Of a stretch of 64,000 nucleotides of DNA, positions 1 to 64,000 are shown piece after piece (the stretch's first letter is position 1; every line of letters begins with the position of its first letter). A model generated the notes under the pieces. It ran no database searches. It had not been told where the DNA came from and was given only the letters and a program-made list of their open reading frames with translations. A program made the translations under genes and the position numbers. The DNA comes from Candidatus Thiothrix putei (GTDB lineage: Bacteria > Pseudomonadota > Gammaproteobacteria > Thiotrichales > Thiotrichaceae), in NCBI GenBank assembly GCA_029972225.1, contig CP124756.1, forward strand, positions 3,082,001 to 3,146,000, read 5' to 3'.

Positions 1-145
1 CTAGCAGGCGAAACTGGCGAACAGCATCCGTGCTCACATCTCCCCCTTCCAACCCCAACGCTTGCATCAACACCAGTGGATCACGCACCGCACCCGCTAA
101 TTCACGCTGCCAAACCGCTACCGGCGTTTGTTTATAAAGCAACAT
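1..145 (-). CDS. epmB: EF-P beta-lysylation protein EpmB (lysine 2,3-aminomutase), N-terminal fragment
   Basis: The first 48 codons of a gene that continues beyond the left edge. The readable start contains W-Q-R-E-L-A-G-A-V-R-D-P followed by a Leu-rich stretch ending in ALGL, which resembles the N-terminus of EpmB (YjeK) with its conserved W..QLA..(I/V).DP..LL..L. EpmB is a radical-SAM enzyme that converts L-lysine to (R)-beta-lysine, the substrate EpmA attaches to EF-P. The radical-SAM cysteines lie outside the window. The ATG start overlaps the end of vapC by 14 nt. efp and epmA lie divergently just beyond vapBC, which supports the call. Identity rests on a short fragment plus context. Confidence 0.7.
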   Translation of the reverse strand, partial: MLLYKQTPVAVWQRELAGAVRDPLVLMQALGLEGGDVSTDAVRQFRLL

Positions 146-524
146 AGGGAATATCCGAATGGTTGAAATCATCGCCCTTGAACAACAACGGCTCACCCGC
201 GTACTTCGCCAGCGCATACGAACAACAGTCACCGATATTCAACGCTGCCCGATGCCTCCCCTTCCCAAACTGCCGCCAGCCTTCGCGAGCAAGTTGCGTC
301 TGTTCGGCATTCATATCCACAATTTCAACTTGTAAGCGGTACAGTAGCAAATCCAGCTCACGCCCACCAGCTTCGCCTTTGCGACTTTCGATCACAATGC
401 TGCATTCCAGTAACGAAAAAGCACTCATCAAACGCTTGGGGTCATCTAAAATGGCTTTGGAAAGGGCTTCAGTTTCTGGTTCACCCAATAAAATGGCGAT
501 AATGGCAGACGTATCAATTACCAC
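132..524 (-). CDS. vapC: VapC-type PIN-domain ribonuclease toxin
   Basis: A 130-residue PIN-domain protein. The acidic metal-binding residues typical of VapC are visible: D4 in VIDTSA, E40 in LLECS, D99 in NIGDCCSYALAK and D118/D119 in KGDDF. VapC toxins are Mg-dependent endoribonucleases, often cutting tRNA or rRNA, and are held inactive by VapB. The start codon is GTG, overlapping the end of the antitoxin gene by 7 nt, which is the usual coupled arrangement. Its 3' end overlaps the epmB start by 14 nt. The length is normal and no residue appears missing, so the toxin is probably functional. The RNA target cannot be told from sequence. Confidence 0.9.
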   Translation of the reverse strand: MVIDTSAIIAILLGEPETEALSKAILDDPKRLMSAFSLLECSIVIESRKGEAGGRELDLLLYRLQVEIVDMNAEQTQLAREGWRQFGKGRHRAALNIGDCCSYALAKYAGEPLLFKGDDFNHSDIPYVAL

Positions 525-778
525 AAGGTATTTACCCCGTGTTCGTCATAACCGAGGATGTCGTCAGCACTGCGCGTATCCAGATCAGGCAAGGCACTAC
601 AGCGCCGCGAAATGACCATAATTTCATCCAGCTTGCCATTCACTCGGCGGAAACGTTGCAGACGCTCCAACTTTTCTTCCAAAGCCATAATAATCGCGGA
701 AGTCATGTTGTAACCCGTCAATTGCGCGATTTCGCGAGCCAACTGTTCGGCGCGTTCGTTGCGAATGCTGAGTGCCAT
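518..778 (-). CDS. vapB: VapB-type antitoxin
   Basis: An 86-residue antitoxin upstream of and overlapping vapC. The N-terminus (MALSIRNERAEQLAREIAQL) fits the short antitoxins of the Rv0623/PSK family: a small DNA-binding beta-strand and helix followed by a charged toxin-binding tail (EEKLERLQRFRR). The start was set at the ATG before ALSIRN, because a further upstream in-frame start would add 17 residues unlike any antitoxin, and GGTGG lies just upstream of this ATG. VapB would neutralise VapC and, with it, repress the operon. A perfect palindrome at 809-822, upstream of the start, is a plausible operator. Confidence 0.85.
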   Translation of the reverse strand: MALSIRNERAEQLAREIAQLTGYNMTSAIIMALEEKLERLQRFRRVNGKLDEIMVISRRCSALPDLDTRSADDILGYDEHGVNTLW

Positions 779-808
779 CTCACACCACCGTTGTATTGAA
801 TATAAAGG

Positions 809-822
809 ATTGTATATACAAT
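809..822. promoter_or_regulatory. Palindromic candidate operator of vapBC
   Basis: A perfect 14-bp palindrome, ATTGTATATACAAT, about 30 bp upstream of the vapB start. A further half-site TTGTAT lies at 791-796. VapB-VapC complexes typically autorepress through inverted repeats overlapping the promoter. The AT-rich core could also hold the -10 element. The role is inferred from position and symmetry. Confidence 0.5.
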
Positions 823-854
823 ACGACATTATGTGAGTTCATGCCAATTTCTAC

Positions 855-884
855 CTGATTTTTTATCTGGATTCCGGTTATCAT
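855..884 (+). promoter_or_regulatory. Candidate sigma70 promoter of efp-epmA
   Basis: CTGATT (855-860) and TATCAT (879-884) are spaced by 18 bp and lie about 40 bp upstream of the efp start. Both hexamers are imperfect matches to the sigma70 consensus. It is the best pair seen in the short gap between vapB and efp. Confidence 0.35.
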
Positions 885-924
885 AGCGGGCTATTTTGGC
901 TATGAACGATTTTGGAGATGGACA

Positions 925-1494
925 ATGGCTACCTATGGTGCAAATGATTTACGGGTTGGTGTGAAAATTATTATCAACGGCGACCCTTACACTGTCGTAG
1001 AAAGTGATTTCGTGAAACCCGGCAAAGGGCAAGCCTTCACCCGCGCCCGCGTCCGCAACCTCAAAAGTGGGCGCACCATTGAGCAAACCTTCAAATCCAC
1101 GGAAACAGTCGAAGGGGCTGACGTTGAAGACCGTGATATGGAATACCTCTATACCGACGGCAGCGTCTGGACATTCATGGATAGCAGCTCCTTTGAACAG
1201 CTCGAAGCCGGTGAAACCGCGATGGGTGATGCCGTCAAGTGGCTCAAGGGCAATGAAAAATGCGTCGTCACCTTGTGGAACGGCGTACCGCTTCAAGTCA
1301 CTGCCCCTAACTTTGCCGAACTGAAAATCACCCAAACCGACCCCGGTGTCCGTGGTGATACCGCGACCGGTGGCACTAAGCCTGCCACGCTCGAAACCGG
1401 CGCTGTCGTCAAAGTGCCGCTTTACATGGAAGAAGGCGAAATCCTCAAAATCGACACCCGTACTGGCGAATACGTTTCCCGCGTCAAAGCGTGA
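925..1494 (+). CDS. efp: Translation elongation factor P
   Basis: EF-P, 189 residues, the normal length. It rescues ribosomes stalled at polyproline stretches by entering between the P and E sites and stimulating peptide-bond formation. The three beta-barrel domains are recognisable. The loop [10 protein letters not shown] carries Lys34 at the exact position beta-lysylated by EpmA. Domain III includes the conserved [11 protein letters not shown] and ends [12 protein letters not shown]. The ATG is preceded by GGAGATGG. The gene overlaps epmA by 4 nt, so substrate and modifying enzyme are translationally coupled. With the epmB fragment at the left edge, this indicates the beta-lysine pathway rather than rhamnosyl or hypusine-like modification. 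Confidence 0.98.
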
Positions 1495-2411
1495 ATCTAG
1501 CGGCTTTGCACGAACGCGCATCCCTGAACCAGCAGGTGCGCGTTTTTTTTGCCGAACGCAAGGTGCTGGAAGTTGAAACCCCAGCACTCTCGCAAGCGGG
1601 CAACACCGACCCCTTCATTGACAGCTTCAGCGTCAACACGCCACAGGGTTTGCGCTATTTACACACTTCGCCGGAATACCCGATGAAACGCTTGCTGGTC
1701 GCGGGGGCGGGTGATATTTACCAACTCTGCAAAGTGTGGCGGCGTGATGAAAGCGGCAAACGCCATAACCCCGAATTCACCCTACTGGAATGGTATCGGC
1801 TCGGCTTCACTTGGCAACAATTGATGCACGAAGTCGCTGATTTATTACACATACTGATTCCGCACCTGCAAAAACCCCCGCGTTTTTGCAGTTATCGTGA
1901 GGCATTCCTTGAAAGCGTGCAGCTTGATCCCCATCTTGCCACAGAAGCCCAATTGTCGGCTTGTGCGCAAGCTCACGGCATCGCCATCAGCGGTGACATG
2001 CCAGTGCAAGCTTGGCGGGATTTGCTGTTAACGCATTGTGTGGAACCGCAATTCCCTACCGACCGATTGACGTTTCTGTACCATTACCCAGCCAGTCAAT
2101 CTGCGCTGGCAACCATACAGCAGGTGGATGGGCAGGCGGTTGCGGAACGTTTCGAGGTGTATTTAGGTGCATTGGAGCTTGGCAATGGTTATCAGGAACA
2201 AACCGATTCAGCGCAGAATCGCTTAATTCTGGTACAAGATGCGCACACTCGCGGGCATGACATCCCTGTTGATGAACGTTTTCTTGCGGCACTCGAACAC
2301 GGCTTGCCAGAATGCGCAGGCGTTGCCCTCGGTATCGACCGGATTCTGCTGTGCAGGATGCAACGCGATGACCTGAAACAGGTTATCGCTTTTTCATGGG
2401 AGGTGGCATAA
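1491..2411 (+). CDS. epmA: EF-P--(R)-beta-lysine ligase
   Basis: A stand-alone homologue of class II lysyl-tRNA synthetase catalytic domain (GenX/PoxA/YjeA), 306 residues, lacking the anticodon-binding domain as expected. Class II motifs are visible: [11 protein letters not shown] at residues 59-69, [12 protein letters not shown] at 92-103 (motif 2 region) and [11 protein letters not shown] at 277-287 (motif 3). It activates (R)-beta-lysine and transfers it to Lys34 of EF-P. The start is GTG, within GTGA shared with the efp stop. The adjacency efp-epmA supports the assignment. The later hydroxylase EpmC is not in this window. Confidence 0.96.
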
Positions 2412-2445
2412 TAGCCGCCGACAATAACAGTCAAGGAGATTGAAC

Positions 2446-2775
2446 GTGGACTTTCTGATATCTAACGCTCATGCCGAAGGTGCAGCCGCACCCGCAGGTG
2501 GTGGCATCGAAATGTTGCTGATGATGGGCGTATTTTTCGCCATTATGTATTTCATGATTATTCGCCCGCAGCAAAAGCGTGCCAAAGAACACAAGATGAT
2601 GATCGAATCCCTCGGCAAAGGCGATGAAATCGTTACCGGTGGCGGCGTGATTGGTAAAATTGCTGGCTTAGGTGATAGCTTCGTCGACTTGACAGTTGCG
2701 GATAATGTCACCATCAAAGTACAAAAACAGGCTGTTGCTTCTGTCCTGCCCAAAGGCACGATGAAAGGCGCATAA
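2446..2775 (+). CDS. yajC: Sec translocon accessory protein YajC
   Basis: A small inner-membrane protein of the SecDF-YajC complex. It has one membrane helix (about residues 23-40: MLLMMGVFFAIMYFMI), followed by the signature RPQQKRAKEHK and a C-terminal cytoplasmic domain ending LPKGTMKGA. The start was placed at GTG because AAGGAG sits 7 nt before it; the in-frame TTG two codons earlier is almost on top of that site. It lies immediately upstream of secD and secF, the classical order. The usual tgt and queA neighbours upstream of yajC are replaced here by efp-epmA. Confidence 0.95.
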   Translation: MDFLISNAHAEGAAAPAGGGIEMLLMMGVFFAIMYFMIIRPQQKRAKEHKMMIESLGKGDEIVTGGGVIGKIAGLGDSFVDLTVADNVTIKVQKQAVASVLPKGTMKGA

Positions 2776-2782
2776 ACGGTAA

Positions 2783-2804
2783 GTGGGGGGATTTTCCCCC
2801 TCAC
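2783..2804 (+). other. GC-rich hairpin between yajC and secD
   Basis: GTG plus five G pairs with five C plus CAC around a five-base ATTTT loop, with a single-base bulge. There is no U-tract after it, so it is not a standard intrinsic terminator. It could protect the yajC message end or attenuate read-through into secD. Confidence 0.5.
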
Positions 2805-2831
2805 CTCCAACCCACACGGAATCCTATAACA

Positions 2832-4685
2832 ATGAATCGCTATCCACTCTGGAAGTACCTCATGATCGCAGTCGTGCTGCTGATTGGGGTTATCTACTCT
2901 GTTCCCAACTTTTTCCCCTCCGAACCGGCGGTGCAATTAAGCCCTAAAACCGAACAGGCTATCGACCCGGCAACCATGCAGCGCTTCGAGCAAGCGTTAC
3001 AGGCGCAAGGCTTAACCATTCGCGCCAGTGAGAACAACGGTCAACAAGCCTTATTCCGCTTTGAAGACACCGATGTGCAACTCAAAGCGTCGGAAGCCTT
3101 GAAAGAAGCGGTCGGCGATCAGTTTGTGGTAGCACTCAACCTTGCCCCTTCCACCCCAAGCTGGTTACGTGCCTTGAATGCTAACCCGATGTTTTTAGGG
3201 TTGGATTTGCGCGGCGGGGTACATTTCCTCATGGAAGTGGACATGAAAGCAGCGCTGGATAAGCAGATTGACCGCTACGAAGACGAATTCCGTGATTTCC
3301 TGCGCGAACAAGACATCAAATATCTGGGCATTGCCCGCGAAGGTGACACCGTACTGGCAAAATTCCGCGACGCTGCCAGCCGTGATGCCGCCATGGCAGC
3401 ACTTGGCAAGGAATACCAGAATAGCCTGCAATTCACCGCACTGCCCGACACTAACGATTTGCAAGCCAGTATTTCACAAACCGCGATGCTGGACATTCAA
3501 AAATTTGCCCTGCAACAAAATATCACCACCCTGCGCAAGCGCGTTAATGAGTTAGGGGTTTCCGAGCCAGTTATCCAGCAACAAGGCGCTAACCGCATCG
3601 TGGTGCAACTCCCCGGTGTGCAAGATACCGCCCGTGCCAAAGAAATTCTGGGCGCAACCGCCACCCTCGAATTCCGTTTGGTCGATGAACAAAATGACCC
3701 AACGCAAGCGCAACAAAGTGGGCGTGCACCGCTTGGTTCGCAGCTTTATAAAGAGCGTAATGGCGACCCTATTCTACTGAAGCGACAAGTGATGCTGACT
3801 GGGGATTACATCATTGATGCCTCTTCGGGCTTTGATGACAAAAGCCGTCCTGCGGTACATATTACCCTCGATGGCAAAGGGGCAGCTCGTTTCAACAAAG
3901 TCACCGGTGAAAACGTCCAAAAACTCATGGGTGTGGTCTTCATTGAAACCAAAATCGAGAGCCAAACCGTCGATGGGCAAACAGTCAAAACCAGCAAAAC
4001 CACCCAGGAAGTCATCAACGTTGCCCGCATTCAAGAGCAATTGGGGAAACGTTTCCAGATTACCGGGTTGGACTCCCCCAAAGAAGCACGTGACCTTGCC
4101 TTATTGCTGCGTGCCGGTGCATTAGCCGCGCCGGTTTATATCGTGGAAGAACGTACCGTTGGCCCTAGCATGGGTAAAGAAAATATCGAAAAGGGCTTTA
4201 ACTCCAATCTGTGGGGGTTTGCAGCAGTGGTGTTATTCATGGTGGTTTACTACCGTGTTTTTGGCGTTATTTCCAGCGTGGCGTTGGCTATTAACGGCTT
4301 TTTCCTGTTTGCACTGCTTTCCATGATTCAGGCAACCCTGACATTACCAGGGTTGGCGGGTATCGCTTTGACACTCGGTATGGCGATTGATGCCAACGTA
4401 TTGATTAACGAACGTATCCGTGAGGAATTACGTGCGGGTGCTTCGCCACAAGTCGCTATCAATATCGGCTATGAGCGTGCTTGGGGTACGATTATTGACT
4501 CTAACTTGACGACGTTGATTGCCGGTATTGCGCTATTTTTATTGGGTTCCGGCCCGATTAAAGGCTTTGCCGTGGTGCTGTGTTTGGGGATTCTGACCTC
4601 CATGTTCAGTGCGGTAACCGTGTCACGGGCGATGGTTAACCTCGTCTACGGTTACAAACCACGTCTGCAAAAATTGGCGATTTAA
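2832..4685 (+). CDS. secD: Protein translocase subunit SecD
   Basis: 617 residues, close to the usual length. It is an RND-like membrane protein that uses proton-motive force to pull translocating proteins out of SecYEG on the periplasmic side. An N-terminal membrane helix (about 9-27) is followed by a large periplasmic region holding FLGLDLRGGVHF, the conserved D1 motif, and by the P1 head domain. The C-terminal membrane bundle has the conserved GMAIDANVLINERIREE containing the proton-relay Asp. Its partner secF begins 11 nt downstream. Confidence 0.98.
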   Translation: MNRYPLWKYLMIAVVLLIGVIYSVPNFFPSEPAVQLSPKTEQAIDPATMQRFEQALQAQGLTIRASENNGQQALFRFEDTDVQLKASEALKEAVGDQFVVALNLAPSTPSWLRALNANPMFLGLDLRGGVHFLMEVDMKAALDKQIDRYEDEFRDFLREQDIKYLGIAREGDTVLAKFRDAASRDAAMAALGKEYQNSLQFTALPDTNDLQASISQTAMLDIQKFALQQNITTLRKRVNELGVSEPVIQQQGANRIVVQLPGVQDTARAKEILGATATLEFRLVDEQNDPTQAQQSGRAPLGSQLYKERNGDPILLKRQVMLTGDYIIDASSGFDDKSRPAVHITLDGKGAARFNKVTGENVQKLMGVVFIETKIESQTVDGQTVKTSKTTQEVINVARIQEQLGKRFQITGLDSPKEARDLALLLRAGALAAPVYIVEERTVGPSMGKENIEKGFNSNLWGFAAVVLFMVVYYRVFGVISSVALAINGFFLFALLSMIQATLTLPGLAGIALTLGMAIDANVLINERIREELRAGASPQVAINIGYERAWGTIIDSNLTTLIAGIALFLLGSGPIKGFAVVLCLGILTSMFSAVTVSRAMVNLVYGYKPRLQKLAI

Positions 4686-4696
4686 GGGGCTACACC

Positions 4697-5647
4697 ATGA
4701 TTGAGTTATTTCCATTTAAAAAAGCCATTCCGTTTATGCGGTACGGCAAAACCACGACGGCTATTTCACTGGCAACGTTTGTGTTCTCGGTATTCGCACT
4801 GTTTTTCTACGGTCTGAATCTGGGGGTCGACTTCACTGGCGGTACGGTGATGGAGGTGCGCTACGCACAGGCTGCGCCTATCGACACCATTCGTGAAGCC
4901 ATCAAAGCCACCGGCTATCATGAGGTAGCGGTGCAAAACTTTGGCTCGACACAGGATGTGTTGATCCGTTTGCCATTGAAAGAAGGCGTTTCCAGTGCTC
5001 AAGTCAGTGAGCAAATCATGAGCGTGCTGAAAACCGGAACACCCGATGTCACGCTCAGTAAGGTCGATTTCGTCGGTGGGCAAGTCGGGCAGGAACTGTA
5101 TGAAAACGGTGGTTTAGCCCTGATTTTAGTCGCGGCTGGCATTATTATTTACTTGGCATTTCGCTTTGAATGGCGCTTTGCAGTTTCCGCTGCGATTGCC
5201 AACCTGCATGACGTGGTAATCATTCTTGGCTTATTTGCGTTCTTCCAATGGCAGTTTGACTTGACGGTTCTGGCGGGTATTTTGGCGGTACTGGGCTATT
5301 CAGTGAACGAATCGGTGGTGGTATTTGACCGAATTCGGGAAAACATCCGCACCATGCGCGATGAAACCATCCCGGACATTATCGACAGTGCGATTACCAG
5401 TACTATGTCACGTACCATTATTACGCACGTATCGACCCAGATCATGGTGTTGGCGATGCTGTGGTTTGGCGGCGAAGCCTTGCATAACTTTGCGCTGGCA
5501 TTGACTATCGGGATTATGTTTGGGATTTACTCATCAGTATTGGTGGCCTCCCCGCTACTGCTACTATTCGGCCTCAAACGCGAACACATGATCCCACCAG
5601 AGAAAGAAAAAATCGAAGGCATGAACGCGGATGGCTCCGTGGTCTAA
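4697..5647 (+). CDS. secF: Protein translocase subunit SecF
   Basis: 316 residues, six predicted membrane segments and one periplasmic loop. The diagnostic stretches are NLGVDFTGGTVMEV near the N-terminus and GYSVNESVVVFDRIRENIR in the membrane domain, the latter with the conserved Asp-Arg. It forms a complex with SecD and YajC. It is the last gene of the yajC-secD-secF operon and is followed by a hairpin and a convergent gene. Confidence 0.98.
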   Translation: MIELFPFKKAIPFMRYGKTTTAISLATFVFSVFALFFYGLNLGVDFTGGTVMEVRYAQAAPIDTIREAIKATGYHEVAVQNFGSTQDVLIRLPLKEGVSSAQVSEQIMSVLKTGTPDVTLSKVDFVGGQVGQELYENGGLALILVAAGIIIYLAFRFEWRFAVSAAIANLHDVVIILGLFAFFQWQFDLTVLAGILAVLGYSVNESVVVFDRIRENIRTMRDETIPDIIDSAITSTMSRTIITHVSTQIMVLAMLWFGGEALHNFALALTIGIMFGIYSSVLVASPLLLLFGLKREHMIPPEKEKIEGMNADGSVV

Positions 5648-5661
5648 CCTTTGCCTTTATC

Positions 5662-5694
5662 CTTGGGGGATAACTCAGTAGAGTTGCCCCCAAG
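5662..5694. terminator. Hairpin between the convergent secF and glycosyltransferase-like genes
   Basis: An 8-bp stem CTTGGGGG/CCCCCAAG encloses an inner stem AACTC/GAGTT. There is no clear U-tract on either strand. Position between two convergent gene ends suggests a shared transcription end or RNA-protecting structure. Confidence 0.5.
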
Positions 5695-5719
5695 TTCCTA
5701 AACGAAGGTCATCTATAAA

Positions 5720-7222
5720 TCAGACAAATAAACTGTCCCAGACTGTACGTTCATGACGGTAATGCATTAACGCATGAATAATCTGCTGCTTACGCCCCTT
5801 TCGGTGTGTCAGCGATTGTATTTGCTGCCAAGCAATGGCTTCATCCCCGAAATTGTGCTCGATATTGTACAGAAACTGTTCGATATGACGTAAAGCGGGC
5901 ATTTCTTCCCAATAATGCTGCTCCTTGAGCCAAGCAACAAGCGCATGGCAACGCTGGTTCACTGCTACGTGTTTTGTTTGGTACAAAGCTAATAGCTCAG
6001 CCTCTACTTTATCAACGACTGTTTGCAAGCATTCTTTATTGCTTAATTGTTCCAAGTCATACTGCTTCAGCCATTCCACGACCGAAAATAACATTAAGTC
6101 ACCAAAAAACTGACGCTCAAATTCATTAGAAATGTCAATCAGTGCATCGTGCTGCTGTTCCACACCGGGGCGAAAATCATCCTGTAAATCCGTCTCAGAA
6201 GTACGCCTGTGTAACATAGGCAGATTGGCTGAAACAAAACGCGCACCAATTTCAGCCTGAATCAAACGCCCCGCCGTTGGTCCCGACATCCGTAAACGTA
6301 AGTGCCCGAAAGGAATGATGTATTTCAACCCATCGAAATTCACAATGTAATTACCCGGATAAATCGTGCGTGCCGGGACTAGTGCAAGCGGTTCTTCAGT
6401 CAGTTGGAAAGCAGTTTTACGTGTCAGGTGCTCACCAAAGAAAAATGCCTGCAAACGCGCCGCAAACGTATCAAGACACGCATGATGGTCATGCTCCCCT
6501 GCAAGCGGGCAACGGTACTCGAAAACAGTCGCCTGCTGCTCAAGCCCGAACAGTTTCGCCAAATCGTGGTAAGCAGCATCCCCAGGTAACGGCGTATCGC
6601 GATGAAACCGGCACGCCTCGCGTATTTCATAGGTAGCAATTTCATGCAAAAATGCGGTGACATCCTCCAAAAAATTCGCCGCCATGACCGCTGGTGATAC
6701 CGGTGGATCACCCACCAGCTTACCCGTCAGCATCAGGGTATCCGTGGTTCGGAAAATACGGTCGATAGCATGAAAATAATCAATTTCTGGCAGAAATGAC
6801 TGGTCGCTATCCACCAAATAATACAAAGTACGGGCTTTATCCTGCGTCATCGACAGCATTTTCAGATAACTGAGGTTGCGGTTGGCAGCTTGCCCTTTCA
6901 GGTAAAAACGTTCGGCAGGCTGGGTAGTCAGCAAATGTCCCAAGTGTTGGCGTTGCGCATCGGGAATCGCTTGCAGCATTTGATACTGTTCGGCTTGGTC
7001 GAAATGGATGACCGTTAACCCTTTCTCCGCATACGCTGCCACCAATGCCTTATGCTGTGCAATATGATGGGGTTCACGGCTGTCCTCAGCCACCACAATG
7101 CTAATACTGCCAGCATAGCCATAGCGGGCAATTTGCTGGTAAATACTCTCTAAACAGTTGCGTAAATGTGCAGGGCGACCCGCCACCGGGATACTGAGAA
7201 CAAAGGCATGATTTGCCGACAT
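5720..7222 (-). CDS. Glycosyltransferase-like protein (GT-A fold, family 2-like)
   Basis: A 500-residue protein. The N-terminus FVLSIPVAGRPAHLRNCLES, then a strand ending SIVVAEDS, resembles the nucleotide-sugar-binding opening of GT2 enzymes. Further on, AANRNLSYLKML and YYLVDSDQSFLPEID look like the acceptor-side and DXD metal/nucleotide-binding motifs. A later segment ends SANLPMLHRR. The C-terminal 140 residues are helical and of unknown role. No signal peptide or membrane segment is evident, so it is probably cytosolic. The start was moved 13 codons inside the longest frame because GAGG lies 5 nt before this ATG and the overlap with the upstream gene disappears. It is only 7 nt downstream of the ThDP enzyme gene, which suggests one transcript. 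Substrate unknown. Confidence 0.6.
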   Translation of the reverse strand: MSANHAFVLSIPVAGRPAHLRNCLESIYQQIARYGYAGSISIVVAEDSREPHHIAQHKALVAAYAEKGLTVIHFDQAEQYQMLQAIPDAQRQHLGHLLTTQPAERFYLKGQAANRNLSYLKMLSMTQDKARTLYYLVDSDQSFLPEIDYFHAIDRIFRTTDTLMLTGKLVGDPPVSPAVMAANFLEDVTAFLHEIATYEIREACRFHRDTPLPGDAAYHDLAKLFGLEQQATVFEYRCPLAGEHDHHACLDTFAARLQAFFFGEHLTRKTAFQLTEEPLALVPARTIYPGNYIVNFDGLKYIIPFGHLRLRMSGPTAGRLIQAEIGARFVSANLPMLHRRTSETDLQDDFRPGVEQQHDALIDISNEFERQFFGDLMLFSVVEWLKQYDLEQLSNKECLQTVVDKVEAELLALYQTKHVAVNQRCHALVAWLKEQHYWEEMPALRHIEQFLYNIEHNFGDEAIAWQQIQSLTHRKGRKQQIIHALMHYRHERTVWDSLFV

Positions 7223-7229
7223 GACAACC

Positions 7230-8903
7230 TCAACGGCGCGAAGAATAATTGGGGTAAGCATCCTGATCGATGAATAACTCGATCAGGTTAATACCGCGAT
7301 GGAAATCGACTTGCGCAAAAACACTCTCACAATCTACTGATGTTTTAACACTGAAGTGATTGATACCAAAAGATTTTGCCAATAAGGAATAATCCGGGTT
7401 CTGAAAGTCACAATCCAGAAAACGCTGTGCATATTGCTGGTGCTGATTTTTACGGATCAACCCCAAAGTCTGATTATTGAACAGAATAATAGTGAGAGGG
7501 ATGTGGTAGTTCACGGCAGTCATGATTTCCATGCAACACATTTGGAAGCCACCATCTCCCAAAATCGCAAAAATGGGTTTATTCAAGGTAAAACGTGCCC
7601 CAATCGCAGCAGGAATGGCATGACCCAATGACGATACGCCCGTATTCGGTACAAATAAATCACACGCTTTTACCCGATAAAAATTTTGCGCGAATATAAT
7701 ATTGTCATCGACCAATACAATACCTTCATCGAACTGCTGTTCTAGCCGTGCAAACAGTGCTTTAACCAAGGCGAATTTATGACCGAATATAACCGTACCT
7801 TCTGCTTCATTTTTAGCGTCAATACGGCGTTTGAAAGCAGCAATATCAGGGCAGGGTTTTGGCTCAAGCCCCTGTGGCACGCAATAGGCATTCAGTGCCG
7901 CCAGAAAATCCCCCAGATCAGACTGAATCGCTAAATCGGCCTTAAAGACTTTTTCAAGTTGTGCCACGTTACGGTCAACCTGAATAATTTTGCTGGGATT
8001 TAATACACCCTGCTTCCAGACATAACTGGTGCGTTCGTTGAAACTAGCCCCTAACAGGATAATCAAATCAGCTTCCTGCATGAAGTAATGCATGGCATGA
8101 CCGCTAGAGGTGACACCCAGACTGCCTAGTGACAGCGCAGAACGTTCATCCATAGCGCCCTTGCCTTTCAAGCTGGTGGCGACGGGAATATTGAGATGCT
8201 CACTGAATTTATGTAACTCAGCACGGGCTTGAGCAGATTGCAAACAACCATAACCAGCAAGAATCACCGGGCATCGGGCTTGACGGATCATCTCAGCACA
8301 TTGTTCCAGCACAGAAGGGATTATGTGCAGCTTAGGGAGCGGTTTAAGTGTCGGTAATTGTTCCAGAATCGTAGCATCCACCCATTCTTTTTGCACATTG
8401 ACGGGGATGCTTAGCACCACAGGGCCAGGTACATCAGAAACCAGTTGCCTTGCGGCTTGATTCAATACATTGGTGAGGTAGTCGGTGCGCTCGATTAACT
8501 TATGGTAACGGGTTACACCAGAAAACAAGGCAGTTTGGTCAATACTGCCCCCCTCCCCTGAACTTTCCTGCAAACCGCCACGCCCGAAAATATGGGTAGG
8601 CGCTTCGCCGGTAATCACAATCATCGGCAATTTATCAGCGTAGGCATTGGCAATACCGGTAATCAAATTACTGGCTCCGGGGCCTGCGGTCGTGATGCAA
8701 GCACCAATACGCCCGCTCACCCGCGCATAACCGCCCGCCATAAAAGCAGCACCTTGCTCATGCTTGACCAGCACCGTCTGAATACCGGAGCCATAAAGAT
8801 CATCGTATACGGGAAGGATGTGTGCACCGGGCATCCCGAAAATCGTTTCCACACCTAACTGTTGCAGGAACTTAACGATAAGTTGACTAACCTGAATTTG
8901 CAT
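7230..8903 (-). CDS. Acetolactate synthase-like thiamine-diphosphate enzyme
   Basis: 557 residues with the three-domain layout of the acetohydroxyacid synthase (IlvB/AlsS) family. The catalytic Glu is E49 in VKHEQGAAFMAGGYAR. The central domain has RPxLAGYG-type nucleotide-binding features (CPVILAGYG). The ThDP signature GDGGFQ begins near residue 449 and ends at NN near 476. Members join an acyl unit from pyruvate to a second carbonyl compound. There is no regulatory IlvH/IlvN subunit next to it, and the partner gene is a glycosyltransferase-like protein, so a role outside valine/isoleucine synthesis is plausible: a catabolic AlsS-like enzyme or a carboligase acting on a sugar. It lies 31-40 nt downstream of proA. 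Family sure, substrate not. Confidence 0.85.
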   Translation of the reverse strand: MQIQVSQLIVKFLQQLGVETIFGMPGAHILPVYDDLYGSGIQTVLVKHEQGAAFMAGGYARVSGRIGACITTAGPGASNLITGIANAYADKLPMIVITGEAPTHIFGRGGLQESSGEGGSIDQTALFSGVTRYHKLIERTDYLTNVLNQAARQLVSDVPGPVVLSIPVNVQKEWVDATILEQLPTLKPLPKLHIIPSVLEQCAEMIRQARCPVILAGYGCLQSAQARAELHKFSEHLNIPVATSLKGKGAMDERSALSLGSLGVTSSGHAMHYFMQEADLIILLGASFNERTSYVWKQGVLNPSKIIQVDRNVAQLEKVFKADLAIQSDLGDFLAALNAYCVPQGLEPKPCPDIAAFKRRIDAKNEAEGTVIFGHKFALVKALFARLEQQFDEGIVLVDDNIIFAQNFYRVKACDLFVPNTGVSSLGHAIPAAIGARFTLNKPIFAILGDGGFQMCCMEIMTAVNYHIPLTIILFNNQTLGLIRKNQHQQYAQRFLDCDFQNPDYSLLAKSFGINHFSVKTSVDCESVFAQVDFHRGINLIELFIDQDAYPNYSSRR

Positions 8904-8942
8904 GAAAACTACCTGTGCCGATGGATATAGAACAAAACATCA

Positions 8943-10211
8943 TCATTGTCGAATATGCCCATCCCCCAACACCACATACTTCTGCGACGTTAAGCCCTCC
9001 AAACCCACCGGCCCCCGCGCATGAATCTTATCGGTGCTAATCCCAATCTCCGCCCCCAGCCCATATTCAAAGCCATCGGCAAAACGTGTTGACGCATTCA
9101 CCATCACCGAACTCGAATCCACCTGCCGCAAAAACGCCCGCGCCCGCGTGTAATTCTCAGTAATAATCGCGTCGGTATGTTGCGACCCATAAGTATTAAT
9201 GTGCGTAATCGCCTCAGCCATACCCGCCACCACCTTGATGGACAAAATTGGTGCTAAGTATTCCGCCCCCCAATCTTCTTCGGTCGCCGCCACACACGCA
9301 GGCAACAGCGCCCGCGTCTGCTCACAACCGCGCAATTCCACGCCCTTCGCCGCGTATTCTTCCGCCAAGATTGGCAACACTTGCGCCGCCACACCCTCTG
9401 CTACCAGCAAGGTTTCCATCGCATTGCACACGCCGTAACGGTGCGTCTTCGCATTCACTGCCACCTTCACCGCTTTCTCAAGATCGGCCTGATCATCAAT
9501 GTACACATGGCAAATCCCGTCCAAGTGCTTGATTACCGGAATGCGCGATTCGGCACTCACCCGCTCAATCAAGCCCTTGCCACCACGCGGCACAATCACA
9601 TCGACGTATTGCGCCATGCGTAGCAATTCGCCCACCGCAGCCCGATCCGTGGTTTCCACCACTTGCACACAGGCGGATGGCAAACCGACCGCTTCCAAGC
9701 CTGCCCGCACACACGCTGCAATCGCCTGATTTGAATGAATCGCCTCCGACCCACCGCGCAAAATCGTGGCATTACCGGATTTCAGGCACAGAGCCGCCGC
9801 ATCCACCGTCACATTCGGGCGCGATTCGTAAATAATGCCCACCACACCCAACGGCACACGCATTTTGCCCACCTGAATCCCCGACGGGCGGTAGCTCATA
9901 TCGGTAATCGTGCCAATCGGATCAGCCAGCGTCGCCACTTGGCGCACACCTTCCGCCATGCCTGCAATCGTTTTATCGGTCAGCGTCAAGCGATCCAGCA
10001 TCGCCGCATCCAAGCCTTTGTCGCGCCCTGCCGCCAAATCTTTGGCATTTTCAGCCTTCAGCCAGTCCGCACGTTCCAACATCACTTCAGCAATACGCAG
10101 CAATGCATTGTTTTTAGTGCTAATCTCAGTATTCGCAAGGATCTGAGCAGCCTGCTTTGCTTGCTGACCAACGCCTTGCATGTAAGTGGTAATCGTCGTG
10201 TTAGTATCCAA
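8943..10211 (-). CDS. proA: Gamma-glutamyl phosphate reductase
   Basis: About 422 residues. It reduces gamma-glutamyl phosphate to glutamate semialdehyde with NADPH, the second step of proline synthesis. It is an aldehyde-dehydrogenase-fold enzyme: the cofactor region has [20 protein letters not shown] and [12 protein letters not shown], and the catalytic Cys lies in [13 protein letters not shown]. The start is uncertain: no ATG precedes residue 13 of the frame, and the second of two close TTG codons is 8 nt after GAGG, so it was chosen. proB is not in the window. It is first of a co-directional run with the ThDP enzyme and glycosyltransferase-like genes. Confidence 0.96.
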
Positions 10212-10285
10212 ATCCAAATCCTCACGGTATGCAATCTAGCGATATTATCACGAAAATAGCGCTACGATCTTTCTGACAATTATCA

Positions 10286-10314
10286 TGGGCAGCCGCTTTG
10301 CTGTAGGTTATAAC
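10286..10314 (+). promoter_or_regulatory. Candidate sigma70 promoter of the rnf operon
   Basis: TGGGCA (10286-10291) and TATAAC (10309-10314), separated by 17 bp, lie about 65 bp upstream of rnfA in the gap shared with divergent proA. Four of six -35 and five of six -10 bases match consensus. Confidence 0.4.
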
Positions 10315-10378
10315 TCGCCAATATGGCAAAATACGCCGCTCAGTTATTCACTGGAAACCATTCCCAAAGCCTGAATTT

Positions 10379-10960
10379 ATGACAGATTACTTACTTATTA
10401 TTGTTGGTACGGTGTGGGTCAATAACTTTGTCCTGTCACACTTCTTGGGATTATGCCCGTTCATGGGCGTTTCCAGAAAGCTGGAAACCGCGATGGGCAT
10501 GGGTTTGGCAACCACGTTTGTGCTGACGCTTTCATCAGTTGCCAGTTATTTGGTGAACAATTACCTGCTCGAACCGTTTCACTTGGAATATTTGCGCACC
10601 ATCAGCTTTATTCTGGTGATTGCCGCGATTGTGGGCTTTACCGAAATGGTGATTCGCAAAAGCAGCCCGGTGTTGTACAACGTATTGGGTATCTATTTGC
10701 CGTTGATTACCACCAATTGCGCCGTGTTGGGGGTGGCATTGTTGAATGTGCAGGAAACCCACGACTTCATTGAATCCGCGCTGTACGGCATGGGTGCGGC
10801 ACTGGGTTTCACCTTGGTCTTGGTCTTGTTTGCGGGTATTCGTGAACGCCTTGCGGTGGCGGATGTGCCGGAAACCTTCCAAGGCAACGCAATTGGCTTG
10901 ATTACGGCTGGGCTAATGGCGCTGGCATTCATGGGCTTTTCTGGATTGGTGAAACACTGA
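10379..10960 (+). CDS. rnfA: Rnf electron transport complex subunit A
   Basis: 193 residues, a six-helix integral membrane subunit of the Rnf (Rsx) complex. The family-specific N-terminus [20 protein letters not shown] and the inner [11 protein letters not shown] (the conserved Cys pair binds an intramembrane iron-sulfur cluster with RnfE) are present. Rnf couples electron flow between ferredoxin and NAD to ion pumping, or in gammaproteobacteria runs in reverse to make low-potential electrons and to reset SoxR. First gene of rnfABCDGE-nth; its stop overlaps the next start by one base. Confidence 0.97.
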
Positions 10961-11559
10961 TGTTGGCAGCCATACTTATCATTAGCGGGCTGGCAGCCAT
11001 CTTCGGGTTGCTGCTGGGTTACGCCGCGATTCGTTACAAAGTCGAAGGCGACCCGATTGCAGACAAAGTGGATGCGATTCTGCCGCAAACCCAATGCGGG
11101 CAATGCGGTTTCCCCGGTTGCCGCCCTTACGCCGAAGCCATCGCCAAAGGTGAAGCCGACATCAACCATTGCCCGCCCGGTGGTGAAGCCACAATTAAAG
11201 CCCTCGCCGAATTGCTGGGCGTGGAAGCCAAACCGCTCAACGATGAAAACGGCGAACATTCCAGCGTGCCATTGGTCGCGGTGATCGACGAAAATACCTG
11301 CATCGGCTGCACCTTGTGCATTCAAGCCTGCCCCGTCGATGCGATTGTCGGCGCGGCAAAACACATGCACACCATTATTGAAAGCGAATGCACCGGCTGC
11401 AAACTGTGCCTGCCGCCGTGTCCGGTGGATTGCATCGCGATGGTTCCCGTTAAGGTCGAGCCTGCTAATTGGAAATGGCCGTATCCGGTTTACACGCTGA
11501 TGCAACAATCCTCGCCTTCCAATGATGCCAACGCGCAAGCACCAAAGGTGGCCTCATGA
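10960..11559 (+). CDS. rnfB: Rnf complex ferredoxin subunit B
   Basis: 199 residues. After an N-terminal membrane helix it has a four-Cys motif (CGQCGFPGC with a later Cys in NHCPPGG) for one 4Fe-4S cluster. Two ferredoxin-type motifs follow, [12 protein letters not shown] and [12 protein letters not shown], for two more. It carries electrons between the cytosolic donor and the membrane part of Rnf. The ATG shares its A with the rnfA stop, and the 3' end overlaps rnfC by 4 nt. This is the shorter gammaproteobacterial form. Confidence 0.97.
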
Positions 11560-13124
11560 TACAAACCTTGCATAAACTCTGGCGTAATCACGGCGGTCTG
11601 CATCTGGATTACCACAAGGAAGATTCCAACGCTGCCCCAGTGCGGCATTTGCCAATGGCGGAGGAATTAATCATTCCCCTCCAGCAACACAGCGGTTACA
11701 AGCCCACGCTCACGGTCAAAGCGGGTGATTACGTTTACAAGGGGCAAGAAATTGCCTCGCACACCGGCTTTATGAAAGTGCCGTTACACGCCAGCACTTC
11801 CGGTACAATTACCGCGATTGAAGAACGCCCGATTGCCCACCCCTCCGGTCTCAGTGATTTGTGTGTCATCCTCAAACCCGACGGCAAAGACGATTGGGGC
11901 AATGCCCGAATGCCCACCTACCCCGACCCCAACCAAGTGGATGGCGAAATCTTACGCCAACGCATTTGTGCAGCGGGAATTGTTGGCATGGGCGGCGCGG
12001 TATTCCCTGCCGCGATTAAACTCAATGTGCATGACAATATTCCCATCGAAGCTCTGGTAATCAACGGCGCAGAATGCGAACCGTACATCACCTGCGACGA
12101 CCGCCTGATGCGTGAAAAGCCGCTGGAAATCTTACGCGGGGTGCAAATCATGATGCACATTATCGCCACCCAACGCTGCTTGATCGGCATTGAAGACAAT
12201 AAGCCCGAAGCGATTGCTGCCATGCAAGCCGCGCGTGAGGAACTCGGTGATCAACGCATTGCGATTATCCCCATCCCCACGCTTTACCCCAGCGGCAGCG
12301 AAAAGCAGCTCATTAAAATCCTCACCGGCAAGGAAGTCCCCAGCGGCGGCAGACCATCCACGATTGGCATTGTTTGCCACAACCCCGCAACTGCCCGTGC
12401 CATTTACCGTGCCGTGGTCTTGGGTGAACCGCTGATTGACCGTTACCTCACCATCACCGGCAAAGGTGTAGCGCAACCTTGCAATGTCGAAGTCCCGTTA
12501 GGTACACCGATTCAACACCTGATTGCACACAGCGGTGGCTACACGCCAGCAGCAAAGCGTTTGGCAATGGGCGGCCCGATGATGGGTATTTCCTTGCACA
12601 GCGACCAAATCCCTGTCGTCAAAGCGACCAACTGCATTTTGGTCAGCGATATTCCTGAGAACGAACAGCAGCCCGCCCTGCCCTGTATCCGCTGCGGACG
12701 TTGTGCCGAAGCCTGCCCCGCCAATTTACTGCCACAACAGCTTTACTGGCACAGCCGCGCCCGCGATTTCGACAAAGCCGAACAATACCACTTGTTTGAC
12801 TGCATCGAATGCGGCTGCTGTGCCTACGTCTGCCCCAGCCACATTCGTTTGGTGGATTATTACCGCTTTGCCAAGGCGGAAATTCGCACCCAACGCGACG
12901 CCAAAACCAAGGCAAACATTGCCCGCGAACGTCACGATTTCCATCAGGAACGCCTCGAACGCGCCAAACGTGAAAAAGCCGAAAAGCTAGCCAAACACAA
13001 AGAACAGGCGCAAGCCACTACCGATGACGGCAAAAAAGCCGCTATTCAAGCCGCACTGGAACGCGCTAAAGCCAAAAAAGCAGAAGCTGCCGCCCAAGCC
13101 ACTACTGGGGAAACCACGGAATGA
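11556..13124 (+). CDS. rnfC: Rnf complex subunit C (NADH and FMN binding)
   Basis: 522 residues, a peripheral subunit related to the 51-kDa NADH-binding subunit of complex I. It has [12 protein letters not shown] (nucleotide/flavin region, about residue 145), then two 4Fe-4S motifs [12 protein letters not shown] and [12 protein letters not shown]. The C-terminal 90 residues are an Ala-Lys-Glu-rich helical tail, as in E. coli RsxC but much shorter. Overlaps both neighbours by 4 nt, so the operon is translationally coupled. Confidence 0.97.
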
Positions 13125-14155
13125 TTTTCAGCAAACGCACGTCCCCTTACGTGAGCGGCAAACAAGATGTCAGCAGCATTATGCGCCAAGTGCTGTACGC
13201 CCTGATTCCCGGCACAGCCGTACTGATCTGGTACTTTGGTTGGGGGATACTCAGTAATTTAGTGCTGGCTATTGTCTTGGCGGAGTTGCTGGAATGGGGC
13301 ATGTTGAAATTGCGCCAACGCCCGGTACGCCCGTTTCTGAGCGATTACAGTGCGGTGGTCACGGCGTGGTTGTTAGCGGTGGCAATGCCTGCGTTTTCGC
13401 CTTGGTGGTTGATTGCGATTGCGATGATTTTTGCGATTGTGATTGCTAAGCATTTGTATGGTGGCTTGGGTTACAACCCGTTCAACCCCGCGATGATTGG
13501 TTATGCCGCCGTGTTAGTGTCTTATCCGGTGCAAATGACGATTTGGCCTGCACCAGTGGATTTCAGCTTTGTGCATATTGGTTTGGGGCAAACCTTGCAA
13601 CACGTATTTGCCGGGAGCATCCAAGGCTGGGATGCACTGAGCGCGGCTACCCCGCTCGATGCGGTCAAAATCAGCTTGAGTTTGCATAAACCTTTAAGCG
13701 AAATTTACGCCACGGGGCAATTCGGCCTGTTGGCGGGGCAAGCGTGGGAGTGGGTAAGTCTGGCATGGCTCCTCGGCGGCTTGTGGTTGCTGTGGCAACG
13801 CATTATCGGCTGGCAGATTCCGGTCGCATTGCTGGGAACATTGGCGCTGATAGCCAGTGTGTTTTGGCTGATTGACTCGCAAGCGTATGCGTCGCCGCTG
13901 TTTCATTTGTTTAGCGGGGCTGCGATGTTGGGGGCATTTTTCATTGCTACTGACCCCGTATCTGCAAGCACTACCCCCACCGGTAAATTGTTTTACGCGG
14001 CGGGCATTGGGCTGTTCACCTACATTATTCGCACGTGGGGCGGATACCCAGATGCGATTGCGTTTTCCGTCATCATTATGAATATGGCCGTGCCATTGCT
14101 GGATTATTACACCCAGCCGCGTGTGTACGGCACTAAACAGGGATTACAGGGATGA
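13121..14155 (+). CDS. rnfD: Rnf complex membrane subunit D
   Basis: 344 residues with multiple membrane helices, homologous to NqrB. The motif AATPLDAVKIS contains the Thr to which FMN is covalently bound in this family. GGLGYNPFNPAMIGYA is another conserved stretch. It forms part of the ion-translocating membrane core. Overlaps rnfC and rnfG by 4 nt. Confidence 0.97.
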   Translation: MIFSKRTSPYVSGKQDVSSIMRQVLYALIPGTAVLIWYFGWGILSNLVLAIVLAELLEWGMLKLRQRPVRPFLSDYSAVVTAWLLAVAMPAFSPWWLIAIAMIFAIVIAKHLYGGLGYNPFNPAMIGYAAVLVSYPVQMTIWPAPVDFSFVHIGLGQTLQHVFAGSIQGWDALSAATPLDAVKISLSLHKPLSEIYATGQFGLLAGQAWEWVSLAWLLGGLWLLWQRIIGWQIPVALLGTLALIASVFWLIDSQAYASPLFHLFSGAAMLGAFFIATDPVSASTTPTGKLFYAAGIGLFTYIIRTWGGYPDAIAFSVIIMNMAVPLLDYYTQPRVYGTKQGLQG

Positions 14156-14799
14156 CTGAGCCGCTAATCAAACAAATTATCAAACCGGGCGCATTCCTTG
14201 CCGGATTTGCATTACTTGGCACTTTAGCCCTGGCCTCGGTGTACGACCTGACACTGCCCACGGTTGAAGCCAACGAACGCGCCGCCACCCTGAAGCAACT
14301 GAATGTGCTGGTGGATAAACAAACCTACGATAACGATTTACTCGCCAGCAAACAGACATTACCCGCTGCGGATTTCGGTAGCGCTGAAGACGTAACCGTG
14401 TACCGTGCCAGCAAACAAGGTGCGCCCGTTGCCGCGCTTTTCATCGTCAGTGCGCCGGATGGCTACAGCGGCAAAATTCGCCTTGCCGTCGGTATCCGTG
14501 CGAATCAAACGCTGGCAGGTGTGCGGGTATTGGCTCACAAAGAAACACCGGGCTTAGGCGACAAAATCGACGCGGACAAACACCCGTGGATTTTGAGCTT
14601 TGCCGATAAATCCTTGCAAAACCCAACTGCCGCAGGCTGGGCAGTGCGCAAAGACGGCGGCGAATTTGACCAGTTTACTGGCGCAACCATTACGCCACGA
14701 GCGGTTGTCGGCGCAATCAAACGCACCTTGGAATGGTCACAACACCATTTTGCCAATTTGTTTCCCCTCAAAGCGCCTGCACAAGGAACACAGCCATGA
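14152..14799 (+). CDS. rnfG: Rnf complex FMN-binding subunit G
   Basis: 215 residues. It has one N-terminal membrane helix (about 15-32) and a periplasmic FMN-binding domain homologous to NqrC. The FMN-linked Thr lies in FTGATITPRAVV, and KETPGLGDKI is the other conserved stretch. Covalent flavinylation normally needs ApbE, which is not in this window. Overlaps rnfE by ATGA. Confidence 0.96.
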   Translation: MTEPLIKQIIKPGAFLAGFALLGTLALASVYDLTLPTVEANERAATLKQLNVLVDKQTYDNDLLASKQTLPAADFGSAEDVTVYRASKQGAPVAALFIVSAPDGYSGKIRLAVGIRANQTLAGVRVLAHKETPGLGDKIDADKHPWILSFADKSLQNPTAAGWAVRKDGGEFDQFTGATITPRAVVGAIKRTLEWSQHHFANLFPLKAPAQGTQP

Positions 14800-15488
14800 A
14801 TGCAACTTACCGTGAACTGACCGTCGCAGGCTTGTGGCACAATAACCCCGGCTTGGTGCAACTGTTGGGTTTATGCCCTCTGATGGCGGTCACAACCAAC
14901 TTTGTCAACGGCTTGGGGTTGGGATTAGCCACGTTACTGGCACTGGTGGCATCGAATCTCGCCATTTCCACCGTGAGGGATTACATTCGCCCCGAAATCC
15001 GCATCCCTGCTTTCGTCTTGATCATTGCGGGCAATGTCACCCTGATTGAAATGCTGATGCAGGCGTATTTCCACGACCTTTACAATATTCTCGGCATTTT
15101 CATTCCGCTGATTGTGACCAACTGCATTGTGATCGGGCGTTCGGAAGCCTATGCCTCCAAAAACCCGCCGCTACACGCGGGCTATGACAGCCTGATGATG
15201 GGCATCGGCTTCATGCTGGTACTGATGGTATTGGGCGGAATGCGTGAACTGGTCGGCAATGGAACATTATTTGCACAAGCTCACCTCATGTTTGGTGAAG
15301 CCGCACGAGGCTTGACTCTGACCCTAGGGGATGATTTCAAAGGTTTATTACTGGCTGCCCTGCCCCCCGGTGCATTTATTGGTTTGGGTTTTTTAGTAGC
15401 ACTAAAAAATTACATCGACAAACGCATGGCGCAAACGGCTAAATCTGCTAAAACCATGCCCATTAATAATCTCGGTGAAACCGCATGA
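14796..15488 (+). CDS. rnfE: Rnf complex membrane subunit E
   Basis: 230 residues with six membrane helices, paralogous to RnfA (NqrD family). The start was set at the ATG overlapping the rnfG stop, since the longer frame would prepend 21 residues lying inside rnfG. The family features are NPGLVQLLGLCPLMAVTT near the N-terminus and VTNCIVIGRSEAYA, the Cys-bearing stretch facing RnfA. Overlaps nth by 4 nt. Confidence 0.97.
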   Translation: MNATYRELTVAGLWHNNPGLVQLLGLCPLMAVTTNFVNGLGLGLATLLALVASNLAISTVRDYIRPEIRIPAFVLIIAGNVTLIEMLMQAYFHDLYNILGIFIPLIVTNCIVIGRSEAYASKNPPLHAGYDSLMMGIGFMLVLMVLGGMRELVGNGTLFAQAHLMFGEAARGLTLTLGDDFKGLLLAALPPGAFIGLGFLVALKNYIDKRMAQTAKSAKTMPINNLGETA

Positions 15489-16117
15489 ATAAAGCCAAGC
15501 GGGAGGAAATCTTCCGCCGCCTGCGCGATGCGAATCCCAACCCTACCACTGAATTGGTTTATAACAGCACCTTTGAATTGCTGATTGCGGTTATTCTTTC
15601 GGCGCAAGCCACCGATAAAGGGGTAAACAAAGCCACTGCGCATTTATTCCCCGCTGCCAATACCCCAGAAGCGATTTACGCGCTCGGCGTGGACGGCTTA
15701 AAGGATTACATTAAAACCATTGGTTTATTTAATAGCAAAGCCGCCAATATTATCGAAACCTGCCGTATTCTTATCGAAAAACATAACTCACAAGTGCCGC
15801 AAGATCGCGCCGCTTTAGAAGCCTTACCCGGTGTTGGGCGTAAAACCGCGAATGTGATTTTGAATACTGCGTTTCATCAACCGACCATGGCAGTGGATAC
15901 GCATATTTTCCGCGTCGCCAACCGTACCGGCATTGCCCCCGGCAAAAATGTGTTAGAAGTTGAAAAAGGCTTGCTCAAACACATTCCCAAGGAATATTTG
16001 CTGGATGCGCACCACTGGCTGATTTTGCACGGGCGTTATACCTGCGTGGCACGCAGCCCCAAATGCGGGCAATGCCTGATTGCCGACCTGTGTGATTTCA
16101 AGGAGAAAACCGTCTAA
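15485..16117 (+). CDS. nth: Endonuclease III
   Basis: 210 residues, a DNA glycosylase/AP lyase that removes oxidised pyrimidines in base-excision repair. The helix-hairpin-helix LPGVGRKTANV carries catalytic Lys120, and Asp138 lies in AVDTHIFRVANR. The C-terminal 4Fe-4S loop has Cys187, 194, 197 and 203 with the exact C-x6-C-x2-C-x5-C spacing. nth at the end of an rnf operon is the same order as in E. coli. Overlaps both rnfE and the following gene. Confidence 0.98.
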   Translation: MNKAKREEIFRRLRDANPNPTTELVYNSTFELLIAVILSAQATDKGVNKATAHLFPAANTPEAIYALGVDGLKDYIKTIGLFNSKAANIIETCRILIEKHNSQVPQDRAALEALPGVGRKTANVILNTAFHQPTMAVDTHIFRVANRTGIAPGKNVLEVEKGLLKHIPKEYLLDAHHWLILHGRYTCVARSPKCGQCLIADLCDFKEKTV

Positions 16118-16536
16118 TGTTTGGCAATGACCGCGATGCCATGCGCCGCTATTACGCGCAATGCTGGCAGAAGTTTCAACAAAAACAACCGCTGGATGCG
16201 TTAGAAACCCAAATCACCAGCGTAATTGCGGAACACCCCGAATACCATCACGTCTTTGCCGCCCCCGATGGCGCGATACAACGCGACTACCTGCCCGACA
16301 ATGGCGAAACCAACCCGTTTTTGCACATGGGCTTGCACCTTGGGATTCGCGAACAGGTTGCCACTGACCGCCCGACCGGAATTCGCGAACTTTACCGGCA
16401 ATTGGTGATCAAATACGGCAATAACGCGGCGGAACACCGCATGATGGATTGTTTGGCAGAAAGCATCTGGCTGGCACAACGCCACCAAACCATCCCGGAT
16501 GAAGCCGCTTATCTTGAGTGCTTAAAGAAACAATGA
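16117..16536 (+). CDS. DUF1841 family protein
   Basis: 139 residues, no signal peptide or membrane helix. It resembles the DUF1841 family of gammaproteobacterial proteins: start MFGNDRDAMRRYYAQCWQKF, central NPFLHMGLHLGIREQ, and AEHRMMDCLAESIWLAQR near the end. The conserved His and Glu residues could bind metal but no activity is established. The ATG shares its A with the nth stop, so it belongs to the rnf-nth operon. Confidence 0.85.
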   Translation: MFGNDRDAMRRYYAQCWQKFQQKQPLDALETQITSVIAEHPEYHHVFAAPDGAIQRDYLPDNGETNPFLHMGLHLGIREQVATDRPTGIRELYRQLVIKYGNNAAEHRMMDCLAESIWLAQRHQTIPDEAAYLECLKKQ

Positions 16537-16546
16537 GGTAAAACAC

Positions 16547-17002
16547 ATGAAATTGGGCGTTTATGCAGGCATCTTACTGCTACCGTTGGCATTAGGAGCT
16601 TGCTCTATCATGCCATCCAGTAATACTTATACCACTGCCCAAGCAGGTACGCTGCAAGAGGTGAAATTTGGCACGATTATCGGTTTACGCAATGTCATGA
16701 TCCGTGAAGACAATGCTGAAACGGGCAAAGTTGCCGGTGGCGTGATTGGTGGCGTGGCAGGCAATGATATAGGCCAAGGAAAAGGCCAAATAATTGGCAG
16801 CGTTGCAGGCGCAGTCATCGGCGGCACTGTGGGAATTGCACTTGACCGGAGCATTCAATCAAAACCGGGTATCGAAATTACCATGCGCTTAGAAGATGGT
16901 CGCACTATTGCGATAGCTCAATTAGCAGATGAGCGTTTTATGATGGGTGAGCAAGTTAAAATATTAACCAGCCAAGATGGAAAAGCACGTGTAACACATT
17001 AA
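16547..17002 (+). CDS. Glycine-zipper outer-membrane lipoprotein (SlyB/Pcp-like)
   Basis: 151 residues. The signal peptide ends in a lipobox, LGAC, with Cys19 as the predicted lipidated residue. The next residue is Ser, consistent with outer-membrane sorting. Residues 62-101 are a Gly-rich double segment (GKVAGGVIGGVAGNDIGQG, then GSVAGAVIGGTVGIALD), the 2TM glycine zipper of the SlyB/Pcp type. The C-terminal part is a small beta-rich domain. SlyB-like lipoproteins help stabilise the outer membrane under stress. Probably the last gene of this rightward group, being followed by a strong hairpin. Confidence 0.85.
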   Translation: MKLGVYAGILLLPLALGACSIMPSSNTYTTAQAGTLQEVKFGTIIGLRNVMIREDNAETGKVAGGVIGGVAGNDIGQGKGQIIGSVAGAVIGGTVGIALDRSIQSKPGIEITMRLEDGRTIAIAQLADERFMMGEQVKILTSQDGKARVTH

Positions 17003-17038
17003 AAATAAGTGGGCGTATTGATCACAATGCGCCCACTT
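17001..17038. terminator. Bidirectional intrinsic terminator
   Basis: A 14-bp stem (AAGTGGGCGTATTG against CAATGCGCCCACTT, with one G-U pair) and an ATCA loop. On the minus strand the stem is followed by TATTTTTAA, a good U-tract for the leftward gene ending at 17057. On the plus strand it follows the lipoprotein stop directly. Confidence 0.8.
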
Positions 17039-17056
17039 AATAACCATTATTCATGT

Positions 17057-17422
17057 TCAGTCCATCGCGACAATAACATTACTACTACTAACATTACTCA
17101 AATCGAAAATACGTGAACGGCTAACACTTCCATCATCAAGTGTTACATCAGCCCGATAAAAACCAGGTTCCAGTTCAATATTAGCGGAATGGCGATTAAT
17201 TGATCTATTATAAATCTCTTTACCATTCTCTAAACGGTAAACTGTCCATGTTACCGGTTGCATGGCTGGCCCATTATTTAACGTAGCCATTAATAATACT
17301 TTTGATTTAGGTATATCACCTACCACACCATAAATAGGAGCACTTTGAACTTGAGCTGCTGTTGCTGACAAAAAAACTAGCGAAGCTGTTGCTAATTGAT
17401 GACAAACTTTTTTAATTACCAT
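17057..17422 (-). CDS. Small exported protein of unknown function
   Basis: 121 residues with a Sec signal peptide (MVIKKVCHQLATASLVFLSA, then TAAQVQSA before the likely cleavage). The mature part, about 90 residues, is predicted mostly beta strand: WTVYRLENGKEIYNR, then FYRADVTLDDGSVSR. This looks like a small beta-sandwich of the kind found in periplasmic or surface proteins, but I do not recognise the family. The start is the ATG 7 nt after AAGGTG; a GTG three codons earlier is possible. Alone on its strand between two terminators or promoters, with two inverted repeats upstream, so probably individually regulated. Confidence 0.65.
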   Translation of the reverse strand: MVIKKVCHQLATASLVFLSATAAQVQSAPIYGVVGDIPKSKVLLMATLNNGPAMQPVTWTVYRLENGKEIYNRSINRHSANIELEPGFYRADVTLDDGSVSRSRIFDLSNVSSSNVIVAMD

Positions 17423-17460
17423 TTTACACACCTTCTTGCTTGCTTTAGTTATGATTAAAT

Positions 17461-17488
17461 AATCTTAAACATTTACACATCTAAGATT
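17461..17488. promoter_or_regulatory. Inverted repeat upstream of the exported-protein gene
   Basis: AATCTTA at 17461-17467 and TAAGATT at 17482-17488 form a perfect 7-bp inverted repeat with a 14-bp spacer. The 28-bp size and place, about 40 bp before the start at 17422, suit a dimeric regulator. Role inferred. Confidence 0.4.
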
Positions 17489-17490
17489 AA

Positions 17491-17504
17491 TTCACTTAAG
17501 TGAA
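17491..17504. promoter_or_regulatory. Perfect palindrome TTCACTTAAGTGAA
   Basis: A 14-bp perfect palindrome next to the inverted repeat at 17461-17488, in the gap between two divergent genes. It could be an operator for the exported-protein gene or, less likely, for suhB, whose extended -10 is about 90 bp away. Confidence 0.4.
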
Positions 17505-17595
17505 AATACAATTCGATTTTTTTTCTGACGCAAATAAAAAAACTGTTGGAACTTTCTTTCCTGCTAGTAACACGGTGCAGAAACACGCCTGCTTG

Positions 17596-17604
17596 TGCTA
17601 TCCT
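17596..17604 (+). promoter_or_regulatory. Extended -10 promoter element of suhB
   Basis: TGC followed by TATCCT is an extended -10 element about 37 bp upstream of the suhB start. No convincing -35 is seen, as is common for this class. The bases just after it (GACGCCCCG) are GC-rich. Confidence 0.4.
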
Positions 17605-17640
17605 GACGCCCCGTAATATCCCCTGTACCGGAGTTTGCTG

Positions 17641-18429
17641 ATGCACCCAATGCTCAGAAAAGCAATAGAAGCCGCACGCGAAGCAGGCGAAGGCATTCGC
17701 CACTACGCCAACAAAGTGCATAAGCTGGATGTCGAAAACAAGGCACACAATGATTTTGTCAGTCAGGTTGACCGCCAAGCCGAACAAGGTATCGTGCGCT
17801 TGCTACAACGTGCCTACCCTGACCACGCCTTCCTAGGTGAAGAAAGCGGTAAACAAGGTGCTGACAGCGATTATGAGTGGATCATTGACCCATTGGATGG
17901 CACAACCAACTTCCTTTACGGCATCCCTCATTATTCGGTTTCAGTTGCCTTAAAACACAAAGGGCGTTTAATGGTTGGCGTGGTGTATGACCCGCTACGA
18001 GATGAAACCTTTGCCGCAGCGCGTGGTGAAGGCGCTACCTTGAATGGGCGGCGTATCCGTGTATCCGAACGCAGCACCCTGCAAAGTGCGTTGTTAGGTA
18101 CCGGCATTCCCTTCCGTGCCAATCAGAATCTCGATCTGTACCTGCAAACCATGAAAGCCTTGTTGCCGGATACCGCTGGTGTGCGCCGCCCCGGTTCGGC
18201 GGCGCTTGATCTGGCCTATGTTGCCAGTGGGCGATTTGATGGTTTTTGGGAATTTGGCCTGAATGAATGGGACATCGCGGCGGGTGTATTGCTGGTGCAA
18301 GAAGCCGGTGGCCTAATCGGTGACATGAAAGGCGACAACACTTTCCTGAAAACCGGTGATGTTGTCGCCGCTAACCCAAAAGTCTTCAAAGAAATGATCA
18401 AACGCCTGCATCCGGTCATGGCGAGATGA
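17641..18429 (+). CDS. suhB: Inositol-1-monophosphatase SuhB
   Basis: 262 residues, a Mg-dependent, Li-sensitive inositol monophosphatase. In enterobacteria SuhB also acts in ribosomal RNA antitermination. The metal-binding motifs are present: GEESG, then WIIDPLDGTTNFLYGIPHY, and later NEWDIAAGVLLVQEAGG. The start was set at ATG giving MHPMLRKAIEAARE, matching the SuhB N-terminus, with CCGGAG 8 nt before; the longer frame begins at a TTG two codons earlier. The gene for a lipoprotein follows after 14 nt. Confidence 0.96.
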   Translation: MHPMLRKAIEAAREAGEGIRHYANKVHKLDVENKAHNDFVSQVDRQAEQGIVRLLQRAYPDHAFLGEESGKQGADSDYEWIIDPLDGTTNFLYGIPHYSVSVALKHKGRLMVGVVYDPLRDETFAAARGEGATLNGRRIRVSERSTLQSALLGTGIPFRANQNLDLYLQTMKALLPDTAGVRRPGSAALDLAYVASGRFDGFWEFGLNEWDIAAGVLLVQEAGGLIGDMKGDNTFLKTGDVVAANPKVFKEMIKRLHPVMAR

Positions 18430-18443
18430 ACTAAAATCAGGGG

Positions 18444-19136
18444 ATGAAACAAGCTAACTTCATCCCCTCTGCTTACTGCCTGCTATTACTCTCGCTGCTG
18501 CCATTAAGTGGCTGCGAACAACGTGATTCCGCCCCACCGCCAGCGCCCCCGGTCGAAGCAATCGCAGAACCCGTCATTATCCCCGACGCTGACAAGTTGC
18601 AACCCGATAATTCCACTGCCATTGTTACATCGGAGCCGGAAACCATGCCAACGCCTCCTGAAAAATCCAATACCTTGAAAATTCCCAAGCTTGCTCAACA
18701 AACGCTGCCGAACAACGAGTTCTCGCTACGCTTCCGCGCCACAGGTGAAAGTTTCTACACCGAAATAAACTTGGAAAATGGCATCCTCAATTACACCTAT
18801 TTTGAAGATACCGATGGACGTTGTGCTCAATGGGTAAAAAGCACCCCTTGCTGGCAAGAGGAGGATCTCAAAACCATCAGCCTCGCCTTACGCCCCGAAG
18901 ATCTCGACAATCTGTATGCCGTCATCAAAGAGAGTGGCGCACTCGCCCTCAAACGCGATACCTTTGGGGGCGCAAAAGCCGGTCAACGCCATTACACCCA
19001 AATCCTTGAAATCATGCTTGACGGTAAGGAAAAGACATTGGTCTACCAAAGTTTTCCGGGGGCTAGTCCAAAACCTGAAGCCTTCGCTCGCTTAGAAACG
19101 GCATTGCTCGAATACGCCCGCGACTTGCCTCATTGA
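18444..19136 (+). CDS. Lipoprotein of unknown function
   Basis: 230 residues. The signal peptide ends in the lipobox LSGC (Cys24). A Pro/Ala/Glu-rich linker (about residues 25-75) leads to a globular domain of about 150 residues, with a conserved-looking core YTYFEDTDGRCAQW and two further Cys that could form disulfides. I do not recognise the family. The Glu after Cys suggests the outer membrane. It is 14 nt downstream of suhB and probably cotranscribed. Its stop abuts the stop of convergent recB with no gap. Confidence 0.75.
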   Translation: MKQANFIPSAYCLLLLSLLPLSGCEQRDSAPPPAPPVEAIAEPVIIPDADKLQPDNSTAIVTSEPETMPTPPEKSNTLKIPKLAQQTLPNNEFSLRFRATGESFYTEINLENGILNYTYFEDTDGRCAQWVKSTPCWQEEDLKTISLALRPEDLDNLYAVIKESGALALKRDTFGGAKAGQRHYTQILEIMLDGKEKTLVYQSFPGASPKPEAFARLETALLEYARDLPH

Positions 19137-22100
19137 TTAATAGCCCATTAATTGATCCAACGCATCAATCAACTCTAATGCCGGTTTGTGGAAAAATACA
19201 CCTGATCCTGCCTGTTCTGGTGTCATGCCGCGCAAAAATAAATACAGCGCCCCCCCAACATGCTGTTCCCATTCGTACCCCCGCAAACGTTGTTGCAAAT
19301 AGCGATGCAACGCTAAACAATAGATCAGGTATTGCAGGTAATAATGGTGTTCCGCCATCGCTTCTTGCATGGCTAACGGGGTGTAATCAGCCAAAGTTCC
19401 ACCCAGTTCATTTGACTTGTAATCCACCACAAAATATTGCCCCTCCGCCACAAACACCAGATCAATAAAGCCCTTCATATAACCCGTAAGCTCATTAAAT
19501 TTTAGCTTGTCGATAGCATGGTGAATGACCTCCCATTCAAGGGGAAGGTGTTGGTGCAGCAAAGCTTGTAATGGTTTCAGACGTAACCGTTCTACCGGAA
19601 AATAGAATTCGAGTTCATCAAGGCGTTGAGATTTCGGCAGGTCGCAAAGACGCTGCTGGGTAAACGACAAGGGGGTATGTAAGGTGTTTTCGAGTAGCTG
19701 TGCACCTGCTGCCAACCAGCGTTCTGGCAAACCATGCCGTTTTAGTGCAGGACGCAATACAGTGTCATGCTGTGCTGAAAGCGGTTGGGTAAAATCCAGT
19801 TCTTCCAGCATTTTATGCAAACAGCTTCCAGCTTTTGCACCACGTGGAAATACATCGCCACGACCCCGGTCGCTGAGCGCAGTCGAAGCGAATACCAGCG
19901 TGTCATAGTCCGGGCGCTCATCTTCTTTGCCTGCCGCTAAACCGCTGAAACTACCGACTTTGGGTATCGGTGCATAACGTTGCTGGTAACGGCGGATACT
20001 GGGTTGCCATTGCCGATTGTCTGGCTGATAACGTAGCGGCGTTTCATTCACCGGCAATGTCTCATGGCTGATACGGCCTGCGGACTGCTCCACGAGATGC
20101 GCTAATTGGGTATGCATCAAACGCTGACGTTCATCAGGTTGCATTCCTTCTTTACGCAATTTACCGAGAATTTCCTTACTCTGCGGCAATGTGCCGAACA
20201 GCAGCCAACCCAATGCTGAATAGTAGTCGAAATGGTTAAGGCGTCCGCTCACCAAAGTGACGGTGCAATGGTATTTGGCACGGGTCAGCGCCACATACAA
20301 TAAGCGCAGGCTTTCAGCCTGTTCAGCCTCCCGGAAACAGCGCCGCGCAGCATCACCCGCTAGAGCATCGGCTTGCAGACGCGAAACGCCTCCGGCTGAA
20401 CCCGCATCATACCAACTGAACCAAGTGCTGGCTTTGGCATCACGTTCCACCCACAAATAAGGGCAATACACAATACCGTACTCTAGCCCTTTACTTTTGT
20501 GGATGGTGGTAATTTGCACCAAATCCTCATCACTTTCTAAGCGCAACTCATGGGCTTCGTCTTTCTCACCTGCCTCCGCTTTTTGCTGCAACCAGCGAAC
20601 CAAGGCGTGCATTCCATGACCTTGCAAACGACTCTCGGTATGGATGAGTTCTGCTAAATGCAATAAATTGGTAAGGCGGCGTTCACCATCCGCTAACGCT
20701 AATAAGTGTGTATAGCGCTGGCGTTGCAACATCCACTGTCGAAACATCGGCATAAAGCCTTGAGTGTGCCATGTTTTATGCCAACGGTGGAAGGCTTCGA
20801 GTTCGGCTTCCAGTGACGCAGGATTATCGTCCAACACCAACAAGTCTTGTGCAGTAAAACCACACAGTTCAGTCACCAGTGCTTGTTTAAGCGCCGTTTC
20901 ATTACCCGGCTCGGCAATGGCACGTAATATCGCCCGGAAATCAGCCGCTTCACGGGTGCAAAAAATACTGTCACGTGATTTTTGTACACTGGCAATGCCA
21001 CGTGCCAACAACGCCTGCTTAATCTGCTCACCCTGCTGGTTTTCTCGCACCAATACCGCAATATCGCTGCTTTCCACCGGGCGGTCGCCAATCTTAGCTG
21101 CCCCCATACGGGCAGCATTCAACAAACGGGCAATGTCATCAGCAACCGCTTCAGCCATTGCAGCCTGTACGCTGGTGCTATTAAAATCCTCCTCCAGCGA
21201 ATCCCAATCCCACAAACGGATAGGCGACAATGGCGGCTCTACCCGCAAACTGTCTTGAGCTTTACCTGCACTAACCATTTCATAAGCAATATCACTGCGG
21301 AATGGATTGGCAGATTGATCAAATAGGTGGTTCAACCCTTGCAACAAATCGGGGTGCGAACGAAAATTATGTTGCAGCGTGTAGTGGTGCTGAGTGCTGT
21401 TGGCGGCTTTCAGGTAGGTATAAATATCCGCCCCCCGAAAACCGTAAATCGCTTGTTTGGGGTCACCTACGTAAAATACCGGTTGTTCCGGCTTATCGCG
21501 GTAGATGCGCTCGAAAATCTCGTACTGAATCGGGTCAGTATCTTGAAACTCATCAATTAATGCCGCTTGGTATTTCAGCGCCAAACGCGGTGCAAAATCG
21601 GGATGTTGTTCCAAGGCATCGCGCAAATGCAGCAGTAAATCATCAAAAGTAAGAATCCCTAATTGCTGTTTCCGCAGTGGCAATTCAGCACGCAGGTGGT
21701 GCAGTAATTGCCAACGCAAGTGTTCCAACGCGGCTTGTTCACCTTCCTGCTGGGCGTAATCTGCCGCGATTAATGCCTCTACTTGCGCAAAAAACGTATG
21801 CTCTGGGGTGGCTTTACCGTCTTTGGTTTTGTCTGTCAGCACGTTTGGCGTGAAACGCTCAAGCACCTCATGGGGCAACGCCAACGGTTGCGCAAAATAG
21901 GTATCCAGCTTGCCCGCCCAGTTCGGCACATGGCGTTTATTGTAAGTGCTGCCATTGAGCGCCCCGCCTAGCAATAAGCTGACAATAGCGTCACGTTCAC
22001 TTACCCACGTCTGCTGACAGGTTTGCAAGGCTTGGGCAAATGCCGTCTGTAACTGCGCAAATGACTCATTCGTCACCTGCGGCATATCGGTGCGCAAATA

Positions 22101-22670
22101 CGGCTTGCCAATAAAGTTACGCACATCGGCAAGCAAACTGTCCGGGGTCAGGCTGCGTTTTTGCAATAACCGCAAATGCAGCGCATCGGGTTTCAGGAAA
22201 TGTTGATACCAAAACTTGTCAGTGAGTTCAGTCAATAAGCTGTCTTCATTAGTCACCAATTCGGTTTCAAACGGCATTCGTGCTTCAAAAGCATTTTCGG
22301 ATAATACCCGCTTACAAAAACCATGAATGGTAAATACCGCCGCTTCGTCGAAACTTACCAATGCCAATTGCAAGCGCTGAATGCAGTCATGCAACGGAGT
22401 TTCTGTCAGCAATACTTCATACGTTTCCTCATGTGGGCGCTCTTCCAGAAAGGCCAAGGCATCTGCCAAACGCTTACGGATACGGTCACGTAACTCAGCG
22501 GTTGCCGCTTCGGTATAAGTCACTACCAAAACCTTGTCGACGGTTAGGCCATAGACAGCAATGAGGCGCAGGTAGAGCCAGGAAATTGTCCAGGTTTTAC
22601 CGGTTCCGGCGCTGGCTTCGATCAGGTTGGTTCCCACTAAGGATACTGTTTGGGCATTCAGTGTTTGCAT
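19137..22670 (-). CDS. recB: RecBCD enzyme subunit RecB
   Basis: 1177 residues, normal for RecB. It is the 3'-5' helicase and nuclease subunit of RecBCD, which resects double-strand breaks and loads RecA at Chi. UvrD-like helicase motifs are in order: Walker A EASAGTGKT (residues 18-26), LIDEFQDTDPIQ (II), YVGDPKQAIYGFRGAD (III), TTIHKSKGLEY (V) and RLLYVALTRAKY (VI). The C-terminal nuclease has GFIDLVF and VVDYKSNELGG, with the catalytic Asp and Lys. A short palindromic repeat sits in the linker before the nuclease. The ATG giving MQTLNAQTV was preferred to an upstream TTG; no clear ribosome site helps. recC and recD are not in this window. Confidence 0.97.
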   Translation of the reverse strand: MQTLNAQTVSLVGTNLIEASAGTGKTWTISWLYLRLIAVYGLTVDKVLVVTYTEAATAELRDRIRKRLADALAFLEERPHEETYEVLLTETPLHDCIQRLQLALVSFDEAAVFTIHGFCKRVLSENAFEARMPFETELVTNEDSLLTELTDKFWYQHFLKPDALHLRLLQKRSLTPDSLLADVRNFIGKPYLRTDMPQVTNESFAQLQTAFAQALQTCQQTWVSERDAIVSLLLGGALNGSTYNKRHVPNWAGKLDTYFAQPLALPHEVLERFTPNVLTDKTKDGKATPEHTFFAQVEALIAADYAQQEGEQAALEHLRWQLLHHLRAELPLRKQQLGILTFDDLLLHLRDALEQHPDFAPRLALKYQAALIDEFQDTDPIQYEIFERIYRDKPEQPVFYVGDPKQAIYGFRGADIYTYLKAANSTQHHYTLQHNFRSHPDLLQGLNHLFDQSANPFRSDIAYEMVSAGKAQDSLRVEPPLSPIRLWDWDSLEEDFNSTSVQAAMAEAVADDIARLLNAARMGAAKIGDRPVESSDIAVLVRENQQGEQIKQALLARGIASVQKSRDSIFCTREAADFRAILRAIAEPGNETALKQALVTELCGFTAQDLLVLDDNPASLEAELEAFHRWHKTWHTQGFMPMFRQWMLQRQRYTHLLALADGERRLTNLLHLAELIHTESRLQGHGMHALVRWLQQKAEAGEKDEAHELRLESDEDLVQITTIHKSKGLEYGIVYCPYLWVERDAKASTWFSWYDAGSAGGVSRLQADALAGDAARRCFREAEQAESLRLLYVALTRAKYHCTVTLVSGRLNHFDYYSALGWLLFGTLPQSKEILGKLRKEGMQPDERQRLMHTQLAHLVEQSAGRISHETLPVNETPLRYQPDNRQWQPSIRRYQQRYAPIPKVGSFSGLAAGKEDERPDYDTLVFASTALSDRGRGDVFPRGAKAGSCLHKMLEELDFTQPLSAQHDTVLRPALKRHGLPERWLAAGAQLLENTLHTPLSFTQQRLCDLPKSQRLDELEFYFPVERLRLKPLQALLHQHLPLEWEVIHHAIDKLKFNELTGYMKGFIDLVFVAEGQYFVVDYKSNELGGTLADYTPLAMQEAMAEHHYYLQYLIYCLALHRYLQQRLRGYEWEQHVGGALYLFLRGMTPEQAGSGVFFHKPALELIDALDQLMGY
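19870..19891. repeat. Short palindromic repeat inside recB
   Basis: A 5-bp inverted repeat (TCGCT/AGCGA) encloses the 12-base core GAGCGCAGTCGA. The same core occurs at 36648-36659 in maf with different but again complementary flanks. Here, on the coding strand, it is read as A-S-T-A-L-S-D in the linker before the nuclease domain. Confidence 0.7.
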
Positions 22671-22766
22671 GGCAGTGTTCAACAATATTTCATTTAAGTG
22701 TCAACCGAATCTGAGCTTAATCGTTATTCATATTGAACAAAGCCCATAGAGTCCCCTAAATAGTTC

Positions 22767-22772
22767 ATTATA
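22767..22772 (-). promoter_or_regulatory. Candidate recB -10 element
   Basis: On the minus strand this reads TATAAT, a perfect -10 hexamer, about 97 bp before the recB start. No good -35 is visible at 16-18 bp, so the call is tentative. Confidence 0.35.
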
Positions 22773-22801
22773 AAAATTTCAATAGCCCTTAATACCTTAA
22801 C

Positions 22802-22830
22802 CCCTCCTGCGCCGGAGGGTTTTTATTTTA
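22802..22830 (+). terminator. Rightward intrinsic terminator between recB and smpB
   Basis: CCCTCC and GGAGGG pair around a TGCGCC loop and are followed by TTTTTATTTTA, a strong U-tract on the plus strand. Both flanking genes run leftward, so this terminator faces against them. It may stop read-through from the suhB group crossing recB antisense, or an unseen small RNA. Confidence 0.75.
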
Positions 22831-23313
22831 ATGCCGTTTCATCAAGCGTTCTTTTTCACGACCCCAGTCACGTTCTTTTTCGGAATCGCGCTTGTCGTGT
22901 TGTTGTTTACCTTTTGCCAAACCGATTTCAACTTTGACACGGTTATTTTTCCAATACATCGCCAAGGGTACAACGGTATAACCCTTGCGATCGACCGCGT
23001 TATTGAGCTTGACGATTTCGGTATCGTGCAGTAACAGTTTGCGGGTGCGCAAGGAATCAGGAATGATGTGGGTGGAGGCGGATAATAAGGCGCTGATGTG
23101 TGCGCCAAACAAAAACACTTCGCCTTTTTCGAGAATCACATAACTTTCTTTGAGCTGGATGCGCCCTGCCCTAAGGCTTTTCACTTCCCAGCCTTGCAGC
23201 ACCAAACCCGCCTCGAAGGTTTGCTCGATGTAATAGTCGTGGCGTGCCTGCCTGTTCACGGCAATGCTTTTGCTGCCGGGAGCACTTTTCTTCTTGGTCG
23301 TCGCTTTTGCCAT
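22828..23313 (-). CDS. smpB: SsrA-binding protein SmpB
   Basis: 161 residues. SmpB binds tmRNA and brings it to stalled ribosomes for trans-translation. Visible are [38 protein letters not shown], and the basic C-terminal tail ([19 protein letters not shown]) that reads the empty mRNA channel. The start was set at the ATG giving MAKATTKKK, the usual SmpB beginning; the frame extends 22 codons upstream without family similarity. The tmRNA gene ssrA, often nearby, was not seen. Confidence 0.97.
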
Positions 23314-23351
23314 GAGGGTAATAATCGCCATGCAAGTTAAGGAAACATGAA

Positions 23352-23376
23352 ATGATACGCGGGTTTGCCGTATCAT
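23352..23376. promoter_or_regulatory. Inverted repeat in the smpB-moxR divergent promoter region
   Basis: ATGATACG (23352-23359) and CGTATCAT (23369-23376) form a perfect 8-bp inverted repeat with a 9-bp spacer, 39 bp upstream of smpB and 34 bp upstream of the ATPase gene. The 25-bp symmetric layout is typical of a dimer-binding operator. The regulator is unknown. Confidence 0.45.
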
Positions 23377-23409
23377 CAAGCGCTTTGTGACAATACTACA
23401 GGATTCCCC

Positions 23410-24453
23410 ATGCGCCCAGCTTCACTCAGTTCCATTCTCGACAAAGAGTTTCTCGGCACGTTAGAAGGTCATCATACCCCCGTAATGTTGTGGGGGCCGC
23501 CGGGTGTAGGCAAGTCGCAAATTGTGGCGCAAGTCGGGGTTCGCCACACAGTTCCCGTGATTGACGTGCGTTTATCGCAAATGGAACCCAGCGATTTACG
23601 CGGCATTCCTTTCCGTGATAAGGAATTGGTGGAATGGGCGATTCCCTCCATGTTGCCGGATGAAGAGCGCCACGGGGCAATGGGTATTTTGTTTCTGGAT
23701 GAAATCACCTCCGCCGTGCCAAGCGTATCTGCCGCTGCGTATCAGTTGATTCTGGATCGACGCTTGGGTGATTACCGCGTACCGGATGGCTGGGCAATCT
23801 TTGCTGCGGGCAACCGCCAAGGCGATCGGGGCGTGACTTACACCATGCCCGCCCCTTTAGCCAACCGCTTTTCACACTTTGAAGTGGATTTGAATTTGGA
23901 TGACTGGGTAGCGTGGGCATACAAGCACCATATCGACGAACGCATTATCGGCTTTTTGCGCTTCCGCCCTGAACAATTGTTTAACTTTGATCCGGCACAC
24001 AATCCGGTCGCCTTCCCTACCCCGCGTTCGTGGGAATTTGCGCACCGCGCCTTGCAGAAATTTGGCAATTCCCCCAATTTATTGCTGGGAACTTTGCAAG
24101 CCTGTGTCGGGCCAGCGGCGGGTATTGAGCTGAAAGCGTTTGTGGATAGCCTCGATCAAATGCCAGACTTGGATGCGATTTTGCGCGGTGAAGATGTCAA
24201 ATCGCCCAAAGAAGTGGATTTGCAATACGCGGTGGCTTCGTCACTGGTAGGGCGGGCAATTCGTGCAAAGGGTACGCCAGAAGCAGCGGAAACTTACGGG
24301 CATATTCTCAATTACGCCAAGGCATTTCCGCTGAAAGAAATGGGCGTGATGTTGGTGTCGGACATGCTCCGCGCGGTGGGAGATGAGATTTTTGGAATTC
24401 CGGCGTTTGCGCAGTGGGCGCAGTCGATTGGCGATATTATGTTGTACGATTAA
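23410..24453 (+). CDS. MoxR-family AAA+ ATPase
   Basis: 347 residues. Walker A is GPPGVGKS near residue 30, Walker B is ILFLDEI near residue 98, and sensor 1 lies in WAIFAAGNR with the following [13 protein letters not shown]. MoxR ATPases act as chaperones that insert cofactors or remodel complexes, normally together with a von Willebrand factor A protein encoded next door. No VWA gene is adjacent; a sirtuin gene follows after 26 nt. The ATG giving MRPASLSS is preceded by AGGA, while the longer frame starts inside the inverted repeat region. Confidence 0.88.
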
Positions 24454-24479
24454 ACCCTAGCGGAGGGAGACTTAATCAC

Positions 24480-25226
24480 ATGACCCAATACTCCAACATC
24501 GTCATCCTCACCGGCGCTGGCATCTCCGCCGAATCCGGCATTCAGACATTCCGTGCCAGTGACGGCTTGTGGCACAACCACCGCATCGAAGACGTTGCCA
24601 CCCCGCAAGGTTTCGCCAACAACCCCGCGCTGGTACACGAGTTTTACAATACGCGCCGTCAGCAATTACGCGACCCCGCTGTGCAACCCAACGCTGCCCA
24701 CCTCGCCCTCGCACAACTGGAACGTGAACATTCCGGCAACATGCTACTCATCACCCAAAACGTCGATGATCTGCACGAACGCGCTGGCAGCGAAAACTTG
24801 CTGCACATGCACGGCGAATTGAACAAAATTCGCTGCAACCATTGCGGCATGGGTTACGGTTGCATGGAAGACATCGGCACACACACACACTGCAAAAGCT
24901 GTGGCAAAACCGGCGGAATGCGACCACATATCGTCTGGTTTGGTGAAATGCCTTTTCACATGCGCAATATAGAACAGGCATTGAACGACTGCGATTTATT
25001 CATCTCTATTGGCACATCAGGGCAAGTTTACCCCGCTGCGGGTTTTGTTGAGTTCGCCCGTCAACAAGGCGCTCACACGGTAGAACTAAACCTCGACCCC
25101 AGCAGCAATAGCGAAATGTTTCACCAGTCCATCAATGGCTTAGCCAGCCAAATTGTACCAACGTTTGTCGAAACACTATTGGCTTCACGGCTTAGCCTAT
25201 TCCCAACTGTAATGAGATGTTTTTAA
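24480..25226 (+). CDS. cobB: NAD-dependent protein deacylase (class III sirtuin, CobB-like)
   Basis: 248 residues. It removes acyl groups from lysines using NAD. Visible: GAGISAESGI with RASDGLW (NAD binding), TQNVDDLH, catalytic His111 in HMHGEL, and a Zn ribbon with Cys119, Cys122, Cys138 and Cys141. Tyr56 and Arg59 (FYNTRR) match the Tyr-x-x-Arg pair that lets CobB and SIRT5 accept succinyl- and malonyl-lysine. The ATG 7 nt after GGGAGACTT... was chosen; the longer frame begins inside the ATPase gene. It is probably cotranscribed with the MoxR-like gene. Confidence 0.93.
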   Translation: MTQYSNIVILTGAGISAESGIQTFRASDGLWHNHRIEDVATPQGFANNPALVHEFYNTRRQQLRDPAVQPNAAHLALAQLEREHSGNMLLITQNVDDLHERAGSENLLHMHGELNKIRCNHCGMGYGCMEDIGTHTHCKSCGKTGGMRPHIVWFGEMPFHMRNIEQALNDCDLFISIGTSGQVYPAAGFVEFARQQGAHTVELNLDPSSNSEMFHQSINGLASQIVPTFVETLLASRLSLFPTVMRCF

Positions 25227-25246
25227 CCAAAATTGCACGTAGGCAT

Positions 25247-25272
25247 AAAAAAACCCGCTGAGATGCGGGTTT
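25247..25272. terminator. Intrinsic terminator downstream of tRNA-Ser
   Basis: AAACCCGC and GCGGGTTT pair around a TGAGAT loop. On the minus strand the stem runs into seven T, a strong terminator for the tRNA transcript. On the plus strand it could also end the sirtuin transcript, though with only three T. Confidence 0.85.
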
Positions 25273-25305
25273 CAGGATGTTTTAGAACGTCACCGTTCTT
25301 TAATA

Positions 25306-25393
25306 TGGCGGAGAGCGAGGGATTCGAACCCCCGGAGGTTTAACCCTCAACGGTTTTCAAGACCGCCGCCTTCGACCACTCGACCAGCTCTCC
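25306..25393 (-). tRNA. tRNA-Ser (anticodon UGA)
   Basis: Read on the minus strand, an 88-nt tRNA with encoded CCA. The acceptor stem is GGAGAGC against GCTCTCC with discriminator G. The anticodon arm CGGTC-TTGAAAA-CCG gives anticodon TGA. A long variable arm (about 15 nt, GTTGAGGGTTAAACC) and the T arm GGGGGTTCGAATCCC are typical of serine tRNA. A U-rich terminator follows. Confidence 0.97.
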
Positions 25394-25465
25394 GAAGGAT
25401 GCGTATACTACTTAAAATGCGGCTGGATTTCTAGTACTTTTTCTAGGAAAGGTTTGGTTTTCTGT

Positions 25466-25495
25466 CTGTCAGCCATGGGGTGGCTATGTTAGAAT
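25466..25495 (+). promoter_or_regulatory. Promoter of purM-purN
   Basis: CTGTCA (25466-25471) and TAGAAT (25490-25495) with an 18-bp spacer; the -10 is preceded by TGT, making an extended -10. Transcription would begin near 25502, which leaves almost no leader for the ATG at 25505 and favours the ATG at 25532 as the purM start. Confidence 0.55.
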
Positions 25496-25531
25496 CCACC
25501 TTTTATGACTGCCCTAATCGAGACAGGCTTA

Positions 25532-26575
25532 ATGGATTCAAGCAAACCCTCTCTAACTTACCGTGATGCTGGCGTTGATATTGATGCAGGCAATAATCTG
25601 GTAGAACGTATTAAACCCCTCGCACAACGCACTAAACGTCCTGAAATGTTGGGAGGCTTAGGTGGTTTTGGCGCACTAATGTCGATTCCCTCCCACTACA
25701 AGCACCCCGTACTGGTTTCCGGCACAGATGGTGTGGGCACAAAACTTAGATTGGCGATAGACACTGGCATTTACGATACCATCGGCATCGACTTAGTGGC
25801 CATGTGTGTCAACGATATTATTGTTAGTGGCGCAGAACCGCTGTTTTTCCTCGACTACTATGCCACTGGCAAGCTTGATGTGGATGTCGCGGAAAAAGTC
25901 ATTGGCGGCATTGCAGAAGGTTGCTCTCAAGCAGGTGCTGCACTTGCAGGTGGCGAAACCGCCGAAATGCCGGGCATGTATCACGGCGATGATTTCGACC
26001 TTGCTGGCTTCTGCGTCGGCGTCGTCGAGCGTGACAATATTCTGGATAACTCCCGCGTCCACCGTAACGACGTCTTGATTGGCCTTGCATCCAGCGGCCC
26101 ACACTCCAACGGCTATTCCCTCATCCGTAAAATTCTCGAAGTCAGTGGTGCATCGCTGGATGACCCCTTTGGTGACAGCACGTTAGGACGTACTTTATTA
26201 GAGCCGACGCGCATTTACGTCAAAGCTATCCTCGGTTTGATGCGGCGTTATGACCTGCACGCAGTTGCGCACATCACCGGCGGTGGCTTGACTGAAAACT
26301 TGCCGCGTGTTCTGCCTGCCCGCACCAAAGCCAAAATCAGCTTAAGCAGTTGGCAACGGCCGGAGATTTTTAACTGGTTGCAAGCACAAGGCGGTGTTTC
26401 TGAGGAAGAAATGCTGCGTACCTTCAATTGTGGCATTGGTATGATTCTAGTCATTCCAGCCGACAAATCCGAAGAAATCATCAGTACCTGCCGCCTCGAA
26501 AACATCAAGGCATGGCAAATTGGTGCAATGGATACCTCAGACAGCGATACCCCCTTTGTTGAATATGTCGCTTAA
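25532..26575 (+). CDS. purM: Phosphoribosylformylglycinamidine cyclo-ligase
   Basis: 347 residues. It makes aminoimidazole ribotide from FGAM with ATP, the fifth step of purine synthesis. Family stretches: [20 protein letters not shown] at the start, [36 protein letters not shown] and [15 protein letters not shown]. The start was chosen because this ATG gives the usual N-terminus and the promoter's predicted start site would leave only about 3 nt before the earlier ATG. The gene overlaps purN by 11 nt. Confidence 0.96.
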
Positions 26576-27230
26576 TAACACAACAGCACTACCGAATCTG
26601 GTCGTGCTGATTTCTGGCAGCGGCAGTAATCTGCAAGCACTCATCAAGGCGATCCACACGGGTCGCTTGGCAGCGCGGATTACGGCTGTCATCAGCAACC
26701 GTGCGGATGCTTATGGATTACAACGGGCAGCAGAGGCTGATATTCCGACGGCAGTATTAAGTCATCAAGACTTTGCCAGTCGCGAAGCATTTGACCAAGC
26801 CTTACAACAGCGCATTGACGCTTACCAACCTGATTTGGTGGTATTGGCAGGTTTTATGCGCATTCTCACGCCCGGTTTTGTACGCCACTATGAAGGACGG
26901 ATGCTCAACATCCACCCCTCTCTCTTGCCCTTGTACAAAGGCATCCACACCCATCGGCGCGTACTGGAAGATGGCGGTCATGAACACGGTGTGAGTGTGC
27001 ATTTTGTCACCCCAGAATTGGATGGCGGCCCTGTGATTATGCAGGCCAAAGTTCCGGTATTACCAAGCGATACAGAAGCAAGTCTGGCGCAACGCATTCA
27101 AACGCAAGAACACGTTATTTACCCACAAGTGGTGAAATGGTTCGTGGAAGGCAGGCTTAAACTAGCAGACAATCAGGCAACATTGGATGGAAACGCGCTA
27201 ACACGTCCCATCCAACATCTCAGCGTTTAA
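26565..27230 (+). CDS. purN: Phosphoribosylglycinamide formyltransferase (folate-dependent)
   Basis: 221 residues. It transfers the formyl group of 10-formyl-tetrahydrofolate to GAR in purine synthesis. The phosphate loop is [12 protein letters not shown] near the start. The catalytic triad is Asn115 and His117 ([12 protein letters not shown]) and Asp153 (PELDGGPVI). The ATG giving MSLNNTT lies inside the purM end, an 11-nt overlap, so the two are translationally coupled. The stop abuts convergent ppnP. Confidence 0.97.
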
Positions 27231-27542
27231 TCAACCAAAATGGCATACGTAGTGCAGGTCTTCTAAAGTTTCAATATCGAACGATGAGTTCGCACCCACC
27301 TCGAACGATTGACCACCTGCATACGCTGTCCATGTTTCAGTGCCAGCCAAACGGACGTTACAACGACCTTGCAGCAACTCCATGATTTCCGGCGCACCGG
27401 TATTGAAGGTCAGCGTAGATGGTAAAATAACGCCAACGCTTTTACGCGTACCATCCGCCAACGTTACCGTGTGGCTGACACACTTACCATCAAAATACAC
27501 ATTAGCGGTTTTGTTAACGCTGACATTCTCAAACTGACTCAT
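27231..27542 (-). CDS. ppnP: Pyrimidine/purine nucleoside phosphorylase PpnP (YaiE/DUF1255)
   Basis: 103 residues, a small cupin. PpnP splits many nucleosides to base and ribose 1-phosphate. Conserved features: [20 protein letters not shown], then [15 protein letters not shown], and a cupin end ([18 protein letters not shown]). The ATG was chosen because AAGGAAG lies about 5 nt upstream; the frame extends 14 codons farther with no similarity. Convergent with purN. Confidence 0.93.
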
Positions 27543-27570
27543 AAACTTCCTTTGTAGATGAAGGGGTAAA

Positions 27571-28914
27571 TTACTGACCTGCAATGGTCATCTTATCAAT
27601 CAAAATCGAACCGGTACGGATACTACCACGCTCATCCACATCATCACCGATCGCGACAATGCCTTTGAACATATCCTTTAGATTGCCCGCAATGGTTACT
27701 TCCTCAACAGGGTGCACAATCATGCCATTTTCAACCCAGTAACCCACTGCACCCCGCGAATAGTCACCGGTAATGCCGTTAATACCATTACCGATTAACT
27801 CCGTGACCATCAGGCCAGTACCCATTTCTGCCAACAGATCAGGAAAGCTCTTGCCTGTATCCGCCAACAATAAATTGCTGGCACCACTCGCACTACCGGT
27901 ACTTTGCATTCCCAATTTGCGAGCGCTGTAGCTGCCAAGGAAATAGCCCTGAATAACGCCATCTTTCACAATGTCACGCGCTTGCGTTGCCACCCCTTCC
28001 GCATCGTAAGAACGGCTACCCAGTGCTTGACGAATAAAGGGATCTTCATGCAATTGCACGAAATCGGGGAAGGCTTGTTGTCCCATGGAATTCAGCAAAA
28101 AGCTGGCCTTGCGGTATTGCGAACTACCACTGATGGCTGATACCAATTGCCCAATCAAGCCACGCGCCATTTGCGGCACAAATAATATAGGCGCTTCACG
28201 GGTGGACAATGAACGTGCATTCAAACGCCGCACTGTGCGTTGCGCCGCTTCTGCCCCCACGCTATCCGCAGACTCCAATAAGCTTGGTACACGCGACACG
28301 CTGTACCAATAATCGCGCTGCATGGACTCACCTTCTTGCGCCACCACCGAACAACTCAGGGAATGCCGCGTGCTATGGTTGATCCCCATGAAACCGTGTG
28401 AATTGGCGTACAAGCTCATACCCGCGTAGCTATCCACACTCGCGCCTTCGCTATTGGTGATGCGGGCATCGTGCTCACGCGCTACCGCTTCGGTTTGCAG
28501 CGCCATGTCAATCGCCATGTCTGCGTCCAGTTCCCACGGGTGGTACAAGTCCAGCTTAGGAAATTCCGTTGCCATGCGTTCCGCATCAGCCAAACCATTG
28601 AAAGCATCTTCCGAGGTATAACGTGCAATCCGGCAGGCCGCATCCAAGGTATCCGCCAACGCTTGCGGCGAAAAATCCCCCGTAGAGGCATAGCCTTTGC
28701 GATGCCCAAAGTAAACCGTGAGATTAATGCCCTGATCGCGGTGGTACTGCAACTTATCAACCTGCCCCATGCGTACTTCGACGGAAAGCCCCGTCCCCTT
28801 GTCAAGGTCAAGTTCGGCAGCCGTCGCACCTTTGGCTTTAGCCGCAGCCAGCACATGCTCCGCCATCGCCTGAAATTCGGTCGCAATGTCGAAACGGTTT
28901 TCGAGTTCAATCAT
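27571..28914 (-). CDS. pmbA: Metalloprotease-like protein PmbA (TldE)
   Basis: 447 residues, partner of TldD in the heterodimeric TldD/TldE protease that matures microcin B17 and degrades the antitoxin CcdA in E. coli. TldE has the same fold but no zinc site. The sequence shows the family features [19 protein letters not shown], then RNARSL-like and [20 protein letters not shown], and [10 protein letters not shown] near the end; no HExxxH is seen. It is 11 nt downstream of tldD on the same strand. Confidence 0.95.
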
Positions 28915-28925
28915 GGTGGTTATCC

Positions 28926-30374
28926 TTATGCTGTCGCTGTGCCGCCGACGGTTAAACCGTCAACCCGAAGTGTTGGTTGACCCACGCCCACGGGTACGCT
29001 TTGCCCATCTTTACCGCACACGCCGATGCCGGTATCCAGTTGCAAATCATTGCCGACCATGCTGACACGGGTTAATACATCCGGGCCATTGCCAATCAGC
29101 GTGGCATTTTTCAACGGCTTGCCAAGCTTGCCGTTTTCGATTTGATAAGCTTCAGAGGCAGAAAACACGAACTTACCCGACGTAATGTCGACTTGCCCGC
29201 CAGAGAAATTGACGGCGTAAATGCCTTTATCGACTGAAGCAATGATTTCAGCAGGGTCATACTCACCCGCCCGCATGTAAGTATTGGTCATGCGCGGCAT
29301 TGGCAAGTTGGCGTAAGACTGACGGCGACCATTGCCGGTGGATTGCGTCCCCATCAACGCCGCATTCTGACGGTCAAATAAATAACCTTTGAGAATGCCG
29401 TCTTCAATCAGCGTCGTGCATTGGGTTTGTGTACCCTCATCATCCACGCTTAAGGAACCACGACGCTGTTCGAGCGTACCATCATCCACCACCGTAATCC
29501 CTTTAGCGGCGACTTGTTCACCGATACGCCCCGCAAACGCTGATGTCCCTTTGCGGTTGAAATCGCCCTCTAAACCGTGACCGATCGCTTCGTGTAGCAA
29601 TACACCCGGCCAGCCATTGCCTAACACAACGGTCATATTCCCAGCCGGGGCTGCTTCTGCATCCAAATTGATTAACGCCTTACGTACAGCCTCTTCGGCA
29701 TATTCTTGCGCTTTATTCCCATTGAGGAAAAAATCGAGGTTGAAACGCCCGCCACCACCTGCGGTTGCACTTTCGGTTTGCCCGTTACGCTCCACAATCA
29801 CGGAAACGTTAGCTCGGACTAAGGGGCGGACGTCGGCGGTCATGCGTCCGGTTTCATCGACCACCAGAATGATTTCATGCACGGCAACCATATTTGCCAT
29901 CACTTGTTGCACATACGGGCTAGTAGCGCGGGCAATGCTGTCAATCTGACGCAGAAAACTGATTTTATCGTCTTCTGATAATGAATTTAGTGGGTCATCC
30001 ATACCATAAAGTGGACGTTGTGGCGTGCGCACTGTCCACGCATTAACGGAACCCGATTGCCCCGCACGGCTGATCGCTCGCGCGGCTTTCGCTGACTCCA
30101 ATAAAGCAGGTAGCGTAATTTCACCGCTATAAGCAAAGCCGGTTTGCTCACCACACACGGAGCGCACGCCAACACCTTGCTCAATGCTGTAGCTACCGCT
30201 TTTGATAATGCCTTCTTCCAAGCCCCACGATTCATAGCGGGCAGACTGGAAATACAAATCAGCCAAGGTCGTGTCTTTGGTTAAAAGCTGACTAAACACC
30301 TGTTCCAGATGCTGTTCACTCAGACCCGTCGGGGCAAAAAAAGCCTCGCGGGCAAAATCGTATGCCTGTTTCAT
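28926..30374 (-). CDS. tldD: Metalloprotease TldD
   Basis: 482 residues. It is the active subunit of TldD/TldE. The zinc motif [11 protein letters not shown] begins at residue 261, with His261, Glu262 and His266; a downstream Cys-containing segment supplies another ligand in the family. [16 protein letters not shown] and LPGxx-type C-terminal parts are conserved. The start overlaps the nitrilase stop by ATGA, so nit-tldD-pmbA form one transcript. Confidence 0.97.
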
Positions 30375-31207
30375 GATGTTCCTTGATTGATATTGTCTTT
30401 AGGGCAGCGGTGCGAGAGTACCGGGAACGTTTTGCGCGTTTGTTCCAACGCCTCAAGGTCGATGTCTGCTAACACCACCCCAGCACCTTTTTCGCACACA
30501 CCACGCACTCGCCCCCAGTAATCCACAATCATGCTGTGACCATAGGTGGTACGTCCGCTAACATGATAACCACCTTGTCCGGGGGCAACCACATAGCAGA
30601 GGTTTTCAATCGCACGGGCACGCAATAATACTTCCCAATGCGCTTTACCTGTCAATTCGGTAAACGCGGAGGGAATCACCAAAATTTGCGCCCCCTGCTC
30701 AGATAAGCGTCGATACAGTTCCGGGAAACGCAAGTCGTAACACACCGACATGCCAACTTTGCCAAACGGTGTATCCACAACCACTGGGGTGCTACCTGGT
30801 ACTGTGGTATCACTCTCGGTATACACTTCTTGGTTTTCACTGAGCATGACATCGAAGAGGTGAATTTTATCGTAACGCGCTACTACCTTGCCTTTATCAT
30901 CATACATCAGCGAGGCGGCATACGAACGCGCCGGATCGTCGGAACGAATCGGAATAGTACCCGCGACAATCCAAACACCGTACTTGCGTGCTTGCTGGCT
31001 AAGAAATGTCTGGATAGGCCCATTACCAAAGGTTTCTGCCACTTTCACCTTGTCAGCTTCATCTGCACCCATCATGGCAAAGGTTTCAGGCAACACCACC
31101 ATACCTGCGCCACGTGCTGCTGCTTCCTTAATCAACCGCCCGGCCTCCATCAAGTTAGCCTGAACTTGAGGGCCTGCTGCCATTTGTAGTGCTGCGATTA
31201 ACGCCAT
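30371..31207 (-). CDS. Carbon-nitrogen hydrolase (Nit1-like, probable deaminated-glutathione amidase)
   Basis: 278 residues of the nitrilase superfamily. The Glu-Lys-Cys triad is clear: Glu41 in VLPETFAMM, Lys114 in DKIHLFD and Cys156 in [13 protein letters not shown]. The RFPELYR after the Cys and the KIHLFDV region fit the Nit1/YbeM branch, which hydrolyses deaminated glutathione as metabolite repair. The start follows GGAGAATAAGC. It sits between yhdP and tldD, an order seen in other gammaproteobacteria. Confidence 0.88.
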
Positions 31208-31249
31208 GCTTATTCTCCACTTACTTGTATGCTTGACTTCATTGTCTGT

Positions 31250-34200
31250 TCAATGCGCTAAAACATCAACATCCGTCTTTTTGAATGGTGGTTTTAATTC
31301 GACGACTTCTGGTTTTTTCCATGAACCGGTGACCTGATAGCGCAGCCCACCTGCCGTTTGCAATTGATGTTCAGCACTTTTTTCGGTGAGTGAATTGAAC
31401 AGCAGCATCACAGCACCTCCCCCTAAACCACCGACCGCAGCCCCCACCACCGGCAAGGCAGAACGCAAGTTTGGTATCACCGTGACCGTGTGATGCAAGG
31501 TTTTGCGGTTAAGATCAAGGCTCCCCTCAATACCCGCCACCAACGCAGCGGCTTCGATGCGTGTGTCGTGTGTTTTCAGAATGCCATTTTCCAACTGAAA
31601 ACTGCCATTGATAGCATCAAAGGCTACCCCTTTGGCAGTCATATCCCGAAAATCCAAGGCCAAACGGTTCGGCAAGCGTTGCGTATTCAGCAAACCTAGC
31701 AAGCGTCCCAAACCGGGGTCGACATCCGCCAGACTACCCTTACCAAGCGTGGCATCAATCTCACCCGTCAAGTTGGCTAAAGCAAAACTAAAGGGTGCAC
31801 CTTGCCACTGTAAACGCGCATTGGCGTGTAACGAACCACCTTGCAGTGCAGCTTCCTTACCCGGTTCAGCCAAGAGCTTCCCAGGCTCAGCGATAGTTGC
31901 GGTAGCGGTCAGTTCAGTACGGGCAGTACCATCCGCATCCTTATACCAACGCCCATTGGAAGCTGATAAGTTCATCAGAGGGTGACGGATATTCAACGTC
32001 TCAATCAACAGTTCGTCACGCGATTTATTCAAGTTGAGAATCAAGTGCTGAAGTGGAAAATCCCCCTTCCGGCAATCCGTGCAAGTGAAACGCATGGAGG
32101 GGAAGTCCGTCGGAGACAGCCCCGTTCCCGCCGTCGATTTGTTACCCGGCAGGTGTTCGCCCAGTTGATCAAGATCAACACCCTGCAAATCAATATTCAC
32201 ACGCCCACTTGCCAACGCGTTGAACGGCAGGTGAACATTGGCTTGTAATTTATCCGCACGTATATGGGCTTTGAGAATATCGGAACCACTCACCCGCACA
32301 TCCGCTTTGCCCAACGACTGCTTGCCCAACAGTAGACGACCAACACTCAGGTCGGCTTGCAGCTCAAGTGGTGGTGCAGCCGAGGCAGTGCCTCCTCCCG
32401 TTATCAGCCCCAAACCTTGCCATGCCAGTAAATCGAATTCTGCCAATGCCCCACCAAGCTGAATACCACGAGTCGGCAGACTGACAGGTTTATCATCGAA
32501 ACGAATGCCGATAGCGGGAAGCTGCTCACCCTTATGTGGCAAACGTGCGTTTATCCCCAACTGTTTACCCAATGCGACCGCTGCTTTCCAAGGTTGCGCG
32601 GAATCAAACGGTAATTCAACGTCTACCGCTAACTCACGCGAATCAGACGCTACTTTCCCAAAAGGCGACGGCAGAGTAATCCCGACCCCTTGCAACTGAC
32701 TGCGAGCCGACACTGTCAAACGATTGAGTGCTTTACCTACTTTGACATTAAACGCAGGCAATTCCAAATGGGTATCCACTAGAGCAAAACCATGCAGGTA
32801 CTGGCGTAAGCTGGCTAAACTTTCAGGCAGAAATACACCGGGCTGCTGTTGCTGTTGTAAATCAACGCGAATAATTCCTTTAGCTTTATCGGTACTCGCC
32901 GCTAGTTTGAGCGGTTGTTGCCGGTATTGCCCTGTTGCGCCGGTGGCATCCACGCCATGCTGATCAAAATGCACATTACCCTTTAGTTGGGTAAAGGTCT
33001 GTTGGTATTCGGGGATCGAAAAACTGTTCCCCAACAAGCTAACCACGCCATCCACCGCCACGCCTTGTTGGTCTAACGTAGTCTTTTTCAGTGGCACATC
33101 CAGTTTCAGGCGCAAGGCTGAATCACCCGAAAAACGTGCGACTTGCATAAAATCACGCAACTGACGCCCAATCGATGCCTCTTGCAGATAATTCATGTGC
33201 GCCTGCAAATTGCCTTGTGTCTGCAAATCGAGTAACAGATGATTATCGTGCGTATGCATATTCGGAATAGCGACATTCCCCCCTGTCACCCCCAATTCCA
33301 TAATCCGCGCACTGTAGACGGTGGCATTCATATCAGCGTTATGAAAATGCAACTCCCCCTTTACCTCATGTGCAGCAGGCCATTCGGGTAAATACGCCAG
33401 TACCCCATTTTCAATGTCAAAACGAATGTCAAATACACCCGGCTTCTGCTGAAATGGAAAGTCAGCCGGATTTCCACGCAACACAAACTCACCTTTAGGC
33501 ACATAACCGTTCACAATCGCGGTTTTCAACCACTCTTCGGTGTTATCGGGAATAATCGCCGGAATATAATCACGCACATTATCCAAAATGCGACGTGTGG
33601 CAAAGGTCATGTTCAAGTCAATGTTTGGAGGCTGAGTAGTCGGCAGTGCCAGACTGCCCTGACCTTGCAGCGTAATATCCGGGTTTTCAGCTTTTAAATG
33701 ACTCAGTTGCCAATGCCAACCATCCGCTTTGACTTGCCACTCCAGCTCCGCTGCTAACGTATCCAAGCGTAACGTTTTTTCAAACCACTGCGGGTAACTC
33801 AACTTGCTATCGTTAATATTGACCTTAACGCTTCCACCTTCGTTTGCTGCGGTAAACGTTGCATTAATACCTTGCATCGCAGGAGCACGTGCATTGCCAG
33901 CCCAGCCCAAATGCTGAACCTCACCTTCACCACGAATATGCAACGGCTTACCCACTTCTGACTGGATAGTCGCATCCAACTTCAAACCACCCGCGTTTAC
34001 CCCGTATTGTTGCAGTACGGGTGATGGCAGTGCCGCAAGATTAAAAATATGAGTACGGGTATGCAAATTGCCAGCCCATTGCGTTGTACCATCGGCTTTA
34101 TCCACTTGATGCAACACCGCATCAACCCCCAAGGTTTCACCAATCGTGGGAGGAAACAAGGCATCGGCCTGCAAGGTGATTTCATTCGGTAAAATTTCAC

Positions 34201-34768
34201 CCATGAATTGCAGGTCACTGAGGGTTAACGTGCGATGATTCGTCACATCCATCCAATGGACAAAACCGCTGTTAATGCTAATACGTATGGGGGATTGGCG
34301 TTCAATATTCAGTACGGTATTTTTTTGCCCCGGCAACGGAAAAGTTAGACCCTGAATATCCGGCAATTCGTTAGCCTGCTGCCGTAGGATAAACTCCACT
34401 CCCTCCAACCGAATCTCAGCCGGTTGCAGCCGTAACGTCCGCAGACTTTCACGCCAATCCACCGTCAACGCCAGTTGGCGAATTTGGATGGGCGATTGCC
34501 CAGAACGTTCCGTCAATTGCAGATTTTCTAATACCCACAGCATATCGTCGCCGTCACTATCGACACGAATTTGCCCGATGCTGATCGGGTTGCCGATAAA
34601 ACTCGACAACTCTTCTTCTAGTATGCCTTTATAGTTGCCAACAAGCGGCAACCAGAGCTGCGCCAGCCCCACCAGCGCCACCAGAAAAATAGCCCAATGA
34701 AAAAAGAAAGTCAGTAGCAGGTAGGTGAGGCGTAATACAAAACCGCCCTGCCTCCTAGAGAAGTACAA
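31250..34768 (-). CDS. yhdP: YhdP-like AsmA-family envelope protein
   Basis: 1172 residues. A single N-terminal membrane helix (about 15-40) anchors a very long periplasmic region built of beta-strand repeats with alternating hydrophobic residues, as in the AsmA/TamB/YhdP group that bridges the envelope and moves phospholipids to the outer membrane. Segments such as LALTVDWRESLRTLRLQPAEI near the start and TRIEAAALVAGIEGSLDLNR near the end are typical. It overlaps the rng end by 14 nt, and rng-yhdP is a conserved pair. Confidence 0.9.
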   Translation of the reverse strand: MYFSRRQGGFVLRLTYLLLTFFFHWAIFLVALVGLAQLWLPLVGNYKGILEEELSSFIGNPISIGQIRVDSDGDDMLWVLENLQLTERSGQSPIQIRQLALTVDWRESLRTLRLQPAEIRLEGVEFILRQQANELPDIQGLTFPLPGQKNTVLNIERQSPIRISINSGFVHWMDVTNHRTLTLSDLQFMGEILPNEITLQADALFPPTIGETLGVDAVLHQVDKADGTTQWAGNLHTRTHIFNLAALPSPVLQQYGVNAGGLKLDATIQSEVGKPLHIRGEGEVQHLGWAGNARAPAMQGINATFTAANEGGSVKVNINDSKLSYPQWFEKTLRLDTLAAELEWQVKADGWHWQLSHLKAENPDITLQGQGSLALPTTQPPNIDLNMTFATRRILDNVRDYIPAIIPDNTEEWLKTAIVNGYVPKGEFVLRGNPADFPFQQKPGVFDIRFDIENGVLAYLPEWPAAHEVKGELHFHNADMNATVYSARIMELGVTGGNVAIPNMHTHDNHLLLDLQTQGNLQAHMNYLQEASIGRQLRDFMQVARFSGDSALRLKLDVPLKKTTLDQQGVAVDGVVSLLGNSFSIPEYQQTFTQLKGNVHFDQHGVDATGATGQYRQQPLKLAASTDKAKGIIRVDLQQQQQPGVFLPESLASLRQYLHGFALVDTHLELPAFNVKVGKALNRLTVSARSQLQGVGITLPSPFGKVASDSRELAVDVELPFDSAQPWKAAVALGKQLGINARLPHKGEQLPAIGIRFDDKPVSLPTRGIQLGGALAEFDLLAWQGLGLITGGGTASAAPPLELQADLSVGRLLLGKQSLGKADVRVSGSDILKAHIRADKLQANVHLPFNALASGRVNIDLQGVDLDQLGEHLPGNKSTAGTGLSPTDFPSMRFTCTDCRKGDFPLQHLILNLNKSRDELLIETLNIRHPLMNLSASNGRWYKDADGTARTELTATATIAEPGKLLAEPGKEAALQGGSLHANARLQWQGAPFSFALANLTGEIDATLGKGSLADVDPGLGRLLGLLNTQRLPNRLALDFRDMTAKGVAFDAINGSFQLENGILKTHDTRIEAAALVAGIEGSLDLNRKTLHHTVTVIPNLRSALPVVGAAVGGLGGGAVMLLFNSLTEKSAEHQLQTAGGLRYQVTGSWKKPEVVELKPPFKKTDVDVLAH

Positions 34769-36230
34769 CGTCGAAATGCTCCTGCGTATAAAGTGATTCT
34801 ACCTGCAAGCGAATCGGAATCCCCACGAATTGCTGCAACTCTGCCAAACTGTCGGATTCTTCATCCAGCAATAAATCCACCACCTCCTGCGAGGCCAGCA
34901 CCAACAATTCACGCGCATCAAACTGGCGCACTGCCCGCAAGATCTCACGGAACACTTCGTAACACACCGTTTCCGCGCTTTTGACAAACCCATTGCCGTT
35001 ACAACATGGACAAGGTTGACACAGAATATGTTCCAAACTTTCGCGGGTACGTTTGCGGGTCATCTCTACTAAACCGAGTGGTGAAACATCACACACATAG
35101 GTTTTGGCATAATCGCGTTCCAACGACTTTTCCAGCAACTTCAACACCTGTTGGCGGTGATCGTGTTGCAGCATGTCGATGAAGTCAATGATGATAATGC
35201 CGCCCAGATTACGCAACCGTAATTGGCGGGCAATGGTTTGTGCCGCTTCCAGATTGGTGCGAAAAATAGTTTCTTCCAGATTGCGACTGCCAACAAAACC
35301 ACCGGTATTCACGTCAATGGTCGTCATCGCTTCGGTTTGGTCGATGATCAAATAACCACCCGATTTGAGCGGCACTTTGCGTTGCAAGGCTTTCTGAATT
35401 TCTTCCTCCACGCCATGCAAATCAAAAATCGGGCGTTCACCGGGGTAATGATCAATGACACTCGCGAGATCAGGAATATATTTTTGGCTAAATTCAATCA
35501 CTTTAGTCGCTGTTTCTCGCGAATCAATTAATACTTTGCTGATTTTCTCCCCCACCATGTCACGCAAAACACGCAATACGAGTGGCAGGTCGGAATAGAC
35601 CAAGGTTGGCGCGGCTGACTCTAGTGATATTTTTGTAATACTTTCCCAGAGTTTGCGTAAAAACTTCATGTCACGCCGCAGGTCATCCTCGCTGATACCT
35701 TCGGCGGCAGTGCGCACGATATAACCGTGCTCATCACCAAATTCGGTTCTTAGCTGCTCAATGATTCCCCGCAAGCGTTCACGCTCGCTACCCTCTTCAA
35801 TTTTGCCGGAAACACCCACATTATTGTTATCCGGCATCAACACCAAAAAACGCGAGGGAATGGTAACATGCGTGGTCAAACGCGCTCCCTTTGTGCCTAA
35901 TGGGTCTTTAATGACTTGCACTAATAGCTTTTTGCCTTCGTACAAAAGTTCGCTGATTTGCAGCGTAGGACGAGGGATAGTGCTTTGAAATTCTTCGAGG
36001 GAAGGATGTGTCAAATCCGACGCATGTAAAAAAGCCGATTTTTCCAAGCCAATGTCGATGAAAGCCGCTTCCATCCCCGGTAATACCCGGCAAACTTTGC
36101 CTTTGTAAATGTTACCGACAATCCCTTTGCGGGTAGTACGCTCAATCAAAACTTCTTGTAAACAGCCATTTTCGAGTAAGGCAACCCGTGATTCTTGCGG
36201 GGTAACATTGATTAATAATTCTGCGCTCAT
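34755..36230 (-). CDS. rng: Ribonuclease G
   Basis: 491 residues. It processes the 5' end of 16S rRNA and degrades mRNAs. An N-terminal S1-like domain (IYKGKVCRVLPGMEAAFIDIG) is followed by the RNase E/G catalytic domain, whose IIIIDFIDML region and a second Asp bind Mg. CQPCPCCNGNGF resembles the Zn-link. The length excludes RNase E. Followed by yhdP with a 14-nt overlap; maf lies 26 nt upstream. Confidence 0.97.
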   Translation of the reverse strand: MSAELLINVTPQESRVALLENGCLQEVLIERTTRKGIVGNIYKGKVCRVLPGMEAAFIDIGLEKSAFLHASDLTHPSLEEFQSTIPRPTLQISELLYEGKKLLVQVIKDPLGTKGARLTTHVTIPSRFLVLMPDNNNVGVSGKIEEGSERERLRGIIEQLRTEFGDEHGYIVRTAAEGISEDDLRRDMKFLRKLWESITKISLESAAPTLVYSDLPLVLRVLRDMVGEKISKVLIDSRETATKVIEFSQKYIPDLASVIDHYPGERPIFDLHGVEEEIQKALQRKVPLKSGGYLIIDQTEAMTTIDVNTGGFVGSRNLEETIFRTNLEAAQTIARQLRLRNLGGIIIIDFIDMLQHDHRQQVLKLLEKSLERDYAKTYVCDVSPLGLVEMTRKRTRESLEHILCQPCPCCNGNGFVKSAETVCYEVFREILRAVRQFDARELLVLASQEVVDLLLDEESDSLAELQQFVGIPIRLQVESLYTQEHFDVVLL

Positions 36231-36256
36231 GAGTGTGCCTTTGTTGGTAATGATTG

Positions 36257-36838
36257 TTATAAGGTCTGGATGCCTGCTGTTGTCAGCAGTTGCGCCGTTT
36301 CAAACAGAGGTAACCCCATCACCCCAGAGTAGGAACCCTCTAAGCGTTCAACGAATACTGCACCAAGTCCTTGAATCGCATAGGCTCCTGCTTTGTCGCG
36401 TGGTTCACCACTTGCCCAGTATGCCAGAATTTCGGAGTCTGTGATGGTACGGAACTTAACCATACTGCGACTCAGCGCTACTTGTGTGCCTGTTACAGTC
36501 GTTAGTGCAACAGCGGTAAGAATCTCGTGCACTTGCCCCGACATTTGCCGCAGCATTTGTTGCGCGTGGGGGAAATCACGGGGTTTAACCAACAATTCGC
36601 CATTAAGAATGCCTAGCGTGTCCGAACCGAGTACCGGTAAGTTCCCTGAGCGCAGTCGAAGGGAAACCGTTTCCGCTTTCAGAATTGCTAAACGTTCCAC
36701 CAACGCTTCGGGTGTTTCTCCCAACAGCGGCGTTTCATCCACATCAGCCGTTTGCACCACAAAACGAATGCCAATTTGTGCCAATAATTCACTGCGACGG
36801 GGCGAAGCAGATGCAAGAATAAGCTGCGGGGCTTGCAT
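36257..36838 (-). CDS. maf: Maf-family nucleoside-triphosphate pyrophosphatase
   Basis: 193 residues. Maf/YhdE proteins hydrolyse dTTP, UTP and modified nucleotides to monophosphates. Conserved: LASASPRRSELLAQIG, GSDTLGILNGE, KPRDFPHAQQMLRQMSGQVH and DKAGAYAIQGLGAVFVERLEGSYSGVMGLP (quoted in part). A short palindromic repeat encodes SLRLRSGN just before the LPVLGSDT strand, in a place where the family varies in sequence. Adjacent to rlmH with one stop next to the next start. Confidence 0.95.
   Translation of the reverse strand: MQAPQLILASASPRRSELLAQIGIRFVVQTADVDETPLLGETPEALVERLAILKAETVSLRLRSGNLPVLGSDTLGILNGELLVKPRDFPHAQQMLRQMSGQVHEILTAVALTTVTGTQVALSRSMVKFRTITDSEILAYWASGEPRDKAGAYAIQGLGAVFVERLEGSYSGVMGLPLFETAQLLTTAGIQTL
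36642..36665. repeat. Short palindromic repeat inside maf
   Basis: TTCCCT and AGGGAA form a 6-bp inverted repeat around the core GAGCGCAGTCGA, identical to the core at 19875-19886 in recB. Here the coding strand reads it as S-L-R-L-R-S-G-N, a different frame from recB. The flanks differ from the recB copy yet stay complementary. Confidence 0.75.
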
Positions 36839-37312
36839 TTAATCCCCCCGATGGTAAGGGTGGTTGGTTAAAATACTCCAAGCACGAAACAATTGCTCCG
36901 CCACCACAATTCGTACCAGCGGATGCGGAAACGTCAGCGGTGACAGCGACCAGCTCTGTTCAGCACGTTGCAAACACGCGGGTGACAAACCTTCCGGCCC
37001 CCCCACCAACAGGCTGACATCACGACCAGACATCATCCAGCTATCCAGTTGTTGGGCAAGCTGTTCGGTTGACCAAGGCTTGCCTTTTACATCGAGCGTG
37101 ATCACCAGATTGCCGTCGGGGATCGCTGCCAGCAACTTTTCACCTTCACTCTGACGAATACGGTTCAAATCGCTGTTTTTGGTGCGTTTCTCAGCAGCAA
37201 TTTCGCGGATCAACAACTGGCATTGCGGCGGCATCCGTCCGGCGTATTCGTCCGTGCCGCTGTTGACCCAACCCGGCATTTTCGTGCCAATCGCTAACAG
37301 GTGGATACGCAT
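36839..37312 (-). CDS. rlmH: 23S rRNA pseudouridine-1915 N3-methyltransferase RlmH
   Basis: 157 residues, a SPOUT-class methyltransferase acting on the 70S ribosome. The SAM-binding knot has [16 protein letters not shown], and the C-terminus ends NHPYHRGD, the family signature that holds the target base. [16 protein letters not shown] at the start is typical. Lies directly after rsfS, as in E. coli. Confidence 0.97.
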
Positions 37313-37681
37313 TTAGTCAGGAGTACCCGGCATACTAGGGCGCGACTGTGGCAAGCCCTCGCCCACCTCCCAGAGTTTTTCCAGATTGTAGTAGTCGCGG
37401 GTGCTGGCAAGCATAACGTGCAAGATGATGTCATTAAGGTCAAGCAATACCCAATCGGACTGCCCATCCCCTTCGATACCCAGCGGTTGCACACCGGCTT
37501 CTTTCACTGCCAGCTCAACCGCATCCGCAAGGGATTTAACGTGACGATTGGAGTTACCCGTCACGATCACCATCATATCCGTGATGGCAGATTTGCCACG
37601 CACATCAATCGTCTTGATGTCTTGGCCTTTCATGTCGTCCAGTGTTTTAACCACTAATTGTTTAAGTGTTTCGAGTTCCAT
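37313..37681 (-). CDS. rsfS: Ribosomal silencing factor RsfS
   Basis: 122 residues. It binds L14 of the large subunit and blocks 70S formation when nutrients are short. Features: GQDIKTIDVRGKSAITDMMV, GNSNRHVKSLAD and SDWVLLDLNDIILHVML. Four bases separate it from nadD and none from rlmH, so nadD-rsfS-rlmH are one operon. Confidence 0.97.
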   Translation of the reverse strand: MELETLKQLVVKTLDDMKGQDIKTIDVRGKSAITDMMVIVTGNSNRHVKSLADAVELAVKEAGVQPLGIEGDGQSDWVLLDLNDIILHVMLASTRDYYNLEKLWEVGEGLPQSRPSMPGTPD

Positions 37682-37684
37682 TAA

Positions 37685-38305
37685 TTATTCACAGTAAAGT
37701 TGATGTCGTTGAATATAGTCCAGAACGCTGTCTGGCAACAAATACCGGGGGGTTTTACCCTGTTTCAATAGCCCGCGCACCTGTGTAGCGGAAATATCCA
37801 GTGCGGTGACGGGTAATAGGTAAATCCTGCCTGCGGGTGTGGTGCGTAAATCATCGGGGTTTGTACTGAGGTAAGGTTCATACCAACCGTTAGGGGGCAG
37901 ACTATACGCTGGACGCTGCACCACGACCAGATGCGTGAGAGTTAAAATTTCATTCCAACGGTGCCAACGCTGAAAATGCAGGAAAGCATCGAAGCCAAGG
38001 GTGAACAAGAGTGGGCGTTCGCGACCAACTTCCGTTCGGAAAGTTTGCAGGGTGTCGAAGCTGTAGGAATACCCATCACGGCGTAGTTCGCGACTATCGG
38101 CTTGTAAACGCGGTTCGGAGGCAATAGCGGCTTGCAGCATAGTCAAACGCTGTGCCGGAGTGGCAAGTGGTTGAGGACGGTGTGGTGGTACGTTGCCAGG
38201 GATTAGGCGCATGTCGGAAATACCAAAATATTCCGCCACTTCCAATGCGGTACGTAGATGCGCGTGGTGGATGGGGTCGAACGTACCGCCGAAAATACCG
38301 ATCAT
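37685..38305 (-). CDS. nadD: Nicotinate-nucleotide adenylyltransferase
   Basis: 206 residues. It forms nicotinate adenine dinucleotide from NaMN and ATP in NAD synthesis. The nucleotidyltransferase motif GIFGGTFDPIHHAHL is at the start and ISATQVRGLLKQG near the end. First of the leftward run nadD-rsfS-rlmH-maf-rng. The usual proA neighbour upstream is instead about 28 kb to the left. Confidence 0.97.
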   Translation of the reverse strand: MIGIFGGTFDPIHHAHLRTALEVAEYFGISDMRLIPGNVPPHRPQPLATPAQRLTMLQAAIASEPRLQADSRELRRDGYSYSFDTLQTFRTEVGRERPLLFTLGFDAFLHFQRWHRWNEILTLTHLVVVQRPAYSLPPNGWYEPYLSTNPDDLRTTPAGRIYLLPVTALDISATQVRGLLKQGKTPRYLLPDSVLDYIQRHQLYCE

Positions 38306-38448
38306 GTGAACATACCTTATTGAAACAATTAGAATAGCAAGATGATTGTAACCTCATGCCCTAGCACCTACCACAACAGGGTTATTGGCATCGCACCACC
38401 CTACCCCGATAATCTTGACTCATTATCTGGGAAATAGGTACACGCCCC

Positions 38449-39570
38449 TTGCAGCTTTCCAACGAAGACAACCTGCGGCTCAACGTCCTGCTTGCCCAAC
38501 CGCTGCAAGCTGTGCGCATCAACGAGTCCACCATGACCGTCCACGCCCTCACTGAGCGGGGCGAAGCGAAAGTGCGCCTCAACCCCACCGCGCGGGATGA
38601 TCAATACCTGCGCTGGGTACGCGAATTGCTCTCCATGAAAGTCACCGGCTCACCCGGCGGCTACCCCATTTTCCTGAAACGCTGGACGCGCATGGGTCAC
38701 GCCCGCAATAACCTCGACCAAATGCTGCTCCTTGGCGAACCCGAAGCCGTCGCCGCCGTGGTCTACACTCCCGGTCTGACCCATGACATTGCAAAACGCG
38801 CATGGTGGGCAAGCCCCAGTGCCACCAACGCCCGCTGCCTCTTAGAAAACCCCGAAGTCGTCGCAGGCGAACTCGGCAAAGAACTCACCGCCTACCTGCT
38901 CGAATTCCTGCCCTTCGAGGAAACCCAACTCGACGTAGTAGACACCGTGCGCCTCTGCCTGCAAGGTGAACTCATTACCCCTGCCGAACGCACCAAACTC
39001 TGGGAACGCGCCAAACGCAAAAACCCGTTCTACATCGGTTTCCTGCACGCTGACCCGACGTACATCCCCTTGCCCGCCAAGCCGCATCGCCACCATGCCG
39101 ATCTTACCGCACAACTAGCTATGCAACTTGAAGCAGGTAATCCCTACGCTCAAGCCTTCAGTCAAACGCTTGATAGTTCAGGACAAAACTGGCTACGCGC
39201 CCTGCAACTCGCACTCGAAAAGCCGGTCGATCAAGAAGTCGTCATCTCTTTATTCATCGCCATCGACAAACGCTTCCCGCTACCCTTGCCGGAATCGCGC
39301 GGAGTACGCGACCTGAATACCGCCCTGCAACGCGCTGAACAATTCTGCCACGCCGCTGATGATTGCCCAGCCGACGCAAAAGCCGTGCGCGACACCTTGA
39401 ATCCCGACACATTGCCCCTATTTAAGGCTATGTTAATATTGGCGCAAATGGGGGAAGATTCCCTCATTCCGTATTTTGGCGGCAACGATTCGGTCGGTTC
39501 AGTGATGCGCAAACGCCTCGAACCCTTGATCAAACCCTTGCTGGCGCAAACCACCCTTTTACTCAAATAG
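38449..39570 (+). CDS. dsrS: DsrS-like sulfur oxidation protein
   Basis: 373 residues, cytoplasmic, no cofactor motif. It resembles DsrS, encoded at the end of the dsr cluster of purple sulfur bacteria such as Allochromatium vinosum, where it affects expression of the Dsr sulfur-oxidation proteins. Matching segments as I recall them: LSNEDNLRLNVLLAQPLQAV at the start, MTVHALTERGEAKVRLNP, GSPGGYPIFLKRWTRMG and RAWWASPSATNARCLLE. It starts with TTG; there is no better codon and the N-terminus matches the family from here. No other dsr gene is in the window, so it is detached from the main cluster. First of a tight rightward run ending in dapE. Confidence 0.75.
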   Translation: MQLSNEDNLRLNVLLAQPLQAVRINESTMTVHALTERGEAKVRLNPTARDDQYLRWVRELLSMKVTGSPGGYPIFLKRWTRMGHARNNLDQMLLLGEPEAVAAVVYTPGLTHDIAKRAWWASPSATNARCLLENPEVVAGELGKELTAYLLEFLPFEETQLDVVDTVRLCLQGELITPAERTKLWERAKRKNPFYIGFLHADPTYIPLPAKPHRHHADLTAQLAMQLEAGNPYAQAFSQTLDSSGQNWLRALQLALEKPVDQEVVISLFIAIDKRFPLPLPESRGVRDLNTALQRAEQFCHAADDCPADAKAVRDTLNPDTLPLFKAMLILAQMGEDSLIPYFGGNDSVGSVMRKRLEPLIKPLLAQTTLLLK

Positions 39571-39578
39571 GTACACCC

Positions 39579-39815
39579 ATGCCCTACTACGTGTTCAAAA
39601 TCACCCAACCCAACCCGATGATCAAAAATCTGGATTTGCAAGAAGCGTGCGAAACATACCCCGCAGCTCGTGAACTGGCACGTAACCTACGTGCACAACA
39701 AGAACCCGGCGACAAAGCCATCGTCAAAATCGTCTTCGCTGCCAGCCAACTCGAAGCCGAAGAAAACCTACACGAAACCCGCGAAAAACCCATCCTAATG
39801 GAATGGGAAAAGTAA
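39579..39815 (+). CDS. Small conserved-looking protein of the dsrS-cysG operon
   Basis: 78 residues, soluble and charged. MPYYVFKITQPNPMIKNLDL begins with a short strand, followed by a helical part (YPAARELARNLRAQQEP) and a C-terminal helix ending KPILMEWEK. No cysteine ligand or signal peptide. I believe similar proteins occur in sulfur-oxidising bacteria but cannot name the family. It is 8 nt after dsrS and 7 nt before the next gene, so its role is probably linked to theirs. Confidence 0.7.
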   Translation: MPYYVFKITQPNPMIKNLDLQEACETYPAARELARNLRAQQEPGDKAIVKIVFAASQLEAEENLHETREKPILMEWEK

Positions 39816-39822
39816 GCCGCGC

Positions 39823-40275
39823 ATGGATGAAGACCAATACCGCAGTGTTTACCGCGAAGTTAACGCCAACCGCTGCGTATTCGAGAAAGCGTTAAACAAT
39901 CGCCGTTGCGATTGCAGCCGCCACGAGCGTTTCCTGCTGGCAACCCGCGAAGCCGTCGGCTGTAAATCGGAAGCCAGCCTCGCCAATTGCACGGTTTTTT
40001 TGGACACATTGCGTGAAAAATCCCGCTTTGCCCTGCGTGAAACCCTGATTGATGGCCCATTGCCGCACAATAAGGAACTCAAAGTGCAAGCAGGCGGCAC
40101 CTTAGCCCTGCAACAGCACCTTTTTCCTGAGCAAATAGCGGCAAAAACCACGCAAGACATCTACGAATTGGTCAACATCGCGCTGTCAAAATACGTTAAT
40201 ATTGCCGATTTCCCGTATGGCGAACTCGTCAAAGGTGTCGTCCACTACGAAAGCCGCCCCAAACGTGGCAAATAA
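39823..40275 (+). CDS. Cysteine-containing protein of unknown function in the dsrS-cysG operon
   Basis: 150 residues. Cysteines cluster in the first third: Cys18, Cys29, Cys31, Cys47 and Cys56, with a C-x-C pair next to Arg/His (RRCDCSRHERF). This looks like a metal or Fe-S site, but the spacing fits no ferredoxin pattern I know. The rest is helical and without membrane segments. The final basic tail is SRPKRGK. The place between dsrS and the siroheme synthase gene suggests a role in sulfur metabolism or siroheme/sulfite-reductase maturation. This is inference from context only. Confidence 0.65.
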   Translation: MDEDQYRSVYREVNANRCVFEKALNNRRCDCSRHERFLLATREAVGCKSEASLANCTVFLDTLREKSRFALRETLIDGPLPHNKELKVQAGGTLALQQHLFPEQIAAKTTQDIYELVNIALSKYVNIADFPYGELVKGVVHYESRPKRGK

Positions 40276-40294
40276 CCCAGTTTTTAGGTGATAA

Positions 40295-41734
40295 ATGGAT
40301 CGTTTTCCCGTCTTTCTCGACCTGCATAACCGTCAGTGCCTCGTTGTTGGTGGTGGCAAAGTAGCCGAACGTAAAGTCGATAGCCTGCTAAAAGCGGGCG
40401 CTGTCGTCACGTTAATTGCCCCTGACATCACCACGGAAATGGGCATTATCATTGGCGGGCAAAACGTCCAGCACCATGCACGTCCGTTTGCCGACGGCGA
40501 CATTGAGGGACAATTCCTTGTCATTGCTGCCACTAATAATCCCAGCGTCAATGCGCACATTGCCAGCCTTGCCGATGCGCGAAATATGCTGGTGAATGTG
40601 GTCGATGATGCCTCGGTTGGCAATTTCATTATCCCCTCTGTCGTTGACCGCTCCCCCGTCACTATTGCTATTTCTACCGGCGGCGCGTCCCCCGTGTTAG
40701 CGCGGCAATTGCGGATGAAGCTAGAAACCATGATTCCGCCCCAATGCGGCGAACTCGCTGGCATCACCGAAGAATACCGCGACATTGTGAAAAAACACCT
40801 GCCCGAAGCACAGCGCAAAACCTTCTGGGAACAAGCCCTGAAAGGCCCGTTTGCCGAACTGGTGTACGCAGGTCACGTCGAGGATGCGCGGCGTTTGCTG
40901 GATGAAATGCTGGCAAGCTACCCCAACGGGCAAACGATGGGCGAAGTGTATTTGGTCGGTGCAGGCCCCGGCGACCCCGATTTGCTGACCTTCAAAGCCT
41001 TGCGCCTAATGCAACAAGCCGACGTGATGGTTTACGACCGTCTCGTCTCCAAGTCGATTTTGGACATGGCAAACCAACGCGCCGAACGCATTTACGTCGG
41101 CAAAGAAAAAGCCAGCCATGCCGTGCCACAAGATCAAATCAACGACTTGCTGGTAAAACTAGCCAAGCAAGGCAAGCGCGTGTTGCGTCTGAAAGGCGGC
41201 GACCCCTTCATCTTCGGGCGCGGCGGCGAAGAAATCGAAACGCTGGCAGAAAACGGTGTACCGTTCCAAGTTGTTCCCGGCATTACCGCCGCCTCCGGCT
41301 GCTCGTCTTACGCAGGGATTCCGCTCACGCATCGCGATTACGCGCAATCCTGCACTTTTGCCACCGGGCATTTAAAAGACGGCAGCATCGACCTGAATTG
41401 GGCGCAATTATCGCAACCGAATCAAACCGTGGTGTTCTACATGGGTTTGACCGGCATCGAAGTGATCAGCCAACAATTACAAGCCTTCGGACGTTCCGGC
41501 GATACGCCTGCGGCATTGGTCGAGCAAGGCACAACCCGCAACCAGCGCGTCCACATCGGCACGATTGCTACCTTGCCGCAATTGGTGAAAGACAGCGGGG
41601 TTCGCGCCCCCACCCTCACCATCGTTGGCGAAGTGGTGCAGTTGCATAGCAAATTGCATTGGTACGAACCGCAACGCCACGTTATTGCCAGCGAATTCAG
41701 CCTCGATCACCCTGTCGCCCCTGTGGAGGTATAA
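40295..41734 (+). CDS. cysG: Siroheme synthase CysG (three activities)
   Basis: 479 residues, a fusion. The N-terminal part (1-about 205) is precorrin-2 dehydrogenase/ferrochelatase: CLVVGGGKVAERKV binds NAD, and VDDASVGNF holds the catalytic Asp. The C-terminal part is uroporphyrinogen-III C-methyltransferase: VYLVGAGPGDPDLLTFKALR, then MVYDRLVS, RLKGGDPFIFGRGGEE and VVPGITAASGCSSYAGIPLTHR. It makes siroheme from uroporphyrinogen III, the cofactor of sulfite reductases. Its operon position with dsrS suggests supply to DsrAB. Confidence 0.97.
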   Translation: MDRFPVFLDLHNRQCLVVGGGKVAERKVDSLLKAGAVVTLIAPDITTEMGIIIGGQNVQHHARPFADGDIEGQFLVIAATNNPSVNAHIASLADARNMLVNVVDDASVGNFIIPSVVDRSPVTIAISTGGASPVLARQLRMKLETMIPPQCGELAGITEEYRDIVKKHLPEAQRKTFWEQALKGPFAELVYAGHVEDARRLLDEMLASYPNGQTMGEVYLVGAGPGDPDLLTFKALRLMQQADVMVYDRLVSKSILDMANQRAERIYVGKEKASHAVPQDQINDLLVKLAKQGKRVLRLKGGDPFIFGRGGEEIETLAENGVPFQVVPGITAASGCSSYAGIPLTHRDYAQSCTFATGHLKDGSIDLNWAQLSQPNQTVVFYMGLTGIEVISQQLQAFGRSGDTPAALVEQGTTRNQRVHIGTIATLPQLVKDSGVRAPTLTIVGEVVQLHSKLHWYEPQRHVIASEFSLDHPVAPVEV

Positions 41735-41737
41735 ACC

Positions 41738-42163
41738 ATGTCCGAAACCCGCATCAGCGTTGAAACCTTCAAGCAAAACTTGAATGCCGTCGCGCAACCC
41801 GATTTCAAACACAATATGAGTTCCGAGGGGAATTGTTCCGAAAACGAACCCTATGCCATGCAAGTCATCGACGACAGCATGGAGCCGGAATTCGCCAAAG
41901 GTTGCGTGATCGTGATCGACCCGACCGGCATTGTGCGGGATGGCGCGTATGTGTTCGCGATTGACGACAAAGACGAATACATTTTCCGCCAATTGCGCAT
42001 TGTCGAAGGCAAATACATCCTCGTGGCCCTCAACGACGACTACGAAGCCATCGAAATCAGCGGCATGAACCGCATCGAAGGCGTGATTACCCAACGGTCG
42101 GCAGGCAGTTATCGACCACCCAATGGCAAACGCCGCACTTACCACAAGTGGTACGACAAATGA
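41738..42163 (+). CDS. Peptidase S24/LexA-like domain protein, probably without protease activity
   Basis: 141 residues. The region 39-110 matches the S24 fold: IDDSMEPEFAKGCVIVIDP contains Ser47 at the nucleophile position, and DGAYVFAIDDKDEYIFRQL is the next strand pair. In LexA and UmuD a Lys follows in V-K-R-L; here the aligned positions are Phe-Arg-Gln, so the general base seems missing. No helix-turn-helix precedes it (only about 38 residues, low complexity). It may be a sensory or binding domain. It starts 3 nt after cysG and overlaps the next start. Confidence 0.8.
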   Translation: MSETRISVETFKQNLNAVAQPDFKHNMSSEGNCSENEPYAMQVIDDSMEPEFAKGCVIVIDPTGIVRDGAYVFAIDDKDEYIFRQLRIVEGKYILVALNDDYEAIEISGMNRIEGVITQRSAGSYRPPNGKRRTYHKWYDK

Positions 42164-42507
42164 CGATTATGTACGGCATCCCCAATTGCGATACCGTGAA
42201 AAAAGCCCGTGCTTGGCTGGGTGAACGCAGCATTGAATACACCTTCCACGATTTTCGTAAGGATGGCGTGAATCCGGTGTGGTTACGTGCATGGGTAGCA
42301 GAATTCGGCTGGGAAACGCTGGTCAACCGCAAAGGCACAACTTGGCGCAAACTGCCGGAAGAAACCCGCGAAAACATGGATGAGGCGATTGCGTTAGTGG
42401 TGATGGAAGAATTGCCGTCGATCATTAAACGTCCGTTACTCGATACGGGGACGCGGCACGTGGTGGGGTTTTCGCCGGATACTTACCGCGAGCTTTTTCA
42501 AAACTAA
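42160..42507 (+). CDS. ArsC/Spx-family protein YffB
   Basis: 115 residues of the arsenate-reductase (thioredoxin-like) family, YffB branch. The start MTIMYGIPNCDTVKKARAWL has the single active-site Cys; there is no second Cys as in true ArsC-type reductases. KRPLLDTG near the end is characteristic. Its function is not well established. yffB directly upstream of dapE is the E. coli order too. The ATG overlaps the preceding stop as ATGA. Confidence 0.9.
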   Translation: MTIMYGIPNCDTVKKARAWLGERSIEYTFHDFRKDGVNPVWLRAWVAEFGWETLVNRKGTTWRKLPEETRENMDEAIALVVMEELPSIIKRPLLDTGTRHVVGFSPDTYRELFQN

Positions 42508-43675
<1,168 letters not shown>

Positions 43676-43703
43676 CCTCTTTAACTAGGCTTTTACTTCA
43701 ACA

Positions 43704-44168
43704 TTATTTGAAGGTTTTGCGAGGCCGCCCACGTTTCCGCTGGGTGATCTGGCCTTCTTCTAACTCTGCGGTTGCCCACTCCGTTAGACTTTTGTGAATG
43801 TGTTCAGCCACTACCTGTAAGCGATCTTCTAAAGCTGTGCGAAAAAATGCTTCACGCTGCTCACTGGCACGTAAGGCTTCACGCAACTCACGAACCTCTT
43901 CTTTATAATTCATATCCAGCTCTTCAAGCTGGCTGCGTAATTGATTAATTTTATGCGTCAGTTCGTCCCGAATTTTGCGCTTTTCTTCCGCTGCTTGCGT
44001 TCTCACCTCAGCAAGCGTACTGGATGTAGCGCCTTTTGGGCGTCCTCTGCCACGTTTATTAGGCAAATCGTCTGTCTGCATGGATGTCTGACCTATTTCA
44101 TTGTCTTGGCTATTGTTTGGTAGCGTCGTCATGCTGGGCATTCCGTTCATATAATCCGCAGTTCTCAC
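43704..44168 (-). CDS. AT-hook and coiled-coil protein
   Basis: 154 residues, about a quarter Arg/Lys and a quarter Glu/Asp/Gln. Two AT-hook-like motifs flank a long helix: RGRGRPKG at 39-46 and RKRGRPRK at 144-151. The GRP core inserts in the minor groove of AT-rich DNA. Residues 52-128 form a heptad-rich coiled coil (IRDELTHKINQLRSQLEEL and more). A dimer would carry hooks at both ends and could bridge AT-rich DNA, as nucleoid-structuring proteins do. GTG was chosen because GAGGGAG precedes it by 6 nt. I do not recognise the family. Divergent from lptD across an AT-rich gap. Confidence 0.75.
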   Translation of the reverse strand: MRTADYMNGMPSMTTLPNNSQDNEIGQTSMQTDDLPNKRGRGRPKGATSSTLAEVRTQAAEEKRKIRDELTHKINQLRSQLEELDMNYKEEVRELREALRASEQREAFFRTALEDRLQVVAEHIHKSLTEWATAELEEGQITQRKRGRPRKTFK

Positions 44169-44458
44169 TGTTTCTCCCTCACAAGAACATATAAGTTGTT
44201 ACTTGATACTGACTGTCGATGAATTATTATCTGAATAAATATTCAACATTTCAAGATGATATTGGAAACTTATTCAAAAATAAATAAAATTATCCAATCA
44301 AATTCTTTATTAATGACATTAACAGCAACAGGTGCTGCTAATGCTATAAATTGATCTGTCGCAAGTATGAATAGGTTACACTTTTTTTTGTTACGGTTTC
44401 AATTAAAAAGCATATCCCTACAGAATATTTCTCATTGAGTCTGGAGACAGAGTATGCG
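44169..44458. promoter_or_regulatory. AT-rich divergent promoter region between the AT-hook gene and lptD
   Basis: About 290 bp with no gene. It is markedly AT-rich, with A/T runs at 44272-44292 and a poly-T tract near 44383, and contains GAATA-aa-TATTC at 44233-44244. It must contain promoters in both directions, but no convincing -35/-10 pair or sigma-E site was identified. It is the most obvious nearby target for an AT-hook protein, so autoregulation is plausible. Confidence 0.45.
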
Positions 44459-46678
44459 ATGTTAGGGCGCTTTAAATGCTGCATGGAAAGCATGAGAATC
44501 AAATTACCCCAGCGTTTCTTGCTTAGCACACTCACAGGCGTAGCGTGTAGTAGTCCTGCCATTGCACTTGCGCAAACAGGATGGATGGCTTGCCCTGTAC
44601 CCACAGCGGATGCTGCGCATGAAATTCAGCGCCCTAAGCATTTGCCTCCTCAAGCGGTTTACATTGAGGCGAACTCTGCATTGTTTCGCAGCCAAGGCAT
44701 TTCCACCATGAGCGGAAATGTACATATTTCTCAAGAAAACAAAATCTTACAAGCCGATCAAGCAAGTTATGAACAGCCAGCGGGTATTATCACGGGTTCC
44801 GGTGGCGTCAGTTTTAGCAGTGACAATATGCAAGTCCGTAGTCGGGAACTCCGCTACAACCTGCCCCAAAATACAGGTGAAATGTTAGCGGCGGAATACT
44901 ATTTACCACAAGCTAATGGTCAGGGCATCAGCAAGCGCGTCGTACAAGAATCACCCAAACTAACCCGGCTAGACGACTCCACCTATACAACGTGTCCAGT
45001 GAACCAAGCAGATTGGAGCTTGAATGCCAGCACGATCAAACTGGATCATACTCAGGAACGTGGTACAGCCCGTAATGCCACTCTAAAAATCAGAAACTTA
45101 CCGGTTTTATACTTACCGTATTTCTCTTTCCCATTAACCGATGCGCGTAAATCTGGCTTTCTTTGGCCTACCATTAGCACCAACGAACGTTCTGGGCTAC
45201 AACTCAGTGCACCTTACTATTGGAATCTTGCGCCTAACTACGACCTGACGCTAACCCCTACGCTATTAGGCAGGCGTGGTTTACAACTAGGAACCGAAGT
45301 ACGTTATCTAACAGAAAAACATCACGGTGAAGTCAATTACGTCCTTTTACCTAATGACAACGCCAGTGACAAAAACAATCGTTACTACTTTAATGTCCAT
45401 AACGACGCCCGCCTAGGCGCAACTTCTAGTTTACAATTAAAAGCAGAAGGGGTTTCTGATGACCAATATTTCGTGGATCTGGGCAACTCCCTAGAAGCCA
45501 CCAGTGTGGTCAATCTAGAACGACGCCTAGAATACCGAACTGCCAGCGATAATTGGTCATTTTCCAGCCTATTACAAGATTATCAAGTGCTGGATGGCGG
45601 CATCGCACCTCACGCAAAACTACCGCAATTGCTACTACGCTATCACCCACCCCGTAAAGGTAACGGCTTAAATCTGGATGCAGAAACCGAATACACCCAA
45701 TTTAGCGGCAGCACCACCGAAACCAATGGCACACGCTGGGATTTTGTGACACGTGCCAGCAAACCCTTTGTCACCGAGTCTGCCTACATCAAACCATCAC
45801 TGACATTGCGACATACCGAATACCACCTTGATGATGCCGACAACACGCACATTAGCCGCTCGTTGCCCAGTGCCAGTCTCGATACTGGATTGTTTTTTGA
45901 ACGTAATATCAAGCAAGGGCGCTATATCCAAACGCTGGAACCACGTTTGTTCTACACCTACACCCCCTATCGTGATCAAAGCAATATCCCCGTATTTGAC
46001 TCCTCGGCACGCAGTTTGAGCTACAATCAATTGTTTGCCGAAAACCGCTTTACAGGTAAGGATCGCATCGGGGATGCCAACCGTCTTACAGCATCCGTTT
46101 CCACCCGCATCCAATCACCCGAAGATGGGCGCGAATTGTTCCGTGCTAGCATTGGTCAGATGTACCATTTTGATGAGCGCAAAGTCACCCTCCCTGACGA
46201 AGCCCCCCTACAAGGCAATCGTTCTGAACTCATTTTGGAAGCGGCGGGAGAGATCAACCCACGCACACGTCTAAATACCACTGCTTATTGGGATAGCAAG
46301 GAAAACACCGTTAATGCCGGGGAAGTGCGTATTAACTATAAAGATGATAAGAAACGCCTACTTAACGTCGGTTATGCGCAACGTAAAGACAATTTTGAGT
46401 CCGTCAACCTATCTTTCGCAGTACCCGTCAACCAAAATTGGAAAGCTGTCGGCGCATGGGAACATGACCTGCAAAATGATCGTGACCTCGAAACCGTAAT
46501 CGGTGCAGAATATGAAAGTTGCTGCTGGAAAACCCGCGTCGCCAGCCGCAATTACCTGCTCCCGGACAACACTACCCGTGACAATGCCGTGTTTGTCGAA
46601 TTTGAGCTGAAAGGACTGGGCAACTTCGGCAGTGGTACTCGTGACCTGCTGCAAAATCGTGTGCATGGATATGAATAA
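44459..46678 (+). CDS. lptD: LPS-assembly protein LptD
   Basis: 739 residues. An outer-membrane beta-barrel that, with the lipoprotein LptE, inserts lipopolysaccharide in the outer leaflet. A signal peptide ending ACSSPAIALAQ is followed by the LptA-like jellyroll (VYIEANSALFRSQGISTMSG, then GSGGVSFSSDNMQVRSREL), then the barrel. The Cys pattern of LptD is kept: one in GWMACPVP, one in YTTCPVNQADW and a Cys-Cys in YESCCWKT, which form two disulfides. The start is uncertain: this ATG is 12 nt after GGAG, while an ATG 33 nt later gives a shorter signal peptide. surA and pdxA follow as in E. coli. Confidence 0.95.
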   Translation: MLGRFKCCMESMRIKLPQRFLLSTLTGVACSSPAIALAQTGWMACPVPTADAAHEIQRPKHLPPQAVYIEANSALFRSQGISTMSGNVHISQENKILQADQASYEQPAGIITGSGGVSFSSDNMQVRSRELRYNLPQNTGEMLAAEYYLPQANGQGISKRVVQESPKLTRLDDSTYTTCPVNQADWSLNASTIKLDHTQERGTARNATLKIRNLPVLYLPYFSFPLTDARKSGFLWPTISTNERSGLQLSAPYYWNLAPNYDLTLTPTLLGRRGLQLGTEVRYLTEKHHGEVNYVLLPNDNASDKNNRYYFNVHNDARLGATSSLQLKAEGVSDDQYFVDLGNSLEATSVVNLERRLEYRTASDNWSFSSLLQDYQVLDGGIAPHAKLPQLLLRYHPPRKGNGLNLDAETEYTQFSGSTTETNGTRWDFVTRASKPFVTESAYIKPSLTLRHTEYHLDDADNTHISRSLPSASLDTGLFFERNIKQGRYIQTLEPRLFYTYTPYRDQSNIPVFDSSARSLSYNQLFAENRFTGKDRIGDANRLTASVSTRIQSPEDGRELFRASIGQMYHFDERKVTLPDEAPLQGNRSELILEAAGEINPRTRLNTTAYWDSKENTVNAGEVRINYKDDKKRLLNVGYAQRKDNFESVNLSFAVPVNQNWKAVGAWEHDLQNDRDLETVIGAEYESCCWKTRVASRNYLLPDNTTRDNAVFVEFELKGLGNFGSGTRDLLQNRVHGYE

Positions 46679-47270
46679 ACTAACGCTTTCCCCCTTACTT
46701 AGCGCGACGGCCTTGGCTTTGCTACTCACCGTCCACCCCGTCCAAGCTGATAACACCGCAACCCCACTTGACCAAATTGCGGCAGTCGTCAACAGTGATG
46801 TCGTCATGATGAGCGAAGCCCAGCAACGCGCCCAAATCCTGCGCTCTTCCAGTCAAGCGGCGGCAAGCCTTGCAGCACCCGTCCTCCTGAAACAAGCAGT
46901 CGACAACCTGATCCTTGAAAAACTGCAACTTCAGCAAGCCGATGCGGCTGGTATCCAGATTGATGATGTCACCCTGAACAAAACCATTGCCGGTATAGCC
47001 CAACGTAACCAACTGAGTCTGCCCGCTTTTCAACAAGCTCTGCAACAAGAAGGCATCGACTATGCAGAATTCCGGGAACAAACACGTCGCAAATTGATGG
47101 CAGACGCTTTACGTAAACGTGAAGTAGAACGTCGGGTACAAGCCACGTCCGCCGAAGCCGCTGGCACGCAAGCAGAGGAGCAATTTCAGGCATGGTTACA
47201 AGAATTGCGCAACGAAGCTTACGTGGAATACCGCATTCCAGTGGAACGTAGTGGCCTGACGCTACAATAG
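46671..47270 (+). CDS. surA: SurA-like periplasmic chaperone without PPIase domains
   Basis: 199 residues, compared with about 430 for SurA. A signal peptide (MNKLTLSPLLSATALALLLT, cut near VQA) precedes a SurA N-domain: LDQIAAVVNSDVVMMSEAQQ, then LLKQAVDNLILEKLQLQQA and YAEFREQTRRKLMADALRKR. It then passes straight to EEQFQAWLQELRNEAYVEYR, which resembles the C-terminal helix of SurA that packs on the N-domain. Both parvulin domains are absent. In E. coli the N and C parts alone hold most chaperone activity for outer-membrane proteins. The gene sits in surA's place between lptD and pdxA and overlaps lptD by 8 nt. Start could be two codons earlier. Confidence 0.88.
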   Translation: MNKLTLSPLLSATALALLLTVHPVQADNTATPLDQIAAVVNSDVVMMSEAQQRAQILRSSSQAAASLAAPVLLKQAVDNLILEKLQLQQADAAGIQIDDVTLNKTIAGIAQRNQLSLPAFQQALQQEGIDYAEFREQTRRKLMADALRKREVERRVQATSAEAAGTQAEEQFQAWLQELRNEAYVEYRIPVERSGLTLQ

Positions 47271-47279
47271 GCAAACACG

Positions 47280-48275
47280 ATGACAACCAACAAGCTACGT
47301 ATCGCGATCACTGCTGGTGAACCGGCGGGCATCGGCCCTGACATTATTCTGACGCTCTTGCAACAACAGCAGTGGACGGCTGATTTAATTGTCATTGCCG
47401 ACCCGGCGGTATTACGCGAACGCGCTCAACAACTGGGAATTCAACTACGTCTACGCCCTTATGCACCTGATGAAATACAACGCCCTTGCGTAGCGGGTGA
47501 GTGTTTCATTTTACCTGTTGCCTGTGCAGCACCTGTCACGACTGGTGTTCTCAATCCTGCGAATGCAGAGTACGTGCTGCAAACCCTGCGACGGGCGGTT
47601 ACGGGTTGTCTGACGGGTGAGTTTGCTGCAATGGTCACTGCTCCCTTACACAAAGGTGTGATTAATGATGCAGGAATCCCCTTTACAGGACATACCGAGT
47701 TCTTAGCGGAACTGACTGATGCTGCGTTACCGGTCATGATGCTAACCGCTGGCACATTGCGGGTAGCCTTGGCAACGACACATGTTCCGCTGAGCATGGT
47801 GAGTTTCTTGATTACGCAAGCATTACTGGAAGAAGTACTAACTATCCTGCATCACGATTTGCAAACGCAATTCGGCATTGCCAACCCACATATTCTTGTT
47901 TGTGGCTTAAACCCTCATGCGGGTGAAGGCGGGCATTTAGGCATGGAAGAAATTGAAGTGATCACGCCTGCCATCCAACGCTTGCAGCAACAAGGCATGA
48001 AATTGACCGGGCCATTACCGGCTGACACCTTATTCACCCCTCGGCACTTACAAGGAGCCGATGCCGTACTCGCTATGTATCACGATCAAGGCTTACCGGT
48101 GCTCAAATACGCTGGTTTTGGGAAAGCTATCAATATTACCTTAGGATTGCCGATTATTCGCACCTCTGTCGATCATGGTACTGCACTGGATTTGGCAGGC
48201 ACAGGCAAAGCTGAAACGGGCAGTTTACGTGAAGCTATTGAACTTGCTGTACAGTTAGGCATGAGTCGGGCATAA
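47280..48275 (+). CDS. pdxA: 4-hydroxythreonine-4-phosphate dehydrogenase
   Basis: 331 residues. It oxidises 4-phosphohydroxy-L-threonine in the pyridoxal-phosphate pathway. Features: [13 protein letters not shown] at the start, [30 protein letters not shown] and [19 protein letters not shown] with metal-binding His and Asp, and [13 protein letters not shown]. Follows the surA-like gene by 9 nt. rsmA, its common next gene, is absent here. Confidence 0.97.
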
Positions 48276-48299
48276 AAAAGGGCATCCCGAAGGATGCCC
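48274..48299. terminator. Hairpin after pdxA with a leftward U-tract
   Basis: GGGCATCC and GGATGCCC pair over a CGAA tetraloop. On the plus strand no U-run follows. On the minus strand the stem is followed by TTTTTT, which makes it a good terminator for leftward transcription, for example read-through from holA. It overlaps the end of pdxA. Confidence 0.7.
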
Positions 48300-48498
48300 A
48301 ACCGCTAGGAGGATATAACCATCACCTGTTTAAGAAATAAAGTGCTGCTTATATCATTCTGACGAGGTAACTAGTTAGTCGCTATTGAAGGAATATTGGT
48401 TCATAATAATATTCATATATTTTAATGATTAGAATATAACTAAATACTAATACACATATCACAACAAAGCAAGGTAATTGTCAAGAGGTTTTTATTGA

Positions 48499-48909
48499 AT
48501 GTCTAACAAACAACAACTTGTTATCGTTATCGCCCTACTCTGTGGGTTAGTTTTACTCTGGTTTCTCAAGCAAGACCCCGCTTTAAACCATCTCAATGCT
48601 GCTCTGAAAAGCGACACAGTTTTGCAAACCTACCCTTATACGTTCCGCACCATCAAAATTGAAAACGGTGTTGCTACCCTGACTAGCCCACGCTCGCCAC
48701 AAGTCTCAGTATTGCAATTCTTACAGATAGTCAAACCACATCTGGATACCAACAACCCTGATAGCCCAACAATGATTGCTGCACAAAAAGAACTGGCACA
48801 AGTGCAGGAAAAAGCTGCGGAAATTGCCAAATCACAACCCGGAATCAAAGACGTTGAATGGGAAATTGACCGGAGTTGGTATGCCAGTCACGGAGTGACC
48901 GTGGAATGA
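48499..48909 (+). CDS. Membrane-anchored protein of unknown function
   Basis: 136 residues. An N-terminal membrane helix (about 7-23, LVIVIALLCGLVLLWFL) is followed by a periplasmic or cytosolic alpha-beta domain with FRTIKIENGVATLTSPRSP and a helix rich in Ala/Gln/Lys (AAQKELAQVQEKAAEIAKSQ). It ends VEWEIDRSWYASHGVTVE. I do not recognise the family. The gene stands alone, convergent with holA, after an AT-rich leader of about 220 nt that holds the pdxA hairpin. Confidence 0.65.
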   Translation: MSNKQQLVIVIALLCGLVLLWFLKQDPALNHLNAALKSDTVLQTYPYTFRTIKIENGVATLTSPRSPQVSVLQFLQIVKPHLDTNNPDSPTMIAAQKELAQVQEKAAEIAKSQPGIKDVEWEIDRSWYASHGVTVE

Positions 48910-48919
48910 TACCCCCGTA

Positions 48920-49948
48920 TCAGACTGATAATTCCCGCCCCCCTAACAATAAAGCGAATTCCAGCATTTCATCCCACAGCCGTTGCGGGTGACGCGATAC
49001 ATCTTGCCCTACCCCTTTGCTATGCTGGTCTAGTCGCGCAGCCAATGCAAACAAACGCTGCCAATCTGCGGCTAACATGCGCCGCAATGCCGTTTGAAAT
49101 AAGCCTTGGCGAGCTTTAGGCATTCGCAGCAACAAGGCTTGGTTAGAGACATTATTGCGGATGTTTTCGCACCCCGCATAAAGCTGGCGCAGTAGATCGG
49201 CTAACGCCCAAACCAATAACGGGGTTGCTGTGTCCTCTTCCTGCAATACCAACATAATATGACGAATGCGGCGGGCATCTTGGGAAAGTATTGCCTCAGC
49301 AAGATCAAATACGCTAAACCGGGAGTTGTCTTCCACGACTGCCATGATGCTCGCAGCCGTCATGGGGCGGCTACCGTAAAGTAACACCAACTTGCCAATT
49401 TCCTGCACTGCTGCTAATAAATTACCTTCTACCCGTTCGGTCAGGTAACGTACTGCCTCATTATCGGGCTGCAATCCAGCCTGCTTCATACGCCGGGCGA
49501 TCCACGCTAAGGTTTGTGCTGGGGATAAATCCCACACTTGCACACTCACCCCCAATTGCTCAACTTTTTTGACCCATGCGGTACTTTTACACGCCTTATC
49601 TAAGCGCCCGGTCTGAAGCAGCAATACTTTGTCAGCAGGCAGGTAATCAAGGTAATGCTGTAAGGCTTTAGTACCTGACTGCCCTGCTTTACAGGTAGAC
49701 ATCCTCACATCCAACAATTTTTTATCCGCAAACAATGACAGCGCTCCTGCGGCATCGTATAACGCCCCCCAATCAAATTGCGCATCTACCATCAGCACAT
49801 CACGTTCACTAAACCCTCTTCCTGCCGCCGCTTTACGGATAGCATCAGCGGTTTCCATCACTTGCAGCGGTTCATCCCCGCTAATCAAGTAAACGGGGGC
49901 GAGCGTATGGCGAAGATGATCTTCAATCTGTTCAGCGCGAACTTGCAT
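48920..49948 (-). CDS. holA: DNA polymerase III subunit delta
   Basis: 342 residues. Delta opens the beta sliding clamp as part of the clamp loader. The N-terminal AAA-like fold has VYLISGDEPLQVMETADAI, and the middle has LTERVEGNLLAAVQEIGKL and FSVFDLAEAILS, both typical. Leftward, alone; lptE, often upstream, is not seen here. Confidence 0.95.
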   Translation of the reverse strand: MQVRAEQIEDHLRHTLAPVYLISGDEPLQVMETADAIRKAAAGRGFSERDVLMVDAQFDWGALYDAAGALSLFADKKLLDVRMSTCKAGQSGTKALQHYLDYLPADKVLLLQTGRLDKACKSTAWVKKVEQLGVSVQVWDLSPAQTLAWIARRMKQAGLQPDNEAVRYLTERVEGNLLAAVQEIGKLVLLYGSRPMTAASIMAVVEDNSRFSVFDLAEAILSQDARRIRHIMLVLQEEDTATPLLVWALADLLRQLYAGCENIRNNVSNQALLLRMPKARQGLFQTALRRMLAADWQRLFALAARLDQHSKGVGQDVSRHPQRLWDEMLEFALLLGGRELSV

Positions 49949-50066
49949 AGGTATTATTCAGTAGAGCCAAAAGCAAAATACTAGCATATCAGGCTTTTTA
50001 GGTGATTTTTGTTTAGAATCGCCGTTTAAATTAACCCAAGTGCTTGCTCACACACAAACTAAACCC

Positions 50067-50987
50067 ATGAAAATCACTTATTGTTCTCATTTTTTGGCGG
50101 TATTGACCTTGTCAGTGGGCGTCATCACGCAGACAGCCGCCGCCCAAACAGATGCTGTTTGCCAGTCACAAGTATTGTCACCGGCACAATTTCGCCCTAG
50201 TAGTGAAAATGTTACCGTTCACGAACCCAGTACCCGCTATGCCACTACACCCATACAAATGGGCTATGGGGAAAACAAAGTAAAAGTAGCGGATGCTTAC
50301 GTGGAATACACCATCATTCCCGCTAAATTCGGTGAAATCACCGAAACTATTGAAGTTGAACGTGAACGGGTCGAAATTGAAACGCTGCCAGCCACTTACC
50401 GCACTGAAACCAAGCGTCTCAAAGTAAAAGAGGCCACCAAGCGCTGGAACCCTGCCTGCCCAGCCGTCTTAGCTGAACAAGGTAATTTACCAGAAAATTG
50501 CTTGCTAGAAGTCCCTGCGGAATACACTAATGTTACCCGCGAGGTCATTGATACACCTGCTCGCACGGTTAAAAAAGTTATTCCTGCACGTACCGAAACC
50601 ATCACCCGTAAAGTCTTGTTAGAACCAGCAAAAATTGTGCGTGAGGAAATTCCTGCTGTTTACACGACCATAAAAATTGCGCGAGTCGAACAGCCTGCCA
50701 AAATCACCACATCCCAACAAACCGCCAAAACACAAAGCATTCCGATACAGCAAACTATGCACCCAGAGCGCCTAGTCACTATGCCTGCACTCTGTGAGTC
50801 AGAAGTTTCCTCAGAAACTATTCAACGCTTACAGGTATCTCTGCAACAACGGGGGTATTACCCAGCCCCTCCCGATGGAGAACTTGGCATAAAAACTCGT
50901 ACCGCACTAACTCGCTTTCAGGAAGATAACAATCTTGCCAGCGGTGCTATTACCTTAGAGACACTGCAAAAATTACAGCTTCAATAG
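50067..50987 (+). CDS. Exported peptidoglycan-binding domain protein with Pro-Ala repeats
   Basis: 306 residues. Signal peptide (MKITYCSHFLAVLTLSVGVI, then TQTAAAQ). The middle, about 45-225, is built of irregular beta-strand repeats around Pro-Ala: IPAKFGEITETIEV, LPATYRTETKRLKV, VPAEYTNVTREVID, TPARTVKKV, IPARTETITRKVLL, EPAKIVREE, IPAVYTTIKIARV and QPAKITT. The last 65 residues are a peptidoglycan_binding_1 domain (IQRLQVSLQQRGYYPAPPDG, then IKTRTALTRFQEDNNL). The ATG was chosen over an upstream GTG because it begins the signal peptide. Probably a cell-wall-attached periplasmic protein; role unknown. Confidence 0.8.
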   Translation: MKITYCSHFLAVLTLSVGVITQTAAAQTDAVCQSQVLSPAQFRPSSENVTVHEPSTRYATTPIQMGYGENKVKVADAYVEYTIIPAKFGEITETIEVERERVEIETLPATYRTETKRLKVKEATKRWNPACPAVLAEQGNLPENCLLEVPAEYTNVTREVIDTPARTVKKVIPARTETITRKVLLEPAKIVREEIPAVYTTIKIARVEQPAKITTSQQTAKTQSIPIQQTMHPERLVTMPALCESEVSSETIQRLQVSLQQRGYYPAPPDGELGIKTRTALTRFQEDNNLASGAITLETLQKLQLQ

Positions 50988-51051
50988 AGACTTGCGCGAG
51001 TTTCCTGCTAAACTGTGGCGAATTTAAAAATACTAGAATTAAGGAGTCATC

Positions 51052-52563
51052 ATGTCAGAACAGAGCGGAATCCTGATCGGCAAAGGCGAACATCAGGTTT
51101 TCCTGAATCCGCGTTTTGCTAACCGCCACGGTCTTATTGCGGGTGCTACCGGCACGGGTAAAACCATTTCCCTGCAAGTGTTAGCGGAAGGATTCTCCCG
51201 AATTGGCGTGCCTGTCTTCATGGCGGACATCAAAGGTGATCTGACCGGTATCAGCACCCCCGGCAAACCTCACCCTAAAGTAGACGAGCGGGTTGCCAAG
51301 ATCGGCATCGACAATTTCCAGTTTGAAGGTTGCCCGACGGTTATCTGGGACTTATCCGGTGAACGTGGGCATCCAGTGCGTGCTACCATTTCTGACATGG
51401 GGCCACTATTGCTGGCGCGTCTGCTGGATCTGAATGATACCCAGGAAGGCGTGTTGAATATTGCCTTCAAGTTTGCGGATGATCAAGGCATGTTATTGCT
51501 TGATCTCAAAGACTTACGCTCGATACTTCAATACTTGGGTGAAAATAGCAAGGAATTTAGCAATGCTTACGGCAATGTCAGCTCCGCCTCTATCGGTGCG
51601 ATTCAGCGGCAATTACTGGTATTGGAACAACAAGGTGCTGACCAGTTTTTCGGTGAACCAGCGCTGGATTTATGGGACTTCATGCGCACCGGTACAGGTG
51701 GCTACGGTAACGTCAACATTCTCGCCGCAGACCGCCTGATCAATACCCCGCGCCTGTATTCTACTTTCCTACTGTGGCTGCTCTCTGAACTGTTTGAAGA
51801 TCTGCCTGAAGTCGGCGACCTCGACAAACCCCGCCTCGTCTTTTTCTTTGACGAAGCCCACTTATTATTCAATGGCGCACCTAAAGCCCTAGTTGAAAAA
51901 GTTGAACAAGTCGTCAAATTGATTCGCTCCAAAGGTGTAGGCATTTACTTCATCACCCAAACCCCGCTGGATGTACCCGAATCCGTGTTGGGGCAACTCG
52001 GCAACCGCATTCAACACGCCTTACGCGCCTTTACCCCGCGTGATCAAAAAGCCGTGCGTACCGCTGCTGAAACCTTCCGGCAAAACCCTACGATCAATAC
52101 TGCTGAAACCATCATGCACATGGGCGTGGGTGAAGCGTTAGTATCGGTACTTGATGACAAAGGTACGCCGACTATTGTACAACACACCTTAATTCGCCCC
52201 CCACAATCACGTATTGGCCCACTCACTGACGCTGAACGCACCGAACTGTTACGCACCAGCCCCTTTGCAGGTCGTTACGATACGACAATTGACCGCGAAT
52301 CGGCTTACGAGATGCTACAAAAACGTGCGGAAACCGCTGCTGAGGAAGCTGCGGCTATGGAAGCAGAAGCTGCCGCACAAAAAGCCGCTCGCCGCACTAG
52401 CAGTTCCAGCCGACGTGCTAACCCAGAACCTGAAAGCTTACTCGGCGGGCTTGGAGAAGCGTTTGTGAAAAATGCGGTGAAAGCCGCTACTTCCAGTGCA
52501 GGGCGACGCATAGGGACGCAAATCGTGCGCGGCCTACTCGGCTCCTTGTTTAAAGGGCGCTGA
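51052..52563 (+). CDS. HerA-like ATPase YjgR (DUF853)
   Basis: 503 residues. Walker A is GATGTGKT near residue 30, Walker B is LVFFFDEAHLLF near 265, followed by YFITQTPLDVPESVLGQLGN. These fit the DUF853/YjgR branch of HerA/FtsK-like ATPases. The C-terminus has an Ala/Glu-rich helix and a basic end (RRIGTQIVRGLLGSLFKGR). A DNA-related function is presumed from the family but not proved. AAGGAG precedes the ATG. Single-gene unit. Confidence 0.9.
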   Translation: MSEQSGILIGKGEHQVFLNPRFANRHGLIAGATGTGKTISLQVLAEGFSRIGVPVFMADIKGDLTGISTPGKPHPKVDERVAKIGIDNFQFEGCPTVIWDLSGERGHPVRATISDMGPLLLARLLDLNDTQEGVLNIAFKFADDQGMLLLDLKDLRSILQYLGENSKEFSNAYGNVSSASIGAIQRQLLVLEQQGADQFFGEPALDLWDFMRTGTGGYGNVNILAADRLINTPRLYSTFLLWLLSELFEDLPEVGDLDKPRLVFFFDEAHLLFNGAPKALVEKVEQVVKLIRSKGVGIYFITQTPLDVPESVLGQLGNRIQHALRAFTPRDQKAVRTAAETFRQNPTINTAETIMHMGVGEALVSVLDDKGTPTIVQHTLIRPPQSRIGPLTDAERTELLRTSPFAGRYDTTIDRESAYEMLQKRAETAAEEAAAMEAEAAAQKAARRTSSSSRRANPEPESLLGGLGEAFVKNAVKAATSSAGRRIGTQIVRGLLGSLFKGR

Positions 52564-52672
52564 GTAATCGTAGGTAAAACGCTGGCATTTTCACACCGGA
52601 TTGCTGCATATCGGCACATTTCGGTGTAGAATGCCGTACTTTTACGGTATTTGAGAGCAAAGGCAGATTTCA

Positions 52673-53146
52673 ATGGCAAGCATTCTTCTGCTCAATGGAC
52701 CAAACTTAAACCTGCTAGGCAAACGTGAACCAGGACACTATGGCAGCATGAGCTTGCCCGATATTGAAGCACGCCTAACTGCACTGGCTAATCAGCAACA
52801 ACAAACCTTGCTGTGCTACCAACATAATGCTGAAGGGGCTTTGGTTGACCGTATTCACCAAGCATTGGATGAACAGATTGATTTCATTCTAATCAACCCC
52901 GGCGCTTACACCCATACCAGCATAGCCCTACGGGATGCCTTGCTGGGTGTTGCCATTCCCTTTATCGAAATACACTTATCCAATGTGCATCGCCGTGAAC
53001 CTTTTCGCCATCACTCTTATCTGTCTGATATAGCCGAAGGCGTCATTTTAGGTTTGGGTACATTGGGCTATGAACTCGCACTGTATGCCGCTATACAGAA
53101 ACTCAACAAACACGACAGAGCATTAACCCATGATGGACGTTCGTAA
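52673..53146 (+). CDS. aroQ: 3-dehydroquinate dehydratase, type II
   Basis: 157 residues. It dehydrates 3-dehydroquinate in the shikimate pathway. Motifs: [19 protein letters not shown] with the catalytic Tyr/Arg lid, [18 protein letters not shown] and [18 protein letters not shown] with the catalytic His. The end overlaps accB by 14 nt. aroQ before accBC is common in gammaproteobacteria. Confidence 0.97.
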
Positions 53147-53600
53147 AATACAAAAACTAATCAGCTTGCTGGAAGGCAGCGATGTCGCCGAAATCGAAAT
53201 CAAAGAAGGCGAAGACTCGGTACGCATCAGCCGTGTCAATTCTGGCATGACCTTAGCCAGTGCACCACTGCAACACTATGCACCGCATCCAGCACAGATG
53301 ATGACAGCACCGGTTGCTGCACCTGCACTGGCAGCGGCTGAGCCTGTTGCTGCCTCAACACCTTCAGGCCATGTTGTCGAATCACCGATGGTGGGTACGT
53401 TCTACCGTGCCTCTTCACCAACGGCTAAAGCCTTTGCCGAAGTCGGGCAAAGTGTCAAAGTCGGTGACACTTTGTGCATTATCGAAGCCATGAAAATGCT
53501 TAACCAGATTCAATCCGACGCATCTGGTGTCATCAAAGCCATTCTGGTTGAGAATGAACAACCTGTCGAATTCGGGCAGCCGCTGTTCATCGTTGAATAA
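53133..53600 (+). CDS. accB: Biotin carboxyl carrier protein of acetyl-CoA carboxylase
   Basis: 155 residues. [20 protein letters not shown] at the N-terminus and a C-terminal biotinyl domain. The biotin-accepting Lys is in [10 protein letters not shown] Pro/Ala-rich linker (about 45-75) joins them. It carries the carboxyl group made by AccC. The second of two adjacent ATG codons gives the usual start. Inside the aroQ end, so translationally coupled. Confidence 0.97.
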
Positions 53601-53635
53601 TCGTTGCGATTGGCTAACACCTTCGAGGTGACAAC

Positions 53636-54982
53636 ATGTTAAATAAAGTACTGATCGCAAACCGGGGCGAAATTGCTCTGCGTATTTTGCGTGCCTGCCG
53701 TGAACTTGGCATAAAAACCGTTGCGGTACATTCCACTGCTGACCGTGACCTTAAACACGTGCGTTTAGCCGATGAATCGGTGTGCATTGGCCCGCCGCGC
53801 TCTACTGATAGCTACCTAAATGTCCCTGCCATCATCAGTGCAGCAGAAGTGACCGGCGCCGATGCCATTCACCCCGGCTACGGCTTTTTGTCAGAAAATG
53901 CGGATTTTGCCGAACGGGTTGAATCCAGTGGTTTCATCTTCATCGGCCCTCGCGCTGAAACCATCCGCTTGATGGGTGACAAAATTTCAGCGAAGGATGC
54001 CATGATTGCAGCAGGCGTCCCTTGCGTACCCGGCTCAGAAGGCGGCACACCCGAAGATCCCGAAGAAATTCTCAAAATGGGCACACGCATTGGCTATCCC
54101 CTGATTGTCAAAGCAACCGGCGGTGGCGGTGGACGCGGGATGCGTGTGGTTCACTCTGCTGACGAACTGGTTGCAGCCGTGACCCTCACCCGTGCCGAAG
54201 CCAGAGCAGCCTTTGGCAATGATGTGGTGTTCATGGAAAAATTTCTGCAACACCCGCGCCATATTGAACTGCAAGTACTCGCCGATTCGCACGGCAATGC
54301 CATACACCTGTGTGAACGTGATTGCTCGATGCAACGCCGCAACCAAAAAGTGGTGGAAGAAGCCCCTGCACCCTTTATCACTGCGGAACAACGCGCCCGT
54401 ATCGGCAACCGCGTCGCCGAAGCCTGCCGTAAAATCGGCTACCGTGGTGCAGGTACATTTGAATTTCTCTACGAAGACGGCGAATTCTATTTCATCGAAA
54501 TGAATACCCGCTTACAGGTCGAACACCCTGTTACCGAACTGATTACCGGTGTTGATCTGGTCAAACAGCAATTGCTGATTGCTTCCGGTGAAGTGCTTGC
54601 CTTGCGTCAGGAAGACATCAAACCGAATGGTCACGCCATTGAATGCCGTATCAATGCAGAAGATCCACAAACATTTGCACCATCGCCCGGCAAAATCACC
54701 CGCTACCATGTACCGGGGGGCTTAGGTGTGCGCGTGGATTCGCATATTTACGCAGATTACAGCGTGCCACCGTACTACGATTCCATGATTGGCAAGCTGA
54801 TTGTGCACGGGCAAGACCGTGCAACCGCGATCAACCGGATGCACGGCGCACTCAGTGAAATGGTCATCGAAGGCATTAAAACCAATATCCCGCTGCAAAC
54901 CCGCATTATGGAAGATCCTGCCTTCCGGGCTGGTGGTGCTGATATTCACTACCTTGAAAAAATGTTGGGAATGCACCAATGA
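53636..54982 (+). CDS. accC: Biotin carboxylase subunit of acetyl-CoA carboxylase
   Basis: 448 residues, ATP-grasp fold. It carboxylates biotin on AccB, the first half of malonyl-CoA synthesis. Features: [34 protein letters not shown] (ATP lid), [17 protein letters not shown] and [16 protein letters not shown] (catalytic). The stop overlaps prmA as ATGA. Confidence 0.98.
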
Positions 54983-55860
54983 GCTGGCAACAACTGCTTT
55001 GCCAAACGACGTCACAACATCAAGAAGCAGTTGTCGAGTCGATGGAAGCTGCTGATGCCGTTTCCATCACTTGGCAAGATGCAGAGGATGACCCGATCCT
55101 TGAACCACGCCCCGGCGAGATGCGCCTGTGGAACAATCTGGTTGTCACTGCGCTGTACAATGAAGAAACTGATCTCAGTGCGCTACTGTTGTTGCTGGAA
55201 ACACAAAAGAACGCTTGGGATATTGTATCGGTACAACTGGAAATCGTTGAGGATCAACCGTGGGAACGGGCGTGGATGGATAGTTTCCAACCCATGTGCT
55301 TCGGAAAACGCCTATGGATTTACCCAAGCTGGTTTGAAATTCCCAATGATGACAGCGTGAAATTACTGCTCGACCCCGGTCTTGCGTTTGGAACAGGCAC
55401 ACACCCTACCACTGCTCTTTGTCTGGAATGGCTGGATAGTCAGGATATGGTTGGCAAAGAAGTATTGGATTACGGTTGTGGTTCTGGCGTGTTGGCCATT
55501 GCTGCGCTCAAACTAGGCGCAAAGCAGGCTGTGGGTACGGATATAGATCCGCAAGCGTTGCAAGCAACGCACGATAATGCCGAACGTAACAGCATTAATC
55601 CTGCACAATTACAAACTTGTTACCCGGAAAAACTCCCACAGCAAACATGGAATGTTGTTATGGCAAATATCCTTGCAGGCCCTTTGGTAGAGCTTGCACC
55701 AGCATTGTTAAGTGCCTTACGCCCCGGTGGTCAATTAGTTCTATCAGGCATTCTTGCTGAACAGGCAGAGGCTATCAAAAGCGCTTACCAACCCAGCCTC
55801 ACGGATTTTTCCATTGTACAAAAAGATGACTGGATTCGTGTCAGCGGTATTTACCGTTAA
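54979..55860 (+). CDS. prmA: Ribosomal protein L11 methyltransferase
   Basis: 293 residues. It trimethylates several positions of L11. The N-terminal substrate-recognition domain has [20 protein letters not shown]. The SAM domain has [19 protein letters not shown] and [20 protein letters not shown], then [15 protein letters not shown]. Downstream of accC in the usual order. Confidence 0.97.
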
Positions 55861-55971
55861 TCTGTACTTTTTTGTGCAGCAGCGTGCTAAATGTTATTTT
55901 TCAGAGCCTAAGCTAAACATTTTTGTCCGATAACAACTAGAATAAAGCGATTATTCAAATGGCGTGGAGTC

Positions 55972-56700
55972 ATGTATACACAGTGTAACCACTGCAACGC
56001 GATTTTTCGCGTCACCATGAAAGAATTGACAGCAGCACAAGGTCTGCTGCGCTGTGGTGAGTGCGACAATATTTTCGATGCCATGAAAAGTCTAAGCCAA
56101 ACGCTCCCTGAAGAGCGGCGCTTTGCCAAATTAGGCACAGCAGTACCCTTGGATTTAACTGATGTTGTGAGTAGAACGTCAAACCAATCTACCAACCACC
56201 CCACACTCCGCTTACCACACCTAACGTTACGGCATCCGCTAGGATATTATTTGTTACGCCTTAGTCTAGCCGTTTTGGCACTCTTATTATTATTGCAAGT
56301 GCTCTATAGCAGCCGTCATTGGTTGGCAAGACAACCGGTGACAACCACCCTAACTCACCAAATCTGTGAACTATTGGGTTGCAACATCATTCCACCCCGT
56401 GATATACGCAAAATTAACCTGTTGAGCCGGAATATCTACTCACACCCCAATACCCCTAAAGTACTCACGATCAGTGCTGCCATCCAGAATGATGCCGCGT
56501 TCCCACAACCGTACCCGCTAATTGAAATCAGTTTCTTAGATCAAAATAACGTGGTGTTAGCCTTGCGCCGTTTTCCACCAGAAGAATACATTCAACATTT
56601 TAATGGAGAACTCATGCAAATGGGTGTTCCTGATGAATTACTGCTAAATATTGCTGACCCCGGTGAAGCAGCAGTACGTTTCCAATTTCGCTTCATGTGA
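55972..56700 (+). CDS. Zinc-ribbon and DUF3426 membrane protein
   Basis: 242 residues. An N-terminal zinc ribbon of MJ0042 type (CNHCNAIFRVT, then LLRCGECDNIFDA: four Cys), a basic linker, one membrane helix (about 92-110) and a C-terminal DUF3426 domain with LLSRNIYSHPNTPKVLTISA and LIEISFLDQNN. Function unknown. It follows prmA, as in many gammaproteobacteria, but fis and dusB are not next. Confidence 0.88.
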   Translation: MYTQCNHCNAIFRVTMKELTAAQGLLRCGECDNIFDAMKSLSQTLPEERRFAKLGTAVPLDLTDVVSRTSNQSTNHPTLRLPHLTLRHPLGYYLLRLSLAVLALLLLLQVLYSSRHWLARQPVTTTLTHQICELLGCNIIPPRDIRKINLLSRNIYSHPNTPKVLTISAAIQNDAAFPQPYPLIEISFLDQNNVVLALRRFPPEEYIQHFNGELMQMGVPDELLLNIADPGEAAVRFQFRFM

Positions 56701-56785
56701 ATAAAAAAGAGGAAAATAAACATAAATTTTTTTAATAAAAGACTAAACGATCAACGAAAGTTCTGTTTATTCTGATCAATTCCGC

Positions 56786-56791
56786 TATAAT
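56786..56791 (+). promoter_or_regulatory. dksA promoter -10 with GC-rich discriminator
   Basis: A perfect TATAAT, followed by CCGCCCCGCG. Such a GC-rich discriminator is typical of promoters repressed by ppGpp and DksA. A weak -35 (TCTGTT region, 18 bp upstream) may serve. Transcription would begin near 56798, giving a leader of about 80 nt. Confidence 0.6.
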
Positions 56792-56810
56792 CCGCCCCGC
56801 GTAAATTGCA

Positions 56811-56854
56811 GGTTAGTGTTAGAACGACAAGAGCTACAACAAAAACCACTAACC
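56811..56854 (+). other. Hairpin in the dksA leader
   Basis: GGTTAGTG (56811-56818) and CACTAACC (56847-56854) form a perfect 8-bp stem over a 28-nt loop in the presumed 5' untranslated region, ending about 14 nt before the ribosome-binding site TTGGAG. It could affect message stability or translation. Confidence 0.45.
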
Positions 56855-56880
56855 ATCGCCACTCACTGTTGGAGATAACA

Positions 56881-57336
56881 ATGGCAACTGATAATGTAAC
56901 CTATCTAACAAGAAAAGCTGCGCTGCCCGTTGATGGCATCGAGCCTTATATCCCTGAACCGGGCGAAGAGTACATGAACGAAAAGCAACTCGCGCATTTT
57001 CGTAACATTCTCGTCGCGTGGAAAAAATCCCTGATGGAAGAAGTCGATCGCACCGTCGATCACATGAAAGAAGACGCCACTAACTTTTCTGACCCAGCCG
57101 ATCGTGCTACTCAGGAAGAAGAGTTCGCCTTAGAACTGCGTGCGCGTGATCGAGAACGTAAACTGATCCGTAAAATCGAAAAGACCATTGCACGTCTGGA
57201 CGATGATGATTACGGCTACTGTGATGCGTGCGGGGTTGAAATTGGTTTGCAGCGTCTGGAAGTTCGCCCGACGGCTGAACTTTGCATCGACTGCAAAACC
57301 ACCCAGGAAATCAAAGAGAAGCAGATGGCGGTCTAA
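56881..57336 (+). CDS. dksA: RNA polymerase-binding transcription factor DksA
   Basis: 151 residues. It enters the secondary channel of RNA polymerase and acts with ppGpp in the stringent response. The coiled-coil tip is kept (SDPADRAT, with two Asp and the Ala). The zinc finger CDAC...CIDC has four Cys, so it is the zinc form. The end TTQEIKEKQMAV is typical. The ATG follows GGAGATAAC; the longer frame upstream is leader. gluQ follows closely, as in many gammaproteobacteria. Confidence 0.98.
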   Translation: MATDNVTYLTRKAALPVDGIEPYIPEPGEEYMNEKQLAHFRNILVAWKKSLMEEVDRTVDHMKEDATNFSDPADRATQEEEFALELRARDRERKLIRKIEKTIARLDDDDYGYCDACGVEIGLQRLEVRPTAELCIDCKTTQEIKEKQMAV

Positions 57337-57350
57337 AGGCACTGCAAACC

Positions 57351-58151
57351 TTGCTGACGATTGGTCGATTCGCCCCCTCACCCACTGGGCCATTGCATTT
57401 TGGCTCACTGGTCGCCGCCACCGCCAGTTATCTGGCGGCACGGCAGGCGCAAGGAAAATGGATACTGCGTATCGAAGACCTTGATAAACCCCGCGAACAA
57501 CCCGGTGCGGCGAATGCCATTATCCAAACCTTAGCCGACTACAGTTTTGAGTGGGATGGTGACATCCTTTACCAAAGTCAGCGCCAAGATGCTTACCATG
57601 CCGCACTGGCTACCCTGCACGAACACACTTATGCCTGCACCCGTTCCCGCAAGGGCTTACCAACCTTGCCAGCCATACGCTTGCGCACCCACGATGCTCC
57701 CATTTGTTTCAACGATGCCATACACGGGGAATATTGCCAGCGCTTAGCAAGCGAAGTAGGCGACTTTGTGCTACTACGTGCCGATGGCTTATTTGCTTAC
57801 CAACTCGCAGTCGTGGTGGATGATGCGTTTCAAGGTGTCAATCAAGTGGTACGTGGTGCTGACTTGCTGGACAACACGCCGCGTCAAATCTGGCTGCAAC
57901 AATTGCTGGGATTACCACAGCCGCATTACGCGCATGTGCCATTAGTGCTGAATGAATTCGGGCAAAAACTGAGTAAACAAAACCTTGCCCCCGCCCTTAA
58001 TACCAGCGAACGCTTGCAAACCTTGGTGGCTGCCCTGCGTTTTCTCAAGCAACCTTGCCCTGATGCTTGCGAATTTTCCAGCATCAATGCGTGTTGGGAT
58101 TGGGCAATCAGGCATTGGGATATAAATAACCTCCAACCTTCACAGGCATAA
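57351..58151 (+). CDS. gluQ: Glutamyl-Q tRNA(Asp) synthetase
   Basis: 266 residues, a truncated glutamyl-tRNA synthetase that puts glutamate on queuosine in tRNA(Asp). GRFAPSPTGPLHFGSLVAA holds the HIGH-like motif, LRIEDLDKPRE the glutamate site, and KLSKQNLAPAL the KMSKS-like loop. In E. coli a zinc is held by C-x-C and a later Tyr and Cys; here only one Cys (YACTRSR) remains and about 14 residues with the later ligands are missing. The start is a TTG just after dksA, 10 nt after AAAGG; a longer frame lies within dksA. Confidence 0.93.
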   Translation: MLTIGRFAPSPTGPLHFGSLVAATASYLAARQAQGKWILRIEDLDKPREQPGAANAIIQTLADYSFEWDGDILYQSQRQDAYHAALATLHEHTYACTRSRKGLPTLPAIRLRTHDAPICFNDAIHGEYCQRLASEVGDFVLLRADGLFAYQLAVVVDDAFQGVNQVVRGADLLDNTPRQIWLQQLLGLPQPHYAHVPLVLNEFGQKLSKQNLAPALNTSERLQTLVAALRFLKQPCPDACEFSSINACWDWAIRHWDINNLQPSQA

Positions 58152-58153
58152 AC

Positions 58154-58597
58154 ATGGCAAACAATCACTGGCGCACCTTCCCCCGCTGGATGCTCGAAGA
58201 GCATGAAATCGACCTGCTATTTAACGCGCAACTCGCAACCGGACGTGCCGCAGAAGTTACTGCCCGCATCCAGCGCGAACCCGCAACGCTGCAAGCAGTG
58301 CTGGCATTGCTAGGAAACCCTAACACAGCACTGAGTACCCGCATCGGCATTGGCGTAGTGATGGAAGATCTTGCAGGGTCTGATTTGCTCAAAAGCACCA
58401 TCGCAACACTGGGAAAACTAAGTCAGCACCCCAATGTCACGGTTCGTTCGGATGCTTGTCATTACTTGGGCTTGAGTGGCGATGCTCGTGCGCTTCCTTT
58501 TTTGCAAGCCTGCTTACATGATAAGGAAGCCGAAGTGCGTGAAGTGGCGGCTGATGCCTTGGCGACACTTACACCGGATAGCCCGCCAAACGGTTAA
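58154..58597 (+). CDS. HEAT-repeat protein
   Basis: 147 residues. Helical pairs with HEAT-type spacing: VTARIQREPATLQAVLALLG, then LGKLSQHPNVTVRSDACHYL, and LQACLHDKEAEVREVAADAL. The D-x-(E/V)-V-R at turns is characteristic. Such proteins are scaffolds; the partner is unknown. It is 2 nt after gluQ and its 3' end overlaps convergent phhB by 29 nt. Confidence 0.8.
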   Translation: MANNHWRTFPRWMLEEHEIDLLFNAQLATGRAAEVTARIQREPATLQAVLALLGNPNTALSTRIGIGVVMEDLAGSDLLKSTIATLGKLSQHPNVTVRSDACHYLGLSGDARALPFLQACLHDKEAEVREVAADALATLTPDSPPNG

Positions 58598-58862
58598 TCG
58601 CTTGTGCCAGCTCAATATCCTTGTGAGAAATACCGCCTGCATCGTGTGTGATCAGGCTAATTGCCAAGGTTTTGTACACATTGCACCATTCGGGGTGATG
58701 GTTCATGCGTTCCGCCACTAATGCGACTTGCGCCATAAAGCCGAAAGCTTCGACAAAATCGGCAAACGTCAGTACGCGATGCAATTTATTATCACGCAAT
58801 ACCCAACCGGGTAAGCCTTCCAAGATAACCGCCAGCGCTTCATCGTTTAATTTTTCAATCAT
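58569..58862 (-). CDS. phhB: Pterin-4a-carbinolamine dehydratase
   Basis: 97 residues. The active-site motif [16 protein letters not shown] and the end [19 protein letters not shown] are diagnostic. It dehydrates 4a-hydroxytetrahydrobiopterin after aromatic amino-acid hydroxylation. No phenylalanine hydroxylase gene is nearby, so it may serve another role such as molybdopterin or pterin turnover. Overlaps ispF by 8 nt. Confidence 0.94.
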
Positions 58863-59333
58863 GGTTTACTCCTAATAACACCACCGCATGGGCTGCTACA
58901 CCCTCTTTGCGCCCGGTGAAACCTAATTTCTCAGTCGTGGTTGCTTTCACATTGACCTGCCCTAACTCACAGCCCAAATCAGCCGCAAGGTGTTCGCGCA
59001 TGGTCAAAATATGCGGTGCCATTTTAGGTGATTGCGCAATGATCGTGCTATCCAGATTGATAACCCCATAACCATGACTGCGCACCAACCCAACGACGTG
59101 CCGCAATAAAATTCGGCTGTCAATATTTTCATACGCTGCGGCAGTATCAGGGAAATGTTGCCCAATATCCCCCAGTGCCAGCGCCCCTAATAAGGCATCG
59201 CAAATGGCGTGTAACAACACATCGCCATCAGAATGCGCCTTAAATGCATGAGTATGCGGAATTTTTACCCCGCCCAGCACCAGATGATCACCTGTGGTAA
59301 AAGCGTGTACGTCGTAACCATGCCCAATCCGCA

Positions 59334-59337
<4 letters not shown>
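58855..59337 (-). CDS. ispF: 2-C-methyl-D-erythritol 2,4-cyclodiphosphate synthase
   Basis: 160 residues. It forms the cyclic diphosphate in the MEP isoprenoid pathway. The zinc residues lie in GHGYDVHAF and [37 protein letters not shown] is near the end. ispD, often adjacent, is absent here. The start overlaps the stop of the DUF2069 gene as ATGA. Confidence 0.97.
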
Positions 59338-60286
<949 letters not shown>

Positions 60287-60387
60287 TCAAATACCTTTTT
60301 GAGTTGCTGTGCAATCTAGCGGGATGCTGGCTTGGGTGCAAGTGGGGATGCAACAAACGCGGAAGACCTAAAGATGCATCATATGCT

Positions 60388-60417
60388 ACCATCATTATTG
60401 ATTAAAACTATGATGGT
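60388..60417. promoter_or_regulatory. Inverted repeat upstream of the GEVED protein gene
   Basis: ACCATCAT (60388-60395) and ATGATGGT (60410-60417) form a perfect 8-bp inverted repeat with a 14-bp spacer, in the 223-bp AT-rich gap between wrbA and the GEVED gene. A/T-rich sequence (TATAAATAATAATAA) follows at 60429. Either an operator or a leader hairpin. Confidence 0.4.
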
Positions 60418-60503
60418 GTTACAATAAGTATAAATAATAATAAAAACTGCATGGGCAAAACCAATTAAAGCCGAAAAATCATAATGATAACGGAACTAGA
60501 ATA

Positions 60504-63500
60504 ATGAACATTTCAATGCCTAAACGTCGCTATGCCAATGGATCGCTTGGTTTTTCCTTACAAATCTTGTTCGCATTATTGTTACTGACTGTGCTGACAG
60601 GGCAAGCATTTGCTGCCAACTGCACGGCGACTTACACACAAACCAGCACGGGCGGCAGCAACAATTACACCCTAACGTCGGGGCAATCACTCAAAATCGC
60701 CAGCGGTACGTATACCGGCACGGTAGAATTCGGCAGTGGTGCCAGCATTTGCGTGGAAACAGGGGCGACGTTCACGCCCGGCAATCTCAACAATGTGGCA
60801 GGCACCTTAACCAACTACGGCACGGCAAATTTACAGACATTTTCCTATAACAGCGGCACGGTTATCGACAACTACGGCACGCTCAGTTTTATTGGCGGCC
60901 TGAATACCAACGGCGCAATGACATTCCGCAACCGCGCCAATGCCACCATGACGATGGCAAACAGTTTTCAACTGGGCAATAACTCCACGTTTATTAACGA
61001 CGGATTAGTCATTGCGGCACAAGATTTCAATACCCAAAATGGCACAACACTGACCAATAATTACCGCTTGGAGATGGAGGGGAATTTCAACCCGGATGGT
61101 ACATTCAATAATTACGGACGGGTCTACGCTAAAAAGTTCATCAATATGAATTCTAATTCGACCATTACGAATTACTGCACATTTGTTTCGTATGATGGAT
61201 ATAACAATAACAGCCCACGAACCGCCAACTTTGGTACAATTCTGATCACACAAGCGAATGGCACACCGGGTGGTCCTTGGCAAAATAACCAAGAGTTTTA
61301 CAATGCCCCTAATGCCAAAATTGCAGGTGGTAATTTCACCAATAACAGCACATTTACCGGCGGCGGCTCCCTAATATTCTCTGGTTCAACCACCAACCAA
61401 GGACCTTTTAATGGGGATAGCGCAAGCAATAAAATTAATTTTTACGACGAAACGCAAACCAGCAATAAGTTTTTCGACAATCAAAACACCACGCCAACTA
61501 ACACCGTGCGTACTGCGTTTGTGCGTCCAACAGAACTGGATAGCCCAGAAACTTGCACCAGTAGTTATAGAAACTTTGCAAATCCCAATAGTTATGACTT
61601 TGGTGATGCGCCTGCCAGTTACGGCGATGCCAGCCATGTGATTGTCGCGGGTCTTAAATTAGGTACGAATGCGCCCGATTCAGAAAGTGCCAGTCAACCC
61701 ACTCACAACGCCAGTGGTGATGGCGCTGATGAAGATGGCGCACCCAAAGCGCCATCCAATAGCAGCATCACACGCTTTCCGTTGCTAAAACAAACCGATA
61801 CCAGCTATAGCAGCACTTTCAAAGTGACCAATACCACGGGAACCGCAGGTAAGCTCTACGGTTGGATCGACTTCGATAAAAACGGCACGTTTGAAGCGGA
61901 TGAGGCCACTTCGGTCAATGTTCCCACCGGCGCTAATGACAGCAGCGTTACCCTCAACTGGAGCAGCATCCCTGCGGATATTAAACCCGGTACAAGCTTT
62001 ATCCGCTTGCGCCTGACCACGGATACGGCGGTAACAACCAGCACCCCAACCGGCAATGCCAGCAATGGTGAAGTGGAAGATTTCCCCATTGCGATTGCAT
62101 TAAGCCTGCCCCCCAATAGCCCCAGCGTCAGTGTTACCAAAGGTACAACACCGACCTCATGCACCACCACCGTCTTTAGCGACAACTTTAATGATTTGAC
62201 CGGCGGACAGTATTTTGCAGAAAACCGTCCGGGCGCTACCCCGATACGTAACTGGGTAGCCAGTGGCGGTGGGGCAGACACCCGTAATCGCACAGATGGT
62301 ATGCACAATGCTACCCACGGCACATCTATTTACATGGATAGCGGAGCCATTCGGCGTATTTTTCCAGCCATACCCGATACGCCCAGTGTCGACAGTAACG
62401 GCGTGATCACTACCCCCCCAACAGCGCTTGAATTGCGCGACACTGCCGATGACTTAACACCCAACACAACCAGTGGTGATTCACACTGGGGGCCACTCCC
62501 ACCCAGCCTCTCGCGCACCCTCAACACGACAGTGGGGCAGCGCTATCGGTTGTATTTCGAATTATTGCCAGAAAATGATGGCAATGGCTGGCGTAACGGG
62601 ATGCTGCGGGTCGATACGCCCAGTGGTTCCGTACACTTGCAAACCCCCGCAGGCACTGGCAGTCCTTACCTCTATCAAGTGGATTTCACTGCCAATGCAG
62701 CGACCTCAACCATCAGCTTTGTCAACTACAGCCGCTTAGCGATTGACGACAACTGGTGTGATCCCCTGACAACAGCATGGTGTACAATTGATGGTTTAAG
62801 CACGACACCGAAAACCAGCGAACCCATGATTGATAACGTCGTGGTGGCGTTAGAATCTGCTTGTGTATCGACCAGTACGCAAGACTACGGTGATGCGCCT
62901 GCCTCATACGGCAACCCCAGCCATGTCATCACACCCAACCTGATGATTGGCAATCACGTTGATACCGAGAGTGGAGCGCTGCACAGCGTTAATGCGGATG
63001 GCGATGACAACAATGGCAGCACGGATGATGAAGATGGCTTGCATAATCCGGCAATTATTCCTACCACTCAGGGGCAAACGTACACCCTAACGACTTACGT
63101 CAAAAACGAGACCGGTTCAACCGCCTACCTGAGAGCTTATCTAGACTTTAACCGCGATGGTGACTTTCTGGATGCGGGAGAACAGGCTGATACCCAGCAT
63201 GTTTACTGGAACGGTTATTTTCAATCGACATTCACCGTTCCTGCTGGCACAACGGCGGGCACAACCTACGCCCGTTTACGCTTAAGCCAAACCAAATCAG
63301 AAGCGGAAGTATCCATCGGCTCGGCGACCAGCGGCGAAGTGGAAGATCACAAGCTAACGATTTCTGCTGGGCCTTTTTATGATTTCGGGGATTCCCCAGC
63401 CAGCTATGGCAGTGCTCGCCATACCATTCTGAACAGCTTGTTCTTAGGTGCAAACCGCCCAGACAGTGAAACAGCCAGCCAATACAGTTACAACGCTATC

Positions 63501-64000
63501 GGTGATGGTGTAGATGAGGATGGTGCACCCAAACAATACAATAATCCTACTATCACACTGTTCCCGATTTTAAAAATGACCGCTACCAGCTACAGTGTTG
63601 ACATTAGAACAACCAACACCACTGGCTCAGCAGGCAAACTGTATGGCTGGATAGATTTTGACAAGAGTGGCACATTTGATGCGGATGAAGCAGCTTCCGC
63701 CAACGTCGCTAATAACACCAATGGCACGGTGACACTAACCTGGAACAGTATTCCAACGGATATTAAGCTGGGTACAACATTTATCCGCTTGCGCCTGACG
63801 ACTGATCCAGCCGTTACCACCAGCACGCCAGCCAACAATGCCAATAATGGTGAAGTGGAAGACTTTCCGATTGCGGTGGCAATAGACGTGCCGCCGGATA
63901 GCCCCGATGTCACCATCGTGCGCGGTGACGGCCAAACCTGTAGCAGCACGATTTTCACCGACAACTTCGATGATTTAGCCAGCGAACAATATTTCGGCGC
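60504..64000 (+). CDS. Large secreted protein with GEVED domains (N-terminal part)
   Basis: 1165 codons without a stop, continuing past the right edge. A signal peptide (hydrophobic 18-32, cleavage after AFA at 37) is followed by a region to about residue 350, rich in Asn, Thr and Gly with NYGT repeats, likely a beta-solenoid. Then come domain units. GEVED units begin with DFGDAPASYG or close variants (residues 364, 794, 959) and hold DxDG-like loops such as DFDKNGTF and DFNRDGDF, which may bind calcium. Each ends GEVED (522, 944, 1116). Between them, about 559-790, is another beta-rich unit starting DNF.DL. Such proteins are surface or exported adhesin-like proteins; the ligand is unknown. 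Confidence 0.85.
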   Translation, partial: MNISMPKRRYANGSLGFSLQILFALLLLTVLTGQAFAANCTATYTQTSTGGSNNYTLTSGQSLKIASGTYTGTVEFGSGASICVETGATFTPGNLNNVAGTLTNYGTANLQTFSYNSGTVIDNYGTLSFIGGLNTNGAMTFRNRANATMTMANSFQLGNNSTFINDGLVIAAQDFNTQNGTTLTNNYRLEMEGNFNPDGTFNNYGRVYAKKFINMNSNSTITNYCTFVSYDGYNNNSPRTANFGTILITQANGTPGGPWQNNQEFYNAPNAKIAGGNFTNNSTFTGGGSLIFSGSTTNQGPFNGDSASNKINFYDETQTSNKFFDNQNTTPTNTVRTAFVRPTELDSPETCTSSYRNFANPNSYDFGDAPASYGDASHVIVAGLKLGTNAPDSESASQPTHNASGDGADEDGAPKAPSNSSITRFPLLKQTDTSYSSTFKVTNTTGTAGKLYGWIDFDKNGTFEADEATSVNVPTGANDSSVTLNWSSIPADIKPGTSFIRLRLTTDTAVTTSTPTGNASNGEVEDFPIAIALSLPPNSPSVSVTKGTTPTSCTTTVFSDNFNDLTGGQYFAENRPGATPIRNWVASGGGADTRNRTDGMHNATHGTSIYMDSGAIRRIFPAIPDTPSVDSNGVITTPPTALELRDTADDLTPNTTSGDSHWGPLPPSLSRTLNTTVGQRYRLYFELLPENDGNGWRNGMLRVDTPSGSVHLQTPAGTGSPYLYQVDFTANAATSTISFVNYSRLAIDDNWCDPLTTAWCTIDGLSTTPKTSEPMIDNVVVALESACVSTSTQDYGDAPASYGNPSHVITPNLMIGNHVDTESGALHSVNADGDDNNGSTDDEDGLHNPAIIPTTQGQTYTLTTYVKNETGSTAYLRAYLDFNRDGDFLDAGEQADTQHVYWNGYFQSTFTVPAGTTAGTTYARLRLSQTKSEAEVSIGSATSGEVEDHKLTISAGPFYDFGDSPASYGSARHTILNSLFLGANRPDSETASQYSYNAIGDGVDEDGAPKQYNNPTITLFPILKMTATSYSVDIRTTNTTGSAGKLYGWIDFDKSGTFDADEAASANVANNTNGTVTLTWNSIPTDIKLGTTFIRLRLTTDPAVTTSTPANNANNGEVEDFPIAVAIDVPPDSPDVTIVRGDGQTCSSTIFTDNFDDLASEQYFG
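61593..62103 (+). repeat. GEVED unit, copy 1
   Basis: About 170 codons from YDFGDAPASYG to GEVEDFPIAIA. Closely similar to the unit starting 1785 bp downstream, including DSESASQ, DEDGAPK, GKLYGWIDFDK and FIRLRLTTD. The distance is a whole number of codons. Confidence 0.85.
63378..63885 (+). repeat. GEVED unit, copy 2
   Basis: About 170 codons from YDFGDSPASYG to GEVEDFPIAVA. It matches copy 1 far better than it matches the unit at 62883-63360, which starts DYGDAPASYG and ends GEVEDHK. After it, DNFDDL at 63960 repeats DNFNDL at 62181, so the whole larger block seems to be repeated. Confidence 0.85.

Follow-up and report, generated by a model that had tools for sequence, protein, structure and literature searches.

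The window analyzed here, a 64,000-nucleotide stretch of contig CP124756.1 of Candidatus Thiothrix putei, carries two copies of one short palindrome, each inside a protein-coding gene on the minus strand:

36257..36838, minus strand: maf, host gene (193 aa, PF02545)
36642..36665, minus strand: palindromic repeat in maf; arms TTCCCT/AGGGAA, conserved loop GAGCGNAGTCGA; encodes S-L-R-L-R-S-G-N, Maf residues 59-66
19137..22685, minus strand: recB, host gene (1182 aa; UvrD helicase and PDDEXK nuclease domains)
19870..19891, minus strand: second copy of the repeat, in recB; arms TCGCT/AGCGA, loop identical to that of the maf copy; encodes A-S-T-A-L-S

The maf copy is the 24-base palindrome TTCCCTGAGCGCAGTCGAAGGGAA (TTCCCT GAGCGCAGTCGA AGGGAA), and the recB copy is TCGCTGAGCGCAGTCGAAGCGA (TCGCT GAGCGCAGTCGA AGCGA). 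The two sequences confirm the observation made in a preliminary description of this DNA: an identical core is enclosed by arms that differ between the copies but are complementary within each, and the copies are translated in different frames (LRLRSG in Maf vs. ASTALS in RecB). In a structural model of Maf (mean pLDDT 91.1), residues 59-66 end the helix formed by residues 43-61 and form the loop before the strand at 69-78; in RecB, the repeat-encoded loop lies just ahead of the nuclease domain, the PDDEXK_1 match beginning at residue 951.

Within the window, core matches with up to three mismatches number 3 against 1.57 expected, and at least 3 were obtained in 19 of 100 shuffles, which is not significant; as this count is no more than chance, the case for a repeat rests on the whole genome and on relatives. 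In the whole genome (4,277,058 bases, one contig), the exact core occurs five times, compared to none for reversed controls, and 66 sites match with at most two mismatches, compared to 2 for controls, so the core is far from confined to maf and recB. Across the genus, 343 exact TTCGACTNCGCTCAG sites are present in 14 of 16 genomes and no reversed-control site was found; the number per genome ranges from 0 to 114 (114 in G006, 50 in G005, 25 in G003, 5 in G013, and none in G004 and G008). In a sample of the class, the exact core is present in 25 of 369 genomes, our own included, and a hand count of the table gives 47 core sites in the other 24, vs. 6 control sites. Set against each other, the genus and class counts indicate a repeat family that is concentrated in the genus and has scattered copies elsewhere. 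The earlier suggestion that such repeats are scattered in many bacterial genomes therefore holds in that the exact core does occur outside the genus, but not in its breadth. The 24-base maf hairpin is a member of a dispersed and apparently mobile repeat family of one genus.

Part of the copy number has another source. A single common context accounts for 36 of the 66 sites in the genome, and the one of these that was scanned (L018, near 421786) is an IS66-type transposase gene whose open reading frame contains a copy of the repeat, TTCGGCTTCGCTCAG, in its reading frame; judged from L018, a multi-copy IS66-type gene carrying TTCGGCTTCGCTCAG would have multiplied the repeat passively. A plasmid search using the IS66 stretch returned no match.

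Chance as the origin of the likeness is rejected by the genome and genus counts relative to controls. A conserved protein motif common to Maf and RecB is likewise rejected: copies of the repeat are read in five frames, and Maf and RecB of relatives that lack the repeat have other residues at those places, so the likeness is one of DNA and not of protein, as had been proposed. The non-significant count in the window speaks for chance or a common motif, which we regard as practically dismissed by these results.

To define the unit, we aligned copies on the core, keeping 136 of 141 distinct contexts and leaving out 5 IS-type contexts. The 66 sites of our own genome contributed 23, once the 36 IS66-context sites and 7 imperfect sites had been set aside; the sample as a whole comprises copies from G000, G003, G013, G015, G012, G011, and G007 (the last three with part of their sites only) and 28 further genus loci, up to three per genome. 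Twenty regions of G006 entered only the analysis of stem dinucleotides and loop bases in pairs. The covariation, frame, pairing, and stem-dinucleotide counts include orthologous copies repeatedly.

Read on the opposite strand, the unit is 5'-CG-TT-NN-C-TGAGCGNAGTCGA-G-NN-AA, i.e. a CG tag, a short stem, and a conserved loop, ~27 bp in all. The tag positions are C in 133 and G in 112 of the 136 copies, which makes the tag CG and not GTAG; in the consensus of the 136 copies it is followed by TT, usually paired with the AA of the other arm, so the tag is not CGTC, TGTC, or CCTC either. The stem dinucleotide NN covaries with its partner (CC/GG, GG/CC, CA/TG, CG/CG, TG/CA, GC/GC, and others), and 11 distinct, fully complementary 4-base stems occur among the copies. 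Flanks pair on average at 3.26 of 4 positions, compared to 1.93 (maximum 2.21) across 2000 shuffles of the 3' flanks, a figure that is not a probability because orthologous copies are counted repeatedly; pairing drops beyond 6 positions outside the core. Folded as single-stranded DNA, four of five sequences give a stem of 6-7 bp with a 12-base loop, unlike the stem of 8-9 bp and the 4-5-base loop of CGTC REPs. Since an individual copy is barely more stable than shuffled sequence (z of −0.3 to −2.5 for the five sequences), support for the stem comes from covariation across copies and not from folding energy. An origin of the arms in the target sequence is rejected, since the variable dinucleotide sits within the conserved TT/AA and CG.

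The family does not avoid genes in our sample: 103 of 136 copies lie inside open reading frames of at least 200 aa, and random window placements under a similar rule do so in 1550 of 2000 cases, a rate close to that of the repeat. Under the 200-aa rule, maf (193 aa) falls outside the 103, and reading frames cut at a region's end are counted at the length visible. Five of the six frames of the core are free of stop codons, and all five are used among the 103 copies (38, 32, 17, 13, and 3); the sixth, with TGA, is never used. Most sampled copies therefore lie within protein genes, leave the frame intact, and add short peptides. In our own genome, the host reading frames match by Pfam a Mur ligase (MurD-like N domain), a formyl transferase, DabA, DUF58, a HAD hydrolase, a class I Met-type tRNA synthetase with tRNA_bind, a tRNA_U5-meth_tr methyltransferase, DUF2063, a di-haem oxidoreductase, an IS66 transposase, and OrfB_IS605; we read several of these as MurD, Fmt, MetG, RlmD, and TnpB. 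In the TnpB-type (OrfB_IS605) reading frame (L095, own genome, near 4103680) and in L120, the repeat lies shortly behind the motif RDVNAAKNL.

The copies are also arranged in a regular way. Among neighbors no more than 100 bp apart, 34 are tag-to-tag, 4 are tail-to-tail, and 1 is in the same direction, so inverted pairs form a unit, the two cores mostly 28-61 bp apart. With G006 added, only 3 of 42 tag-to-tag pairs have the same stem dinucleotide in both halves, compared to ~12-13 expected, and a fraction of 0.0002 of shuffles gave so few; the commonest type, in 22 of the 42, joins a GG half to a CC half. In G006 itself, the loop base N is C in 37 of 39 copies, their stems differing. It is possible that unlike halves guard the pair against forming a long perfect hairpin, an idea that section 14 of PMC3733652 offers for heterodimers.

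Relatives differ in what they carry at the same sites. In the Maf loop of the 16 genus genomes, G000, G005, and G007 have the CG-tagged repeat. G011, G015, G002, and G013 have a palindrome with a GTAG tag, GTAGGGGCGTATTGCATACGCCC, intact or worn; G001 and G009 have two inverted copies of GTAGGGGCGACCGGCGGTCGCCC, another GTAG REP; and the remaining seven (G012, G006, G014, G004, G010, G003, and G008) have no recognized repeat. In a tree of Maf and RecB with the loops removed, G000, G005, and G007 are not monophyletic: the sister of G000 is G012, those of G005 are G009 and G001, and those of G007 are G015 and G011. In a tree of Maf alone, support around these three genomes is weak (0.56 to 0.83). 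At the place of the Maf insert, the repeat-bearing alleles no longer have the W-N residues seen in these sister genomes. A single ancestral insertion followed by precise losses seems a less likely history for Maf than either several insertions at this spot or a transfer of alleles between species, and the disagreement of the insert with the Maf and RecB tree can mean allele exchange instead of transposition.

The RecB loop, between PDYDTL and FPRG..AGSCLHKMLEELDF, contains repeat pieces, as we read them, in 8 of the 16 genomes (G000, G012, G005, G009, G001, G015, G002, and G006; those of G001 and G006 as inverted pairs) and an unrelated short stretch in five (G007, G004, G013, G014, and G008); G011, G003, and G010 are unassigned. 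A scan of genome contigs for RecB loci found the core in 0 of 80 among the matches listed, none of which is titled as this genus, and four palindrome-like GTAG or CGTC matches are present among the listed RecB loci. According to section 15 of PMC3733652, two Xanthomonas species carry different REPs at nearly the same position in recB.

We also compared eight sites of our own genome with up to five close relatives; a locus was returned in 30 of 40 comparisons. Of the five relatives, four share the MurD-like copy, which G007 lacks. Three of five (G009, G005, and G007) have the DabA copy, missing from G012 and G001, and three of five have the oxidoreductase copy, missing from G012 and G007. All four relatives compared have the DUF2063 copy, and the HAD and FGE-sulfatase copies are each present in the single relative compared. 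At the formyl transferase site (L016), three of five relatives share the copy; G012 (L388) and G007 (L397) have another repeat there, C-rich/G-rich, which seems to face opposite ways in the two. Within the DUF58 gene, G000 (L082) and G012 (L383) have the core at one place but in opposite directions, with the frame unchanged; its form in the three remaining relatives compared is divergent. The repeat is present or absent between relatives as blocks of ~27-36 bases. No target duplication or clean element end could be read at the empty sites, where the near flanks differ too.

These comparisons bear on two explanations that do without a transposase. Repair or template switching could have copied or captured short hairpins, which recombination then passed as alleles from species to species: clean ends and target duplications are not seen, the Maf insert is off the Maf and RecB tree, and the DUF58 core has been inverted in place, all of which would suit such a history. 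However, the conserved tag and loop, the regular tag-to-tag pairs, and the uneven copy number (0 to 114) look like those of an amplifying element, as does the near-uniform loop of the G006 copies, and we consider this explanation improbable. The second explanation is a sequence with a function as DNA (uptake signal, protein binding site, or terminator) that arises by point mutation. Uptake signals are short and dispersed, at times stand in inverted pairs, and also occur inside genes, and the repeat resembles them in size, dispersal, pairing, and genic copies; but point mutation would hardly produce presence and absence as blocks, counts that range from 0 to 114 between congeneric species, and stems that vary while their pairing is kept, so the likelihood of this explanation is very small.

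We searched for a mobilizer. Y1/RAYT genes are present in the genus, and GTAG palindromes flank several of them. The flanking palindrome is GTAGGGGCGTATTGCATACGCCC in G011, where it is also found in maf, and GTAGGGGCGACCGGCGGTCGCCC in G006; G001 and G010 have a version with one extra base. By motif scan, the CG-tagged repeat was found at 0 of 50 Y1/RAYT loci (30 plus 20 loci, with some genes in both sets), and tblastn with three RAYTs found a RAYT near the repeat at 0 of 182 loci, within fetched flanks of ~0.7 to 1.5 kb. G005, G003, and G013, with their 50, 25, and 5 sites, have no match to PF01797 or NF047646; G004 and G008 have 13 and 10 PF01797 matches, yet no repeat sites; and the NF047646 matches of G006, with its 114 sites, are weak and below the cut-off of the model. 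It is therefore unlikely, though somewhat less so than repair or template switching, that GTAG-type RAYTs of the genus move the CG-tagged repeat in trans by tolerating its CG tag: GTAG-flanked RAYTs do exist in the genus, GTAG repeats use the same Maf loop, and some TnpA-REP enzymes tolerate tag changes according to the text of PMC8266576, but no examined RAYT locus carries the repeat, and G005, G003, and G013 have sites without a match to either model, G004 and G008 matches without sites. The CG-tagged repeat looks like an orphan in its genus, as do the CGTC REPs, which section 16 of PMC3733652 reports without association to transposase genes.

Two features of the Y1/RAYT genes may be recorded here. 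In our own genome, the Y1 genes L096 (near 555196) and L097 (near 4028118) have inverted repeats with GGGGTCAG alongside, which fit the GGGGWSAS motif of TIR-flanked transposases given in section 16 of PMC3733652. The RAYT reading frames L189 (G011) and L193 (G006) contain an in-frame GTAG palindrome (RRGVLHTP and RRGDRRSP, respectively), with more copies flanking them.

Among known systems, the CGTC REP superfamily, as described in the text of Di Nocera et al. 2013 (PMC3733652), is like the CG-tagged repeat in being a short palindrome whose unpaired tag begins with CG, in its predominance of tag-to-tag (HH) pairs with common heterodimers, in having some copies in genes, recBCD included, and in having no linked transposase gene. 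It is unlike the repeat in its tag (CGTC, compared to CG plus a usually paired TT) and its layout (a stem of 8-9 bp with a 4-5-base loop, compared to a short stem with a conserved 12-base loop); moreover, the REPs treated in that text are mostly intergenic, whereas most sampled CG-tagged copies are in genes. At three loci in other genera of the class (L272, L280, and L283), the same core is enclosed by arms ATCC/GGAT followed by GAC, which is GTCATCCTGAGC on the opposite strand; by sequence, these copies look like a CGTC-type relative of the CG-tagged repeat.

GTAG REPs and REPINs, in the accounts of PMC3733652, PMC3116915, and PMC8266576, likewise use inverted pairs of short palindromes as a unit, are dispersed, and have several stem types, and the CG-tagged repeat has the size and abundance of a GTAG REP, a palindrome of 20-40 bp in many dispersed copies. 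Unlike them, it has no GTAG tag, no linked RAYT that we found, and no mainly extragenic location. True GTAG REPs with RAYTs are present in the same genus and occupy the same Maf loop. The Rickettsia palindromic elements, to which the repeat had been likened, are palindromes in frame within conserved protein genes (PMC2229807; PMC3733652, section 6), and the likeness stands for this behavior; it does not extend to membership, as those elements are 105-146 bp long (PMC2229807) compared to a unit of ~27 bp here, and differ in tag, in stem and loop layout, in sequence, and in host. Section 6 of PMC3733652 places RPE-4 and RPE-6 among the CGTC REPs, from which the repeat differs in tag and in stem and loop layout. 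By anatomy, REP/REPIN elements are nearer kin than the Rickettsia elements: in behavior the repeat matches REPINs and the in-frame elements of Rickettsia, but it departs from the GTAG class in tag and transposase link and from the CGTC class in tag and stem-loop layout. No description of its sequence was found in the open-access literature searched; the consensus lists in the figures of PMC3733652 lay outside the search, and the sequence may already be in print.

Taken together, the observed family, the covariation of its stems, the pairing of its copies, the use of its frames, and its presence or absence between relatives lead us to consider the CG-tagged repeat, with a probability of roughly 0.7, a short, orphan, REP/REPIN-like non-autonomous mobile palindrome that spreads as DNA and is neutral with respect to genes; the mobile-palindrome interpretation of the preliminary description is thereby supported. 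The unit would move as a single-stranded hairpin or hairpin pair, and a HUH (Y1) transposase acting in trans would read its tag, stem, and loop, as has been published for TnpA-REP recognition (PMC8266576); the typical form of spread would be the tag-to-tag inverted pair of unlike halves, inverted pairs having been proposed as the moving unit of REPINs (PMC3116915). Insertion would be blind to genes, and selection would retain in-frame insertions in tolerant loops or linkers, which can survive because five of the six frames of the repeat have no stop; the Maf and RecB copies would be two survivors of such insertion. The putative mobilizer may have been lost, may be of an unrecognized kind, or may lie outside the sampled loci. 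The lack of a linked transposase, G005 with no Y1 match, the lack of clean ends, the weak folding, and the conflict with the tree at Maf count against this reading.

The interest of the family lies in its gene-neutral spread and in the insertion loops that it has in common with unrelated REP families. REPs are named extragenic, and the CG-tagged family ignores gene borders in our sample, placing short peptides, read from five frames of the repeat, in conserved proteins; its border-blind spread and the shared loops amount to a natural experiment on which protein sites accept an insert. The coexistence in one genus of RAYT-linked GTAG families and an orphan family sharpens the question of what moves REPs that lack a RAYT. 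More tentatively, and with less than even confidence, we suggest that CG may define a third class of REP tag, served by an unknown enzyme that does not avoid genes, and that the loops of Maf, RecB, and the Fmt-like protein may be docking loops where unrelated palindromes swap between sister species, in which case REPs would continually supply conserved proteins with in-frame peptide changes.
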